This document shows, piece by piece, positions 1 to 64,000 of a stretch of DNA of 64,000 bases. The stretch's first letter is position 1. Every line of letters begins with the position of its first letter. This DNA is from Sulfuricurvum sp. Lineage in GTDB: Bacteria; Campylobacterota; Campylobacteria; Campylobacterales; Sulfurimonadaceae. The stretch covers positions 271,482 through 335,481 of the forward strand of contig JAUYAU010000004.1 in assembly GCA_030693335.1 (NCBI GenBank), in the 5' to 3' direction. Position numbers and translations under genes: made by a program. The notes below the pieces were generated by a model that worked only from the letters and a program-made list of their open reading frames with translations, did no database searches and was not told the origin of the DNA.

Positions 1-2
1 TT

Positions 3-581
3 GCCCTTATGTCTACACTTATGTATGGTGTCGTGTATGCAATTGTCAAAGTGATGCACAAAGATACCCCACACAAAGCTACCATGCGTGTTTTCAGTAT
101 GCTTCAAGTCCTTACCGCATCCTCATTTGCATTTAGCCATGGCGCCAACGATATCGCAAATGCTATTGGGCCTTTTGCCGCTATCATCGATATTTTAGCT
201 ACTGGAAACATCAATACCGACGCACCGGTTCCCATCATTGCCATGGCAACCTTCGGAGTGGCATTGGTAGCGGGATTGTGGTTTATCGGTAAAGAAGTTA
301 TCGATACTGTTGGCAGTCGTATCACCGAGATTTTTCCAGTAACAGGGTTTGCAGCAGAACTGGGAGCGACTCTCGTTATATTGCTCGCTACGAAAATGGG
401 GATTCCTGTCTCTTCAACGCATATTTTAGTGGGTGCTGTTATCGGTATCGGGATGCTTAATCGCAATGCCAATTGGGCGTTGATGCGTCCTATTGCATTG
501 GCGTGGGTTATTACCCTCCCTGCCGCGGCTGCAATGGCAGCAATTTTCTTTTTTCTACTTAAAATCATATTCGGCTATTAA
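3..581 (+). CDS. pit: Inorganic phosphate transporter (Pit family), C-terminal part; frame open to left window edge
   Basis: SHGANDIANAIGPFAAI and GIPVSSTHILVGAVIGIG motifs typical of PiT permeases; reading frame stays open to the window start. Confidence 0.85.
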   Translation, partial: ALMSTLMYGVVYAIVKVMHKDTPHKATMRVFSMLQVLTASSFAFSHGANDIANAIGPFAAIIDILATGNINTDAPVPIIAMATFGVALVAGLWFIGKEVIDTVGSRITEIFPVTGFAAELGATLVILLATKMGIPVSSTHILVGAVIGIGMLNRNANWALMRPIALAWVITLPAAAAMAAIFFFLLKIIFGY

Positions 582-595
582 GCCGAATTATTTTT
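569..595. terminator. Hairpin terminator between convergent pit and queF
   Basis: ATTCGGCT-atta-AGCCGAAT 8-bp stem followed by TATTTTT; overlaps the stop codons of both convergent genes. Confidence 0.75.
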
Positions 596-971
596 CCATC
601 TTTTCACTATCAATCTCAATCACCGTATGAACATTGCCTCGCGGATAAAAATCCGCAACCACTTTTAAGCGCTTAGGAGCGATTTTATCCTCAAAGAGGC
701 TGTAAATCTCGTTAGCACTGTTTTCGTGCGAAATATGGCGGTTTCTGAATGAATTAATGTACAACTTGATCGCTTTGAGTTCTGCTACAAATTTATTGGG
801 TGTATATTCAATGTAAATGGTGGCAAAATCGGGATAACCGCTGCGAGGACACAAACAAGTAAACTCCGGCAGCGTCACTTTAACGACATAATCACGTTCA
901 TGGGCATTGGGCCATATCTCAAAATCTTTTTCAACATCGAAATCAGCGACGATTTGTTCTCCGTATTTCAT
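588..971 (-). CDS. queF: NADPH-dependent 7-cyano-7-deazaguanine reductase QueF
   Basis: Short QueF: FTCLCPRSGYPDFATIYIEY, SFRNRHISHENSANEI, ARGNVHT-like PRGNVHT motif. Confidence 0.9.
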   Translation of the reverse strand: MKYGEQIVADFDVEKDFEIWPNAHERDYVVKVTLPEFTCLCPRSGYPDFATIYIEYTPNKFVAELKAIKLYINSFRNRHISHENSANEIYSLFEDKIAPKRLKVVADFYPRGNVHTVIEIDSEKMEK

Positions 972-973
972 TT

Positions 974-2362
974 TTATTCCTTTACTGTAATGTTTCCGTG
1001 AAAGTTGCCTTGACGGTAGTTGATTTTTAGCGCTTTGATGACCTTGTCACTCTCTTCATCCTCAATCATATTCATCCAGGTGGCCGCTCCGCACAAATGG
1101 GCGGTAATATTAAGTCCTTGAAGAATATTTTGATATTTTTCTTCTTTGATATGGCGTGTATAGAGGGAATCAAAACGGACATAGTCAACGTCCAGCTCTT
1201 TGAGATACATCATTGTTGTATGATTCATACCGTATTTATCCAAAGCAATTTTATACCCTACCGCCCGATACTGTGCAATCTGCTCTTTAAAGCGCTTGAC
1301 TTGATGGCAATACTCTTTTTCATCAAACATAAGGATGATTTTTCCTTTTGCATCAGGATAACGCTGTAAGAGCTCCAGCGCAAATTGAAAAAATAATCCG
1401 TTACGCAGTGTTACCGATGAAACCGTGACAATATAATGTCCTGCATCCTCACAAGCCAGCTTAATTGAAAGCTCTAATATATTGCTTTCATGTTCTCTTA
1501 TTTTTCCAATACGGTTTAAAAAAGGGATAAAACGGCTTTGATGAATAAGCCCTCCATTTTTATTGACCAGCTTAAAGGATGTCTCAAACATGGATCTTTT
1601 GTCACAGCAAACCGTTTGCAGAGCAATGGAATAACGCTGTGATTTTAGTGCCTCCAATACAGCTTCTTCAAGCTCATGCGGAATAATATCATCACGATCG
1701 GTAAAAGTTTTTTTCTCTTTATTTGCATATTGCAGTTCATACAAACGTGTTATGATCTCTTTTGGCTGTTTAATAAGTTTGGTATCAAGTAAAACAGCTG
1801 ACAGTTTTACCTCAATCTCATTTATCAGTGTCTCTTGATGTTTTGCCAAAAACAGCTCGACCAAAGCAGTATTAGCCTCTTTTTCGCCTATGAGCAAAAG
1901 GATAAAATCACCCCCTTTAAATCGGCAAACAGGAAGTGTTTTAATCTCTTTTGAAGTGAAAAAATCGTTAATTTGCATTGCTGCATTTTTAAGAACTTCA
2001 TCTCCGTTTTTGACCCCGTAACGTTCATTAATTCCCAAAAGGTTATCAATGCTGATCATCACTATCGTACCAGTTTTACGTTTGATAAAACTGTGAAAAA
2101 GTTTGAAAAAATACTCTGGTGTAAAAGTATGGGTAATTTGTTCGGTGATATGTTCATAGCTGCTTTGATTAATCAAAAAAAAGAGGAAATAAATGGCCAT
2201 TGCAAACAGAAGTAAAGCAAGAACAATAAGAGAATCAACTGTAGAGTGTTCTTGTGAAAAAAGGGCATAAAGAGCGATAGCACTCATCAAAAAAATGGGT
2301 AAACCCATCCGTAGCGCTAACACAAAACGATGAGAACGCTCTTTCTTTTCGGTATAGGTCAT
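974..2362 (-). CDS. Membrane protein with degenerate GGDEF and degenerate EAL-like domains
   Basis: N-terminal TM segments; GGDEF-fold signature with CRFKGGDFILL (degenerate active site); C-terminal EAL-like layout with no EAL motif (FETSFKL) and LDKYG in place of DDFG. Confidence 0.7.
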   Translation of the reverse strand: MTYTEKKERSHRFVLALRMGLPIFLMSAIALYALFSQEHSTVDSLIVLALLLFAMAIYFLFFLINQSSYEHITEQITHTFTPEYFFKLFHSFIKRKTGTIVMISIDNLLGINERYGVKNGDEVLKNAAMQINDFFTSKEIKTLPVCRFKGGDFILLLIGEKEANTALVELFLAKHQETLINEIEVKLSAVLLDTKLIKQPKEIITRLYELQYANKEKKTFTDRDDIIPHELEEAVLEALKSQRYSIALQTVCCDKRSMFETSFKLVNKNGGLIHQSRFIPFLNRIGKIREHESNILELSIKLACEDAGHYIVTVSSVTLRNGLFFQFALELLQRYPDAKGKIILMFDEKEYCHQVKRFKEQIAQYRAVGYKIALDKYGMNHTTMMYLKELDVDYVRFDSLYTRHIKEEKYQNILQGLNITAHLCGAATWMNMIEDEESDKVIKALKINYRQGNFHGNITVKE

Positions 2363-4729
<2,367 letters not shown>

Positions 4730-4752
4730 CTAAAAATGAAGTTTTATGAAAT

Positions 4753-4772
4753 AAAACCCTAAAAAGGGCTAA
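4753..4772 (-). terminator. Putative intrinsic terminator/attenuator downstream of dnaN
   Basis: On minus strand AGCCCT-TTTT-AGGGTT followed by a T-rich tract (TTTATTT). Confidence 0.4.
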
Positions 4773-4787
4773 AAGAAGAGTTTATGT

Positions 4788-5855
4788 TTAGATAACGATT
4801 GGCATGACGATGGTTTTAAAATTTCCTTCTTTTATGACGAAAGGCTGATTGGATTCATTGGCTTCCAATGTGAATTCATTACCACTGATCTGTCCTAAAA
4901 AATCAAGTATGTATCGGCTATTAATGGCTAGTATAAAAGGAGAATCAAAACCATTTTCTATTTCTACTGCTGTTTTTGCTTCAATATTATCGTCACTTAA
5001 ACTTTCAAAAAGAATTGAATCACTTTGAAAGGTTAATTTTAAATCATTGGAAATAGTGGTTATTTGCTTAATGGCCGTGATAATAGTTGTTTTTGGAAGT
5101 ATTATAGAGCGTGATGACTCTTTTGGAATTATACGGGTGTAATCAGGAAATTTACCATTGATAAGTTTGGTAAAAAAGAGTGAGTCATCAGATTTGATGA
5201 TTAAATGGGTGTTGTCATAATAAATTTCTATATTGTTTGAAAACAGTTTTTGAATTTCTATAATTGCTTTTTTTGGAACAATAATGGAAAGTTCATGGTC
5301 GTTTTGACTTTCAATATGAACGAGGGCCAATCGTCTTGTATCGGTAGATACAAAGTTGATTTGATTATTTTTAATATCGATCAATGCACCGTTTAATTCA
5401 AATTTTGGATTATTGGTATCGGTTGCCGGTGTTATTTTTTTTAATGATTCTATCAAAATCTGTGAATTGATTTCTATTTTTGGTTTTTCATCAGTAGTTG
5501 GAAATTGTGGAAATTCAGAACTTTTATACGTTGGTAATTTAAAGTTAGAACGTTTTTGACGTATATGAAGATTTTCTTTTATCAGTTCTATTTCTATTTC
5601 TTCATCTTTTAATATGCGTATGATATCAAGGAGTTTTTTGCCGCTTGCAGTTACGGAGCCTGGTTCTGTTATTGTCAAAGCATTTGTTTGAATGGTTAAA
5701 CCGATTTCATAATCAGTAGCTTTTGCATTCAGAATTCTTCCATCTGTACTTAATAAGATATGTGATGTTATTTGAGAAGTATCTTTTTTTTCTAGGAAAG
5801 GTTGAAGATGAAGTAATATATTTTCCAAAACGGATTTATCAATGGTTATTTTCAT
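4788..5855 (-). CDS. dnaN: DNA polymerase III beta sliding clamp
   Basis: Length 355 aa, position between dnaA and gyrB, C-terminal NQPFVIKEGNFKTIVMPIVI typical of beta clamp. Confidence 0.95.
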   Translation of the reverse strand: MKITIDKSVLENILLHLQPFLEKKDTSQITSHILLSTDGRILNAKATDYEIGLTIQTNALTITEPGSVTASGKKLLDIIRILKDEEIEIELIKENLHIRQKRSNFKLPTYKSSEFPQFPTTDEKPKIEINSQILIESLKKITPATDTNNPKFELNGALIDIKNNQINFVSTDTRRLALVHIESQNDHELSIIVPKKAIIEIQKLFSNNIEIYYDNTHLIIKSDDSLFFTKLINGKFPDYTRIIPKESSRSIILPKTTIITAIKQITTISNDLKLTFQSDSILFESLSDDNIEAKTAVEIENGFDSPFILAINSRYILDFLGQISGNEFTLEANESNQPFVIKEGNFKTIVMPIVI

Positions 5856-5904
5856 AACGTATTTCCTTTTTAATTTATATCTTAAATAGTTAGTAGTTAG
5901 TAAT

Positions 5905-6005
5905 AAGGGGGTGTGAATGTGTGAACAAACACATATTCCCTCTCACAGCTGGGATGAACAGATGTGACCAAAAGGTTTTGTTTCATTCACATCTATTCAC
6001 TTTGC
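5905..6005. promoter_or_regulatory. DnaA-box-like cluster in dnaA-dnaN intergenic region (oriC2-like)
   Basis: TGTGAATGTGTGAA (5912-5925), CATTCACAT (5984-5992), CTATTCACT (5993-6001). Confidence 0.6.
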
Positions 6006-6048
6006 TAAAGAATTATATCTTTTTTAGTTTCCCTTTACAATCAGATCT

Positions 6049-7380
6049 TTATTCTGAGGTGATTGTTGAGATTTTATTAGAGAGTTCATCTATTTTTATT
6101 TTGAAATCTTCATCATTTTTTATAAGTTCATTGATTTTTTTCATCGTATGACTAACAGCCGTATGATCTTTCATCCCAAAGTATTGAGCAAGTTGTGGCA
6201 TTGAATTGGGTGTTAAATTGCGAGAAAGATAAATAGCGATTCTTCGTGCATAAACGATATTGCTGTTACGGCTTTTTGAACGGATTTCACTTGTTTTTAC
6301 ATTGAGTTCTTTGGAAACAATTTCCATAATGAGATCGGTTGTAATATTATTTCGTTTTTCAGCCATTTGTTCTTTTAAAACATTGCGTGCAAATTCTATA
6401 TTGACATCAACTCCCATGAGTTGAGAATAGGCATTGAGTTTTGAGAGGATTCCCTCAATTTCTCTTGTGTTATTTTCAATAATGGTTGCTACGTAATTAA
6501 TCACTTCTTTATCCAGTTTGACACGGTTGATTTCGCATTTTTTCTTGATAATCTCAATTTTTGTTTCAAGCTCAGGTGGTTGTATATCGGCAACCAAACC
6601 CCACTCAAAACGGCTTTTGAGCCGCTCTTCGAGACCTGCTATTTTTTTAGGGTGTTTATCGGATGTAATAATAATTTGCTTGTTTTCATTACGAAGAGCC
6701 TCAAAAGTATGAAAAAATTCTTCTTGTATTTGATTCTTATTACTTAAAAATTGAATATCGTCTATAAGGAGCAAGTCACACTTACGGTATTTATCTTTGA
6801 ACCTGTCCATGGTACGATTACTAAGATGACGGCTAAAATCGTTAAGAAATTGTTCTACTGAAGTATAAATAACCGTTTTGCCTTGCGCCAGCATTACATT
6901 TCCTACCGCTTGCATCAGATGGGTTTTTCCTAAACCGACTCCGCCGTAAATAAAGAGAGGATTATAAACAATACCCGGTTTTTCACTTACACTTTTTGCT
7001 GCCACATACGCAAAATTGTTAGAACCGCCTACAACAAAATTATCAAAGGTATAGGATGGATTGAGTAGGGCAACGGGTGTTTTATCGCTGTGTGTTTGTA
7101 TGGCGGGAGCAGAGTGTTGAGCAGATGCCGTATTTTGAGATTTGACGAGAATCGATACGGAGGGCTTTACTCCGGTTTTGATTTCAAAGAGGTGAGATAT
7201 TTTATCGGCATATTTTGTTCGTATCCAATTGGCTATTAAAAGGTTTGGTGCGTTAAATACCGCCAAATTACTTTTAGATTCTTCTTCATTAAAAGAGAGC
7301 TGTTTTATGTAACGTGTGTAATCAATTTCATTTATCTCATTTTTGAGCATTTGGATAACCATGCTGCCGATATTGTTCAT
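6049..7380 (-). CDS. dnaA: Chromosomal replication initiator DnaA
   Basis: YNPLFIYGGVGLGKTHLMQAVGN, LLIDDIQFLSNKNQIQEEFFHTFEAL, FGMKDHTAVSHTMKKI (DnaA C-terminal domain). Confidence 0.98.
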   Translation of the reverse strand: MNNIGSMVIQMLKNEINEIDYTRYIKQLSFNEEESKSNLAVFNAPNLLIANWIRTKYADKISHLFEIKTGVKPSVSILVKSQNTASAQHSAPAIQTHSDKTPVALLNPSYTFDNFVVGGSNNFAYVAAKSVSEKPGIVYNPLFIYGGVGLGKTHLMQAVGNVMLAQGKTVIYTSVEQFLNDFSRHLSNRTMDRFKDKYRKCDLLLIDDIQFLSNKNQIQEEFFHTFEALRNENKQIIITSDKHPKKIAGLEERLKSRFEWGLVADIQPPELETKIEIIKKKCEINRVKLDKEVINYVATIIENNTREIEGILSKLNAYSQLMGVDVNIEFARNVLKEQMAEKRNNITTDLIMEIVSKELNVKTSEIRSKSRNSNIVYARRIAIYLSRNLTPNSMPQLAQYFGMKDHTAVSHTMKKINELIKNDEDFKIKIDELSNKISTITSE

Positions 7381-7384
7381 TTTT

Positions 7385-7485
7385 TCTCCAACTATGTGAA
7401 TAGTAATGGTAATAATACACTTTTTTCCCTATAATTGGGGATATGTTTGATGTGAATAAGTTTTTTTACATATGTGAATGGAGAA
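7385..7485. promoter_or_regulatory. DnaA-box-like cluster upstream of dnaA (oriC1-like)
   Basis: CTATGTGAATAG (7392-7403), ATGTGAATAA (7450-7459), ATGTGAATG (7472-7480); reverse complements give YATTCACAT. Confidence 0.65.
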
Positions 7486-7488
7486 TGA

Positions 7489-7983
7489 ATGCTGATTTTA
7501 GGAATCGATCCTGGTACGCGAAATTGCGGATACGCCCTTATTTTATTGGATGGGCATAAAATTAAATTGATCGAAGCGGGACTGGTAAAGATAAAAAGCG
7601 AAGGGCTTCAACATCAGATTCCACAAATTGCCGAAGCAATCGAACAATTATTTGCAGCGCATAAAATTGATGAAGTTGCGATGGAAGATATTTTTTATGC
7701 GCACAATCCAAAAACGGTTTTAAAATTGGCGCAATTTCGGGGAGCCATTATGTTAAAACTTTTGCAAGAGCATGGTGAATTTTCTGAATATACGGCTTTA
7801 CAAGTTAAAAAAGCACTGACTGGAAAAGCAAAAGCCGCCAAAGAGCAGGTTGCATTTATGGTCAAACAAATATTAGGAATAACTAAAGAGATAAAACCGA
7901 TGGATATCACGGATGCTATGGCAGTTGCAATAACACATGCTCAAAGAGTAAAGTTGGAGAAAGGAAAGCAAAAAGTACTATAA
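7489..7983 (+). CDS. ruvC: Crossover junction endodeoxyribonuclease RuvC
   Basis: [41 protein letters not shown]. Confidence 0.95.
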
Positions 7984-8035
7984 GCGGCTAACACACCAGG
8001 AGAGCCGCTAAGTCGGAAGTGTATCGGTACTTTCC
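7983..8035. other. Two consecutive hairpins after ruvC (terminator or structured RNA)
   Basis: AGCGGCT(7983-7989)...AGCCGCT(8003-8009), then GGAAGT(8015-8020)...ACTTTCC(8029-8035) with one bulged T. Confidence 0.4.
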
Positions 8036-8149
8036 TTATAATTTATCCTATATTCTTCAATGAACATTTTTTTTAAGCCATCCGGATTAAATACCTGAAA
8101 AAAACATTAAGAAGCAAAAAAAATGGTTATTTTTTTCAAAATGTGTAGT

Positions 8150-8368
8150 ATTCACACTGTGAGCGGAATGTGAATAAATGTTTCTAAAATATACTTATTA
8201 TTCCTATAACTTTTACCTATTTCAGAAATAATTTATCTAAATTGTACCTAAAAGATGTTTTCTTTCTTTCCGAGCAAACCCCCTAAAATAGGGGTCTCTA
8301 AAAGAAAAAAAAGAAATAACAGCACTTCAGTATTCTTTAAGCGCCTGTTATAAAAAGTTATTCACATT
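8150..8368. promoter_or_regulatory. Additional DnaA-box-like motifs downstream of ruvC
   Basis: TATTCACAC (8149-8157 area), ATGTGAATAAA (8168-8178), TTATTCACAT (8358-8367); intergenic, AT-rich. Confidence 0.4.
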
Positions 8369-8471
8369 TTAAAAGTTCATTCTCTGTAATAAACATGTAA
8401 TAATGATGTAACAAAACTGAAATAAACACAATTTACCATGTCATATCTTGATAGAATTAAAGGTAAATTTT

Positions 8472-10196
8472 ATGCTAAGTATTGAAACAATTTTAAAAAA
8501 AGAACATCCCGGATTATTCACCTATCCTGATTTGATTTCCAAAGTTGTCGTTGGACTCACACGTTTTGTTATACATGAAAACTCTATTAATCATTTTATG
8601 GACAATCATAAGAATAAAAATGGATTGGATTTTATCGATGCCGTTTTACAGCATGTGAATGTTTCCTATAAAGTTATTCATAGAGAGATTGAAAACATAC
8701 CGGCGATAGGAAAAGTCATTGTTGTTGCGAATCATCCATTGGGGGCTTTGGATGCTTTGTCGTTGATACAAATGATATGCAGTGTGCGACAGGATAAAAA
8801 AGTAAAAATTGTCGCCAATAAAATGCTTGGAAGTATCTCACAACTCAAAGACTTTATTATTGGTGTAGATAATTTTAACGACAAGCTCTCTCGAGATTCT
8901 CTGCGTAAGATTGATCAAGCGCTTCAAAGTGAAGAGGTTGTTATTTTTTTCCCAAGCGGTGAAGTATCTCGTGCCGGCATATTGGGTCAAAAAGAGGCAA
9001 AATGGAAAGGTGGCTTTGTAAAATTTGCCAAAAGAAACAATGCCCCAATTGTGCCGATCTTTATAAAAGCAAAAAACAGTTCCCTTTTTTATGCAGCATC
9101 GTGGATTTATAAACCGTTAGGGACTCTTTTGTTAGGTCATGAGATATTTGCCGCACGCAATCAAATATTTGATTTTAGAGTCGGTGAATTGATTAACTCT
9201 AAAGTTCTCAGCGATACGTCTATGGATGATGCTCATCATGCCCGAGTTTTTCGTAAACATCTCATGCGTCTTTCAAAGGGGAAGAAAGGGATTTATCCGA
9301 CTGAATGTTCCATTGGTCATCCTGTTTCACGTCAGGAGATACGGCAGGAATTAAAGCGGGGTGAACGTATTGGTGAGACAAGCGACAGTAAGCAAATCTA
9401 TTTAATAGAATACGATAAGGCTCCAAATTTGATGAATGAGATTGGTCGATTGCGTGAATATTCATTTCGTAAAGTAGGTGAGGGAAGTGGTAAGACGAGA
9501 GACATCGATGAATACGACCGTTATTATCATCATTTGCTACTGTGGGATGATGATGCCCTAGAGGTTGTGGGAGCGTATCGAATCGGTGAGTGCGGATGGA
9601 TACTCTCATGGCTTGGGAAGGAAGGTTTGTATCTCAATGAACTGTGTACGATGAGCAATGCTTTTGATCCCATCTTGGAAGACGCTATAGAGCTTGGGCG
9701 CAGTTTTGTTCAGCCAAAATATTGGGGAAGCCGTGCTTTGGATTATCTTTGGCAAGGCATCGGAGCGTACTTGGCACATAATCCTCATATCAAATACATG
9801 ATTGGACCGGTCAGCATCTCTGGAAGCTATCCTAAACATGCACAAGAAGCATTGGTTTATTTTTATACCCTTTACTTTGGTTGCGATCATCAGTATCTCA
9901 GAGCGCGCTCTGCTTTTCATTTATCCGATCATGTCAATGCAGAGTTTGCAGAGATCTTTTTAGGAGTTGATTATGAACAAGACTTTAGAGTTTTGAAGGA
10001 TTATCTTAAAACCTTTGACGTAGCAGTTCCTATGTTGTACAAACAATACAGTGAATTATGTGAAGCAGGGGGAGCGCAGTTTATAGATTTTGGGATTGAT
10101 GTTGATTTTAATAATTGTGTTGACGGCTATATTATGGTGGAGATAAATCGTATCAAAGAAATAAAACGCAAGCGCTATATCAAAGAGGTGGTGTAA
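8472..10196 (+). CDS. olsF: Bifunctional acyltransferase, OlsF-like (PlsC-type N-terminal + OlsB/GNAT-like C-terminal), ornithine-lipid synthesis
   Basis: N-term VVANHPLGALDALSL and FFPSGEVSR (PlsC-like); C-term LREYSFRKVGEGSGKTRDIDEYDRYYHHLLLWD (OlsB-like). ORF extends to TTG at 8448; ATG at 8472 has upstream AAGGT. Confidence 0.75.
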   Translation: MLSIETILKKEHPGLFTYPDLISKVVVGLTRFVIHENSINHFMDNHKNKNGLDFIDAVLQHVNVSYKVIHREIENIPAIGKVIVVANHPLGALDALSLIQMICSVRQDKKVKIVANKMLGSISQLKDFIIGVDNFNDKLSRDSLRKIDQALQSEEVVIFFPSGEVSRAGILGQKEAKWKGGFVKFAKRNNAPIVPIFIKAKNSSLFYAASWIYKPLGTLLLGHEIFAARNQIFDFRVGELINSKVLSDTSMDDAHHARVFRKHLMRLSKGKKGIYPTECSIGHPVSRQEIRQELKRGERIGETSDSKQIYLIEYDKAPNLMNEIGRLREYSFRKVGEGSGKTRDIDEYDRYYHHLLLWDDDALEVVGAYRIGECGWILSWLGKEGLYLNELCTMSNAFDPILEDAIELGRSFVQPKYWGSRALDYLWQGIGAYLAHNPHIKYMIGPVSISGSYPKHAQEALVYFYTLYFGCDHQYLRARSAFHLSDHVNAEFAEIFLGVDYEQDFRVLKDYLKTFDVAVPMLYKQYSELCEAGGAQFIDFGIDVDFNNCVDGYIMVEINRIKEIKRKRYIKEVV

Positions 10197-11115
10197 AATC
10201 TTGATTGATTTTCATCGCTTTATGACACGTGGTGATAAAATCTTCTTTGGAAGTGATATGGTAATCTTTTCCTTCATAGTTAAATTCCAAAGAGTGAGCA
10301 TGCAATAAAAGCCGTGTTGCTCCTCCCATTTCCAATCTATCTCTAGGAGACAAAATTTTATCCAAAAATCTTCGTATGTCATTTTCTTCTTGGCCATATA
10401 TAGGGTCACCCACAATAGGATGTTTCACGTGAAACAAATGCACGCGGATTTGATGGGTACGTCCAGTGAAGGGGGAGGCCTCTACAAGAGTCATATTGAG
10501 ATCAGGAAAATATTCAAGAGGCTTGATGAAGGTACGAGAGACTTTTCCCTCCTCGTGAACTTTGACCACCATTCGTACAAGGGTATCGGTATCTTCACGA
10601 CGCAACAGAGGTTCTTGTATGTCCATATCCTCTTTTAGATGACCATGAACCATGGCCAAATAGCGTTTGGTTATTTGACGATTCTCAAACAAGAGTTTTA
10701 AAACCGTTTCACTTTCTTTGTTACGAGAAGCCAAAACAAGGCCACTGGTTTCTTGGTCAATTCTATGGGCTACGTTAGCGTTAGCACCAAACTCATGTTT
10801 GATTTCATCGCTGAGAGAATAGGGCGTTTTACGACTTTGCGGGTGAACCAATACGCCGCTAGGTTTATCATAAACAGCAAAATCGGATTCTACAAACATT
10901 GCTCGTAAGCCTTGGGACTCTGGCTCAAACATGAGAAAATCAAAGTTACCTTCAATGTAGCCCGCTTGATTACTCATAACAATACCGTTTTGCGTTAAAC
11001 GACCTTTGGCAAGAAGACGTTGTGCCTCCGCTTGAGACAAACCAAGTTCACGGATTAAAAAAATAAAGGCTTTTTCACGAATGGGCGCATGGAGTTTTTT
11101 GGTGACGAAGGGCAA
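10180..11115 (-). CDS. RluA-family pseudouridine synthase
   Basis: S4-like N-terminus; VYDKPSGVLVHP, AHRIDQETSGLVLASRN, TGRTHQIRVHLFHVKHPIVGDPIYG. Confidence 0.92.
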   Translation of the reverse strand: MPFVTKKLHAPIREKAFIFLIRELGLSQAEAQRLLAKGRLTQNGIVMSNQAGYIEGNFDFLMFEPESQGLRAMFVESDFAVYDKPSGVLVHPQSRKTPYSLSDEIKHEFGANANVAHRIDQETSGLVLASRNKESETVLKLLFENRQITKRYLAMVHGHLKEDMDIQEPLLRREDTDTLVRMVVKVHEEGKVSRTFIKPLEYFPDLNMTLVEASPFTGRTHQIRVHLFHVKHPIVGDPIYGQEENDIRRFLDKILSPRDRLEMGGATRLLLHAHSLEFNYEGKDYHITSKEDFITTCHKAMKINQDFTPPL

Positions 11116-11209
11116 AATATATTCCTTTATAAGGGAGGGTTGGATAAACTAAATACCATAGTATCCAGCGCAAAGTATAGGCGCATTTTAGCACACTCAA
11201 GGAATAAAT

Positions 11210-12538
11210 ATGGTTGAACGTTACGCACGAGAAGAGATGAAATCCAAATGGACGATGCAGGCAAAATATCAAGCTTGGCTGGATGTTGAGATTGCAGCGG
11301 TTAAAGCATGGAATCGTTTGGGACTGATTCCGGATGAGGATGCTCAAAAGATTGTAAAAAATGCAGGTTTTAATATTGATCGTATTGATGAGATCGAGGC
11401 AGTAACAAAACATGACCTTATCGCTTTTACCACATCGGTATCTGAAACACTGGGAGATGAGAGCCGATGGTTTCACTACGGGATGACCTCTTCGGATACG
11501 GTCGATACCGCAGTAGCATTACAGATGCGTGATTCCCTGGCGTTGATCATTGAAGATGTGAAAATGGTGATGGAGTCAATCAAGACAAGAGCGATTGAGC
11601 ACAAGATGACTTTGATGGTTGGACGTTCTCACGGTATCCATGGTGAGCCTATTACGTTTGGTTTGGTGTTAGCGGTTTGGTACGATGAAATGGCACGACA
11701 TCTCACAAACCTAGAACAAACGATGGAAGTCATAGCTGTAGGACAAGTATCAGGAGCTATGGGGAACTTCGCTCACGCGCCGTTGGAACTAGAAGAGTAC
11801 ACGTGTGAAGCGTTAGGACTCAAAGCAGCACCTGCATCAAATCAGGTTATTCAGCGTGACCGCTATGCACAGTTAGCAAGCGCGTTAGCACTCATGGCAA
11901 GTTCAATTGAAAAGTTTGCGGTACAAATACGCCATTGGCAGCGTACAGAAGTATATGAGTGTGAAGAGTATTTCTCTGTAGGGCAAAAAGGATCTTCGGC
12001 AATGCCGCACAAACGCAATCCTATTTTGACTGAAAACATTACCGGTCTTGCGCGCATGGTACGATCCTATGTTATACCTGCAATGGAAAACGTCGCGTTA
12101 TGGCATGAGCGTGATATTTCTCACAGTTCAACCGAACGGTTTTGGCTTCCGGACTCCTTTATCACTTCGGACTTTATGCTTAACCGTTTTAACGGCGTTA
12201 TCGCCAAACTCGTTGTTTATCCTGAAAACATGATGCGCAATCTAAATCTAACAGGCGGTTTGGTTTTTTCTCAGCGCGTATTGTTGGAGTTACCGCTCAA
12301 AGGGGTGAGTCGTGAAGATGCTTATCGTATCGTTCAGCGCAATGCAATGAAAGTATGGGAAGGATTGCAGCAGGGTAAAAGTGCAACCAATGAAAAAGGG
12401 GAAAGTCTTTATTTACAATATCTATTAGATGATGAAGAGTTAAGAAAAAGTCTGAGTGAAGAAGCGATACGCGAATGTTTCAACTTTGATTACTACACCA
12501 AAAATGTAGATAAAATTTTTAGTCGGGTGTTTAAATAA
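11210..12538 (+). CDS. purB: Adenylosuccinate lyase
   Basis: GQKGSSAMPHKRNPILTENITGLARMVR signature; full length 442 aa. Confidence 0.95.
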   Translation: MVERYAREEMKSKWTMQAKYQAWLDVEIAAVKAWNRLGLIPDEDAQKIVKNAGFNIDRIDEIEAVTKHDLIAFTTSVSETLGDESRWFHYGMTSSDTVDTAVALQMRDSLALIIEDVKMVMESIKTRAIEHKMTLMVGRSHGIHGEPITFGLVLAVWYDEMARHLTNLEQTMEVIAVGQVSGAMGNFAHAPLELEEYTCEALGLKAAPASNQVIQRDRYAQLASALALMASSIEKFAVQIRHWQRTEVYECEEYFSVGQKGSSAMPHKRNPILTENITGLARMVRSYVIPAMENVALWHERDISHSSTERFWLPDSFITSDFMLNRFNGVIAKLVVYPENMMRNLNLTGGLVFSQRVLLELPLKGVSREDAYRIVQRNAMKVWEGLQQGKSATNEKGESLYLQYLLDDEELRKSLSEEAIRECFNFDYYTKNVDKIFSRVFK

Positions 12539-12620
12539 TAAACAGATCAGAATATTAAATTGGTATAAGAAATAGTAAAATAAAAATGATTATAATATGC
12601 CCCATAAGAGCTAAGGATAT

Positions 12621-14993
12621 ATGCACATGCTGACAATACTTAAACGAAACGGCCGACGAGAGCCGTTGGATATTACTAAAATACAAAAATATACTTCTGC
12701 GGCCGTAAAAGGTTTAATAAACGTCTCTCAGAGTGAGCTCGAAGTAGACGCGCAGATTCAATTCAGAGACGGTATTACAAGCAATGAGATTCAAAAAACG
12801 TTAATTAAAACGGCAGTAGATAAAATTGATATAGACAGTCCCAATTGGACCTTCGTAGCATCACGTCTTTTTTTATATGATTTGTATCACCGTGTTAACG
12901 GCTTTACCGGTTATGGCACGTTACAGCAGTATTTTGAACGGTGTGAAGCAGAAGGACGTATTCTGTTGGGACTAAGAGAAAAATACAATTTGGCAGAGTT
13001 GGATGCCTACATTGTTCCCGACCGTGATTTGGAATTCAATTATTTGGGTGTTAAAACGCTTTATGACCGTTATTTGATCAAAGACCGCAATGGTGACCCA
13101 ATCGAGCTTCCTCAGCACATGTTTATGGCTATCTCTATGTTCTTGGCTCAAAATGAATCGGATGCAATGGGATGGGCAAAAAAGTTTTACGACATGCTCT
13201 CAAAATTCGAAGTGATGTTGGCAACGCCAACACTTTCCAATGCGAGAACAACACGTCATCAGCTCAGCTCATGCTACATCGGTTCTAGCCCGGATAACAT
13301 CGAAGGTATATTTGACGGTTATAAAGAGATGGCATTACTCTCTAAGTTTGGGGGCGGAATCGGTTGGGACTGGACGCGTGTTCGTGCTATGGGGTCGTTT
13401 ATCGATGGGCACAAAAACGCGGCAGGGGGCACCGTACCTTTCTTGAAAATCACCAATGATATCGCCATCGCAGTCGATCAGTTAGGAACGCGTAAGGGCG
13501 CTATTGCTGTGTATCTTGAACCATGGCACATGGACGTTAAAGACTTCTTGGATATCAAAAAGAACTCAGGAGAAGAGCGTCGCCGTGCACACGATTTGTT
13601 CCCGGCATTGTGGATCAATGATATGTTTATGAAACGTGTTGTGGATGACGGTATCTGGACGATGTTTGATCCATTTGATGTTCAAGAACTCACAGAGCTG
13701 TATGGTGATGCGTTTGAAAAACGTTATGTAGAGCTAGAACAAGACCCTAATATTGTAAAAGAACATACCAAAGCAAAAGATCTTTGGAAGAAGATTTTGA
13801 CGAGTTATTTTGAATCAGGCAGTCCGTTTTTGTGTTTCAAAGACAGTGCAAACCGTGCCAACCCCAATGACCATTATGGAATCATCCGAAGTTCAAATCT
13901 GTGTACCGAAATATTCCAAAACACACAGCCTAACCATTATCTCATCAAGATCAAATACGAAGACGGGTCGTTTGTAACGTATGAAGAAGATGAGATAATC
14001 AAAATGGACAGCGGGATTGAAAAACCGGCGAACAAAGTGACCGCATTGGATTCATTGGGCGGACGTCCTGTTTACATTGTTGAAAAAGAAAAAGTAGACG
14101 GCGCAACGGCTGTTTGTAATCTGGGTTCTGTTAACTTATCCCGTATCCATACCAAAGAGGACATTGATCGTATCGTCCCTATTGCAATTCGTGCATTGGA
14201 CAACGTCATTGACTTGAACTTCTACCCGTTGGAAAAAGTAAAACGTACGAACATGCGAAGCCGTGCCATCGGTTTGGGTGTTATGGGGGAAGCAGAGATG
14301 CTGGCCGGTCAGAAGATCGTATGGGGAAGCCAAGCACATTTTGACAAGATCGATGAAGTGATGGAAGCGGTCAGCTATAACGCGATCAAAGCATCCTCGG
14401 ATTTGGCAGTAGAAAAAGGGTCTTATCCCGAGTATGTCGGTTCAAAATGGAATCGCGGAATCCTCCCTATGGATCATGCAACGGCCGAAGTACAGAATCT
14501 CATTGACCGTGGCGGATTGTTTGCCCCTAACTATGAGTGGGACGTTCTACGTGAAACAATCAAGTCTCAGGGAATGCGTAACGGCTATTTGATGGCAATC
14601 GCTCCTACAAGCTCTATATCGATCCTCACAGGGACCACACAGACGATTGAGCCTATCTATAAGCGTAAATGGTTTGAGGAAAATCTCTCAGGCCTTATTC
14701 CAGTCGTTGCCCCTAATCTCAATCCGGATACCTGGGGGTATTACACTCCTGCGTATGATTTGGATCAAACCATCTTGGTCAAAGCTGCGGCTATCCGTCA
14801 AAAATGGATCGATCAGGGTCAAAGCCTCAATATCTTTATCACACTTGATAAAGCAAGCGGTAAGTACCTCAATGACATCTACATGATGGCGTGGAAGCTG
14901 GGTCTCAAATCAACCTACTATCTGCGATCACAATCGCCTGAAGCAGTTGCTCAGACGCAAGACAGATCGATGGAGTGTGATGGGTGCCAGTAA
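12621..14993 (+). CDS. nrdA: Ribonucleoside-diphosphate reductase alpha subunit (class Ia)
   Basis: N-terminal ATP-cone, RTTRHQLSSCYIGSSPDN, SNLCTEI, C-terminal redox pair CDGCQ. Confidence 0.95.
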   Translation: MHMLTILKRNGRREPLDITKIQKYTSAAVKGLINVSQSELEVDAQIQFRDGITSNEIQKTLIKTAVDKIDIDSPNWTFVASRLFLYDLYHRVNGFTGYGTLQQYFERCEAEGRILLGLREKYNLAELDAYIVPDRDLEFNYLGVKTLYDRYLIKDRNGDPIELPQHMFMAISMFLAQNESDAMGWAKKFYDMLSKFEVMLATPTLSNARTTRHQLSSCYIGSSPDNIEGIFDGYKEMALLSKFGGGIGWDWTRVRAMGSFIDGHKNAAGGTVPFLKITNDIAIAVDQLGTRKGAIAVYLEPWHMDVKDFLDIKKNSGEERRRAHDLFPALWINDMFMKRVVDDGIWTMFDPFDVQELTELYGDAFEKRYVELEQDPNIVKEHTKAKDLWKKILTSYFESGSPFLCFKDSANRANPNDHYGIIRSSNLCTEIFQNTQPNHYLIKIKYEDGSFVTYEEDEIIKMDSGIEKPANKVTALDSLGGRPVYIVEKEKVDGATAVCNLGSVNLSRIHTKEDIDRIVPIAIRALDNVIDLNFYPLEKVKRTNMRSRAIGLGVMGEAEMLAGQKIVWGSQAHFDKIDEVMEAVSYNAIKASSDLAVEKGSYPEYVGSKWNRGILPMDHATAEVQNLIDRGGLFAPNYEWDVLRETIKSQGMRNGYLMAIAPTSSISILTGTTQTIEPIYKRKWFEENLSGLIPVVAPNLNPDTWGYYTPAYDLDQTILVKAAAIRQKWIDQGQSLNIFITLDKASGKYLNDIYMMAWKLGLKSTYYLRSQSPEAVAQTQDRSMECDGCQ

Positions 14994-15355
14994 AGCCTCT
15001 GAGCGCTTTATCGCTTCAAGCGCTATGTGAGCGTATAGATTATGTTCGTAACGGTGAAATTCACTCTCTGACCCCCATATCTGCCACTTCCATAGAAATA
15101 CGTTTTAGTGTCCAAGACAAGGCCAGAGGATTTGACTGGATTGATGTTGCTTTTGTGATTGATGGTGTTAGCGATGCTAAATTAGTCAGTGACAATGTTT
15201 TACGCATGCTGTCAATGGATGAGGGAATAACGGTTGATATGGATAGTACCAAGGCGGCGTTGGCAATAGGAGCTTATAAAGGGCGTATTGAAGATTCACC
15301 CCTTTATATTGTGGGTACAACTATGGGATATGAAGAACTGCCGTATAACGGTTAG
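14984..15355 (+). CDS. Uncharacterised protein overlapping the nrdA 3' end
   Basis: 123-aa ORF overlapping the nrdA stop by 10 nt on the same strand; no family recognised. Confidence 0.6.
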   Translation: MPVKPLSALSLQALCERIDYVRNGEIHSLTPISATSIEIRFSVQDKARGFDWIDVAFVIDGVSDAKLVSDNVLRMLSMDEGITVDMDSTKAALAIGAYKGRIEDSPLYIVGTTMGYEELPYNG

Positions 15356-16044
15356 TTGATTTGTACCCATGTGGTATTGCTGTCGTAAATGTAGGTAAGA
15401 TTGGTATCGCGATGGAAGACAATAGTTCCATTGATGGGTGACGCAGGGAAAGGATCAGTTGAAAGGGATACTACCGCACTGTTATAACCGCGTGTTTGGG
15501 TGGTAATTTCGGATCCGCCGTACAGTTTTAAATGATTGGTTTCACCGATACCGATTTCTATCATCAGATCATCGCCTTGCGCGGTGCTATGCGTTGCATT
15601 GGTCTGTAAAATACCATCCTCTCCAAGGCTAATGAGACGACCTAAGACGTTGGAATTAGGTGAAATGGATGTGTTGGTATCCGCGTAAATGGGGTCAATT
15701 GTATTGGCAATTCCAAAATCATAGGTAGAATAAAAGACATTACGTCCCCATGCATCTTTCCCAAGCCCGGCTATTACGGGAACGGTGGAATTTGTTTCTT
15801 CTTTTAATAGCTCAAAATAGGAATCATTATCGGGATCTTTGGCTAATCCTACCAATCGACTTCGGATTACTTCTAGGATGGTTTTGGTATTTTGATATTT
15901 TAGCGTATTGCCTTGGATCATAGTATAGTAACCCATCGTAGCTAGCACGGCAGCAATAACTCCTGCCATGATGACCGCAATCATCACTTCTAAGAGCATA
16001 AAGCCTTTTCTGACATTAATACTTTTATGCATGTTCGGCAGCAT
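15352..16044 (-). CDS. Pilin/pseudopilin-like protein (type II secretion/type IV pilus)
   Basis: Class III signal RKG|FMLLEVMIAVIMAGVIAAVLATM; four D/E-X-N-X-S/T sequons. Confidence 0.8.
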   Translation of the reverse strand: MLPNMHKSINVRKGFMLLEVMIAVIMAGVIAAVLATMGYYTMIQGNTLKYQNTKTILEVIRSRLVGLAKDPDNDSYFELLKEETNSTVPVIAGLGKDAWGRNVFYSTYDFGIANTIDPIYADTNTSISPNSNVLGRLISLGEDGILQTNATHSTAQGDDLMIEIGIGETNHLKLYGGSEITTQTRGYNSAVVSLSTDPFPASPINGTIVFHRDTNLTYIYDSNTTWVQIN

Positions 16045-17077
16045 TTATAAACTCTTGTTGGATTAATACTTGGGTTAGAACAATGGTGAAAAATTCTACA
16101 AAAACGGCAAATGCCAACAAAAGGATAGCCATAATCGTAATCATACGAAAGAAATTGGTAGCTGCGGTAAGGGCATTGAGTCGTGATCGATCTGAAAATT
16201 GTCCCAGCATATCACCTAGCTGGGTAATGTTTCCGGCACCGGCGAGAAGGCTTTGTTCGATGGGTTCAAAAAAATCAATCTCCCAAAAGTGCTTTTCCCC
16301 TCGGCTTAGGCGTTCTAAAACAGTGTTAAATTGTTTGGAGATGGAAGGGACAAGGGTGCTGTGTACTGCTGCTTTGAAGGATATTTTTAAAGAAACACCA
16401 TTTTTGAGCATTTCGCTTAATAGACTAAGAAGCATAAATTTCTCAAAATAGCCGATGATTCTGGATGAAATTGGGAGTAAAGATGCATATTGTTTTGCAA
16501 GGCCTTGCAACGCCCCTGTGTAGTTAAATAATGCAACCATAACAATGAAAAAATAAATCGTAAAAAGTACCAATAGCCCAAATAGAAGGTCGCTTAAATT
16601 TTGTGCAGTTTGTAAATGATCAGCGATTATGACTTGAATTTTGGGATCGTAGGTTGAGGCCTCTTTGAGATGAAACGGTATGGCAAAAAAACGAATACCG
16701 ATAACAATGACACTGGTCAAGGTAAAATAGATCAAAGGCAATGCAATTTTATCACTGGATTCTTGATAAAATTTATTTTTGATCTCTAAATAATTGACGA
16801 CCGATTTAAGTGTTTTAACAAAGGACCCACCCTTTTCTGCCATAGAGATAAATTGAATAATATCGGGTGATGGAGAAAGGTGTTTTTGGATTGATTTGGA
16901 AAAAGAGGCACCCTCTTGAATGGCTTTGGTTATTTGGGCATAGGTGCGCTGTTCGGATTTGTCTTTTGTGATGCCTTGCATTAGCATCAGTGCATTGGTG
17001 ATACTTTTACCATTTTCTAGCGATAATTGAAGCGTTTTGAGCAGTGCAAGCAGATCAGGTTTCATGTACGTACCCAA
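16025..17077 (-). CDS. GspF/PilC-like inner-membrane platform protein
   Basis: GspF-like duplicated architecture (NGKSITNALMLM; EGASFSKSIQKH; FISMAEKGGSFVKTLKSV; multiple TM). Alternative ATG at 17065. Confidence 0.8.
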   Translation of the reverse strand: MGTYMKPDLLALLKTLQLSLENGKSITNALMLMQGITKDKSEQRTYAQITKAIQEGASFSKSIQKHLSPSPDIIQFISMAEKGGSFVKTLKSVVNYLEIKNKFYQESSDKIALPLIYFTLTSVIVIGIRFFAIPFHLKEASTYDPKIQVIIADHLQTAQNLSDLLFGLLVLFTIYFFIVMVALFNYTGALQGLAKQYASLLPISSRIIGYFEKFMLLSLLSEMLKNGVSLKISFKAAVHSTLVPSISKQFNTVLERLSRGEKHFWEIDFFEPIEQSLLAGAGNITQLGDMLGQFSDRSRLNALTAATNFFRMITIMAILLLAFAVFVEFFTIVLTQVLIQQEFINAAEHA

Positions 17078-18617
17078 GTGACAATAGTTCGCTAGAGAGC
17101 GTTACGTGATCGCAGATGCCGTTATCAAAGAGATATTGTGCTGATTGAAAATAGCTGAAGGTGATGAAATGTTCCCATGCTTTAAATACGGTGCTGTTTT
17201 TGAGTGCAAGGTAAAATTGGTACCGTACTTTCATATCGCCTGGTATAAATACCATATCCAATAACAAAGCGCGCCCGTAGTAGCCCGTAAAATTGCATTT
17301 GATGCATCCAGTTTTTTCATATCCGGTGGACAGGCTATTGAAAAAAGCTTGCCCTTCTTGGGCAAAAGAAGGTTGTTTGCAGGTGCAGAGCTTGGGAACG
17401 AGGCGTTGAGCAATGACACCGCTTAATGAATAGGCAAGGATAAATAGGTCACCTCCCTCATCACGAATCCGCTCCATGGCCATGAAGCTGTTAGGGGTAT
17501 GGAGCGTTGAAAAAACCATGTGCCCACTGTGTGCCGCTTTTAGTCCCGTTAGGATCGATTCTTTGTCACGCATTTCCCCGATGACGATAACGTCAGGGTC
17601 TTGTCGCATGATTGACTTCATCCCCTCGACAAACGTAAATCCGCTGGCTTCATTGATCTGATATTGGGTTACGAAATCGATTTTATACTCGATAGGGTCT
17701 TCAATGCTGTAGATGATCTCATGTAAACGATCGCGTTGATTGAGGATTGCGTTGAGGGTTGTCGTTTTCCCGCTACCCGTAGGCCCTACTACCAAAAAAA
17801 ATCCACTCGATTGATTAACAAAATGGTGAACGTGTTCACTCATCGGATGCTGTTTGGGAAAGAGAGAAGTGAGTGTTTTAATGTTTTTGGATTTATCCAA
17901 AATACGCATGACGATGTTTTCACCGTATTGGGAAGGGGCGATTTCGATACGAAAATCGATGGAACGATCTTGATATTCTCTGGAAAAACTCCCCCCTTGA
18001 GGAGCATAAACATTGATCATGTCAATGTTACAGCGCTCTTTGATAATGAGGGCAAAACGCTGTGCCAATTCATGGTTGAGCAAAAATTTGGCATGAACAT
18101 GGCCATCGATGCGATATCGAAGCCAATAAAAGGACTCGTAGCCATTGAGGTGAATATCGCTCGCATTGCGTTGAATTCCATATTCCAGAAGCATCTCAAA
18201 AATGTCGATGACTTCATCTTCTTCAAAATCCATTGCGTTGTATTGTTTGATCTTGCGTTCAATAATTTCGGGGTCAACACGTAGATGCGCTGTGTATTTT
18301 TGCTGAAATTCACGTACAGGGATGTTTTTTTGCTCGACGCGCTTGCGTGCTTTAGTAGAGAGTTCAGCGAGGCGTATTTCGCCTAAGAGCTCTTTGCGCT
18401 CGATTTTGAGAACGGTTTCACTTTCTTCGGCGATCACCATCTCGTACTCTTTCATGAGTTCGAGATTATGGATGATTGCAGGTTCTTTTTTCTGTACGAA
18501 GTGATGTTCGAGGGCTATTTGAAGAAGATGTTTTTTAACGCCCTGCTGTTGGTAATAGTACTGCTCTTTTTGGCATACTTCCAGCTGTTTTGGCGTTAAT
18601 ATCTTCTTTATGTTCAT
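17055..18617 (-). CDS. GspE/PilB-like secretion/assembly ATPase
   Basis: Walker A GPTGSGKTTTLNAIL, Asp box IYSIEDPIEYKI, DPDVIVIGEMRDKESILTGLKAAHSGHMVFSTLHTPNS, zinc Cys pairs CTCKQ...CIKC. Confidence 0.93.
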   Translation of the reverse strand: MNIKKILTPKQLEVCQKEQYYYQQQGVKKHLLQIALEHHFVQKKEPAIIHNLELMKEYEMVIAEESETVLKIERKELLGEIRLAELSTKARKRVEQKNIPVREFQQKYTAHLRVDPEIIERKIKQYNAMDFEEDEVIDIFEMLLEYGIQRNASDIHLNGYESFYWLRYRIDGHVHAKFLLNHELAQRFALIIKERCNIDMINVYAPQGGSFSREYQDRSIDFRIEIAPSQYGENIVMRILDKSKNIKTLTSLFPKQHPMSEHVHHFVNQSSGFFLVVGPTGSGKTTTLNAILNQRDRLHEIIYSIEDPIEYKIDFVTQYQINEASGFTFVEGMKSIMRQDPDVIVIGEMRDKESILTGLKAAHSGHMVFSTLHTPNSFMAMERIRDEGGDLFILAYSLSGVIAQRLVPKLCTCKQPSFAQEGQAFFNSLSTGYEKTGCIKCNFTGYYGRALLLDMVFIPGDMKVRYQFYLALKNSTVFKAWEHFITFSYFQSAQYLFDNGICDHVTLSSELLSLGYVHET

Positions 18618-18648
18618 AGGCGCTTTTTGGCACTATTATAACATAAAA

Positions 18649-19164
18649 TTAACGGGATAGATAAAATTTAAACGTGGCGGATGTGGCGTTATGATCAAGT
18701 GTTGCTTGAGTCGAGGTGTAATTAAGTGCTAAACTGACAAGCGCTTCATCTTGTGTTGAATTGTTCTCTGCGGTTGTCATGATATAAAATTCCGTTCCTG
18801 TTTCTGTAGCGGTATATGCGGTAAATCCAGTTGGCGGGACAGGGACAAAACCATTTCGTCCACCGTCAAAAGCATAGGGAGTGGAGGTATTGCATTCCAA
18901 TGATGTGAGATTGGTATCTGAGGCATCAGCTCCTCCAACTTGATTGGGCATCTGCTCAGAGAGGCTTTTACATTGAAATACCATCGATTCAATTAGATTG
19001 ATTTGTGATTGGATTGCTGTTTTGTATTGGGAACGTTTTAGGTTGTCAGTATTTAAATAAAAATACCCTAACGTGCTTATCACCCCTACCAAAAAAATGG
19101 TAAGGGCAACTTCGATAAGAGTAAAAGCTTTTTTTTGCATGATACGATTATTTGACAATCGCAA
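18649..19164 (-). CDS. Minor pilin/pseudopilin
   Basis: QKKA|FTLIEVALTIFLVGVISTLGYFYL (Ala at -1); four D/E-X-N-X-S/T sequons. Confidence 0.75.
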   Translation of the reverse strand: MRLSNNRIMQKKAFTLIEVALTIFLVGVISTLGYFYLNTDNLKRSQYKTAIQSQINLIESMVFQCKSLSEQMPNQVGGADASDTNLTSLECNTSTPYAFDGGRNGFVPVPPTGFTAYTATETGTEFYIMTTAENNSTQDEALVSLALNYTSTQATLDHNATSATFKFYLSR

Positions 19165-19732
19165 TCCAATGTTTAAAGTTTATACCAATAGGTTCAGAAT
19201 AACAAAACGATTCACCATATAAGGCATAGTTGTCTGTTATAGTGCCAAAATTTGTATCGTTGGTAACATTGAGCTCAATACTGCGATTTAACTCTCGGTT
19301 GAAAATGGCACAGTATAAATCATCATCAGACAAAACATCCCATGAACCAGTTCCATTTAGATCGATAGGGAACAAGAATGCCGGGCGCCCTGCTGCTGCA
19401 GAAGTATTAAGTTCCCACCCTGTAGTCGTCATTTCTCGAATATTTCTTGGAAGACTTCGAAGAATTAGTACATTGGCTGCAGTAAATTGAGTTAAATTGG
19501 CTTCACTGGGCGCTATACCCTCTTGCGCGACAAAAATATCGTATGCACCCGAAAGCTGATAAGCTTGATTCATCAGTGCTGCAACACGTGCTTTTTTAGC
19601 CGTTAAATCAATATTGAACAAGCTTCTATAATAAAACAACGCGATGGCCGATAAAAGACCAAATAAGATAACGGCGATCGTCATCTCAACCAAAGAGATA
19701 CCTTTTCTTTTTCCATTGTAAGGGTGAACCAT
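19148..19732 (-). CDS. Pilin-like protein, divergent paralogue of the next two upstream pilins
   Basis: KRKG|ISLVEMTIAVILFGLL; shared GWELNTS...YCAIFNRELNRSIELNV...FCY pattern; five sequons. Confidence 0.8.
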   Translation of the reverse strand: MVHPYNGKRKGISLVEMTIAVILFGLLSAIALFYYRSLFNIDLTAKKARVAALMNQAYQLSGAYDIFVAQEGIAPSEANLTQFTAANVLILRSLPRNIREMTTTGWELNTSAAAGRPAFLFPIDLNGTGSWDVLSDDDLYCAIFNRELNRSIELNVTNDTNFGTITDNYALYGESFCYSEPIGINFKHWIAIVK

Positions 19733-19911
19733 GTTAAAACTCCTTTTGTAACATTCGTGTTCAGCTAAATCGACAGTGAATAAAAAAACTTTAATGGATG
19801 AAGTAAAAAAGTTAATGAAGAGTTAATAAAAGTGAAGTAAATCACTCCTGCCCCACAAGGGGGGGGAAAGAGGGTGTATGGGGATTAAAACAGAGAGTTT
19901 CTTTAACCCAA

Positions 19912-20475
19912 TTACGGCATTACAACCAAAATATCGTATCCATCAGTAGGGTTTCCATAACAGTAGCTTACTGCAGTAGATGCAACATGCGTAGGTGCTG
20001 TGATAGTACCATAATCTTCTGTACCACTGACATTCAATTCAACAGATGAATTGAATTCACGGTTCCAGATAGCACAGTATTGAGTTGCTTGAATTGATGT
20101 TGTATTTCCATCAAGTTTCATATGGAATCCATATCCAGAACCAACGCCCGTAGTTGTGTTTAAGTCCCATCCAAGCAAGCTCATCTCTGTAATAGTAGCA
20201 GGAATAGCGGTTAACACTGGAGTGAGTGTTGCATTTAGATCGTATATCGTTGCCGGAGCACCGTATTGTGTTGTGTACAATTTATAGGCTTGTGTCAATT
20301 GAGTACCTTGCTCCATTGCCGCAGCAACACGTGCTTTCATTGCCTGAAGATCCGTGTTAATATAGTTCTTCGTGTATTTAAGACCAATAGTAGCCAATGC
20401 TGCGAATAAAATAATCGCGATCATCATCTCTACGAGAGAGATACCTTTTCTCATTCCTGTGTAATTCTGGGTCAT
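19912..20475 (-). CDS. Pilin-like protein (tandem paralogue B)
   Basis: MRKG|ISLVEMMIAIILFAALATIGLKY; highly similar to 20664..21227; five sequons. Confidence 0.85.
   Translation of the reverse strand: MTQNYTGMRKGISLVEMMIAIILFAALATIGLKYTKNYINTDLQAMKARVAAAMEQGTQLTQAYKLYTTQYGAPATIYDLNATLTPVLTAIPATITEMSLLGWDLNTTTGVGSGYGFHMKLDGNTTSIQATQYCAIWNREFNSSVELNVSGTEDYGTITAPTHVASTAVSYCYGNPTDGYDILVVMP
20399..20463 (-). repeat. 65-nt perfect direct repeat, copy 1 (5' end of pilin B)
   Basis: gctgcgaataaaataatcgcgatcatcatctctacgagagagataccttttctcattcctgtgta, identical to 21151-21215. Confidence 0.9.
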
Positions 20476-20536
20476 TGTGCATCCTTGTTGTCGAAATGTA
20501 AAGATTCAGATACATTGGTATCATTAAAAAGGATGT

Positions 20537-20554
20537 AAGCAATCTTTGTACCAA
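20537..20554 (-). promoter_or_regulatory. Putative sigma-54 promoter of pilin B
   Basis: Minus strand TTGGTACAAAGATTGCTT: GG-N10-GC spacing, close to TTGGCACN5TTGCT; about 60-80 nt upstream of the ATG at 20475. Confidence 0.65.
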
Positions 20555-20607
20555 TTTTTTACATAAGGAATTTTTATTCAATGAAAGAAAGAAAAGAGAG
20601 ATGAATC

Positions 20608-20631
20608 TACTTGCACCAGCTGGTGCAAGTA
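20608..20631. repeat. 24-nt perfect palindrome between pilin A and pilin B
   Basis: TACTTGCACCAGCTGGTGCAAGTA. Confidence 0.9.
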
Positions 20632-20663
20632 AGGGTATATAAAAGATAAAGCTAGAGGCTCAA

Positions 20664-21227
20664 TTACGGAAGTTTAACGATAACAGTATACCCATCAGTA
20701 TGTGTACCAAAGCAGTAGCTTAATCCTGTTGCAGGAGCATAGTTAGGTGCATCGATAGTACCGGCATCTTCTGTTCCACTGACATTCAATTCAACAGAAG
20801 AATTGAATTCTTTGTTCCAAATCTGGCAATATTGTGCAGGTTGGAGCGCAGTGGTGTTTCCATCAAGTTTCATTGTAAATGCATATCCAGAACCAACACC
20901 TGTACTTGTGTTCAAATCCCATCCAAGCGTACTCATTTCAGTGATTATGGCAGGAAGATCAGTCATTACTTTAGTTTCTGTTGCATTAAAATCATTGATC
21001 GATGTTGGAGTGCCGTATTGTGTTGTGTACAATTTATAGGCTTGAGTCAATTGGGAACCTTGATCCATTGCCGCAGCAACACGTGCTTTCATTGCCTGAA
21101 GATCCGTGTTAATATAGTTCTTTGTGTATTTAAGACCAACTGTAGCCAACGCTGCGAATAAAATAATCGCGATCATCATCTCTACGAGAGAGATACCTTT
21201 TCTCATTCCTGTGTATGCTTGTGTCAT
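20664..21227 (-). CDS. Pilin-like protein (tandem paralogue A)
   Basis: MTQAYTGMRKG|ISLVEMMIAIILFAALATVGLKY; ORF opens at 21260 but ATG at 21227 matches the paralogue; five sequons. Confidence 0.85.
   Translation of the reverse strand: MTQAYTGMRKGISLVEMMIAIILFAALATVGLKYTKNYINTDLQAMKARVAAAMDQGSQLTQAYKLYTTQYGTPTSINDFNATETKVMTDLPAIITEMSTLGWDLNTSTGVGSGYAFTMKLDGNTTALQPAQYCQIWNKEFNSSVELNVSGTEDAGTIDAPNYAPATGLSYCFGTHTDGYTVIVKLP
21151..21215 (-). repeat. 65-nt perfect direct repeat, copy 2 (5' end of pilin A)
   Basis: Identical to 20399-20463. Confidence 0.9.
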
Positions 21228-21269
21228 TGTATATCCTTTTTTTTTATCTTGACTTTGCAAGATTGATTT

Positions 21270-21713
21270 TTATTTTGGTATATTTAATACGTATGGATGA
21301 ACCGTGATGGTAAATCCATATTCATCCGCAGTGCACCCTTTCCCGATGCAGCTGCTGACTAATTCTACGTCGTCATGTTTGACAACATCCAAGAGCCGTT
21401 TCAGTAGCAAGTAAGAGTAGGTTTCATGAATGCCTCCTTGGATAATTAATTTTTGGTTCTCGATCTTTACCATGGCATCCATTTCCAGTTCTTGGATGAG
21501 CTCATTGTATTGATCGTTCTTGGCACGGAGGACTTGATCCTCCGCGTACACAGCAACAGGCTGCTCCACGGCAGTTTTTAAAGCACTAAAGGTCTTCACC
21601 TCTTCGGCTACCGTTTTATCTTCGTACACAATGTCGAGAAAGTAAAAGTAGGTTGACACTAAGATTGTCATCAAGATAACAACGAAAAGAGCAACAAGAC
21701 TATACTTTTTCAT
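21270..21713 (-). CDS. Small bitopic membrane protein, PilO/GspM-like by position
   Basis: MKKYSLVALFVVILMTILVSTYFYFLD N-terminal TM plus periplasmic domain; between PilN-like and pilin genes. Confidence 0.5.
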   Translation of the reverse strand: MKKYSLVALFVVILMTILVSTYFYFLDIVYEDKTVAEEVKTFSALKTAVEQPVAVYAEDQVLRAKNDQYNELIQELEMDAMVKIENQKLIIQGGIHETYSYLLLKRLLDVVKHDDVELVSSCIGKGCTADEYGFTITVHPYVLNIPK

Positions 21714-22494
21714 TACAAAACTGCACGATGCCTGCAGCAGCATCTTCCTTTTTTATTTTAGCTTCCGGTGGTAACAATCCGATGAAAGCATTGAGGTTTG
21801 GTGTCACCACCTCAGCACATAAGCTATCATCTTGATAGCTTATCTGCTGAAGGGTGGACCCCGACGCCTGAGTGATTTTCTCAATCTTTTCGAGTTCACC
21901 TACCATGTCCACTTTTTTGGTCATGGCGAGAGAGACTTGACAGTTTTTGGTTACGAGCTGTTTGTACTCTGTTACGAGGGTGTCACGATTGGTGAGATTG
22001 AGCTCAGTTGAGTTCAAATAATCGTAACCCGCGTAAAAGAGTACAGACGTGATAACAACGGTACAGGCCAATAGAAAGCTTCCAGTCCAAGTGTCTTTTC
22101 GATCCTTATCAAGATTGAGTGATACGAGTTTGTCTCCTTTGGTGTTATCCGCATAAATAGTTTCATAGCTGCGCTCCTTGGCAAACTCTTCGGGTTTATC
22201 CAAAATGTAATCGATAATTTTCTGATCATCCAAAACAACTCCTACTTGTTTGTAGTCGAGTTCGAAGATGATGATACTTTTCCCTGTATTCTTGGATGCG
22301 AGTAAAAGGATATTTTCATAAACCAATTTCTCTTTTGGCAAGAATGCGATGTAATTGATCCCATCGGAATGCTTACGTAAGGAGACCTTGACGGCGTTCG
22401 AGTCAAGATCTGCTCGCGCGTAACGGTATACTTGCGCACGGATCTTGTCGATGTCGCTGGTAAGATTGAGGCACCCTGCTGTAAATATTGCCAT
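21700..22494 (-). CDS. Bitopic membrane protein, PilN/GspL-like by position
   Basis: Cytoplasmic N-terminal domain, single TM (GSFLLACTVVITSVLFYAGY), periplasmic coiled region. Confidence 0.5.
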   Translation of the reverse strand: MAIFTAGCLNLTSDIDKIRAQVYRYARADLDSNAVKVSLRKHSDGINYIAFLPKEKLVYENILLLASKNTGKSIIIFELDYKQVGVVLDDQKIIDYILDKPEEFAKERSYETIYADNTKGDKLVSLNLDKDRKDTWTGSFLLACTVVITSVLFYAGYDYLNSTELNLTNRDTLVTEYKQLVTKNCQVSLAMTKKVDMVGELEKIEKITQASGSTLQQISYQDDSLCAEVVTPNLNAFIGLLPPEAKIKKEDAAAGIVQFCNEKV

Positions 22495-22496
22495 GG

Positions 22497-24029
22497 TTAC
22501 TTCATCACATACTTGATGACGCGAGGGGTAACGATGATTACCATCTCGCTTTTGGTGCTGGCAGTACTGCGCGCTCCCCCCACTACCGCTGCTTGAGTAT
22601 CTCCTAGTCCCGGAATTCCATTCCAGCCTTTGTCGCTTTTGTTGCGGAAAAGTCCAGAGATGACAATCGGTACACCCGGTTGAACACGCATGGTATTGTT
22701 GATCGCTTTAGTAACGGTTGTGGGTTGTGAAAATTTCGTAGCTCCTACTTCGAAATTGGTAAAGCCTACTACGTCGTTAATCGTGAGCCCAATGTCGGTG
22801 ATAACGGTTCCATCGAGCATGTTGGATTTGAGATTGATCTCTAAACCACTGAGGGCCGTTGCACTGGTGGTTGAGAGTTGTGCCGTGCCATTGGCAACAG
22901 ACGTACTTGTTATCCCGCTGATGTAAGGAGTCTGAACACCATCGGTGAGTTTAACGTTTGTTCCTGCAAGCCCAAGGAGCTTTGGTCGTTGTACGCTCTC
23001 TACTTTTCCGAAGTTTTCCAGTGCATTGACAAGCGCCTGTCCGTTGTATTTTTCATTCTTCATAAGCATGCCAAAAGTCAATGGAGCGGCAGTGGTTCCC
23101 GCTGCGCCCAATGAAGCGGCCGATGAAGCGATGAATCCAATTCCATTTTCTGCCATTGAAGGGATTAGACTCCAGTTGATACCAAGCGCATAGTTGTCTT
23201 TGAGGTCAACGGTATAGATAGAAATTTCATATTCGATGACGTAAAGATTATCGCGAAGAATTTTAAGATAATTCATGATATCGCCGTACTCTTTTTCTTT
23301 TGCGGAGAAAGTGATGGTTGAGGTAATAGAATCGAAAGCGATATTGGTAGCCCCCATAGAGCTTAAGCTTGTGCGCATTGCTGTTGAAAGACCTTCAACC
23401 GCTGGAATTTTTAGGGTGGTGGTATGAACATGACCTAAGTAGAAGGTGTCATCATAATATTGTATCCCCAATTTGTCGCCGATGGTTTTTTGGAGAACTT
23501 TTCCAAAGGCCATATTGGATGCCGAGAGATTGACTTTGGTATTAGTAAGGAGATGGTTATTATTGCCAATTCGTCCCATTCCACCAGCACCTCCAATTCC
23601 TCCGACACCACCAATTCCAAGACCTCCTGCCCCTACGCCAGCACCACCAACGCCACCAACGCCACCAACTCCACCAATTCCACCAACTCCGATTCCTCCG
23701 CCTATGTTCATTCCTATCGCTTCCGATTGAACCTGAAAAACAATATTTTCATTGGTGGCTTCTGTCAAAAGGGCAATGACATCGTTTAGGCTCGCTCCCA
23801 TTATTTTGGCACGTTTGATGATCTCTTTGTCAGGTATCGTTTGGGTTTCTATGTGAAAATTGTCGGCGTTGACTTCCACAATCTGCATAGCAGGTTCGCT
23901 GCTTTGAATTTGTGTGGTGTTATTCTCCAGCTCTTTGGGAGACATTTCTGGTGTTAACATCTCTTTTTTGGTAACAACACTGCATCCGGTGAATCCTAAA
24001 AGAGCAATGGCGAGTATCAATGAGCGCAT
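22497..24029 (-). CDS. Secretin (GspD/PilQ/MshL-like outer-membrane pore), lipoprotein signal
   Basis: Lipobox LLGFTGC; C-terminal VQRPKLLGLAGTNVKLTDGVQTPYISG ... VQPGVPIVISGLFRNKSDKGWNGIPGLGD ... EMVIIVTPRVI. Confidence 0.9.
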   Translation of the reverse strand: MRSLILAIALLGFTGCSVVTKKEMLTPEMSPKELENNTTQIQSSEPAMQIVEVNADNFHIETQTIPDKEIIKRAKIMGASLNDVIALLTEATNENIVFQVQSEAIGMNIGGGIGVGGIGGVGGVGGVGGAGVGAGGLGIGGVGGIGGAGGMGRIGNNNHLLTNTKVNLSASNMAFGKVLQKTIGDKLGIQYYDDTFYLGHVHTTTLKIPAVEGLSTAMRTSLSSMGATNIAFDSITSTITFSAKEKEYGDIMNYLKILRDNLYVIEYEISIYTVDLKDNYALGINWSLIPSMAENGIGFIASSAASLGAAGTTAAPLTFGMLMKNEKYNGQALVNALENFGKVESVQRPKLLGLAGTNVKLTDGVQTPYISGITSTSVANGTAQLSTTSATALSGLEINLKSNMLDGTVITDIGLTINDVVGFTNFEVGATKFSQPTTVTKAINNTMRVQPGVPIVISGLFRNKSDKGWNGIPGLGDTQAAVVGGARSTASTKSEMVIIVTPRVIKYVMK

Positions 24030-24430
24030 TATTCACCTCCCGCTGTAAAATAGATGGTCTGCGTTCTTCCTGCGTCATCAACCGTAATGAAGTTACTGGT
24101 GATATTTCGTATAAAATATTTACTATTATTGGCATAAAAAGGGTCACCCTCTTTGAGAACAACCGTATTTTCACCTATTTTAAGCAAAATGAATTTTCCT
24201 TTGGCTGTTTCTAAAAAACAGCTATAGACGAGATTAGAAAGATCAAAAGGTGCTTTTGGTGCGACCAAATTAGTCTCAAATGCCGGTTTTAAAAGCGGAG
24301 GAAGCGGCATTGCTTGTGCGGCAGGTGCCAGTACAGGCGCTTTTTTTTGTTTTGCAAGAGGCTTGAAAAATGGGTTGTAGGCCGCATTTACCGAAGCTGC
24401 AATGAAAAGAAATGACCAAAAGTAGTTCAT
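24029..24430 (-). CDS. Small periplasmic protein, first gene of the secretion/pilus cluster (PilP/MshK-like by position)
   Basis: Signal peptide; SKGKFILLKIGENTVVLKEGDPFYANNSKYFIRNITSNFITVDDAGRTQTIYF-type HR-domain-like repeat. Confidence 0.5.
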   Translation of the reverse strand: MNYFWSFLFIAASVNAAYNPFFKPLAKQKKAPVLAPAAQAMPLPPLLKPAFETNLVAPKAPFDLSNLVYSCFLETAKGKFILLKIGENTVVLKEGDPFYANNSKYFIRNITSNFITVDDAGRTQTIYFTAGGE

Positions 24431-24463
24431 GACTCCGCTTTTTTTAGGATTAGATACGGATTT

Positions 24464-24482
24464 AAAGCAAGATGTGTGCCAA
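24464..24482 (-). promoter_or_regulatory. Putative sigma-54 promoter of the secretion/pilus operon
   Basis: Minus strand TTGGCACACATCTTGCTTT; GG-N10-GC, near-perfect match to TTGGCACGN4TTGCWTT; 34-52 nt upstream of ATG at 24430. Confidence 0.8.
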
Positions 24483-24562
24483 CTTAATTTTTATTATGGA
24501 CTGTAATTTGCTTTGATGTTTTACTTATAGGGAATAAAATTTACGTAAAGTGTAATGTATTA

Positions 24563-25111
24563 ATGAATTACCATCATCAAGAATCTTTTTTAGAGAACAG
24601 TGCTCGAAGATCTTTTATAAAGAAGAGCATCCTTTTTGCAGCGTCGGTTCCTCTTTATGCGCAAGCTTCTTCCAATGAGGAAACCTTATTGCACATCATA
24701 CGTAATGGAAATACGTACAAAATACCTTTTATGCGCAATGGTAAGATGGAAGAAAACGGTTACTATGATTTATGCAAAATTTTTGCGGATACGCATGATC
24801 GAGTTGCGGTACAGATGGATCCAAATTTGTTTTCGGTTTTGGCAAAAGCACAGCAGTGGCTGGCAAGCAACCACGTTAATCGGCCGATTATTCTCACTTC
24901 CGGGTATCGTACAGAACATACCAATAGGATGACAGAAGGTGCCGCGGCAAATTCGATGCATCTGTACGGGAAAGCAGCGGACATCCATATGAGTGGAATA
25001 CCCATCGACTATCTTGCGCGTTTAATGCGATTATGCGGCGGTTCGGGAATCGGAATTTATTCAGGATTTGTCCATGTTGATACATGGAAAGAGAGGAGTT
25101 GGAGAGGATAA
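24563..25111 (+). CDS. M15/DUF882-like (YcbK-like) peptidase with Tat-type signal
   Basis: ARRSFIKKSILFAASVPLYAQA twin-Arg signal; LTSGYRTEHTNRMTEGAAANSMHLYGKAADIHM; GGSGIGIYSGFVHVDTWKERSWRG. Confidence 0.8.
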   Translation: MNYHHQESFLENSARRSFIKKSILFAASVPLYAQASSNEETLLHIIRNGNTYKIPFMRNGKMEENGYYDLCKIFADTHDRVAVQMDPNLFSVLAKAQQWLASNHVNRPIILTSGYRTEHTNRMTEGAAANSMHLYGKAADIHMSGIPIDYLARLMRLCGGSGIGIYSGFVHVDTWKERSWRG

Positions 25112-25119
25112 AAAACTCT

Positions 25120-25812
25120 TTAGTGTTTTTTCTTTTTGGTGCGCTTCTGAGTAATGGTAGATTTACGTTCTAAAGCATTCCAAAGAACGGTAAGATTTAG
25201 GGAAAGATCCTGCGCTTTATACAGCTCCTCTTCAGTCATCTCTAAAAGCATATAATTGCGGTTTATGCGTGCCCATTCATCGCCTTTGGCAGCGACATAA
25301 TTCCACAATGCATAAGCAATAATTTTGTTTTCGCGAACCCCTACTCCGTATTTGTAAATCCATCCTAAAATGGCTTGAGCGTCTTGATTGTTTTGTTTTG
25401 CAGCTAGGGTTAGCAGATGAGCGGCGCGTTTAAAGTTTTGAGGAATACCGATTCCCTCAATGAGTAAAACACCCAAGGCAATTTGTCCGCCTGTATGGTT
25501 TTTTTGAGCAGCCAGGGTAAAGAGTCGGGCAGCTTCTTGGTAGTTTGCGGGAACACCTTGACCGTTAAGGTACATAAGTCCCAAATAGTAGTGTGCGCTA
25601 GGATCACCTGCTTCGGAGGCTTTGGAAAGATATTTCTGGGCTTCCAGGTAATTTTCATGGTAAAAAGAGATGGTTCCCTCTTGGGCATTTATGGTGCAGT
25701 TGGTGTCTGCATGAAGGGTTGTGATGGCAAAGGCAATTGATAAAAGAGTTATTATGAACTTTTTATTTAACATCATGCAACATTTTAGCATACTTTCTTT
25801 TCCAATAAGCAT
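25120..25812 (-). CDS. Sel1-repeat (SLR) protein
   Basis: AHYYLGLMYLNGQGVPANYQEAARLFTLAAQKN repeats. Confidence 0.85.
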   Translation of the reverse strand: MLIGKESMLKCCMMLNKKFIITLLSIAFAITTLHADTNCTINAQEGTISFYHENYLEAQKYLSKASEAGDPSAHYYLGLMYLNGQGVPANYQEAARLFTLAAQKNHTGGQIALGVLLIEGIGIPQNFKRAAHLLTLAAKQNNQDAQAILGWIYKYGVGVRENKIIAYALWNYVAAKGDEWARINRNYMLLEMTEEELYKAQDLSLNLTVLWNALERKSTITQKRTKKKKH

Positions 25813-26726
25813 AAAAAAAATCCGTCGATAGTATCGGTAGGAAGTATCCGCACCGCATTTTGAATGCGGTCATCAAACACCTCTTTGCCCCACCGCTTCA
25901 GAGGCTTTTGAAGATTATTAAAAGGAAGAGTGATTGGTAATGTAATCAAATGTTCACCGTGGCGCTCAAGCAGATGCTGCAACGGGCTTTCATTTTCTTC
26001 GGGGGAAAAGGAACAGGTACAATACAGCAGTTTTCCTCCGGGTTTGAGGGCATCGTAAGCGGAGAGGAGGAGTCGGCGTTGGAGCTTTGAGGTCTCTTTT
26101 GCTTTGTGAATACTCCAAAACGACATTGACTTTGGCTCATGGGTTTTGAAACGCGCTTCAGAGGAACAGGGGGCATCGAGCATGATGCGGTCAAACATTT
26201 CGGGGCACTTTTTCCCCACACTGCGCCCATCGGTCATATAGGTGTGGGCGTTGGTGACCCCTTGCATTTCGAGATTGGCCCGTAAGCGAAAAAAACGCTC
26301 GCGTGTGGGTTCTACGGCGGAGAGCCATCCTGTGTTTTGCATCATACCCGCCAGCATGAGCGTCTTGCCTCCGGGTGCTGCCGCGAGATCGAGGACGGTT
26401 TCCTCAGGACAAGGTGCCAGAATCAGGGGCGCTACCATCGAAGCCAGATTTTGGATGTAGAGTTTGCCGCCATAAAAAGCATCGGTTTGCGTTAGGCGCA
26501 GTTTGTCCTGCGGGGCAATGCGATATACCCCTTCCATCCATCCGATACGCTCATAAGGGATATTGGCCGATTCGAGTTGCGATTCGAGTTCTTTGGAAGA
26601 GGATTTGATGGTATTGACGCGAAACGTGATCTGTTTTGGAGCATCAAAGGTTTTGAGGATGGATTGAAACTGTTCACGTGGAACAATTTGGCTCAGTTTT
26701 TCGACAAATGCTTCGGGCAAACTCAT
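25785..26726 (-). CDS. NOL1/NOP2/Sun-family RNA (cytosine-5) methyltransferase
   Basis: VLDLAAAPGGKTLMLAGMM, IMLDAPCSSEARFKTHEP, LLYCTCSFSPEENE. Confidence 0.88.
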   Translation of the reverse strand: MSLPEAFVEKLSQIVPREQFQSILKTFDAPKQITFRVNTIKSSSKELESQLESANIPYERIGWMEGVYRIAPQDKLRLTQTDAFYGGKLYIQNLASMVAPLILAPCPEETVLDLAAAPGGKTLMLAGMMQNTGWLSAVEPTRERFFRLRANLEMQGVTNAHTYMTDGRSVGKKCPEMFDRIMLDAPCSSEARFKTHEPKSMSFWSIHKAKETSKLQRRLLLSAYDALKPGGKLLYCTCSFSPEENESPLQHLLERHGEHLITLPITLPFNNLQKPLKRWGKEVFDDRIQNAVRILPTDTIDGFFLCLLEKKVC

Positions 26727-27352
26727 TGTTTCTGTACTTTTAAACGTACGACGGAAGCTAGGCCGTTGTGTACTAATCCCTCATTGAGCTGAGTATCCAT
26801 TTCGCACAGTTCGAGTATCTCGCAGGGCATGGTTTGGAGAATGGCAGAGAGTTGATCGGCTGCGTAGAGGAGGTTTAGGTCTTTGGGACCGCCAGTCGTT
26901 TTTGAAAATTGGTGGATTGAAAAAAACTCTCCAACGAAAATACCACCCTCATTAAGCTGTTTAAGGGCTTTGGCAAATACTTCACTGCGCAAAGGTTCAT
27001 ATAAGTGGAGAAAGGAGCACATGATGGCATCGTACTGCTGTGTAGGGTTCCAAAACTCCAGATCGGTATGTATGAGGGAGAGCTCAAGCCCTTTGGATTG
27101 CGCCAGCATCGCGGTTTTGGCAAGACCAATTTCGGCGGCATCCAGTGCGGTGACCGTATGCCCGCGTTCAAGTGCATACACTGCATTGCGCCCCTCGCCC
27201 TCACCTAGGAAAAGAATCGTTTGCTGTGGAAGAAGTGTGTCGATATGGGAGGCCAAATAGCAGTTGGCCGTAGTACCGTAAAAGTATCCTTCGCGCCCAA
27301 AACGTTCATTCCAAAACTTCCGTTGATCGTTCATCGTACCACTCCATCGCAA
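26723..27352 (-). CDS. SAM-dependent class I methyltransferase (TehB-like)
   Basis: [47 protein letters not shown]. Confidence 0.75.
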
Positions 27353-27972
27353 ATGGGGACAAAATCACACACTTCGAGAGCGTCTTCTATGATTTTATTG
27401 CCTTGTTTGGTAAAGCGGGTGATGATCTGCTCACGCCCACGCTCCATAGGTGCGATCAAAATACCCCCTTCTTTGAGCTGGTCAAAGAGTTTTTGAGGAA
27501 TGGAGCGTGCAGAAGCGGAGAACAAAATACGATCAAACGGGGCATATTGTTCCCATCCGTTTTGTCCATCGTCGGTACGGGTATGGATGTTACCGTGCTT
27601 GAGATGTCGAAAACGCTCTTTTGCTTCCAGCAGGAGCGATTCGATCCGTTCGATGGTGAAGACACGGCGGAACACACGAGAGAGAACAGCTGCCTGATAG
27701 CCGCTGCCGCAACCGATTTCCAAAACGCTGTCACACCCTTCAGGGCTTAGATACTGCGTCATTTTAGCTACCGTAAGAGGCGATGAAATGTATTGTTGTG
27801 CCCCGATAGGAAGGGCATCGAGACGGTAGGCATTATGACGCATGGAGAGGGGGACGAAGGCTTCGCGATTGGTTTGGATGATCGCTTTTTTAATGGTTTC
27901 GCGCAGGGGAAATTTTTTAGCAATCTCTTCGGCCATGCGGGTCGTTTTGATGATGGTTACTTTATCGGTCAC
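27331..27972 (-). CDS. pcm: Protein-L-isoaspartate O-methyltransferase
   Basis: [57 protein letters not shown]. Confidence 0.9.
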
Positions 27973-28705
27973 TGGAAATTCCTACATTCAAATAGCGGCG
28001 CATTGCGGTAACGGTGCGCTCTTCATAATTAGAAGCGAGAACCTCTTCCCCGTTGTTACGGATCTCTGCACCAAAGGGGGTGATGATTCCGCTCATACCG
28101 CTGGTGTCTTCATTAAGTGCATCAGAAGCCGCGACATAACACTGATTCATAACACCCAGGGCATTGGTCAGCGTAACAAAGTGATCGCTTCGAAGTTTTC
28201 CCCATTGGGCAGGAATGGCGATGAGGTCGCATCCCTCTAGGGTTTGCCACAGATGTTTAAAGCGAAGCTCAAAGCAGATCAGAATACCGATTTTAATCCC
28301 CTCAAAATCAAAGGTTTTGATCCCATTTTCGTTTCCTGCGGTAAAATAGTCGGTTTCTCCACCCAATGCAAAAAGTTTTGATTTGCTTTGTTGATGAAGA
28401 ACATCACCGTTGTGTAGCGCGTATGCGGTATTGTAAAATTTATCGTCTTTGTGTGTTATGGCAGTGAAAACAAGAAGTCGATCTTGGAGACAACTTAAGA
28501 GTTGTTCAAGTGCAATGGGTGTAAATGCTGCTGCTTGCTCAAATCGTTCATAAGCAAAACCGCTTAAACACACTTCAGGAGCGATGACAATGGCATTAGA
28601 GGGTGTTTGCTCTATAAGCCCTACAAGATGCTCCAAATTTTTTTCAAATTGGGGATCGGTAGGAAAACAAAGGGTCGTAAGAGGACGTGTTTTAGAAGTC
28701 GTCAA
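27962..28705 (-). CDS. Carbon-nitrogen hydrolase (nitrilase superfamily)
   Basis: [65 protein letters not shown]. Long ORF overlaps nrdB; TTG at 28705 is a likely start. Confidence 0.78.
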
Positions 28706-29711
28706 AGCTGAGGCTTCCTTTGGAGTAGTTCGTAACGGTTCCCTCAAAAAAGTTGGTTTTTTGATCGTTAAATTTACTGAAGTCATCAACCCATTTGATC
28801 GGGTTAGAAACATTGTACAGAGGCTTAAGCCCTACGGCATGTAGACGGACATCCGCCAGATACTGGATGTATTGCTCTACGATTTCATTCGTCAGACCCA
28901 AAATCTGACCCTGTGTGATGTATTTGCCCCAGGCGCATTCGAGCTCGACCGCTTTGCGAAACATATCGTATACCTCTTCTGTCAGTGCTTCGGTAAAGAG
29001 ATCAGGACGCTCACGGCGAAGGGTGTTGATAATGTTTTGGAATAAGACGAGATGGGTGACTTCATCACGCTGGATAAAACGGATCATTTGTGCACTTCCC
29101 AGCATCTTCCCTGAACGTGCAAGAGTATAGAGATAGGTGAATCCGCTGTAAAAGTAAATCCCCTCAAGTATCTGATTGGCAAAACACGCTTTGAGAAAAG
29201 CACTCTCACTTGGGTCATTCGCCAACTCATCATACCGTGCGGCAATCGAGTCATTCTTGGTTTTGAGCATCATATCGGTGCGCCATAGCTGATAGATCTC
29301 TTCGCTGTTTTGACTGATGGAATCGACCATGACGGCATAGCTTTGAGAATGCAGTGCTTCTTCAAAACTTTGACGTACCAAAATAAGATTGATTTCAGGA
29401 GCAGTAACATAGGGATTGATATTGTCCATAAGATTATTGGTTTGCAAGCTGTCCATGAAAATCAACTGAGACAAGGCTTTGTCATAGGCTGTTTTTTCCA
29501 TCTCAGTGAGATACTTGTAGTCGACCGCATCGCGGGTCATATCGACTTCTTTTGGAAACCATGTGTTGTTGAGCATCATCTCCCAGAGGTTATACGCCCA
29601 TTGATACTTGATGTTATTGAGCTCGAAAATACCGGTAGGATTACCGCCAAAAATACGCCGATCATTGACATGTTCAGTTGATGACGGATTGTAAATTTTC
29701 TTGCGTTGCAT
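28692..29711 (-). CDS. nrdB: Ribonucleoside-diphosphate reductase beta subunit
   Basis: [69 protein letters not shown]. Confidence 0.95.
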
Positions 29712-29789
29712 AGGTGCTCCAAAAGCTCTTTTAATATTAAGTTATTCTACAATAGATATAATTAATACATTGCACTAAAAAGAGGGATT

Positions 29790-32700
29790 ATGAAAAAATT
29801 ATGGATACTCAAAGCAGTTGCAGGAATATTTGTAACATATGGAATTATAGGCTTTTTTGGAGTTCCTTATGCGATCAAAAACAGTGTTCCCCAAAAAGTT
29901 TTTGAGGCAACTAAGGGAGGAGATTTTTCCATTAAATCAGCCTCTTTTAACCCTTTTACGTTTCATCTGCAAGTTCATGATATGGCGTTTAAAACACCAA
30001 AAAAAGGCGATTTCATCCGGATTGATTACGTTGCAATTAATCTTGATCCATTTGATTATTTATGGAAGTTTGCATGGGTGGCTGAGGATATACGTATTGA
30101 AAAACCTCAGATCACTTTGCATAAAGGAGCTGATGGGGAGATGAATTTTGGATGGTTGAGCGCTCTTGGTACAGATGAAAATAAAACAACCGAAGAATCC
30201 AAGCCATTTGCTTTGTTGCTCAATAACTTTACCCTAAAGGGGGGGGGAGTTACTTATACGGATGAGAGCGAGGGAAAACACTTTCATCATGCAGTTGATT
30301 CGATCGGGTTTCATTTGGAAAATATTGATTTGAGAGATGCTTCTGAAAAGAACGGGACAATGCGATTGTACGCAACGATCAACGAGGGAGGATTTATTGA
30401 TTTACGAGGCAAGATTGAACGTATAAAGCCTTTTGCAATGGAAGGAAGCATAGGATTTAATTCAGGAAAACTGCACACCCCATGGCGTTATTTTAAAGAT
30501 AAATTGCCCATTGAAGTTGCGGACGGTATTGCGAGCTTTGGTTTGAATTATGCGTTAAATACAGATGATATCAATGCAACAAAACTCTCACGGGTGCATG
30601 TCGAGCTAAATCGTTTGCGTGTCATCCCAAAAGGTCAGCAGCAAAAATTATTGGATTTGAGAAGTTTTAAGCTCTCCGGTGCCACGGTTTGGCCGATGCG
30701 CAAAGTACTGGAAGCAAATGCAGCAAAGCTTGACGGTTTAGCGGTTAGTGGTTCACGCAGTAAAGGGGGAGTGATTGACTGGATTGATTATATGGATCAA
30801 ATCAAAAAAGCCTTTCCTGAAGATGAGAATGAAACCAAGATCCCGTGGAGTTTTAGGATCAAGGATGTAGCAGCTGAAGAGATAGCCTTGGTGTGGAACG
30901 ATTATGCACCAAAAGAAGCGTATCGCGCGAGTGTAGGCGGGATAAGTTTGTATTCTCAAAATCTCAGCAGTAATCCAAAAGAGTTAGTAAATGCTGCGGT
31001 CCATTTCGGAGCCTTTGAGTTGAATCGGTTGGGTGACAGTAGAATTGTCGCGGGCTTTGAAGATATTAATGCAAACGGTATTGTTTTGAACCGTGAGGCC
31101 AAACATGCAACGGTTAAAACACTTGAAATTACAGGAGCCAATACTTCTCTTAAGAGGCTTAAAAATGGAACCATTGATTTGCAGAAGCTCATGTTTACCT
31201 CTGTGAAAAAAGAGCCGGTATCAGATACTGCTCCATGGTCGTATGTTATCGATGAGATTTTTCTCAATAATGGAGGGATAAATTTTACAGACGAGGTTCC
31301 AAGCCGCAATGTTGAAGCGAATATCGACAAACTGCAGATCAAACTCAACGGAGTCTCCAGTAATCTTAAAAAAGCCATAGATATTGAAAGTTCAGGAAGA
31401 ATCAATCAGAAAACAATGCTAAAGCTTCATGCGCAAGCAATACGTGAAACATTGAAAAGCAAAGGAATATTTGAACTGAGCCATTTCTCTCTGCCGCTTA
31501 TTGATCCTTACATTGAACCAAGTACGTACGCTTCATTGCGCCGGGGTGATTTAACGCTCAAAGGAGAGTATTCGTATACACCTAAAGAGACTTCTGTGAA
31601 AGGAAAAATCGCACTTGCAGATTGGGTAGTAGAAGACCGTCGAGACAATTCAGTGTTATTGGGATGGAATCGTATCGGAGTTACCCCCTTTGTCTATGCG
31701 TATCCTGACAATCGACTCAAAATCAATCAAATCAGCGTGAATGGTCTCTATACGAATACGTTGATTGATCATAACAAAACATTGAATTATTCGACTCTGA
31801 GCAAAGGGGCAAAAAGTGAAGCCAACACAACCAAAGAAAAGTCAAATCCATTTGGTATTGATGTGGTTAAGCTCGCCATTGCCAACAGCAGCGCAACGTT
31901 TAGCGATTTGTCGTTGCCCTTACCGTTTAAAACCTATATCCATGACTTGAATGGAGAAGTACTAGGGATATCAACGACTAAAGACGTGACGACATTTGTC
32001 CGTTTAAAAGGGGGGGTAGATCAGTATGGATTGGCAAAAATTGATGGTTCGCTCAATACCAACGCTCCCAAGAATTTTACGGACATACAAGTAGTGTTTG
32101 ATAATTTGGAATTGAAACAGTACACCCCCTATTCGCTACAATTTTTAGGGTATAAAATAGCCAATGGGAAGCTCTTTTTGAATTTGGGTTACAAGATTAA
32201 TGATGGTAAATTGGATGCTAAGAATCAAGTCGTGATCAAGCAAATAGAGCTTGGGGAGGAGAAGGCAGGCGGATCACCGTGGCCGATGCGTCTCATAGTC
32301 GCTTTGCTCGAAGACGGCGAGGGGGTCATTGACATTGATTTACCGATACAAGGAGATGTGAACAGTCCTGATTTTAAATACGGAAAGGTAGTATGGCAGG
32401 TCATTGGAAATTTGTTAACCAAGGCGGTGACCGCACCGTTTAAACTATTGGGTTCCATGATGGGTATATCAGGGGATGATGATACGTTGTCCAGTGTTTC
32501 ATTTGAGGCTGGCGAATATGAGCTAACTCCTCCTATGCGAGAACAGCTCGATAAACTGGCAACAGTTTTGGCAAAGCGTCCAAAACTTGCAGTGAAAGTA
32601 CATGGCACATGGGCGGTCAAAGAAGATGACAGGGCATTAAGAATCAAAAAACTTATTCACATGGTTGTTGGGCAAGAGTCAAAGGGAAAAACTGACTCAA

Positions 32701-33038
32701 CGGATGCTATGAGTCTGGAAATGCTTGAAAAAACAGCAAAAAAATCCATGGATTTATCTGCGGTAAAAAGTATACGCTCTGCAATGGAAAAGCAATACGC
32801 GCAAGAAGCCGAGTTTGTACGTCATTATACGGAAGCGCTTATCGATCGGCTCATCACATTACAGGTAATTGCGCCTCCTGAACTTTTTGCACTTGCCAAT
32901 GCCCGAGCCAATGCGGTGGTTGAGTATCTGCAAAGAAATCCTGCACTAACCAATCGCATTAGTGCATCGCAGAATGAAAAAGCAAATGTGGATTCAAAAG
33001 AAAATGTTCCTTCCCGTTTAGAGGTATCGGTGCAATAG
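29790..33038 (+). CDS. DUF748 (AsmA-like) envelope protein, 1082 aa
   Basis: N-terminal TM; SASFNPFTFHLQVHDMAFKTPKKGDFIRIDYVAINLDP; C-term SVSFEAGEYELTPPMREQLDKLATVLAKRPKLAVKVHG. Confidence 0.8.
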   Translation: MKKLWILKAVAGIFVTYGIIGFFGVPYAIKNSVPQKVFEATKGGDFSIKSASFNPFTFHLQVHDMAFKTPKKGDFIRIDYVAINLDPFDYLWKFAWVAEDIRIEKPQITLHKGADGEMNFGWLSALGTDENKTTEESKPFALLLNNFTLKGGGVTYTDESEGKHFHHAVDSIGFHLENIDLRDASEKNGTMRLYATINEGGFIDLRGKIERIKPFAMEGSIGFNSGKLHTPWRYFKDKLPIEVADGIASFGLNYALNTDDINATKLSRVHVELNRLRVIPKGQQQKLLDLRSFKLSGATVWPMRKVLEANAAKLDGLAVSGSRSKGGVIDWIDYMDQIKKAFPEDENETKIPWSFRIKDVAAEEIALVWNDYAPKEAYRASVGGISLYSQNLSSNPKELVNAAVHFGAFELNRLGDSRIVAGFEDINANGIVLNREAKHATVKTLEITGANTSLKRLKNGTIDLQKLMFTSVKKEPVSDTAPWSYVIDEIFLNNGGINFTDEVPSRNVEANIDKLQIKLNGVSSNLKKAIDIESSGRINQKTMLKLHAQAIRETLKSKGIFELSHFSLPLIDPYIEPSTYASLRRGDLTLKGEYSYTPKETSVKGKIALADWVVEDRRDNSVLLGWNRIGVTPFVYAYPDNRLKINQISVNGLYTNTLIDHNKTLNYSTLSKGAKSEANTTKEKSNPFGIDVVKLAIANSSATFSDLSLPLPFKTYIHDLNGEVLGISTTKDVTTFVRLKGGVDQYGLAKIDGSLNTNAPKNFTDIQVVFDNLELKQYTPYSLQFLGYKIANGKLFLNLGYKINDGKLDAKNQVVIKQIELGEEKAGGSPWPMRLIVALLEDGEGVIDIDLPIQGDVNSPDFKYGKVVWQVIGNLLTKAVTAPFKLLGSMMGISGDDDTLSSVSFEAGEYELTPPMREQLDKLATVLAKRPKLAVKVHGTWAVKEDDRALRIKKLIHMVVGQESKGKTDSTDAMSLEMLEKTAKKSMDLSAVKSIRSAMEKQYAQEAEFVRHYTEALIDRLITLQVIAPPELFALANARANAVVEYLQRNPALTNRISASQNEKANVDSKENVPSRLEVSVQ
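30239..30247 (+). repeat. G9 homopolymer inside DUF748 CDS
   Basis: ACCCTAAAGGGGGGGGGAGTT encoding LKGGGV. Confidence 0.9.
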
Positions 33039-33096
33039 CGGGTTAACCTATTTTCACTATAATTCGGTTTTAATATAAAAATACAGAAGGACATCT

Positions 33097-34197
33097 ATGC
33101 CATTTTCACCTCAAAAACGAGCGGGCACCATGAATGGGATCTTGTTTGTTGCTATTTTTGCTGCAGCGGCAACGATGATTGCCGATTTGGCGGTTATTAA
33201 AAACCTAGGAATTTCTCCATTGGTTGTGGGGATTGTGTTGGGTATTTTTTATGCTAATACGCTGCACAATAAATTTCCTTCAGCTTGGGAAAGCGGTATT
33301 ACCTTTTCAGGTAAAAAGATTTTGCGTTTTGCCATCGTCTTTTACGGTTTTCGTATCACGTTTCAGCAAATTGCTGAGGTAGGAATTCAAGGATTTATGG
33401 TTTCGCTTTTGGTTCTTTCATCGACCATGATCATTGGTATTTGGTTAGGGACAAAAGTATTTAAGATGGATCGCGATACCTCCATTTTGACCGCTTCGGG
33501 TGCATCGGTATGCGGTGCTGCTGCTGTTTTGGCAACGGAACCCGTTTTGAAGTCGGAAGAGCATAAAACAGCTGTTGCGGTTTCGATGGTGGTTCTTTTT
33601 GGTACGATTTCGATGTTTTTGTATCCGGTTCTTTATGCTACTATCATCGAGCCCTCAACGGGATTTCTGCATATGAGCCCCTCAACGTTTGGGATGTATG
33701 TAGGTGGTACCATCCATGAAGTAGCACAGGTAGTTGCGGTTCCGGCATCGGTACCTGGAGCGGGTGAGAGTATGGCAAATACGGCAGTTATTGTCAAAAT
33801 GACGCGTGTGATAATGATTGCCCCGATGCTGATTGTTTTGGGTGTGATCTTAAGTGCTATGGCAAAAAAATCAGGGGGAGAAGGATCAAAAGTCAAGCTT
33901 GTTATCCCTTGGTTTGCTGTTTATTTTATCGGTATGGCAGGGGTTAATTCACTCATCCATGATTACACATTAACCGCTTCTGTAGATGTGGCAACGATTA
34001 TCACAGGAGTTATTGCAAATATTAACATGATCGACACCTTCTTGCTGACGATGGCGATGACGGCATTGGGAATGGGAACACGTTTTGCGAAATTTAAAGG
34101 ACTCGGATTAGCCCCGCTTTATACCGCAGGTTCCATGTTTATTTGGCTCGTAGTGGGTGGATTTGCAATAACTCAATGGGTTGTTGCAACGTTTTAA
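33097..34197 (+). CDS. YeiH-family putative sulfate exporter
   Basis: SGKKILRFAIVFYGFRITFQQIAEVG; GASVCGAAAVLATEPVLKSEEHKTAVAVSMVVLFGT; GTIHEVAQVVA. Confidence 0.88.
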   Translation: MPFSPQKRAGTMNGILFVAIFAAAATMIADLAVIKNLGISPLVVGIVLGIFYANTLHNKFPSAWESGITFSGKKILRFAIVFYGFRITFQQIAEVGIQGFMVSLLVLSSTMIIGIWLGTKVFKMDRDTSILTASGASVCGAAAVLATEPVLKSEEHKTAVAVSMVVLFGTISMFLYPVLYATIIEPSTGFLHMSPSTFGMYVGGTIHEVAQVVAVPASVPGAGESMANTAVIVKMTRVIMIAPMLIVLGVILSAMAKKSGGEGSKVKLVIPWFAVYFIGMAGVNSLIHDYTLTASVDVATIITGVIANINMIDTFLLTMAMTALGMGTRFAKFKGLGLAPLYTAGSMFIWLVVGGFAITQWVVATF

Positions 34198-35703
34198 TTA
34201 CCGTTTTCGATAACTGAGTGCCTCCATGAGGTGCTCTTTTTGTATCTCTGCTGCCCCCTCTATATCTGCAACTGTCCGAGCTACCTTTAGCACTCTTGAA
34301 ACCGCTCTAAAGGAGAGGGAAAATCGTCCGATTGCCTGATCCATTATTTTTCTTCCTTCCTCATTGAGTATGCAATATTTTTCCAATTCGGTATCGCTCA
34401 AAGCGCCGTTAAGGGTTTTCTGTTCCCGCCTTTTTTGTTGAGCAAATGCTTCACGTACTTTGGTATGAAATTGGTGAGAGGTGTATGAACTTTTATCTTC
34501 AGCCGTTGTTGGGTGCATTTGGACGTACAAATCGATTCGATCTAGAAAGGGATCCGATAAGCGTGAACGATAGCGGTTCATTTCCAAGTCGGTACAGCGA
34601 CAGGCGATACTTTTACTGAATAAATTGCCGCAGGGGCAGGGGTTCATTGCAGCTACAAAGAGAAAATTGGCATCGTAGGTGACTTTGGCATTGACGCGTG
34701 AGATACGAATGTGTCGATCTTCCATCGGTTCCCGTAATGCCTCCAACACATTTTTGGAGAAATGGGGGAGCTCATCAAAGAATAAAATGCCATTATGGGC
34801 CAATCCAACCTCGCCAATTTGTGCTTTGTGGCTGCCTCCTCCAAATATACTCGCTCCGGTACTGGTATGGTGAGGGGACCGAAATGGTCGCAGAGGGGTG
34901 AATGCAGGTTCTTTGCCCTCCAATATCTCTAACTTGGCACAATCGAGCATCTCGTTATTATTGAGTGGAGGGAGAATATGCTGTAGCCGTTTTGCTATCA
35001 TGGACTTTCCTGAACCAGGGGAACCTTCCAATAGGAGGTTATGCATCCCTGCTGCACTGATAAGTGCAGCGCGTTTTGCATGTTCTTGCCCTTTTATATC
35101 TTTAAAATCCAAAGGATAATCTTCATGGTAGTAATAGGAGAGTTCATTAAGTAGGGTTGATGGAAATTCAAAGGAGGTGGATTGTGCATGTGGGATGGTT
35201 TCTTTGGCTTGCAGCAGCTCTAAGGTTTGGGTTAGGGTTGACACGCCGTAAAAAGAGACATTGGGTATCTTTGAGAGCTTATTGAGGCTCTTATAGGGGA
35301 CAATTGCTTTTGTAATTGCTCCTTGATTGGCTAGCGAGAGAATGATAGGGTACAGAAGCGTATTTTCGGTTACAGAGCCATCCAGCCCCAATTCTCCAAA
35401 GACGTGCCATTCATTAAATTGAATCTCATTATTCCCCAAGGCTATGAGCGCTGCAATGGCAAGATCAAAGTGGGACCCTTCTTTGCGCAAATCACTAGGG
35501 GCTAGATTAACAGTTAGCCGTTTAGGCGGAAAGGTGAAGTCATTGCTTAATAGAGCGGACTTTACCCGTTCTTTTGACTCAGTAATGGCGGTATTGACCA
35601 TTCCGACAATACTAAATGCAGGAAGCCCTTTTGTAGCGGTAAATTGAACCTCTACAGTTTTGGCGTCGATTCCCTCTAGTGTTGCGCATAGCAATTGTTT
35701 CAT
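34198..35703 (-). CDS. comM: YifB/ComM-family Mg-chelatase-like AAA ATPase
   Basis: LLEGSPGSGKSMIAKRLQHILPPL; FRSPHHTSTGASIFGGG; HNGILFFDELPHFSKNVLEALREPMEDRHI; AAMNPCPCG. Confidence 0.93.
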   Translation of the reverse strand: MKQLLCATLEGIDAKTVEVQFTATKGLPAFSIVGMVNTAITESKERVKSALLSNDFTFPPKRLTVNLAPSDLRKEGSHFDLAIAALIALGNNEIQFNEWHVFGELGLDGSVTENTLLYPIILSLANQGAITKAIVPYKSLNKLSKIPNVSFYGVSTLTQTLELLQAKETIPHAQSTSFEFPSTLLNELSYYYHEDYPLDFKDIKGQEHAKRAALISAAGMHNLLLEGSPGSGKSMIAKRLQHILPPLNNNEMLDCAKLEILEGKEPAFTPLRPFRSPHHTSTGASIFGGGSHKAQIGEVGLAHNGILFFDELPHFSKNVLEALREPMEDRHIRISRVNAKVTYDANFLFVAAMNPCPCGNLFSKSIACRCTDLEMNRYRSRLSDPFLDRIDLYVQMHPTTAEDKSSYTSHQFHTKVREAFAQQKRREQKTLNGALSDTELEKYCILNEEGRKIMDQAIGRFSLSFRAVSRVLKVARTVADIEGAAEIQKEHLMEALSYRKR

Positions 35704-35787
35704 TTTGTGCTACCCTGTTTTTAGGATAATTGTAGCTTAGAGGAAAATCAGTGGATTAAATATTGCAATCTGCAATATTTTTAGGGG

Positions 35788-36303
35788 TTATTTTTTTTCT
35801 TTAATTACTTTTTTGAGCTCTTTTTCAAACTTCTTACGTCGATTATAGGAAAGGTGATCGATAAACAATCTCCCATTCAAATGATCCATCTCATGCTGTA
35901 TAGCAATAGAGAGAAGATTGTCTGCTTCCAATATGCACTCATCTCCATGACGGTTGCAGTAATGCAGAGTAAGCGATTCATAGCGTTCAATATCTTCGTA
36001 AAACCCAGGTACACTTAAGCACCCTTCTTGATAGATTGCTTTACCGTTTGTATTCATAATACGAGGATTAATGATTTCCAATAGATTGGTTGGATCCTGA
36101 TTGCCTTCTTCATCAGGGATGCAAAGTATAAGTGCTCTGATGGGCATCGCTACTTGAATAGCTGCAAGTCCAATTCCGTTATTATTCATCATGGTTTCGT
36201 ACATGTTATCGAGAAACGTATGTAATTGTTCATCAAACATTGCTACATCAGCTGAAAGTGTTTTAAGAAGTTTATTCGGGTATGTAATAATTGGAAGAAG
36301 CAT
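35788..36303 (-). CDS. def: Peptide deformylase
   Basis: NNGIGLAAIQV, YQEGCLSVPG, AIQHEMDHLNGRLFIDHL. Confidence 0.95.
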   Translation of the reverse strand: MLLPIITYPNKLLKTLSADVAMFDEQLHTFLDNMYETMMNNNGIGLAAIQVAMPIRALILCIPDEEGNQDPTNLLEIINPRIMNTNGKAIYQEGCLSVPGFYEDIERYESLTLHYCNRHGDECILEADNLLSIAIQHEMDHLNGRLFIDHLSYNRRKKFEKELKKVIKEKK

Positions 36304-36314
36304 GAAATCTCTTA

Positions 36315-37373
36315 TTAGTCGTTACAAACAACATAATGGAATTTTTTTTCATTGTTGGATGAGTGCATAGCATCGAGGGTCCCTACGAGAATTTCTTCCG
36401 TAGAACGAGATGGATTTAATTCCGAAATACCAATAGCAATTTGCAGTTGTATTTCTTGATCCCCCAGGAAAAAATTAGAAGAAGAGACCAAATCATAAAG
36501 ACGATCAGCTGCCAACTTGGCACTTTGCGTATCGGTGTGCTTGAGAAGCATAGCAAATATTCCCTCGCCGTAATGTGCGACAAGATCACTTCTTCGTGAA
36601 GTTTTGAGAAGTAAACGTGCAACGGTACGGACCATAAGTCCCTTAGCCTTTTCGCTGTTGATCAGGGCAACAGTCGCATTGGAAAGCTGTACCATTATGA
36701 GTGAGCTTTTGTGGTGAAACTCTTCGATGAGATTGGACTCTTGTGTTAATTTATTAAGAAGATAGCGTTTATTGTAAACTCCGTACTGGTTGTCAAATAT
36801 CGTCTCATTTTCTACTTGTTTTACAATTGTTGCCGTTTCACCATAGAGAACTTTCATGTGCGAAATTTGTTTATTAAGAATCCCGCTGAGTTTGCTTACG
36901 TCATTAGTGAGGGAATCTAATACGTGCTCTGCTGCATCCAAAGAGGGGATATTTTTGATTTCATCTCGCCGTTTTTCAAGAATTTTTTCCATAAGCGTCA
37001 TGTTTTTATAGAGGGTAGCACTCAATTGCAAAATACTTTTAACCGAAGAAAAACCTTGCTTGAGTGTTTTTTCAAGTTCCAGATTTTGTTCATCTTCATT
37101 GGTATCTTCCATTTCTAGAATTGAACCGATCTGGCGACGGAGGCTTTCGCTTTTTTCTTCTAAAATACGATCAAAATAGAGGGAAAAGTTATTAGGGGTA
37201 GGAGGAAGATTATCAGAAATTAGGGCATTTAAAACTTCTTTGGAAAAAATTTCCAAATCACTGGTAGGATCGCTTAGCGACCCCACATGCAAACCTCCAG
37301 CTTGGATCGATTGACCATCTGCAAGGCGTGATGCTGCACTATGAGAAAATGATTCTGCTGAGGTATCTTTCAT
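36315..37373 (-). CDS. Degenerate GGDEF-domain protein
   Basis: GGDEF-fold signature YGVYNKRYLLNKLTQE; active-site region RRSDLVAHYGEGIFAMLL lacks GGDEF. Confidence 0.7.
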   Translation of the reverse strand: MKDTSAESFSHSAASRLADGQSIQAGGLHVGSLSDPTSDLEIFSKEVLNALISDNLPPTPNNFSLYFDRILEEKSESLRRQIGSILEMEDTNEDEQNLELEKTLKQGFSSVKSILQLSATLYKNMTLMEKILEKRRDEIKNIPSLDAAEHVLDSLTNDVSKLSGILNKQISHMKVLYGETATIVKQVENETIFDNQYGVYNKRYLLNKLTQESNLIEEFHHKSSLIMVQLSNATVALINSEKAKGLMVRTVARLLLKTSRRSDLVAHYGEGIFAMLLKHTDTQSAKLAADRLYDLVSSSNFFLGDQEIQLQIAIGISELNPSRSTEEILVGTLDAMHSSNNEKKFHYVVCND

Positions 37374-37387
37374 GCTTATTTACCTTT

Positions 37388-37987
37388 TTATTTTTCTTCT
37401 TCTTTGTCTTTTTGAAGAAGTACTTCGTCAATGATACCATATTCGACACCTTCTGCGGCTGACATGAAGTTATCGCGATCGGTATCTTTCTCAAGTTTTT
37501 TAACGCTTTGCCCGCAGTTTTTGGCCAAAATTTCATTGAGCTCGGCTTTCATGCGCAAAATTTCTTTGGCTTGAATTTCGATATCAGTTGCTTGGCCCTG
37601 TGCACCACCTAGAGGCTGGTGTATCATAATACGTGCATGAGGAAGGGCGTAACGTTTTCCTTTAGCCCCTGAGCTCAATAAGAACGCGCCCATTGATGCC
37701 GCTTGCCCGATACATATCGTACAAATGTCGGGACGAATGTAATTCATCGTATCGTAAATCGCCATACCTGCCGTGATAACACCGCCGGGAGAGTTAATGT
37801 AAAAATAGATGTCTTTTTGAGGATCTTCTGCTTCCAAAAAAAGCATTTGTGCCACAATTGATGAAGCAACTTGATCGTGCACTTCACCGCTTAGCATGAT
37901 GATACGGTCTTTTAAGAGACGTGAATAAATGTCATACGAGCGCTCACCGCGACCCGTTTTTTCAATGACGTAAGGAATATAGCTCAT
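37388..37987 (-). CDS. clpP: ATP-dependent Clp protease proteolytic subunit
   Basis: [54 protein letters not shown]. Confidence 0.98.
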
Positions 37988-37992
37988 GGGGC

Positions 37993-39288
37993 TTACTTGA
38001 TTTTATCGTTAAGCAATTTGCTTAAGACGCGATCTTCGATCATTGCCATCTGAATTGCCGGAAGATAGCCAGATTCTTGGTAGTTTTTGTAAACAGCCGC
38101 TGGATCTTGTCCCATTTGCATTGCTTCGTAATAGATGGTTTGCATAAGCTCTTGTTCGTTGACAGAGATGTTCTCCGCTTTTGCCAATGCGTCTACGATG
38201 AAGGTCGCTTTTACCGCACGGCACGCATCATCACGGAAAGTTTCACGCATCTCTTTGATTTTGTCTGCATTGTCACGCAGTTGGGCGATCTCATCTTCGC
38301 TCATTTCACGCGCTTTTTTATTAAGAGCCATGTCAATCTCTTGTTCAACGATGAAGTCCGGAAGATCGATGGTGAAGGTTGATACAAAGTGTTCCATAAG
38401 ATTTGGCTTGAGTTCATCATTGTACAATTTGCTCATCGCTTCATTCTCTAGCTGCTCTTTTACTTTTTCTTTGAGCATTTCAAGATTTGCATCTTCAAAT
38501 CCAGGTAGCATTTTTTTGGCCAATTCGTCATCAAGAACAAGCGCTTCTTTAGCTTGAATCGCGTGAACTTTTACTTTGAAGCTTGCAGGTTTGCCTGCTA
38601 ATTTTTCTCCGCCGTAGTTTTCCGGGAAAGTAACGTCGATGGTTTTTTCATCGCCTTTGCTCATGCCGATTACTTGATCTTCAAAGCCCGGAATAAATTG
38701 CCCGCCGCCAAGATGCAGCGAAAAGTTTTCAGCTTTCCCCCCTTCGAAGGCAACGCCGTCAATAAAGCCTTCAAAATCGATAAGCGCAGTATCTCCATTA
38801 ACAAGTGGACGGCTCTCGTCAACTTCTATTAGTGGTGCCTGAGCGCTTGCCAACTCTTCAATACGCGCGATGATTGCGTCATCGGTAACTGCAGGTTTTA
38901 CAAAATCAGGAATAAGAGCAGCATAGTCACCCAGTTCGATTGCAGGACGTGTTGCAATGGTGACTTCAACGTCAATACCATTGTCATTTTTTTCAAATTT
39001 TGTAATTTGCGGCTCACCGATCAGCGTATCTGACGCGATCTCCATGAGCTTAAGTCCTTCATTGAGCAAATCACGCAGCGCTTGCGCTTCAGCGTCTTGT
39101 ACCAAACGTTCACCATACTGCTTTTTAACAGCATCCATAGGCACTTTTCCTTTACGGAACCCCGGTACCTTTGCATCTTTACTGAGTTGTTTAGCAATTT
39201 TTTCGATGTTATTATCGAGTGTGTTGCGCGTAATAGCCGCGTTTATTTTTGCATTAGCAGAATTGATTTTATTGGTCGTGATTTGCAT
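37993..39288 (-). CDS. tig: Trigger factor
   Basis: [67 protein letters not shown] opens at 39312; MQITTNKIN start at 39288 preferred. Confidence 0.95.
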
Positions 39289-39421
39289 TGAATCCCTTTG
39301 TTGCTTTATCATTTAGTTGAGTAAATGGTGGCAATAATAGCGTAGTATGGTTAATAAATGGCTGAATAAAAGCCATAACATGTTAAAGTAATAGCAACGT
39401 AAAACATACAAGCGAGAGACT

Positions 39422-39997
39422 GTGGAAAACGAAGATTTTATTAATGCAGTAAAAACGATGATAGGGCATGTGGGGGAAGATCCCCAGCGAGAAGGACTTC
39501 TCAAAACTCCTGAGCGTGTTCTTAAAGCGTATGAATTCATGTTTGGCGGTTATCAAGAAGACCCTCAGGCAATTTTAAATTCAGCGATGTTTACCACCAG
39601 CAATGATGAAATGGTTCTGATCAAAGACATTGAGTTTTATTCTACGTGTGAGCATCATCTACTCCCAATTATCGGACGAGCGCATATCGCCTACATTCCA
39701 GACGGAAAAGTAGTTGGGCTCTCAAAAATTCCAAGAGTTGTGGATGTATTCGCGCGACGTATGCAAATTCAAGAACAGCTCACCGAACAGATTGCCGATG
39801 CTCTGATGCGCTCGATTAATCCAAAAGGGGTTGCAGTGGTAATTCAGGCACGCCATATGTGTATGGAGATGCGCGGAGTGCAAAAAATTAGCTCAACAAC
39901 GACTTCCAGTGCATTACGCGGGTTGTTTAAGCGCGATGAAAAAACCCGTATGGAGTTTTTTAGCCTTATTAATTCGCATTCGGGCAACCGATACTAG
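39422..39997 (+). CDS. folE: GTP cyclohydrolase I
   Basis: [65 protein letters not shown]/other start at 39422. Confidence 0.96.
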
Positions 39998-40004
39998 TGT
40001 TACT

Positions 40005-41312
40005 ATGCCATTAAAAGCCCTTCGCGATCGTCTCGGAAAAGAGAAGCTTCATACCGTTTTCGGAACCATTGTTAAAATTAGCCCTACGGTTATCGTAGCA
40101 GAAGGGCTGCATGTGAGTATTGGCGATACCGTTACGATTGTTTCCGATGTGAGTGCAGCAGAAGCGATGGGGATGGTAAGCGAGGTGGAGCGAAATCGAT
40201 TTTTTATCACCCCTTTTCGATTTGTAGAAGGATTTCGTGCCGGAGATAAGGTTTTTACCAATCAAACAGGTATGGCCATAGAGGTAGGTGATGGTTTGCT
40301 GGGACGGGTAGTGGATCCGTTTATGAACCCCATTGACGGAAAAGGACCCGTTTGGGGATCTCACATGGAGCCGATTATCAAGGCTCCCATCGCGGCAATG
40401 AAGCGGGGGATGATTGATGAACAATTCGCGGTTGGAGTCAAAACCATTGATGGTCTATTGACGTGTGGAAAAGGGCAGAAACTCGGTATTTTTGCCGGAA
40501 GCGGTGTAGGAAAATCGACGCTGATGGGGATGATCGTTCGCGGAAGCCAAGCACCGATTAAAGTCGTGGCACTCATCGGTGAGCGCGGACGCGAAGTTCC
40601 CGAGTTTATCGAAAAAAGTCTCGGTGGGAATTTGGAAAACACCGTATTGGTGGTTGCGACCAGTGATGATTCTCCGCTGATGCGCAAATACGGTGCATTT
40701 AGTGCAATGAGCGTGGCGGAGTATTTCAAATCTCAGGGGCACGATGTCCTCTTTATGATGGATTCGGTGACCCGTTTTGCTATGGCACAGCGTGAAATCG
40801 GGCTGGCATTAGGGGAGCCGCCTACGTCTAAAGGGTATCCCCCCTCCTCTCTAACCCTTTTGCCGCAGCTTATGGAGCGTGCGGGAAAAGAAGAAGGGCA
40901 TGGGTCAATCACCGCCTTTTTCACCGTCCTCGTCGAGGGGGATGATATGAGCGATCCGATTGCTGATCAGTCACGCTCTATTTTAGACGGACACATAGTA
41001 CTGTCTAGAGAACTTACCGATTTTGGGATTTATCCTCCTATTCACATTCTCAATTCCGCATCACGCGTTATGAATGATATTATCAGTGCTGAACATTTGG
41101 CGGCGGCACGTCGGTTCCGTCGCTTGTATACACTATTAAAAGAAAATGAGATGCTTATTCGCATCGGTGCCTACATCAAAGGTTCTGACAAAGAACTCGA
41201 TGAAGCCATTTCCAAAAAAGAGCAGATGGAAGCCTTTATGATGCAAGATGCTACTGCTATTACGGATTTTCAAGAGAGTATTGATACGATGGTTGCATTG
41301 ATGGCCCATTAA
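40005..41312 (+). CDS. fliI: Flagellar export ATPase FliI
   Basis: GIFAGSGVGKSTLMGMIVRG; VVALIGERGREVPEFIE; DSVTRFAMAQREIGLALGEPPTSKGYPPSSL. ATG at 40005 follows the folE stop; longer ORF overlaps folE. Confidence 0.92.
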   Translation: MPLKALRDRLGKEKLHTVFGTIVKISPTVIVAEGLHVSIGDTVTIVSDVSAAEAMGMVSEVERNRFFITPFRFVEGFRAGDKVFTNQTGMAIEVGDGLLGRVVDPFMNPIDGKGPVWGSHMEPIIKAPIAAMKRGMIDEQFAVGVKTIDGLLTCGKGQKLGIFAGSGVGKSTLMGMIVRGSQAPIKVVALIGERGREVPEFIEKSLGGNLENTVLVVATSDDSPLMRKYGAFSAMSVAEYFKSQGHDVLFMMDSVTRFAMAQREIGLALGEPPTSKGYPPSSLTLLPQLMERAGKEEGHGSITAFFTVLVEGDDMSDPIADQSRSILDGHIVLSRELTDFGIYPPIHILNSASRVMNDIISAEHLAAARRFRRLYTLLKENEMLIRIGAYIKGSDKELDEAISKKEQMEAFMMQDATAITDFQESIDTMVALMAH

Positions 41313-41344
41313 TAATCAATTCTTAAAGTATGCTAAATATAAAA

Positions 41345-41372
41345 AACCCTTAAGGTTAGTATAACAAGGGTT
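41345..41372. terminator. Hairpin downstream of fliI / upstream of nifS
   Basis: AACCCTT (41345-41351) and AAGGGTT (41366-41372), 14-nt loop; no clear U tract. Confidence 0.35.
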
Positions 41373-41435
41373 GCACTATCATCCCAAAAGTTAAACAAGA
41401 TAAAAATTGTCTTATTTAAAAGCACCTCACATTAG

Positions 41436-42659
<1,224 letters not shown>

Positions 42660-42670
42660 AGGATTCTATT

Positions 42671-43645
42671 ATGGCAAAAAATGATTTAATGAGCGGATCT
42701 CTTTGGGATCAGTACTCAAATAAAGTAACAACATTGATGAACGCCCCGACCAATCAGGGTGAAATCACACAAGAGGAGTGCGATACAGTAGGCCACAAGC
42801 TCATCGTTGCCGATTTTGGTGCAGAGAGCTGTGGAGATGCAGTTCGTTTATACTGGGAAGTAGATCCACAAAACGATACTATCGTTAATTCAAAGTTTAA
42901 AAGTTTTGGATGCGGTACAGCAATCGCTAGCTCGGACATGATGGCAGAGCTTTGTATCGGCAAAACGGTTCAAGAAGCGGTCAAAATTACCAACATTGAT
43001 GTTGAGATGGCGCTTCGTGATGATCCGGAGACTCCGGCAGTTCCACCACAAAAAATGCACTGTTCGGTTATGGCATATGACGTTATTAAAAAAGCAGCAG
43101 GCTTATACTTGGGCGTTGATGAAGGTAGTTTTGAAACTGAAATTATTGTGTGTGAATGTGCTCGTGTGAGTCTTGGGACACTCAAAGAGGTTATTCGTTT
43201 GAATGACCTTACGACCATTGAGCAAATTACCGACTACACTAAAGCGGGCGGTTTTTGTAAATCGTGTATCAAGCCTGGCGGACATGAGGCGCGCGAATAT
43301 TATCTTGTCGACATTCTCAATGGCGTACGTCATGAGATGGAGTTGGAAAAACTTCACAATGCAGCTGATGCAGGTATAACAGGTGATTTTGAAACTATGA
43401 CCATGGTTCAAAAAATCAAAGCGATTGATGCCGTCATTGATGAGAGTATTCGTCAGTTTCTGATTATGGACGGCGGAAACGTTGAAATCATCGACGTTAA
43501 AGATTCACCTGAGTATATTGACATTTACATTCGCTATTTGGGTGCATGTAACGGATGTGCGAGTTCAAGTACGGGTACCTTGTACGCGATTGAATCTACA
43601 CTCAAAGAAAAACTTTCTAACAAAATCCGCGTACTACCTATTTAA
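42671..43645 (+). CDS. nifU: NifU, three-domain Fe-S scaffold
   Basis: N-term IscU-like DFGAESCGDAVRLYW/FKSFGCGTAIASSDM; central CECARVSLGTLKEVI...GGFCKSC; C-term Nfu GACNGCASSSTGTLYAIE. Confidence 0.94.
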   Translation: MAKNDLMSGSLWDQYSNKVTTLMNAPTNQGEITQEECDTVGHKLIVADFGAESCGDAVRLYWEVDPQNDTIVNSKFKSFGCGTAIASSDMMAELCIGKTVQEAVKITNIDVEMALRDDPETPAVPPQKMHCSVMAYDVIKKAAGLYLGVDEGSFETEIIVCECARVSLGTLKEVIRLNDLTTIEQITDYTKAGGFCKSCIKPGGHEAREYYLVDILNGVRHEMELEKLHNAADAGITGDFETMTMVQKIKAIDAVIDESIRQFLIMDGGNVEIIDVKDSPEYIDIYIRYLGACNGCASSSTGTLYAIESTLKEKLSNKIRVLPI

Positions 43646-43690
43646 ACCTGCCTTTGAGCCTACTGCTGAAGTAAACTCAGCGTTAGCGCA

Positions 43691-43715
43691 GCCAATCGGG
43701 ACGTGTTCCGATGGC
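43691..43715. terminator. Hairpin between convergent nifU and phoH-like genes
   Basis: GCC(A)ATCGGGA-cgtg-TTCCGATGGC; strong stem, no U tract. Confidence 0.4.
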
Positions 43716-43722
43716 GTATTAA

Positions 43723-45186
43723 TTAGAAGTTATTATCAAACCAATTAGCAACATTACTGCGTATCGTGTGGCGCAGTTGTATTCCTGCCACAAAATCACT
43801 GTGCTGCGCTTTATTGAGTAAGCTCACAAGAGCATTGCGTCGTTTGGAGAGGAATGGGTGATCTATTTGTCCCGGGTCTCCCATGACGACCAGACGGGTT
43901 TCTTCTCCCATACGGGTACCGATCAGTTTGAGCGTTGCATTGGTCATATTTTGGGCTTCATCAATGATCACGAATTTGCGTGAGATCGTAGTCCCACGCA
44001 TATGAGCAATATCCATCGCTTCAATATTGTATTTTTTCATAAACAGTTCAGTTGCATTCTCTCGTTTTGCAGAGTTGGTGGTTCCTGTGAACTCTACGCG
44101 CGCATCAATAGAGTGTTTGTTTTGATGTTCAATCGTAAAGTTGACCGCAGCGTACAGTGGGTACATGAAATAACCCAGCTTCTGATCTTCATCCCCTTTT
44201 CGAAAGCCAAGCTCGGATTGCTGGTCGTTGGAAGTAACCGTATTTCGGGCATAGATGATCCCCTCAACAATCCCCTCTTCTACGAGTTCCAGTCCCGCTT
44301 GCAGTGCGACGAGGGTTTTTCCAGATCCTGTTGACCCTGCAACAACGGTAACAAAGTTTTGTGGATGGGTCATCATTGAAAAATAGAACTTTTGTTCTAT
44401 GTTCATCGGGCGCACCAAGTTCCCATCAAAATGTTCGCCGAAACGTCGATCAAAGTCGCACCATTCAAGCTGACCGTTTGAACTTAGTGCGTAGCGCTGA
44501 ATTCCTGTCGCATAGGTCTCTTGTGTGCTGCTGATGGCTTGCTCGATAAAAGTGAATTGTTCAAAATTATGATGTTCTCCATCGGTTGGAAATTCTGGGG
44601 ATCCAACATACGTATAGGTTGAGGAGAAGTCAATATCTTCAGGTGCTTCAACACTGCTGTTACGAATATTTTGAGTCGGAATTCCTCGGATTTCAGCGGC
44701 AATGCGAAACGACATGTCATTTGTTACCAGGGTGAGATCATAGTCATTAGCAATCTCTCCTATTTTGGCATCGTTCATCCCTTTTGGTTCGGAAAAGGAG
44801 GTGCTGATACGGTAGTTTTCTCGATGGATAATGTAAAACTCTATGGATACATCCTCGCCCCCATGTAACGAACGGTCAAACTTTAGATCAAGCCGATAGT
44901 AGCGGTCAGTAGTACATTGATCGGGATTTATCCGTTCTAAGATAATGGCGGGAAGTTCGATAGCAGCGATGGGCTCACCAAAAGCTACATCGGCTAAACG
45001 AAAAAACTCTCTTGCCTGAAAGCCGGCTTCTGAGCGCATATCGTCTTTTTTACTGTTGAGCTCGGATAGGACGATATTGGTAATAACGACGGCATTTTGG
45101 TTTTCTTGGCTAATACGCAAGATATTGGTATGGTCATCTAAAATGACCGAGGTATCTAAAAGGTAGGCTTTTTCTTTTTCACTCAC
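43723..45186 (-). CDS. PIN-domain + PhoH-like ATPase fusion
   Basis: N-term PIN YLLDTSVILDDHTNI...LVTNDMSFRIAA; C-term VVAGSTGSGKTLVALQAGLELVEEG, FVIIDEAQNMTNATLKLIGTRMGEETRLVVMGDPGQID. Confidence 0.92.
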   Translation of the reverse strand: MSEKEKAYLLDTSVILDDHTNILRISQENQNAVVITNIVLSELNSKKDDMRSEAGFQAREFFRLADVAFGEPIAAIELPAIILERINPDQCTTDRYYRLDLKFDRSLHGGEDVSIEFYIIHRENYRISTSFSEPKGMNDAKIGEIANDYDLTLVTNDMSFRIAAEIRGIPTQNIRNSSVEAPEDIDFSSTYTYVGSPEFPTDGEHHNFEQFTFIEQAISSTQETYATGIQRYALSSNGQLEWCDFDRRFGEHFDGNLVRPMNIEQKFYFSMMTHPQNFVTVVAGSTGSGKTLVALQAGLELVEEGIVEGIIYARNTVTSNDQQSELGFRKGDEDQKLGYFMYPLYAAVNFTIEHQNKHSIDARVEFTGTTNSAKRENATELFMKKYNIEAMDIAHMRGTTISRKFVIIDEAQNMTNATLKLIGTRMGEETRLVVMGDPGQIDHPFLSKRRNALVSLLNKAQHSDFVAGIQLRHTIRSNVANWFDNNF

Positions 45187-45233
45187 GTTGAACCCTTATT
45201 GAATAAAGATGGTCAATAGTAGCGAAAAAAATC

Positions 45234-46307
45234 TTAAGCGTAGTAGCCTTGAATCCCTTTCATGGTACGTCCCATGTTTAATAATACCATATCAGCTATA
45301 ACCAAGGCTGCCATGGATTCAACCACAACGGAGCCACGAATAGCTACGCATGGGTCATGACGTCCCTTGAGTGAGACGTGAACGCTTTGACCCGAGGTAT
45401 TAATGCTCTCTTGATCGATGAAAATAGAGGGGGTAGGTTTGAAGTGTACCTTGCAGATAACGTCATCCCCGTTGCTCATGCCGCCTAGTATTCCGCCGGA
45501 GTGATTGGTTTTAAACCCTTGAGCAGTGATAGGATCGTTGTTTGCGGATGCCAAGACTTGGGCACTGTGGATACCGTCTCCGATTTCGACTGCTTTGACG
45601 GCATTGATCCCCATCATAGCACTGGCCAAAACTGCATCCAGCTTATAATACAGTCCCTCGCCCAATCCGATCGGAAGGCCCGATATTTTGAGTGTTGCAA
45701 CTCCTCCCACGGAATCATGGTGATTCTTTGCTTCTAAAATAGCTGTTTTTTGGGCCTCTTCGACGCTTGGGTCTAAAGCATAGATAGGGCTTTTGGCTGG
45801 ATAGGTGAAATCCAGTTCGTTGCCTTGGATTCCATGAATCGCACTGATGCCGCTATGAAAGGTGATTCCGATTTTGGAGAGCATCAGTTTAGCAACCGCA
45901 CCTCCGGCAACGCGGGCTGCGGTTTCACGTGCACTGGAACGCCCGCCGCCGCGATAATCGCGCAGTCCGAATTTATGAAAATAGGTAAAATCGGCATGGC
46001 CTGGGCGAAAAATGTCTTTGACATTGGTATAATCACCGCTTTTTTGATCGGTGTTATAGATCACCATCATGATAGGGGTACCGGTACTAAACCCCTCAAA
46101 TACACCGCTGAGGATTTCAACGGTATCCGATTCTTTACGTGCGGTTGCAAATTCGTTTTGTCCCGGACGGCGACGATCAAGTTCGCTTTGGATATAGGCT
46201 TCATCGATTTGCAGTCCTGCTGGAACACCATCGAGTACACATCCGATTGCTTTGCCGTGGGATTCACCGTAGGTGGTCATGGTAAAGCGTTCTCCAAAAC
46301 GGTTCAT
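45234..46307 (-). CDS. aroC: Chorismate synthase
   Basis: [66 protein letters not shown]. Confidence 0.97.
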
Positions 46308-46984
46308 TTGAGTTCCTTTGTCAAGATATCCAAGGCTATTTTGGCAGCTTCTTGCTGTGCTTGTTTTTTACTCTTTCCAACAGCGCTTGCGTACTTCTTT
46401 CCATCAATAAAGGCAGCGATTTCAAATTCTTTTTTATGATCAGGACCATGTGCTGCAACAAGCTGATAATCAGGAGTGATCCCATAATGGGCTTGGGTGA
46501 GTTCTTGGAGTGATGTTTTATAATCTTTAAAGAGGGAATCCAGCGAAATATCCGGATGCACTTTTTCAAGTAAATCGATGGTGATCGTGCGTACGGTATC
46601 CAATCCTACCTCTAGGTAAATAGCTCCCATTAATGCTTCGAATGCATTGGAGAGGAGAGAACTTTTGGTACGTCCACTGTTATTTTCTTCGGCATTGGAC
46701 AAATAGATGTATTCGCCAAGGTTCAAATAGATGGCAAGACGGGTAAACCCTCCCTCGTTGACGAGAGAAGCACGCATTTTTGAGAGGTTCCCCTCCTCAA
46801 AATGGGTGAACTTTTTATACAGGTATTCTCCGACGATCAGGTCCAAAACAGCATCCCCTAAAAATTCCAGGCGCTCATTATTGTAGGGCTGTTTGTAGCT
46901 TTTATGCGTCAGCGCTTCAATAAGGAGCTCTTTGTTTTTAAATTGATACCCTAATTGTTTTTGCAGGGTTTGTAAATCATTCAT
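46304..46984 (-). CDS. rnc: Ribonuclease III
   Basis: [35 protein letters not shown]-terminal dsRBD. Confidence 0.96.
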
Positions 46985-47013
46985 TGGTATTCAATCCTAG
47001 TTTAAATTTTTTA

Positions 47014-48057
47014 TTACTGAAAGGAGTTATTTTCTTCAAAATGTTCCTTGGAGAGGGTTAAAATTGGGCTTACCGTATCAATCGTATGGCAATGTGGGCA
47101 TCGGTGAAACGGAATAAAAGAGATCTGTTTACACTGCGCACATGCGTATTCAAATTGCAACGTTGCTTTACTGTTTGTACACTTACGCAGGGCAATCAGG
47201 GTATCTAGTTCAAATACCGAACTGCTCTGAGCCAAGTCAAGGGCACCGCGTGCTGTAAACAACTCACACAGATAGGCATTGCGTGAAATTATAGCTAAAT
47301 CAATTTTGTCTTCACTCAATCTCCATAAAACATCACTGAGCCGATGAGCCAAAGAGTGATCGAATATTTCCCATGCCAGAACACTGCGGTGGGTAAAGAG
47401 ATAGTCAAAAATCAAATACCCGAGGCTTAATGTCTCACGATAAATTGTGCAGAGTTGCTGGCATCGCTCGTCAACGGTTAGTTTTGGGTCTACAAGAATG
47501 ATTCGGCATTTTAGATAGGTTTGTATGGGATGCGATTGGGGTTGAAGCTCAAGCAAGGATTCGCTTACCTCGAGCGCTTGATCAAATTGTTGGAGCTGTT
47601 CGTACACTAATATCAGATAATGCAAAGCAGCTGGCGTGCGCGGATGCTCACTAAGTACCTGAACAAAACTCACTCGCGCTCTTTCTAAAAAACCTGCTTT
47701 AAAATAGGCTTTTCCCAAAAGTAAGAGCACCTCTTTTTGAAATAAGGGTTCGCTGTATTTGGAGAGAATGGCAAGATAAATCTCAATGCTTTTTTCAAAG
47801 TTCCCCTGAACTTCGAAAGCTGATGCAAGCAAAAGCCACGATTCGTTATTGATCGTATTGTTATGTATTTGCAAAGAAATAGGAGTGGAGTCGTCACCCT
47901 CATCAAATGTACCCAAAAAGGACTCGAGTGAACGGTGCGCCTTGGAAGCTTTGTACCGTCCGCCCCAATAACTTAGAAATGAGATAACAAACAGCAAAAG
48001 AAAAAAGAGGATGATGCCAAAGAGCGGATCTCGATATTCAATGTAAAACGTATCCAT
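47014..48057 (-). CDS. LapB/YciM-like TPR protein with N-terminal TM and C-terminal metal-binding Cys pairs
   Basis: TM (LFGIILFFLLLFVISFLSYW), TPR repeats, terminal CAQCKQISFIPFHRCPHC rubredoxin-like motif. Confidence 0.7.
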   Translation of the reverse strand: MDTFYIEYRDPLFGIILFFLLLFVISFLSYWGGRYKASKAHRSLESFLGTFDEGDDSTPISLQIHNNTINNESWLLLASAFEVQGNFEKSIEIYLAILSKYSEPLFQKEVLLLLGKAYFKAGFLERARVSFVQVLSEHPRTPAALHYLILVYEQLQQFDQALEVSESLLELQPQSHPIQTYLKCRIILVDPKLTVDERCQQLCTIYRETLSLGYLIFDYLFTHRSVLAWEIFDHSLAHRLSDVLWRLSEDKIDLAIISRNAYLCELFTARGALDLAQSSSVFELDTLIALRKCTNSKATLQFEYACAQCKQISFIPFHRCPHCHTIDTVSPILTLSKEHFEENNSFQ

Positions 48058-49658
48058 TAAAAGAGCCTTTCTAGCATTAATTGCATGGAGACTTTTCCAT
48101 TGAATTCATTTTTATTGACGGTATAGCTACAGCTGAGCTGTTTGTCCTCGGGACACTCCAGCACTCTTCGAAAGGCGATCAGTTCAATCGTTTTTGAAAG
48201 CGTTGGAACAGGGCGAAGTTCGAGTCGGCTGTGAGATTTATCACTGCCAAAGAGTTTGATCTGGACAACGTGGGCATCGCGCAGTAAAAACCGCGGACGG
48301 GGATTCCCCTCACCGTACGGTTCAAATTTCTGAAGCAGTTCCAGCAGCTCGAAATTAATCGATTCGGACTCCAGCTCCCCCAAAATATCACTTTGAGGGA
48401 TAAAATCATCGGGATGAATGGACTTGGCTGCTTCGTTTATAAGAAGACGAAACTGATCGACATTCGCCAAATCCATGGAGAGCCCTGCTGCCATTTTATG
48501 GCCGCCGAATTTTGCCAATAGATGCTCTTGGGATTTAATCAGAGTATAGAGATCAACATTCCCGATACTTCGGCCTGATCCCTTTGCGATACCATTGTGG
48601 ATACTCAATACGATGGCGGGTTTTTGAAAATGGTTTACAAGTCTGGAGGCAACAATTCCGACAACCCCCTCATTCCAGTTTTCTCCCGCTACAACGATCA
48701 CTTTGTCAGTGGAGGCTACGCTGCACATAGCACGTGCTGTTGTATCCGCTTCGATCTCTTTGCGAAGCGCGTTAAGAGACGTTAAAAGGTCAAATTGATG
48801 ATACGCTTTTTCGGTTGTTTTAGCGGTTAAAAAATCCAATGCGATCGAAGCATCTTCGAGACGTCCGGCACTGTTAATACGCGGTGCGATTTGAAAACCG
48901 ATGTCTTCTGAGGAAATAGCAGAACGATTGAGAATGTCGCGGATGATAACAAATGGGGGTAGAGACGATGTATTCATCATCTCTAGACCTGTCTTGACGA
49001 TGGCGCGATTGATTCCCACCAGTGGCATGACATCGGCGATAACAGCGAGAGCCAGAAAGGGGAAAAACTGGCGCATGTCGATGGACAGACCAAGCTCTTG
49101 TTTGATCAAGCCCATCAAAAGCCATCCTACCTGTGCTCCACAGATATCTTTGAACGGATAGGGGCAATCACGCTGTTTTGGATTGACGATGGCATAGACG
49201 TCGGGGAGAATGTCGCTTGGGGTATGGTGATCGGTGATGATGAGATCAATACCTCTTGTCTTACATACTTCGGCGGCTTCAATGGCATTGATCCCATTGT
49301 CTACCGTAAACACGACATGAGCATCGATACGCTCCAGTACCCCTTTGGAAACACCATAACCATCACTAAAGCGGTTCGGTATTGTGGCGCTTAGAGGATA
49401 GGGGATGAGGTCGAAAAAGCGTTTCACAATTGCGGTAGAGGTTACCCCGTCTACGTCATAATCCCCTACAAGGGCTATCTTTTCACCCTTGCGAATCGCA
49501 TCGGCTATGCGCTTAGCGGCTTTTAGGGCATCTTTGAGTTGGCTTGGGTGTGGAATATCGGAGAGTTTTTCGCTTTGACTGCTTATACGTCTTAATAGGA
49601 GGGTATTGAGATTCTCGTGGCTGAGTTGCGGTACCTCAAGCAGGATTTGTTTGCTCAA
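48057..49658 (-). CDS. recJ: Single-stranded-DNA-specific exonuclease RecJ
   Basis: [73 protein letters not shown]. Confidence 0.95.
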
Positions 49659-51264
49659 AGGTAGCCTTCACAAATGCAAGAATGGTAGCATTAGGTGTCT
49701 GTAAACGCGAGGTAAACTCTGGATGAAATTGTACCCCTAAAAACCACGGATGGCTAGGTATCTCAACCGCTTCGATGAGACCGTCGGATTCACCCGTGAT
49801 AATCATACCTGCACGCTCTAAATCATCACGATAGGTAGGATTCGCTTCATAACGGTGACGATGACGCTCAAAAATAAGTTTTGCACCATTGTAAGCCGCA
49901 CGCAGGTGAGACCCTTCCTTGGTTTCACATGGGTATTCGCCCAAGCGCATCGTTCCGCCCATTGGCGAGCGGTGAGTGCGCAGCTGTTTTTGGCCTGATT
50001 GGTCAATAAAGTTATCGATCAAGTAAATCATAGGATGGGTGGTTTGAGGATTAAATTCGATAGAGTTGGCATCCGTAAATCCCAAAACATTACGGGCATA
50101 TTCCACAAGTGAAAGCTGCATTCCCAAACAAATCCCCAGATACGGCACACGGTTTTCCCTCGCATAGCGAATGGCTTTGATTTTTCCCTCAACTCCGCGG
50201 TTCCCAAATCCTCCGGCCACAAGCACCGAATCACAGTCACGCAAGAAAATTTCCGCCCCTTGCTCCTCGATCTTTTCGCTGTCAATCCAGCTGATATTGA
50301 CGCGGGTATCGAGATGGGCACCTGAATGGATCAACGCCTCTATGAGGGATTTATAGGATTCTTTGAGCTCGAGGTATTTTCCGACAAAACCGATATTGAC
50401 ACGGTATTTAGGGGAAACGATTTTTTTAACCAAAGAGTCCCATTGTTCCATGTCCGGCTTGAGCTCACCCAAATCCAGCTCTTTTGCAATCGGTACTAGA
50501 ATATTTTGGTGCAAGAACGTCAGCGGTATTGCATAGATTGTTGCGGCATCAAGTGCTTCGATAATGCTGTCAGCGGAGACATCACAACTAAGTGCCAATT
50601 TTTTCTTGAATGTTTTAGGGAGTTGTTCTTCGCTTCGCGCAATGATCATTTGTGGCGTGATACCAATACGGCGCAGCTCCTGAACTGAATGCTGAGTAGG
50701 TTTGCTTTTATGCTCGCCTGCGGCTTTGATAAACGGAATGAGCGTAACGTGGATGAAGAATGTCCCCTCAACCTCGTCGTCATGTTTCATCATACGGATC
50801 GCTTCCATAAACGGCAATCCCTCGATGTCTCCGACCGTACCGCCCAGCTCCACGACGAGAATTTCATGATCTTCTCCCGCTTTTTTGATACGATCAACGA
50901 TTTCTCCGACGATATGGGGAACAACCTGAATAGTTTGACCAAGGTATCCACCTGCCCGTTCACGCTCGATAACACTGCTGTAAACTTGACCTGTTGTAAA
51001 ATTGCTCGTGCGTAAAAACGAGGCATCCAAAAAGCGCTCATAGTTTCCTACGTCCAAGTCGGTTTCAGCACCGTCTTTAGTAACAAATACTTCGCCATGC
51101 TCCAATGGGCTCATGGTCCCCGGATCGACATTGATGTATGGATCAATTTTAAGCATACCTACTTTTTTGCCTGCGTGGGTCAGCAATGCGCCGATACTTG
51201 CAGCCGTAATCCCTTTTCCAAGAGAGCTCAATACGCCACCGGTTACAAAAATATACTTGGTCAT
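49636..51264 (-). CDS. pyrG: CTP synthase
   Basis: [85 protein letters not shown]. Confidence 0.98.
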
Positions 51265-51397
51265 GAGATATTCCTTCGGATTATGGATCAAAATTTTGGG
51301 TGAAAATAGGCCAAATAGGCACACATAACGACTTTAAGAAGCCGTATTTTAAGTAGGCCATTATATACTGTTATCGCTTATAAAAAGGAAAATTTTA

Positions 51398-53017
51398 ATG
51401 GAATCGGCTCTTTATTATCTTACGATTGCACTTGGGATTTCGATTGTTGTCAATCTTATTTTAAAACGCTTAGGTGTTTCCCAGATTATCGGCTACATTA
51501 TGACAGGAACCGTTGTTGCGTATGCGTTTGATTTGCGCCACATGACAGACTCTGATACGCTTGAAACGATTGCTGAGTTTGGTGTGGTCTTTTTGATGTT
51601 TACCATCGGTTTGGAAGTATCGCTTCGCCGATTGGCTACAATGAAGATTGACGTCTTTTTAAATGGATTTTTACAGACAACTTTGACGGCAGCGGTTATC
51701 TTTAGTGCATGTTATGGCTTGTTTGATCTTGATTTTGCAACATCAATGATCATCTCCATGTCTCTTGCGCTCTCTTCCACGGCAGTAGTGTTAAGTCATA
51801 TGAAAGCGAGTAAGGAGATAACCCGTCCGTACGGACAGCGCTCTATGGGGATTTTGATTTATCAGGATTTGGCGGTTATTCCTATCTTGATTTTGATTGG
51901 ATTTTTGAGTGCGGGAACGGATAATATCGGACAAGTATTATTGCAAACAACTTTTAGTGCTATTTTAGTCGTGAGTCTGCTGTTTGTCGTTGGAAAGAAA
52001 CTGATGACGTGGTTGCTGCATTTTTCATCCAGCAGCAATGTTGAAGAATTATTTATGGGATCGGTTTTATTGATTGTTGTCGGCGCATCGCTTAGCGCTC
52101 ACGCTTTTGGATTTACCTATTCGCTGGGAGCGTTTCTCGCAGGGATGATTATTGCTGAAACTCATTATCATAACAAAGTAGAATCGGATATCGCTCCTTT
52201 CAAAGATTTGCTTTTGGGGACCTTTTTCGTAACAGTAGGGATGAAAATCGATGTCCTCTTTTTCGCCGCACACGTGGGAGAAATTTTCGGGCTCTTAATA
52301 ATTATTTTACTGATAAAAGCGGTTATTATTTTTGGAGTCGTCCGTATTTATTCCAAGGGTAAAACGGCATTTAAGACGGCCATTGCCTTGTCTCAAGTCG
52401 GGGAGTTTTCATTCGCTATTTTTGCCCTTGCAGGGAATAATAAGATTTTAGAACCCGAGCTGGTTCAAATGCTTGTTTTAATTACCGTACTCTCTATTGT
52501 TGCAACACCGTTTATTCTCTCGAGGGTAAGCGCCATTGCGGAATTGTTTTTTAAAGAGACGAGCTTAACGGAAAACTTTGATGCTCTTGCGGCATATCGT
52601 AATCATGTGATCGTGTGCGGATACGGTATAGTGGGAAAGTTTGTTGTTAAAGCTTTGCAGTTAGAAGAGGTTAAATACATTATTGTGGACAACAGTTATA
52701 AGCATGTTCAAGAAGCTCTTGCTGATGGTGAAAAAGCCTATTACGGAGATATGTCTAAGATTCAGATTTTAGACAAACTGCACATTCATGACGCCATCAG
52801 TGTTATTGTGACACTTGATAATATGGTGAAAAAACGGTTAATCTGTGAGAGTATCCTGAGCTATGCACCTCAGGTTAAAGTCGTTGTCAAAGTAGTAAGC
52901 ATAGAAGAAAAAAGAGAATTGCGAGGACTTCCGATCACGGTAACCGTGGACGGGAAAAAAGAGGTCGCTAGTAAGCTGGTATGCGAAGCGCTGTATTGCG
53001 ATTTAGTTTCCTCTTGA
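51398..53017 (+). CDS. Cation:proton antiporter, Kef-type (CPA2) with C-terminal TrkA-N/NAD-binding domain
   Basis: [53 protein letters not shown]. Confidence 0.9.
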
Positions 53018-53611
53018 TCCAGGTTTAATAGCCTCAGATCCGCCTTTACACAGCGGGCACTGATCGGGTGCATACATTTCAAAATCAAAATCCGCCAAAG
53101 CAAAGAGCGGCTTTTTCTCAGGTAAAGAACAGTTTTCTTTACGTTCTAGGGTGCTTCCGTCACGTTTGCAAAATCCACGATTAGCCAATGCAGCAAATGC
53201 GACAACCTTTCCGCCAAGCGCTTCAATAGCGCGCGCAGCCTCTAGCGCTGAACCACCCGTAGTGATAATGTCTTCACATATGAGAACGCGTTCACCTGGA
53301 TTGATTTCAAACCCGCGACGAATCTGCATCTCTCCGTTGACACGTTCGGCAAAAATAGAGCGCTTGTCCAGAGCGGTTGCCAATGCAAAGCCGGCGATAA
53401 GTCCGCCAAGCGCAGGAGCGCATACGGTATCGATTTGCAATCCGCTTGCGTTAATCTGTACCGCAAGTGCATCCGCCAAGAGTTTAGCTGTTTTAGGGTC
53501 TTCGAGCACTTTTGCCGATTGGAGGTAATATTGGGAGTGATTGCCTGAACTTAATTTGAAATGCCCTTCTAGAAGAGCATCGGCATTCATATAGATAGCT
53601 TTGACGTCCAT
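53003..53611 (-). CDS. pyrE: Orotate phosphoribosyltransferase
   Basis: [55 protein letters not shown]. Confidence 0.95.
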
Positions 53612-53613
53612 GA

Positions 53614-54171
53614 TTAAACCGTTAGGATGTCTTGCTCTTTTGTTTTGAGCGAGTCATCGATTTTAGTGATAAATTTATCGGTAATTTTTTGGACTTTTTC
53701 CTGGGCTGCTTTTGATTCATCCGCAGTAACAAGTTTATCTTTTTCTAGCACCTTGATTTTGTCATTGGCTTTTTTACGGTCATTGCGAACAGCGACTTTT
53801 GCATCTTCAGCCATCCCTTTGGCTTTTTTAGCCGTTTCGTGACGTTGATCAACGGTCATCGGAGGGAAAAAGAGTTTAATCTCTGTTCCATTATTGTTAG
53901 GATTGACCCCGATATCTGCTTTTTGAATCGCTTTTTCGATGAGACTAAGCATTGACTTATCCCATGGAGAGATGGTGATGGTCGTAGCATCCGTTGCCAA
54001 TACGCTTGCCGCTTGCTCCAAGGGAACCATTGACCCGTAGCTGTCAACACGTACATTATCCAAAATCTTAGTCGTTACTCTTCCTGTACGCAGTGTGCGA
54101 AAGTTACTGAGCATATGCTCATGACTTCCTTGCATTTTTTCTTCACAAAATTGATACACTTCTTCTAACAT
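53614..54171 (-). CDS. frr: Ribosome recycling factor
   Basis: [80 protein letters not shown]. Confidence 0.97.
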
Positions 54172-54185
54172 GAAATGTTCCCTTC

Positions 54186-54503
54186 TTATTTAGTAGTATT
54201 TATGTCATTAACGACGTTGATCGTTGGTGCAACAATTTGGGTTTTGTCTAACATAGAATCAACCACAGAGGCATTTTTTTGTTGAGCGTAAAAATATCCC
54301 AAAGCAATGGTGTTAACTACAAAAGTGAACCCGAGAAAAAAAGTAACCTTAGCCAAAAAGCTTCCAGGCCCTTTAGCGCCAAATACTGATTCGTTTGAGC
54401 CGCTGTAAGCACCCAAACCGATGCTAGAGCTTTTTTGTAAGAGTACAGCGATGACGATCATCACTACGAGTACGATTTGCACGATGAGCAGAATGCCTGT
54501 CAT
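54186..54503 (-). CDS. secG: Preprotein translocase subunit SecG
   Basis: VLLQKSSSIGLGAYSGSNESVFGAKGPGSFLAKVTFFLG. Confidence 0.92.
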   Translation of the reverse strand: MTGILLIVQIVLVVMIVIAVLLQKSSSIGLGAYSGSNESVFGAKGPGSFLAKVTFFLGFTFVVNTIALGYFYAQQKNASVVDSMLDKTQIVAPTINVVNDINTTK

Positions 54504-54560
54504 TATGAGTCCTTGTTTAGTATAAAAGTTCGCGATTATAGCACAGTGTTGATGAGCCCC

Positions 54561-55967
54561 TTATGAAAGAAGAAGCAAAATGCCCACGATGAGCATAATA
54601 CTTACCCCAAATATATCGATGTACCGCAGGAGGCTCTCCCCTTTTGTAGAACTTTTTTTGCGTAATGCTGTACCCAGTGCAGCGGTGATTGCAATCGTCA
54701 GCCCCATCCCAAGACTCATCACAACAGCACTTACGGCGCCTAGCCAAAACATCCCCATAGAGATGGCAAACAAAAAGACGACAATTGTTCCAGGACATGG
54801 GATAATCCCCGCACCTAATATCAGCATTAAGTCAGTGGAATTACTGGTTGTTTTACAGCTGTGGCATCCGCAACTGCTTAAATGCGGGGCAGTTGCACTG
54901 AAGTTCATCGCGGGTTTTTTAGGACGGTAAAATTGCCATTTTTGACGAGAGAGATACAATGCAATACCCAAAATCACCAATCCGCTAAACTTCGTCATGT
55001 ACAGCGATACATCACTGATGGTTTGCGAAAACATCGCGTGAACAAACCAATACAAAATCATCGTAAGGGCAAAGGCGCTTATTACATGGGTGGCGGCGAT
55101 CATGAGTGCGATCGTGATGCCGCGTGTGTAACTGCGATCGTTGGTACTAAAATAGGTGGCAACCAGCGTTTTTCCATGTCCCGGCCCCGCTGCATGAACG
55201 ATACCGTACAGCAGTGAGAAGAGCAAAATCGCACCGATGGTTTGAAAGCTTGGATGCTCTTGAGCTTCTGCCAACGCTCCGTGAATTTTTTCAGTAATGG
55301 TACGCAGACTTTGGCTAAAACCGCTTTGATTGCTTCTATTTTGAACATTACCGCCAAGCGGGGAGGCTAGTGCGATAGCTTGTGGGCGTATGAAGATGTC
55401 TAGGACACTTTGAGTAGATTGTCTGTTTTTCAGCGGGAGGAGTTTGACGTTTATTTGTACTGATTTGGGGGGATTTAGGTAAACGTTTTTGTCATTTAGG
55501 TGATAAATAATTCCATTATTGTACGCGGCATTGGTATCGTATGAAATACGTAAATGAGCCGCTTGTTTAATGGGTTCGTTCATGGGGACAGTGAAGCGGT
55601 AAATGACGAGCCCTTTTTCTTGTCGAACCGTAAAGTTTTTGAGTTCTTTGAGCCATATATTTCGGTTATTGATTTGCGGACGGATAAAAAATCCCATTTC
55701 TTTCATCGGCTCGATTGCTTTGTACACTTCATATTTTTCGGTGTTTTCGAATTGACCGTTTCGATTGAGATCAAAATCCCCCAGTATCATTTGGGAAAAC
55801 ATAGGGTCCAGTGTCCATTCGACATCGACGGAAGTGAGGGTGTTTTTTGAGACATTGAGATGCAAATGGGTGAGTATCTTGATATCGCCGTAACTGCATG
55901 CCAAGCATCCCCACCCAAGTGTGATCCAAGAGGAAAGTAAAATTATATATCGGAGCATAGGGGGCAT
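54561..55967 (-). CDS. DUF1007 + NicO-family transporter fusion (ZevA-ZevB-like)
   Basis: N-term DVEWTLDPMFSQMILGDFDLNRNGQFENTEK (DUF1007-like); C-term ILLFSLLYGIVHAAGPGHGKTLVATYF and LGAGIIPCPGTIVVFLFAISMG (NicO). Confidence 0.8.
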   Translation of the reverse strand: MPPMLRYIILLSSWITLGWGCLACSYGDIKILTHLHLNVSKNTLTSVDVEWTLDPMFSQMILGDFDLNRNGQFENTEKYEVYKAIEPMKEMGFFIRPQINNRNIWLKELKNFTVRQEKGLVIYRFTVPMNEPIKQAAHLRISYDTNAAYNNGIIYHLNDKNVYLNPPKSVQINVKLLPLKNRQSTQSVLDIFIRPQAIALASPLGGNVQNRSNQSGFSQSLRTITEKIHGALAEAQEHPSFQTIGAILLFSLLYGIVHAAGPGHGKTLVATYFSTNDRSYTRGITIALMIAATHVISAFALTMILYWFVHAMFSQTISDVSLYMTKFSGLVILGIALYLSRQKWQFYRPKKPAMNFSATAPHLSSCGCHSCKTTSNSTDLMLILGAGIIPCPGTIVVFLFAISMGMFWLGAVSAVVMSLGMGLTIAITAALGTALRKKSSTKGESLLRYIDIFGVSIMLIVGILLLLS

Positions 55968-56314
55968 TGTCCTTTATAGGTGATAGAGTTAATACGATAG
56001 CCGCTCAGGTTTGGAATGGGCGCCTCATCCAAACAGGTTATAGTGTGGCAGTATTGGCAAATAAAATGTGGATGCTGTTTTTCGCTAAGCTCAAAATAAC
56101 GTTTCCCCTCATCGGATTCGATCCCTTGGATAATTTCAGCTGCTTCAAACGTTTGCATGTTCCGATAAAATGTACTTTTATCAATCGTAGTGTCAAGTAA
56201 TGCGTATTCTTCAAAACTAATCGGATGCGCTTGAGATGAAAAAATCGACAGTATTTTTTTCCGTGGTGTTGTGAGCCGTAACCCATTGGTGGTTATTCTT
56301 TCATCGGGTGTCAT
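55943..56314 (-). CDS. Fur-family regulator (Zur candidate by context)
   Basis: TTPRKKILSIFSSQAHPISFEEYALL ... HPHFICQYCHTITCLD; ATG at 56314 preceded by AAGGAG; divergent from znuABC. Confidence 0.82.
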   Translation of the reverse strand: MTPDERITTNGLRLTTPRKKILSIFSSQAHPISFEEYALLDTTIDKSTFYRNMQTFEAAEIIQGIESDEGKRYFELSEKQHPHFICQYCHTITCLDEAPIPNLSGYRINSITYKGQCPLCSDI

Positions 56315-56344
56315 CTTGAAGCAACTCCTTGGATTTAAGCTTAT

Positions 56345-56361
56345 ATGCAACCTGGTTGCAT
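56345..56361. promoter_or_regulatory. 17-nt perfect palindrome, Zur operator candidate
   Basis: ATGCAACC-T-GGTTGCAT between the divergent fur-like gene and znuA. Confidence 0.6.
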
Positions 56362-56397
56362 TAGAATGTTATCAAAGTTATGCTTGAGGAAACTGAA

Positions 56398-57351
56398 ATG
56401 ATGAATACAAAGCGTTTGATAGGTATTGGTGGTATTATTTTTGCGGTGATAGCAGGAGCCGTTTTTTTTGGGACAAAAGTCCAGCCTATGAAAAACAAAA
56501 GCATTAAGCCTATGATCACTGTAAGTACATTTTCTCTTTATGAAGCATCTCGTGAAGTCGGTGGGGATTTGGTTGACGTAGAAGTTATCGTTCCGCTTGG
56601 AAATGATCCACATATGTTTTCCCCTAATCCAAAGCAGGTAGCCCAAATTTCAACATCGTCGCTTTTTGTTTACAATGGGGCAGGATTTGAGACATGGGCA
56701 GAAAACATTAAAAAAACATTACCGGCATCAACACATGTTATTGATATGAGTCAGTATGTAACGTTATACGCAAATCAAGAAAATACCCATGAGGATCACG
56801 AAGAACATGAACACCGTCATGGCGCATACGATCCGCATTATTGGCTGGATATAAATAATATGAGTAAAATGGTCAAAACGATGGAGGTTAAATTTTCTAA
56901 ATTAATCCCTAAAAAAGAGGCTGAATTTCATAAAAATGCGACTGCGTATTTAGCTAAATTGCAAACGTTAAAAACAGACTATACGACGGGACTTTCTGAG
57001 TGTAAAAATCGTACGTTGATCACCAATCACGATGCGTTTGGGTATCTGGCGCGTGCAAATAATTTGAAAAATATTTCGATCATCGGACTCTCATCAGATG
57101 AGCAACCCAGTGCAAAAATACTTTCAGAAGTGATTGCTTTGGTCAAAGAGCATGGGATAACAACGATCTTTTTTGAAGAGATGATCAACGATAATGTCGC
57201 ACAAACCATTGCGCGTGAAACAGGGGCAAAAGCGCAAGCGCTTCAACCGCTAGAGAATATTAGTGAAAATGAGTTAAAATCACATGAAACTTATGAGTCG
57301 ATCATGCGTACGAATCTCGCAAAATTGACCCAAGCAATGGAGTGTCGTTGA
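56398..57351 (+). CDS. znuA: Zinc ABC transporter substrate-binding protein
   Basis: PLGNDPHMFSPNPKQVAQI; His-rich loop HEDHEEHEHRHGAYDPHYWLD; TNHDAFGYLA. ORF opens at 56380; start 56398 has upstream GAGGA. Confidence 0.92.
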   Translation: MMNTKRLIGIGGIIFAVIAGAVFFGTKVQPMKNKSIKPMITVSTFSLYEASREVGGDLVDVEVIVPLGNDPHMFSPNPKQVAQISTSSLFVYNGAGFETWAENIKKTLPASTHVIDMSQYVTLYANQENTHEDHEEHEHRHGAYDPHYWLDINNMSKMVKTMEVKFSKLIPKKEAEFHKNATAYLAKLQTLKTDYTTGLSECKNRTLITNHDAFGYLARANNLKNISIIGLSSDEQPSAKILSEVIALVKEHGITTIFFEEMINDNVAQTIARETGAKAQALQPLENISENELKSHETYESIMRTNLAKLTQAMECR

Positions 57352-58103
57352 AATTTTCCCCGAGTCTTTTTGAATTTCACAATGTCACGTTGACCCGTCA
57401 AGACAATGAGATTTTAAAATCGGTTAACTGTACCGTTTTAAAGGGTGAGTATTGTGCGATCATCGGACCAAACGGAGGAGGGAAAACAACACTGATCCGA
57501 TTGCTGATGGGGCTTGATAAACCGACGTCAGGAACGATTAAATTGTTTGGGGTAGAACAACATCAATTTAAAGCATGGCACAAAATCGGTTATGTCCCCC
57601 AGCGCTCAGCTCTTGTAGATGCCAGTTTTCCTGCAACGGTGCGTGAGGTAGTTGCAATGGGACGTTATGCGCTTCGAGGGATATTGAGTTTTGAATCTGC
57701 CGAAGATAAACGTATTATAGAAGAATCGATGGAGCAAATGGCGGTGAGTGATTTGCGTGATCGGCTGATCGGTCATCTCTCAGGTGGACAGCGTCAGCGC
57801 GTTATGATTGCACGGGCATTGGCCTCTCATCCGGAAGTGCTCATTGTAGATGAACCTAACACGGGGGTTGACGTAGAGTCTCAGCACCGTTTTTATGAAC
57901 TGTTGCGTTCGTTGCACAAAACCAGAGGGATCAGCATTTTGTTTATTACGCATGATGTTGGCGTTATTGCCGAAGATATTTCGAAACTTTTTTTCGTAAA
58001 TCAAACTCTTTTGGTTTCTCAAACACCCCAAGAAATTGTGGGATGTGAATCGATCAGTCGTCTTTACGGCAATCCTTCTCATGTGCTTACACACAACCAC
58101 TAG
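57342..58103 (+). CDS. znuC: Zinc ABC transporter ATP-binding protein
   Basis: GPNGGGKTTLIRLLMGL; LSGGQRQRVMIARALASHPEVLIVDEP. Confidence 0.95.
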   Translation: MSLKFSPSLFEFHNVTLTRQDNEILKSVNCTVLKGEYCAIIGPNGGGKTTLIRLLMGLDKPTSGTIKLFGVEQHQFKAWHKIGYVPQRSALVDASFPATVREVVAMGRYALRGILSFESAEDKRIIEESMEQMAVSDLRDRLIGHLSGGQRQRVMIARALASHPEVLIVDEPNTGVDVESQHRFYELLRSLHKTRGISILFITHDVGVIAEDISKLFFVNQTLLVSQTPQEIVGCESISRLYGNPSHVLTHNH

Positions 58104-58112
58104 GATTACAGT

Positions 58113-58910
58113 ATGATTGAAATGTTGAATTATCCTTTCATGCAGCGTGCTTTCGCTGCAGGACTTATTATCGCAATTTTAGCAGCCATCAGCGGTTCAT
58201 TTATAGTATTACGCCGATATTCTCTTTTGAGTGAAACGCTTGCACACGTTTCTCTTGTCGGTGTTTCGATTGGTATACTCATCGGAAGCAACCCCCTATG
58301 GATGGCGATTATTGCTTCATTGGTGGCTTCATGGATGATTGAATACTTGCGAAGCGTTCATCACCTGTATTCAGATTCGATATTAGCGATCTTTTTGTCA
58401 GGCTCTTTGGCTTTGGCAATTATTATTGTTTCTTTGGCAGGATCTTTTAATGCATCGCTGTTTAGCTACCTCTTCGGTTCGATTCTCTCAGTAACGAATG
58501 AAGATTTGATTATCATGGCGATTGCAGGGACAGCAGGAATGGCACTGTTGCTCTTATTCTTCAAAGAGCTCTACTTTATTGCATTTGATGAAGAGGTTGC
58601 ACGCGCGAGTGGTATTCGTGTGGGACTGCTTAACTTTATGCTTGTGAGCGTCATCGCGGTCATCATCGCCCTCTCGATACGGGTTGTCGGGACACTGTTG
58701 ATCGGGGCATTGATGGTGATTCCTCCTGTTGCGGCAATACGTTTCGGATTGGGGTTTTTCAAAACGATGCTCCTTTCGATCGCGATTGCGCTAGTCAGCG
58801 TCATTATCGGCCTTAGTGCCTCTTTTTTCTTTTCGCTTCCTAGCGGTGCGGCAATCGTATTGTGTCTCTTGCTCTTTTTCATTGCCGCGTTGGTGATCAA
58901 TCTTCCATGA
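58113..58910 (+). CDS. znuB: Zinc ABC transporter permease
   Basis: ABC-3 permease: SGSFIVLRRYSLLSETLAHVSLVGV; FDEEVARASGIRVGLLNFMLV; GTLLIGALMVIPPVAAIRF. Confidence 0.94.
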   Translation: MIEMLNYPFMQRAFAAGLIIAILAAISGSFIVLRRYSLLSETLAHVSLVGVSIGILIGSNPLWMAIIASLVASWMIEYLRSVHHLYSDSILAIFLSGSLALAIIIVSLAGSFNASLFSYLFGSILSVTNEDLIIMAIAGTAGMALLLLFFKELYFIAFDEEVARASGIRVGLLNFMLVSVIAVIIALSIRVVGTLLIGALMVIPPVAAIRFGLGFFKTMLLSIAIALVSVIIGLSASFFFSLPSGAAIVLCLLLFFIAALVINLP

Positions 58911-59590
58911 GGGTACATGAAGAGTTTTCTCGTTATGCCTCCCAATACGCTACGCATAATCTCATTCAGACAAAAGTCGCGCAGAAGCTGGCGGAAGACA
59001 TCAACGATAAGCCTCGTAAAATTCTTGATCTCGGATGCGGTAACGGTACCCTTTTTTCCTGCATTGATTGGGAACCGGAACTTTTTGTCGGAGTGGATTT
59101 TTCGCAAGCGATGCTTTCCCATCATCCACGCGGCTCCAATGTCGCTTTGATGTTGGGGGATTTCAATGATCCTGCCCTTTATGGACAGCTTACTAAATTT
59201 ACTATTGATCGTATTTATTCCGCTTCTGCATTACAGTGGGCAGATGATTTGGACAATGTTTTCAACTCCATTTGTGCCTTAAACAGCTGTGTCTCTCTTG
59301 CCATATTCACCTCGGGAACTTTTCAAACTCTCTATGAAACAGCAGGACTTTCCCCTATTCTCAAATCTTCCGATGAGGTGATCGAGATCGCAAGCCGTCA
59401 TTTTGATGCCCAATTCGAGATTGTCCGCTATGTGCTGGAGTTTGATACGGTACGGGAGATGTTTCGCTATATCAAACGTAGTGGTGTCAGCGGTGGACGC
59501 AGAGTTCTTGATTTTACACAGACAAAACAACTGATGGAAAGCTATCCGTTGAATTATTTGGAGTTTGAGGTTGTGTTTATTACTACCTAA
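58907..59590 (+). CDS. bioC: BioC-like SAM methyltransferase (malonyl-ACP O-methyltransferase candidate)
   Basis: RVHEEFSRYASQYATHNLIQTKVAQKL; ILDLGCGNGTLF; SASALQWADDL; ATG overlaps the znuB stop (ATGA). Confidence 0.72.
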   Translation: MRVHEEFSRYASQYATHNLIQTKVAQKLAEDINDKPRKILDLGCGNGTLFSCIDWEPELFVGVDFSQAMLSHHPRGSNVALMLGDFNDPALYGQLTKFTIDRIYSASALQWADDLDNVFNSICALNSCVSLAIFTSGTFQTLYETAGLSPILKSSDEVIEIASRHFDAQFEIVRYVLEFDTVREMFRYIKRSGVSGGRRVLDFTQTKQLMESYPLNYLEFEVVFITT

Positions 59591-60840
59591 AATTTCATCT
59601 CACTAAACAGCGGTCTCTCTTTCGCAGCTTCATTCATACATTTTTTTCTCAATTCTTCCAACATAGTATAGATAGCCCCCTCTTTAGTGGGGCACAGTGA
59701 GAGCATGTCATCCAGCAGACATCCAAGTGCACGCACCTCAATCCTTTCAAACGCTTTTTGATGAGGTTCATAAAAGCTTGCTGCACCAAAATCACCTAAA
59801 TAGCAATTTTTTTCGTCATTGATGAGGATGTTGTGGGCATAAAGATCACCGTGCATGAGTCCGCGCGAATGCAGATGAGCAGCGGCGGAGGCGATTGCTT
59901 TTGCTACTGCTTGGATAGTTTCAATGCTAAATATCTTTCCTTCATGAAATGTGTCGCGCGTACAGGTTTCAAAATCGGGTGGTAACCCGAGGTTTTGATA
60001 AACAGCAGGGATATACTCCAGCAGTAGACCCAATTTGTCGTTTCCTTTAATTCTTGCCAAAACCTTGATCAGATTTGGATGCTCACCCGTGCTCATGCAG
60101 GCATTCATTTCATCATGGGCATAGCCGTCACTGGTTATCGCCCCTTTAAAGAGCTTGAGCGCGACATCTTTCTTGTGCATGTTGCAATAAGCTTTGAAAA
60201 TCTCACCCGAAGCACCTGAACCTAAAATCTCTTTGATATCCAATGCTTCATACTCTACCTCTTCAAGCGCAAATTTTTGGTTTCCACTGCAGGGATTGCC
60301 CGAAAATGCAAGCCAAGAGAGCTTTGGCAGATCAAATAACCATGTTGGGATCTCTTGGAGCTGATTGGCTGATAATCGCAACAGTTCAAGATTCCGACAC
60401 CGTGACATTTCGTCTGGAAGTTCTTTTATTTGATTTCCCGCCAGAGGAAACTTCTGAAGCTTGTGCAGTTTGCCAATTGAGTGTGGTAATTGAGTGAGTT
60501 TATTATCAGTCAGTATCAACCAGCGAATATTTAAAGGTAAAATGTCTTCGTCAAATTTCTCAATCTGGTTTGCTTTAAATCCCAACATAGTGAGGTTTTC
60601 ACACCCAATAAAAGAGGGGATATGAGAAAAGCGATTGTAAGAAAAAAAGGCGATTCTCAAGTTTCTAAGCTTGCTAAAGTCTTTAGGAAGAGACGTTAGA
60701 GCATTATGGCTCAAATCTAAGACTTCCAAAGTATCGGCTAATTCGAAGATTTCTTGGGGAAATTCAGTCAAGTTTTCACTAAGAGTGAGCCGTTTTATCC
60801 CTTTTAGTGCTCCGGTACGCAGTTGTGCTAACGTTTGCAT
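59587..60840 (-). CDS. Leucine-rich repeat + Ser/Thr protein-kinase-like fusion
   Basis: About 7 LRRs (LEVLDLSHNALTSLPKDFSKLRNLR...); kinase motifs LGSGASGEIF, VALKLF, HGDLYAHNIL, LGDFGAA. Confidence 0.88.
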   Translation of the reverse strand: MQTLAQLRTGALKGIKRLTLSENLTEFPQEIFELADTLEVLDLSHNALTSLPKDFSKLRNLRIAFFSYNRFSHIPSFIGCENLTMLGFKANQIEKFDEDILPLNIRWLILTDNKLTQLPHSIGKLHKLQKFPLAGNQIKELPDEMSRCRNLELLRLSANQLQEIPTWLFDLPKLSWLAFSGNPCSGNQKFALEEVEYEALDIKEILGSGASGEIFKAYCNMHKKDVALKLFKGAITSDGYAHDEMNACMSTGEHPNLIKVLARIKGNDKLGLLLEYIPAVYQNLGLPPDFETCTRDTFHEGKIFSIETIQAVAKAIASAAAHLHSRGLMHGDLYAHNILINDEKNCYLGDFGAASFYEPHQKAFERIEVRALGCLLDDMLSLCPTKEGAIYTMLEELRKKCMNEAAKERPLFSEMKF

Positions 60841-60960
60841 AATGCCCTTTTTGTTGAAATTTTATCCAATTGCAGCTTGGGCTATTTTTTGATCTCAATT
60901 CTTAAACCAATTTTACATCATATGCGTTATACTATACGCAATAAATGTGGGAGGTGCACG

Positions 60961-61335
60961 ATGCACAACATTGAAAAATATGACAACTTAAAAGATGTAA
61001 TGCCAAAATTGCAACCTGTTCTCGTAGAAGCAATTCAATCAGAGTTTTTAGAAATCAAAAAAATCAATAAAGAATGTGAAAAATACATTGCTTCATGCGT
61101 CCAGATGCCAGAACTTAAAAATGCTGAGTATGTCATTTTTTCCCACCATATCAAAAAGAATGAGCATAAATACGAGATATTTGTGTTTATCGATGGACAA
61201 GGAAATATTGTTCGGCATGTTACGGGTAGAGAGATGGAACTGTACGGCTTACTAGGATCGTGCACCAACTTGCATCTATCCGATGAATTTATTGAGTCTA
61301 AGAGCCATTGTGACACGGATGAATGCCGTCGTTAA
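60961..61335 (+). CDS. Uncharacterised small protein
   Basis: ATG at 60961 preceded by GGGAGGTG; 124 aa; no family recognised. Confidence 0.6.
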   Translation: MHNIEKYDNLKDVMPKLQPVLVEAIQSEFLEIKKINKECEKYIASCVQMPELKNAEYVIFSHHIKKNEHKYEIFVFIDGQGNIVRHVTGREMELYGLLGSCTNLHLSDEFIESKSHCDTDECRR

Positions 61336-62543
61336 GTTAGGTTTTTAAGGATCCCCTTGGCAGCAAATCGTCCGCTAGCAAAAGAAGCTGTCAATAAATA
61401 GCCTCCTGTCGGAGCATCCCAATCGAGCATTTCTCCTGCGCAATAGACATTTGGCAGACGGCAAAGCATCAAATCTTCAGTAAGTGCTTCGCGCTTCACT
61501 CCTCCTGAGGTACTAATCGCTTCCTCTATGGGTTGCATTCCCGTGAGTTTGATCGGATATTCTTTGATAAATGCCGCAATGCAAATAGGGTCAGACCATT
61601 TATCTTTAGGCAATGCTTCGCGAATGAGGGCTATTTTAACGCTGTCCAGTCCTGCTTTGCGCCAGATATTATTGATGGATTGTTTTCCTGATGGTGCCAA
61701 CAAAGCACGGAGTTTGTTGAGTGTTACATAAGGAAGCAGATCCAAATAAAGAGTAGCCTCACCATCAGAAACCACTTTCTCCCGCAGAGGACGGGATAAT
61801 GCATAGACTAAACCTCCTTCAATACCGTAGGTTGTCAAAATAGCTTCCGATGAGCTCTTTTGAATTTCGCCAGAGTCATTTTTAACCCAGCCTGCTATAT
61901 TTTTGAGCGGCTTGCCCAAATGGGAATCCATATGCTGAGACCATGTTGCTTTAAATCCGCAGTTTGAGGGTAATAATGGATTGATTGCGATATTCGATGA
62001 GGTTAAGATCTTGACCCATGCCCCATCTGATCCCAAACTAGGCCAGCTGGCACCGCCTAAAGCTAAGATGGTTGCATCTGGTGTGATGACTTTTTCGCCA
62101 TCAGCAGTTGAAAAACGTAAATCGCCATTAGTGGTAAAACCTTTCCAATAATGGTTGCAATGAACGCTAACTCCCCGTTTTTTCAAATTAGAGAGCCAAC
62201 GGCGAAGCAGTGGTGCGGCTTTCATCTCGGTTGGAAAGATGCGGCCGGATGTTCCGATGAATGAGGAAACGCCCAAGCTTTGCATCCATGACACGATGTC
62301 ATTAGGATTAAACTCATCAATCATCGGTTTGAGCCAATCACTATGATCGTAGCGCAGGATAAAATTAGGTAACGGTTCACTGTGGGTGATGTTTAATCCC
62401 CCCTTGCCTGCCATGAGAAACTTTCTCCCTACGGAAGCCTTTGCCTCAAAAAGATCTACCAATATGCCGTGTGCAGATAAAATATCGGCCGCCATTAACC
62501 CCGCCGGACCTGCCCCAATGATGACAACACGCTTAGAGTTCAA
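61332..62543 (-). CDS. BaiN/HI0933-family flavoprotein oxidoreductase
   Basis: VVIIGAGPAGLMAADILSAHGILVDLFEAKASVGRKFLMAGKGGLNITHSE; TSGGVKREAL; YCAGEMLDWDAPTGGYLLTASFASGR. Confidence 0.92.
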   Translation of the reverse strand: MNSKRVVIIGAGPAGLMAADILSAHGILVDLFEAKASVGRKFLMAGKGGLNITHSEPLPNFILRYDHSDWLKPMIDEFNPNDIVSWMQSLGVSSFIGTSGRIFPTEMKAAPLLRRWLSNLKKRGVSVHCNHYWKGFTTNGDLRFSTADGEKVITPDATILALGGASWPSLGSDGAWVKILTSSNIAINPLLPSNCGFKATWSQHMDSHLGKPLKNIAGWVKNDSGEIQKSSSEAILTTYGIEGGLVYALSRPLREKVVSDGEATLYLDLLPYVTLNKLRALLAPSGKQSINNIWRKAGLDSVKIALIREALPKDKWSDPICIAAFIKEYPIKLTGMQPIEEAISTSGGVKREALTEDLMLCRLPNVYCAGEMLDWDAPTGGYLLTASFASGRFAAKGILKNLT

Positions 62544-62965
62544 CGACTCTCGTTATTGAGATGTAAGAGATTCTCTTTTTCTAATGTATAGAGTTCATAC
62601 CGGATCTGTTTAAACCGTTCACTCAAAGCGGGCTCCACTATTTTATACAGTTCCTCTAAAACGCGCGCCGATTCTTGCCCTCTTTTATAGTTGGCGATCA
62701 ATATACTGCGTAAATCGGTGCGGTTCATTTCACTTTGCATGGTAGGGCGTAAAACATCGTTGACGCTGTCACGTGAGGCGAGGAGCGATTCGAGCGGTTC
62801 AATACGGCATTGATGTCGAAGTGTTTTGAGTGCAGTGGAGAGAGACTTGTCATTGTGAACATAGCGCGCTATATCCTCAATCACACGTATCCCCTCTTTG
62901 AGACGGTTGAGATTGGCATCCACCACTCGGAAAAGTTCCGAGGGGAGAGTGGTATTAGTCGTCAC
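62540..62965 (-). CDS. ThiD2-like domain protein (stand-alone)
   Basis: FRVVDANLNRLKEGIRVIEDIARYVHND...LKTLRHQCR...YKRGQESARVLEELYKI resembles the domain N-terminal to some ThiE proteins; likely GTG start at 62965 overlapping the upstream gene. Confidence 0.6.
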   Translation of the reverse strand: MTTNTTLPSELFRVVDANLNRLKEGIRVIEDIARYVHNDKSLSTALKTLRHQCRIEPLESLLASRDSVNDVLRPTMQSEMNRTDLRSILIANYKRGQESARVLEELYKIVEPALSERFKQIRYELYTLEKENLLHLNNESR

Positions 62966-63662
62966 TGTTACCGAAAATTCCGAAGATTTGCAGTAACGTG
63001 ATGAAAAGGTTAAAGAAATCCAAATACAAAGCAATAGCGCCATCCATAGGTGTTTCATAAGCACCACGGATAACATTTTGCGTATCAACCAAAACCATGA
63101 TACTAATCACGATCAGGAAAATCCCTTGAATCGCTACATAAAGAATTGGGCTTTTCAAGAAAAATATATTGATCAACGAAACTGCTAAAATAATAAAGAA
63201 AGCAATCATAAGCGGCTTCGTCCACGTGGTAAAGTCTTTTGCACTTTTAATAGCAAAGAAACTTAAACCGCCAAACAGCGCAGCTGTCATAAAAAACGCA
63301 TTTCCGACAATTGTTGCTCCACCCGCCATACCAAGAATATGACTCAATAACGGGGTGATAATCACACCGCTGGCAAAAGTAAATCCAAACAGTCCGATCA
63401 TATTAACGCCTGGCTTGTTTTTGATCATTTGAAGACCGAACATACCAAACAACATCCATGGAATTGCAATCCACCAGTAATTCGCCGCAACGATACCGGC
63501 AAACGGCATTCCTACATACGCACCCACACCACCTGCAAGCATTGATGCTGCAAACAATTTGTAGGTCTCTTTAACAAACGAAACGATCTGCGCTTCGCTT
63601 TTAGAAGCGCTCTCGTAACCAAACGCACCTTGTTGTGCATAATCACGATCATATAAACCCAT
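62955..63662 (-). CDS. Bax inhibitor-1/YccA-family membrane protein
   Basis: Seven TM; YKLFAASMLAGGVGAYVGM; NIFFLKSPILYVAIQGIFLIVISIMVLVDTQNVIRG; ALYLDFFNLFITLLQIFG. Confidence 0.9.
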   Translation of the reverse strand: MGLYDRDYAQQGAFGYESASKSEAQIVSFVKETYKLFAASMLAGGVGAYVGMPFAGIVAANYWWIAIPWMLFGMFGLQMIKNKPGVNMIGLFGFTFASGVIITPLLSHILGMAGGATIVGNAFFMTAALFGGLSFFAIKSAKDFTTWTKPLMIAFFIILAVSLINIFFLKSPILYVAIQGIFLIVISIMVLVDTQNVIRGAYETPMDGAIALYLDFFNLFITLLQIFGIFGNSDD

Positions 63663-63864
63663 AGCTTTTTCCTTATAGAGGTAAATTTAAGATATGAAAG
63701 AATTATACACCAATTTTATTAACCGTGTATTTGCAAATAGAGGAAAAGAGGTAAGAATTAAAGATAAAAAGGGAATATAACGGGTAAAAATGTTACAAAT
63801 AATTACATATAAGGATAGCGAAAAAATCTTTTGGTAAATTCTCTACAATTCTTTCCAAAACCCC

Positions 63865-63893
63865 TTGACATCTTTTATCTTTTCCCCTATAAT
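63865..63893 (+). promoter_or_regulatory. Strong sigma-70 promoter, probably of an rRNA operon
   Basis: TTGACA (63865-63870) - 17 bp - TATAAT (63888-63893); followed by rRNA-leader-like sequence. Confidence 0.75.
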
Positions 63894-63899
63894 TCCCGT

Positions 63900-64000
63900 C
63901 CACAAACGCTGGAACCTAGAGTTTAGGTTTTAAGAATTGAGTTTGCGATCATTGAAAACTAAGTAGGTCAAACGGTTTGAGACAATCTCAAAACGTTGAC
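63900..64000 (+). other. Probable rRNA operon leader with boxA-like element and long hairpin
   Basis: GATCATTGAAAACTAAG (leader/boxA-like); GTCAAACGGTTTGAGAcaaTCTCAAAACGTTGAC imperfect long stem at 63967-64000. Confidence 0.55.

Follow-up and report, generated by a model that had tools for sequence, protein, structure and literature searches.

The window analysed here, a 64,000-nucleotide stretch of Sulfuricurvum sp. DNA, contains on its minus strand an operon whose genes run, in order, PilP-like protein, secretin, PilN-like protein, PilO-like protein, pilins A, B and C, minor pilin, ATPase, platform protein and last pilin. The first gene (24029..24430) encodes a small exported protein of 133 aa, which is assigned as PilP/CtsR-like from its position and has orthologues at related loci, and is followed by a secretin of 510 aa (22497..24029; Pfam Secretin, 6.4e-16) for which the closest NCBIfam model is MshL, with a score below that model's cut-off. 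A long Gly/Val/Ile-rich repeat spans approximately residues 110-150 of this secretin, and the lengths of its orthologues range from 479 to 510 aa. Two predicted inner-membrane proteins come next, one PilN-like (21700..22494; 264 aa), assigned from position and topology and giving no Pfam or NCBIfam match, and one PilO-like (21270..21743; 157 aa), assigned from position and giving no Pfam or NCBIfam family match over cut-off. Downstream of the minor pilin, the operon encodes an assembly ATPase of the GspE/PilB family (17055..18617; 520 aa; Pfam T2SSE, 1.7e-81) and a short platform protein of the GspF/ComGB/PilC family (16025..17077; 350 aa; Pfam T2SSF, 3.3e-17), the latter matching the NCBIfam ComGB model at 2.5e-16, below its cut-off. 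Neither PilM nor PilT was identified in the cluster; elsewhere, the genome encodes two more GspE/PilB-type ATPases, two PilT-size ATPases and one prepilin peptidase.

Five pilin-like proteins complete the operon. Pilin A (20664..21227; 187 aa), which was modelled as a pilin, and pilin B (19912..20475; 187 aa) are 78% identical, while pilin C (19148..19732; 194 aa) is the copy found in nearly all orthologous clusters; these are joined by a minor pilin (18649..19164; 171 aa) and by a last pilin (15352..16044; 230 aa) with weak GspG/prepilin matches. Class III signal peptides (G/A-F-x-x-x-E-type) were matched by PF07963 or TIGR02532 in A, B, C and the minor pilin, and weakly in the last pilin. 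The GspG major pseudopilin was not found in the operon, where the last pilin reaches only 16 bits against TIGR01710 (cut-off 88.85); the genuine GspG of the genome is located at C14:193622-194008. An AlphaFold model of pilin A generated with 23 sequences (pLDDT 78, middling) comprises a long N-terminal helix (residues 14-38 and 41-71) and a small head. A fold search with this model placed PilA1, a type IV major pilin from C. difficile, first, though only as a weak match (E 0.03, probability 0.96), and the next pilin in that ranking is from Neisseria.

Three putative promoters were identified on the same strand: a sigma54-type site (TGGCAC-N5-TTGCTT; 24465..24481) 51 nt upstream of the operon's first gene, a second one matching the pattern exactly (TGGTAC-N5-TTGCTT; 20537..20553) upstream of pilin B, and a sigma28 (FliA)-like site (TAAAGTTT-N-CGATTT; 19767..19793) ~60 nt upstream of pilin C. 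A sigma54-type site precedes the operon in all eight loci examined, at the same distance in most, with the strict form at six and a TGGAAC variant in L097 and L098; in L097, two tandem copies of the pilin gene also have such a site upstream, as pilin B does here. In 516 kb the strict pattern was found three times, two of these occurrences being in this operon; a looser scan of the window, tolerating two mismatches, did not rise above chance, so that the case for these sites depends on their exact agreement with the pattern and on the conservation of their position. The sigma28-like site precedes pilin C in most orthologous loci, and its pattern, which was derived from these very sites, occurs twice in the ~516 kb sample; FliA is encoded in the genome. 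Given that sigma54 and sigma28 mainly serve flagella in this phylum, the presence of both kinds of site suggests that the pilus may be expressed under the flagellar sigma factors, and hence together with the flagellar regulon.

Searches with pilin A recovered matches in 12 of 36 same-genus genomes and none in the genomes sampled from other families, and the operon ATPase scores 1160 bits within the genus, while no homologue from the other genera covered by the search exceeds 275 bits. Together, these results indicate a genus-restricted and patchily distributed system. A separate contig scan reached only Sulfuricurvum and its near relatives, plus a single distant match. Orthologous clusters possess from one to four A/B/C copies. 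Two divergent members, L101 and L102 (ATPase 72% identical), have far fewer sequons (the D/E-X-N-X-S/T motif) in their pilins, with the most divergent, L101, carrying five over three pilins and none in the minor pilin; these loci could reveal how sequons arose or vanished.

Sequon density and selection on the acceptor motif

The original prediction, that the five pilins share 23 sequons at a density above chance, proved exact in its open reading frames, letters and counts: five each in pilins A, B and C, and four each in the minor and last pilins. Shuffling of the mature part of each protein predicts only 0.13-0.31 sequons per protein, and the actual count was reached in 0 of 2000 shuffles for four pilins and in 1 of 2000 for the last pilin (each P <=0.0005). 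Pooled, the 23 sequons compare with 1.0 +/- 1.0 in shuffled sequences (shuffle maximum 4), and the reversed motif, S/T-X-N-X-D/E, does not occur in the five proteins. The remaining operon products were as first described, with no sequons in the PilO-like and small PilP-like proteins and one each in the PilN-like protein (ELNLT) and the secretin (ENNTT), both of which are kept in most orthologues; the GspE- and GspF-type proteins also have none. All five sequon asparagines of pilin A (81, 106, 124, 142 and 148) fall in the modelled head. Given a prepilin N-terminus and sequons confined to the C-terminal head, the acceptor heads are predicted to lie in the periplasm or outside the cell, a topology taken from the pilin class.

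We also compared the pilins with other proteins of at least 100 aa in stretches of this genome totalling ~516 kb, roughly a quarter of it, of which 423 were assigned to the four classes counted, the export class being a crude hydrophobicity call. The five pilins occupy ranks 1-5 for sequon density among exported proteins. Exported proteins as a whole carry 82 sequons versus 29.7 in shuffled sequences (2.8-fold), cytoplasmic proteins 39 versus 43.5 (0.9-fold) and polytopic proteins 11 versus 9.3. The corresponding figures for exported proteins were 21 versus 14.8, only 1.4-fold, in a second Sulfuricurvum genome (G016), and 24 versus 19.9 in a relative without STT3 (G044).

Examination of 46 pilins from the window and same-genus relatives revealed an acidic residue at position -2 for 203 of 284 N-X-S/T asparagines (71%), versus 17 of 317 other asparagines (5%), with D/E frequencies of 3-14% at the other offsets tested. 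Among 26 A/B/C pilins, 78% of sequons persist between pairs less than 45% identical, against 3.9% predicted from independent background conservation, which bears out the earlier idea of selection for glycan sites. The D/E, N and S/T positions are kept at 79-84%, whereas the X positions are kept at 30%, near the background of 32%, and within the motif D interchanges with E and S with T. Orthologues share ancestry, so that these sites are not independent events, a dependence for which the X-position and other-asparagine contrasts control in part. In well-preserved clusters each A/B/C copy keeps five or six sequons, and duplicated pilins retain every site. At the level of sequence, this pattern is the signature expected of an N-glycan acceptor read by an enzyme with the PglB rule.

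PglB and the distribution of sequon-rich pilins

A single STT3-family gene was identified in the genome (G000:C1:66608-67768), and its 724-aa product can be aligned with C. lari PglB over the full length (3rce/5ogl; 523 bits). Residues D56, D154, E319, R331 and WWD of C. lari PglB are matched in register, by hand count on the alignment; R331 makes contact with the acidic residue at -2 but does not determine the -2 rule on its own (PMC4894442). The protein matches the NCBIfam ProtGlycPglB model at 3.1e-184, yet falls below that model's very high cut-off. The gene adjoins a phosphoglycosyltransferase, and the surrounding region also encodes glycosyltransferases, a Wzx-type flippase and a sugar aminotransferase, which makes it plausible that a lipid-linked glycan is produced. 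STT3 is present in 53 of 60 relatives; among the 12 cluster-bearing genomes, PglB was not found in two, G023 and G026, for which completeness is only 83% and 88%. The three observations on which the original prediction hinged, namely a full-length PglB gene in the genome, a sequon density far above a composition-shuffled null and conservation of the sites in orthologues from 12 same-genus genomes, were thus all obtained.

Across PglB-bearing Campylobacterales genomes, type IV-type pilins carry 44 sequons versus 5.6 expected, with two or more in 13 of 20, while the pilins of STT3-less relatives carry 6 versus 4.9 expected and none has two or more. For one pilin sub-type, a sequon is present in 17 of 17 PglB-bearing versus 2 of 7 PglB-less cases (Mann-Whitney P = 0.0002), the PglB-less pilins belonging mostly to one family and therefore not being independent. 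For PglB-less pilins, which offer only six sites, a Fisher test comparing sequon with non-sequon N-X-S/T did not reach significance (P = 0.11), and we therefore relied on the per-pilin counts. From sequence, pilins dense in sequons seem to be widespread among PglB-bearing genomes. The earlier description of a distinct surface system thus stands in that the operon is genus-restricted, but not with respect to sequon-rich type IV pilins, which are common in PglB-bearing Campylobacterales.

Further sequon-rich proteins were encountered during these surveys. Pilins with six extended sequons each, unrelated to the operon, occur at L209 and L196 in other Campylobacterales families. In the window genome itself, an exported 943-aa protein without a Pfam match (L034:14942-17773, plus strand, equivalent to G000:C14:34942-37773) carries 16 extended sequons versus 1.4 expected and adjoins two pilin-like genes with two sequons each, making this a second sequon-rich, pilus-like surface locus. 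Two lipoprotein-like products with Big_5 and Ice_binding-like domains (L043:2543-3991 and L043:17290-18741, both minus strand) contain six and five extended sequons, respectively, and are likely, to judge from these motifs, to be further dense N-glycoproteins.

A predicted N-glycosylated pilus and its alternatives

We consider there to be a good case that this operon is type IV-pilus-like, with filament subunits that would serve as multi-site substrates of the cell's general N-glycosylation pathway. Its product would probably be a bacterial filament displayed on the cell surface and densely covered in sugars, a type of structure for which archaea have until now provided the best examples. In such a scheme, the pilins would insert in the inner membrane so that their C-terminal heads face the periplasm, where PglB would attach a lipid-linked oligosaccharide to the asparagine of D/E-X-N-X-S/T at 4-6 sites per head, before or during assembly. 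The leader would be trimmed by prepilin peptidase, and the GspE/GspF-type motor, together with the PilN-, PilO- and PilP-like proteins, would extrude the glyco-pilins via the secretin as a sugar-coated surface filament. We infer occupancy of the sites, export of the filament from the cell and a coat that lends it stability or shielding. Type IV pili rise ~1 nm per subunit, and at full occupancy five sites per subunit would place approximately five glycans on each nm of the filament.

A serious but unlikely rival is that the operon encodes a DNA-uptake pilus of the Campylobacter Cts kind, with glycosylation stabilising the uptake apparatus. The order small protein-secretin-PilN-like-PilO-like-ATPase-platform resembles that of C. 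jejuni ctsR-D-P-X-E-F, the competence systems of C. jejuni (Cts) and of the H. pylori type also combining a secretin, GspE-/GspF-type components and small inner-membrane proteins, arranged much as in this operon, and ComGB, the best model of the platform protein, is itself a competence component, albeit matched below cut-off. The rival owes its seriousness to the fall in C. jejuni competence when N-glycosylation is absent, pgl mutants being described as partly losing competence (Larsen 2004, as cited in PMC6478998). In Sulfuricurvum, however, the pilins lie inside the operon, the ATPase family is confined to the genus by the gap in bit scores given above, the presence of the pilins in only a third of same-genus genomes makes the system look accessory, and either of the two other GspE/PilB-type ATPases in the genome could serve uptake.

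It is less probable that the pilins form a periplasmic pseudopilus akin to that of type II secretion systems (T2SS) and are glycosylated merely as periplasmic proteins, even though GspE and MshL/GspD-like parts and several pilins share one operon, as in a T2SS. Pilin open reading frames at T2SS loci of the same order (n = 52) are unenriched, with 5 sequons versus 4.9 expected, the 19 GspG-like ones among T2SS-locus frames contain none, and the window genome's own T2SS pseudopilins also contain none. A periplasmic location is thus insufficient to explain sequon richness, and a T2SS pseudopilus is disfavoured. The split between type IV and T2SS pilins is imperfect, because a class of pilins from PglB-bearing genomes, related in sequence to those at T2SS loci, is intermediate (15 versus 2.4), a few proteins driving the excess. 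The original prediction had left open a pilus or a pseudopilus; because T2SS pseudopilins and PglB-less pilins lack the enrichment seen in type IV-type pilins, the comparison favours an extracellular N-glycosylated type IV-like pilus, in keeping with the weak type IV fold match. More broadly, and with moderate confidence, we propose that PglB-bearing Campylobacterales N-glycosylate extracellular type IV pilins and not periplasmic pseudopilins, the Sulfuricurvum operon representing an accessory pilus with sigma54-type and sigma28-like promoters and 4-6 sites in most subunits.

We regard as more doubtful still the idea that the sites are glycosylated but neutral, solvent-exposed surface pilins simply tolerating sequons. 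Such tolerance would fit a general enzyme and the overall enrichment among exported proteins of this genome, but sites held at 78-100% beside X residues drifting at the background rate point to purifying selection. Least credible, and rejected here, is a structural role for unglycosylated motifs as Asx turns or metal-binding loops of the head, which would suit the four or five sites at identical places in all A/B/C pilins and the several sites at helix or strand ends in the model, but not a single D/E, N, S/T rule obeyed at five places there, and at others in the minor and last pilins, while X drifts, nor the enrichment of unrelated type IV pilins in PglB-bearing but not PglB-less genomes, nor the unenriched cytoplasmic proteins.

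Comparison with known systems

PglB glycosylation and type IV pili are each already known. In the literature searched, the coverage of which was incomplete, we found no report of bacterial type IV pilins so densely N-glycosylated by a PglB-type enzyme, nor any linking Sulfuricurvum with glycosylation and pili; the sugars of bacterial type IV pilins described there are O-linked at few sites, and the multi-site N-glycosylated filaments of the pilin family are archaeal. The present results describe a bacterial pilin family under clear selection for 4-6 PglB sites per subunit, within an order-wide bias that is seen in type IV pilins but not in T2SS pseudopilins. Through this pilus, the purpose of general N-glycosylation in bacteria becomes testable, and sequon content may offer, in PglB-bearing bacteria, a sequence-only hint distinguishing pilins that exit the cell from those that do not. 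Stability, shielding, adhesion and phage evasion are all candidate roles for the coat, among which sequence does not decide; if the proposal is true, phages, biofilm partners and grazers would have natural targets in filaments whose subunits each carry several glycans.

There is a close enzymatic likeness to the general N-glycosylation system of C. jejuni, with which Sulfuricurvum shares a PglB orthologue, its catalytic and -2-binding residues, the acceptor motif and a general effect on exported proteins (PMC6478998, PMC4894442). The C. jejuni examples are few-sited, e.g. two sites each in CmeA/B/C (PMC6478998), whereas each small Sulfuricurvum pilin has 4-6, and the Sulfuricurvum sugar-building genes resemble the C. 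jejuni pgl set only partly. With MSHA-type and type IVa pili, the operon shares a secretin nearest to MshL, prepilin motifs and a pilin fold for which a type IV major pilin is the best, if weak, match, but its machinery falls below the NCBIfam equivalog cut-offs and its cluster lacks an identifiable PilM or PilT. The pilins of Neisseria (PglL/PglO) and Pseudomonas (PilO/TfpO) are likewise sugar-modified bacterial type IV pilins, although their glycans are O-linked to few Ser/Thr residues by unrelated enzymes, in contrast to the N-linked motif and many sites in Sulfuricurvum.

By analogy, we consider the archaellum the nearest functional parallel. Archaellins and archaeal pilins also form filaments of the type IV-pilin superfamily in which each subunit bears several N-glycans, attached by an enzyme of the STT3 family (there AglB), and the FlaB2 subunit of Methanococcus maripaludis bears four N-glycan sites, the removal of all four abolishing archaella (PMC4336324). 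The Sulfuricurvum system differs in its bacterial envelope with a secretin, in a PglB rule with an acidic -2 residue and in the filament itself.
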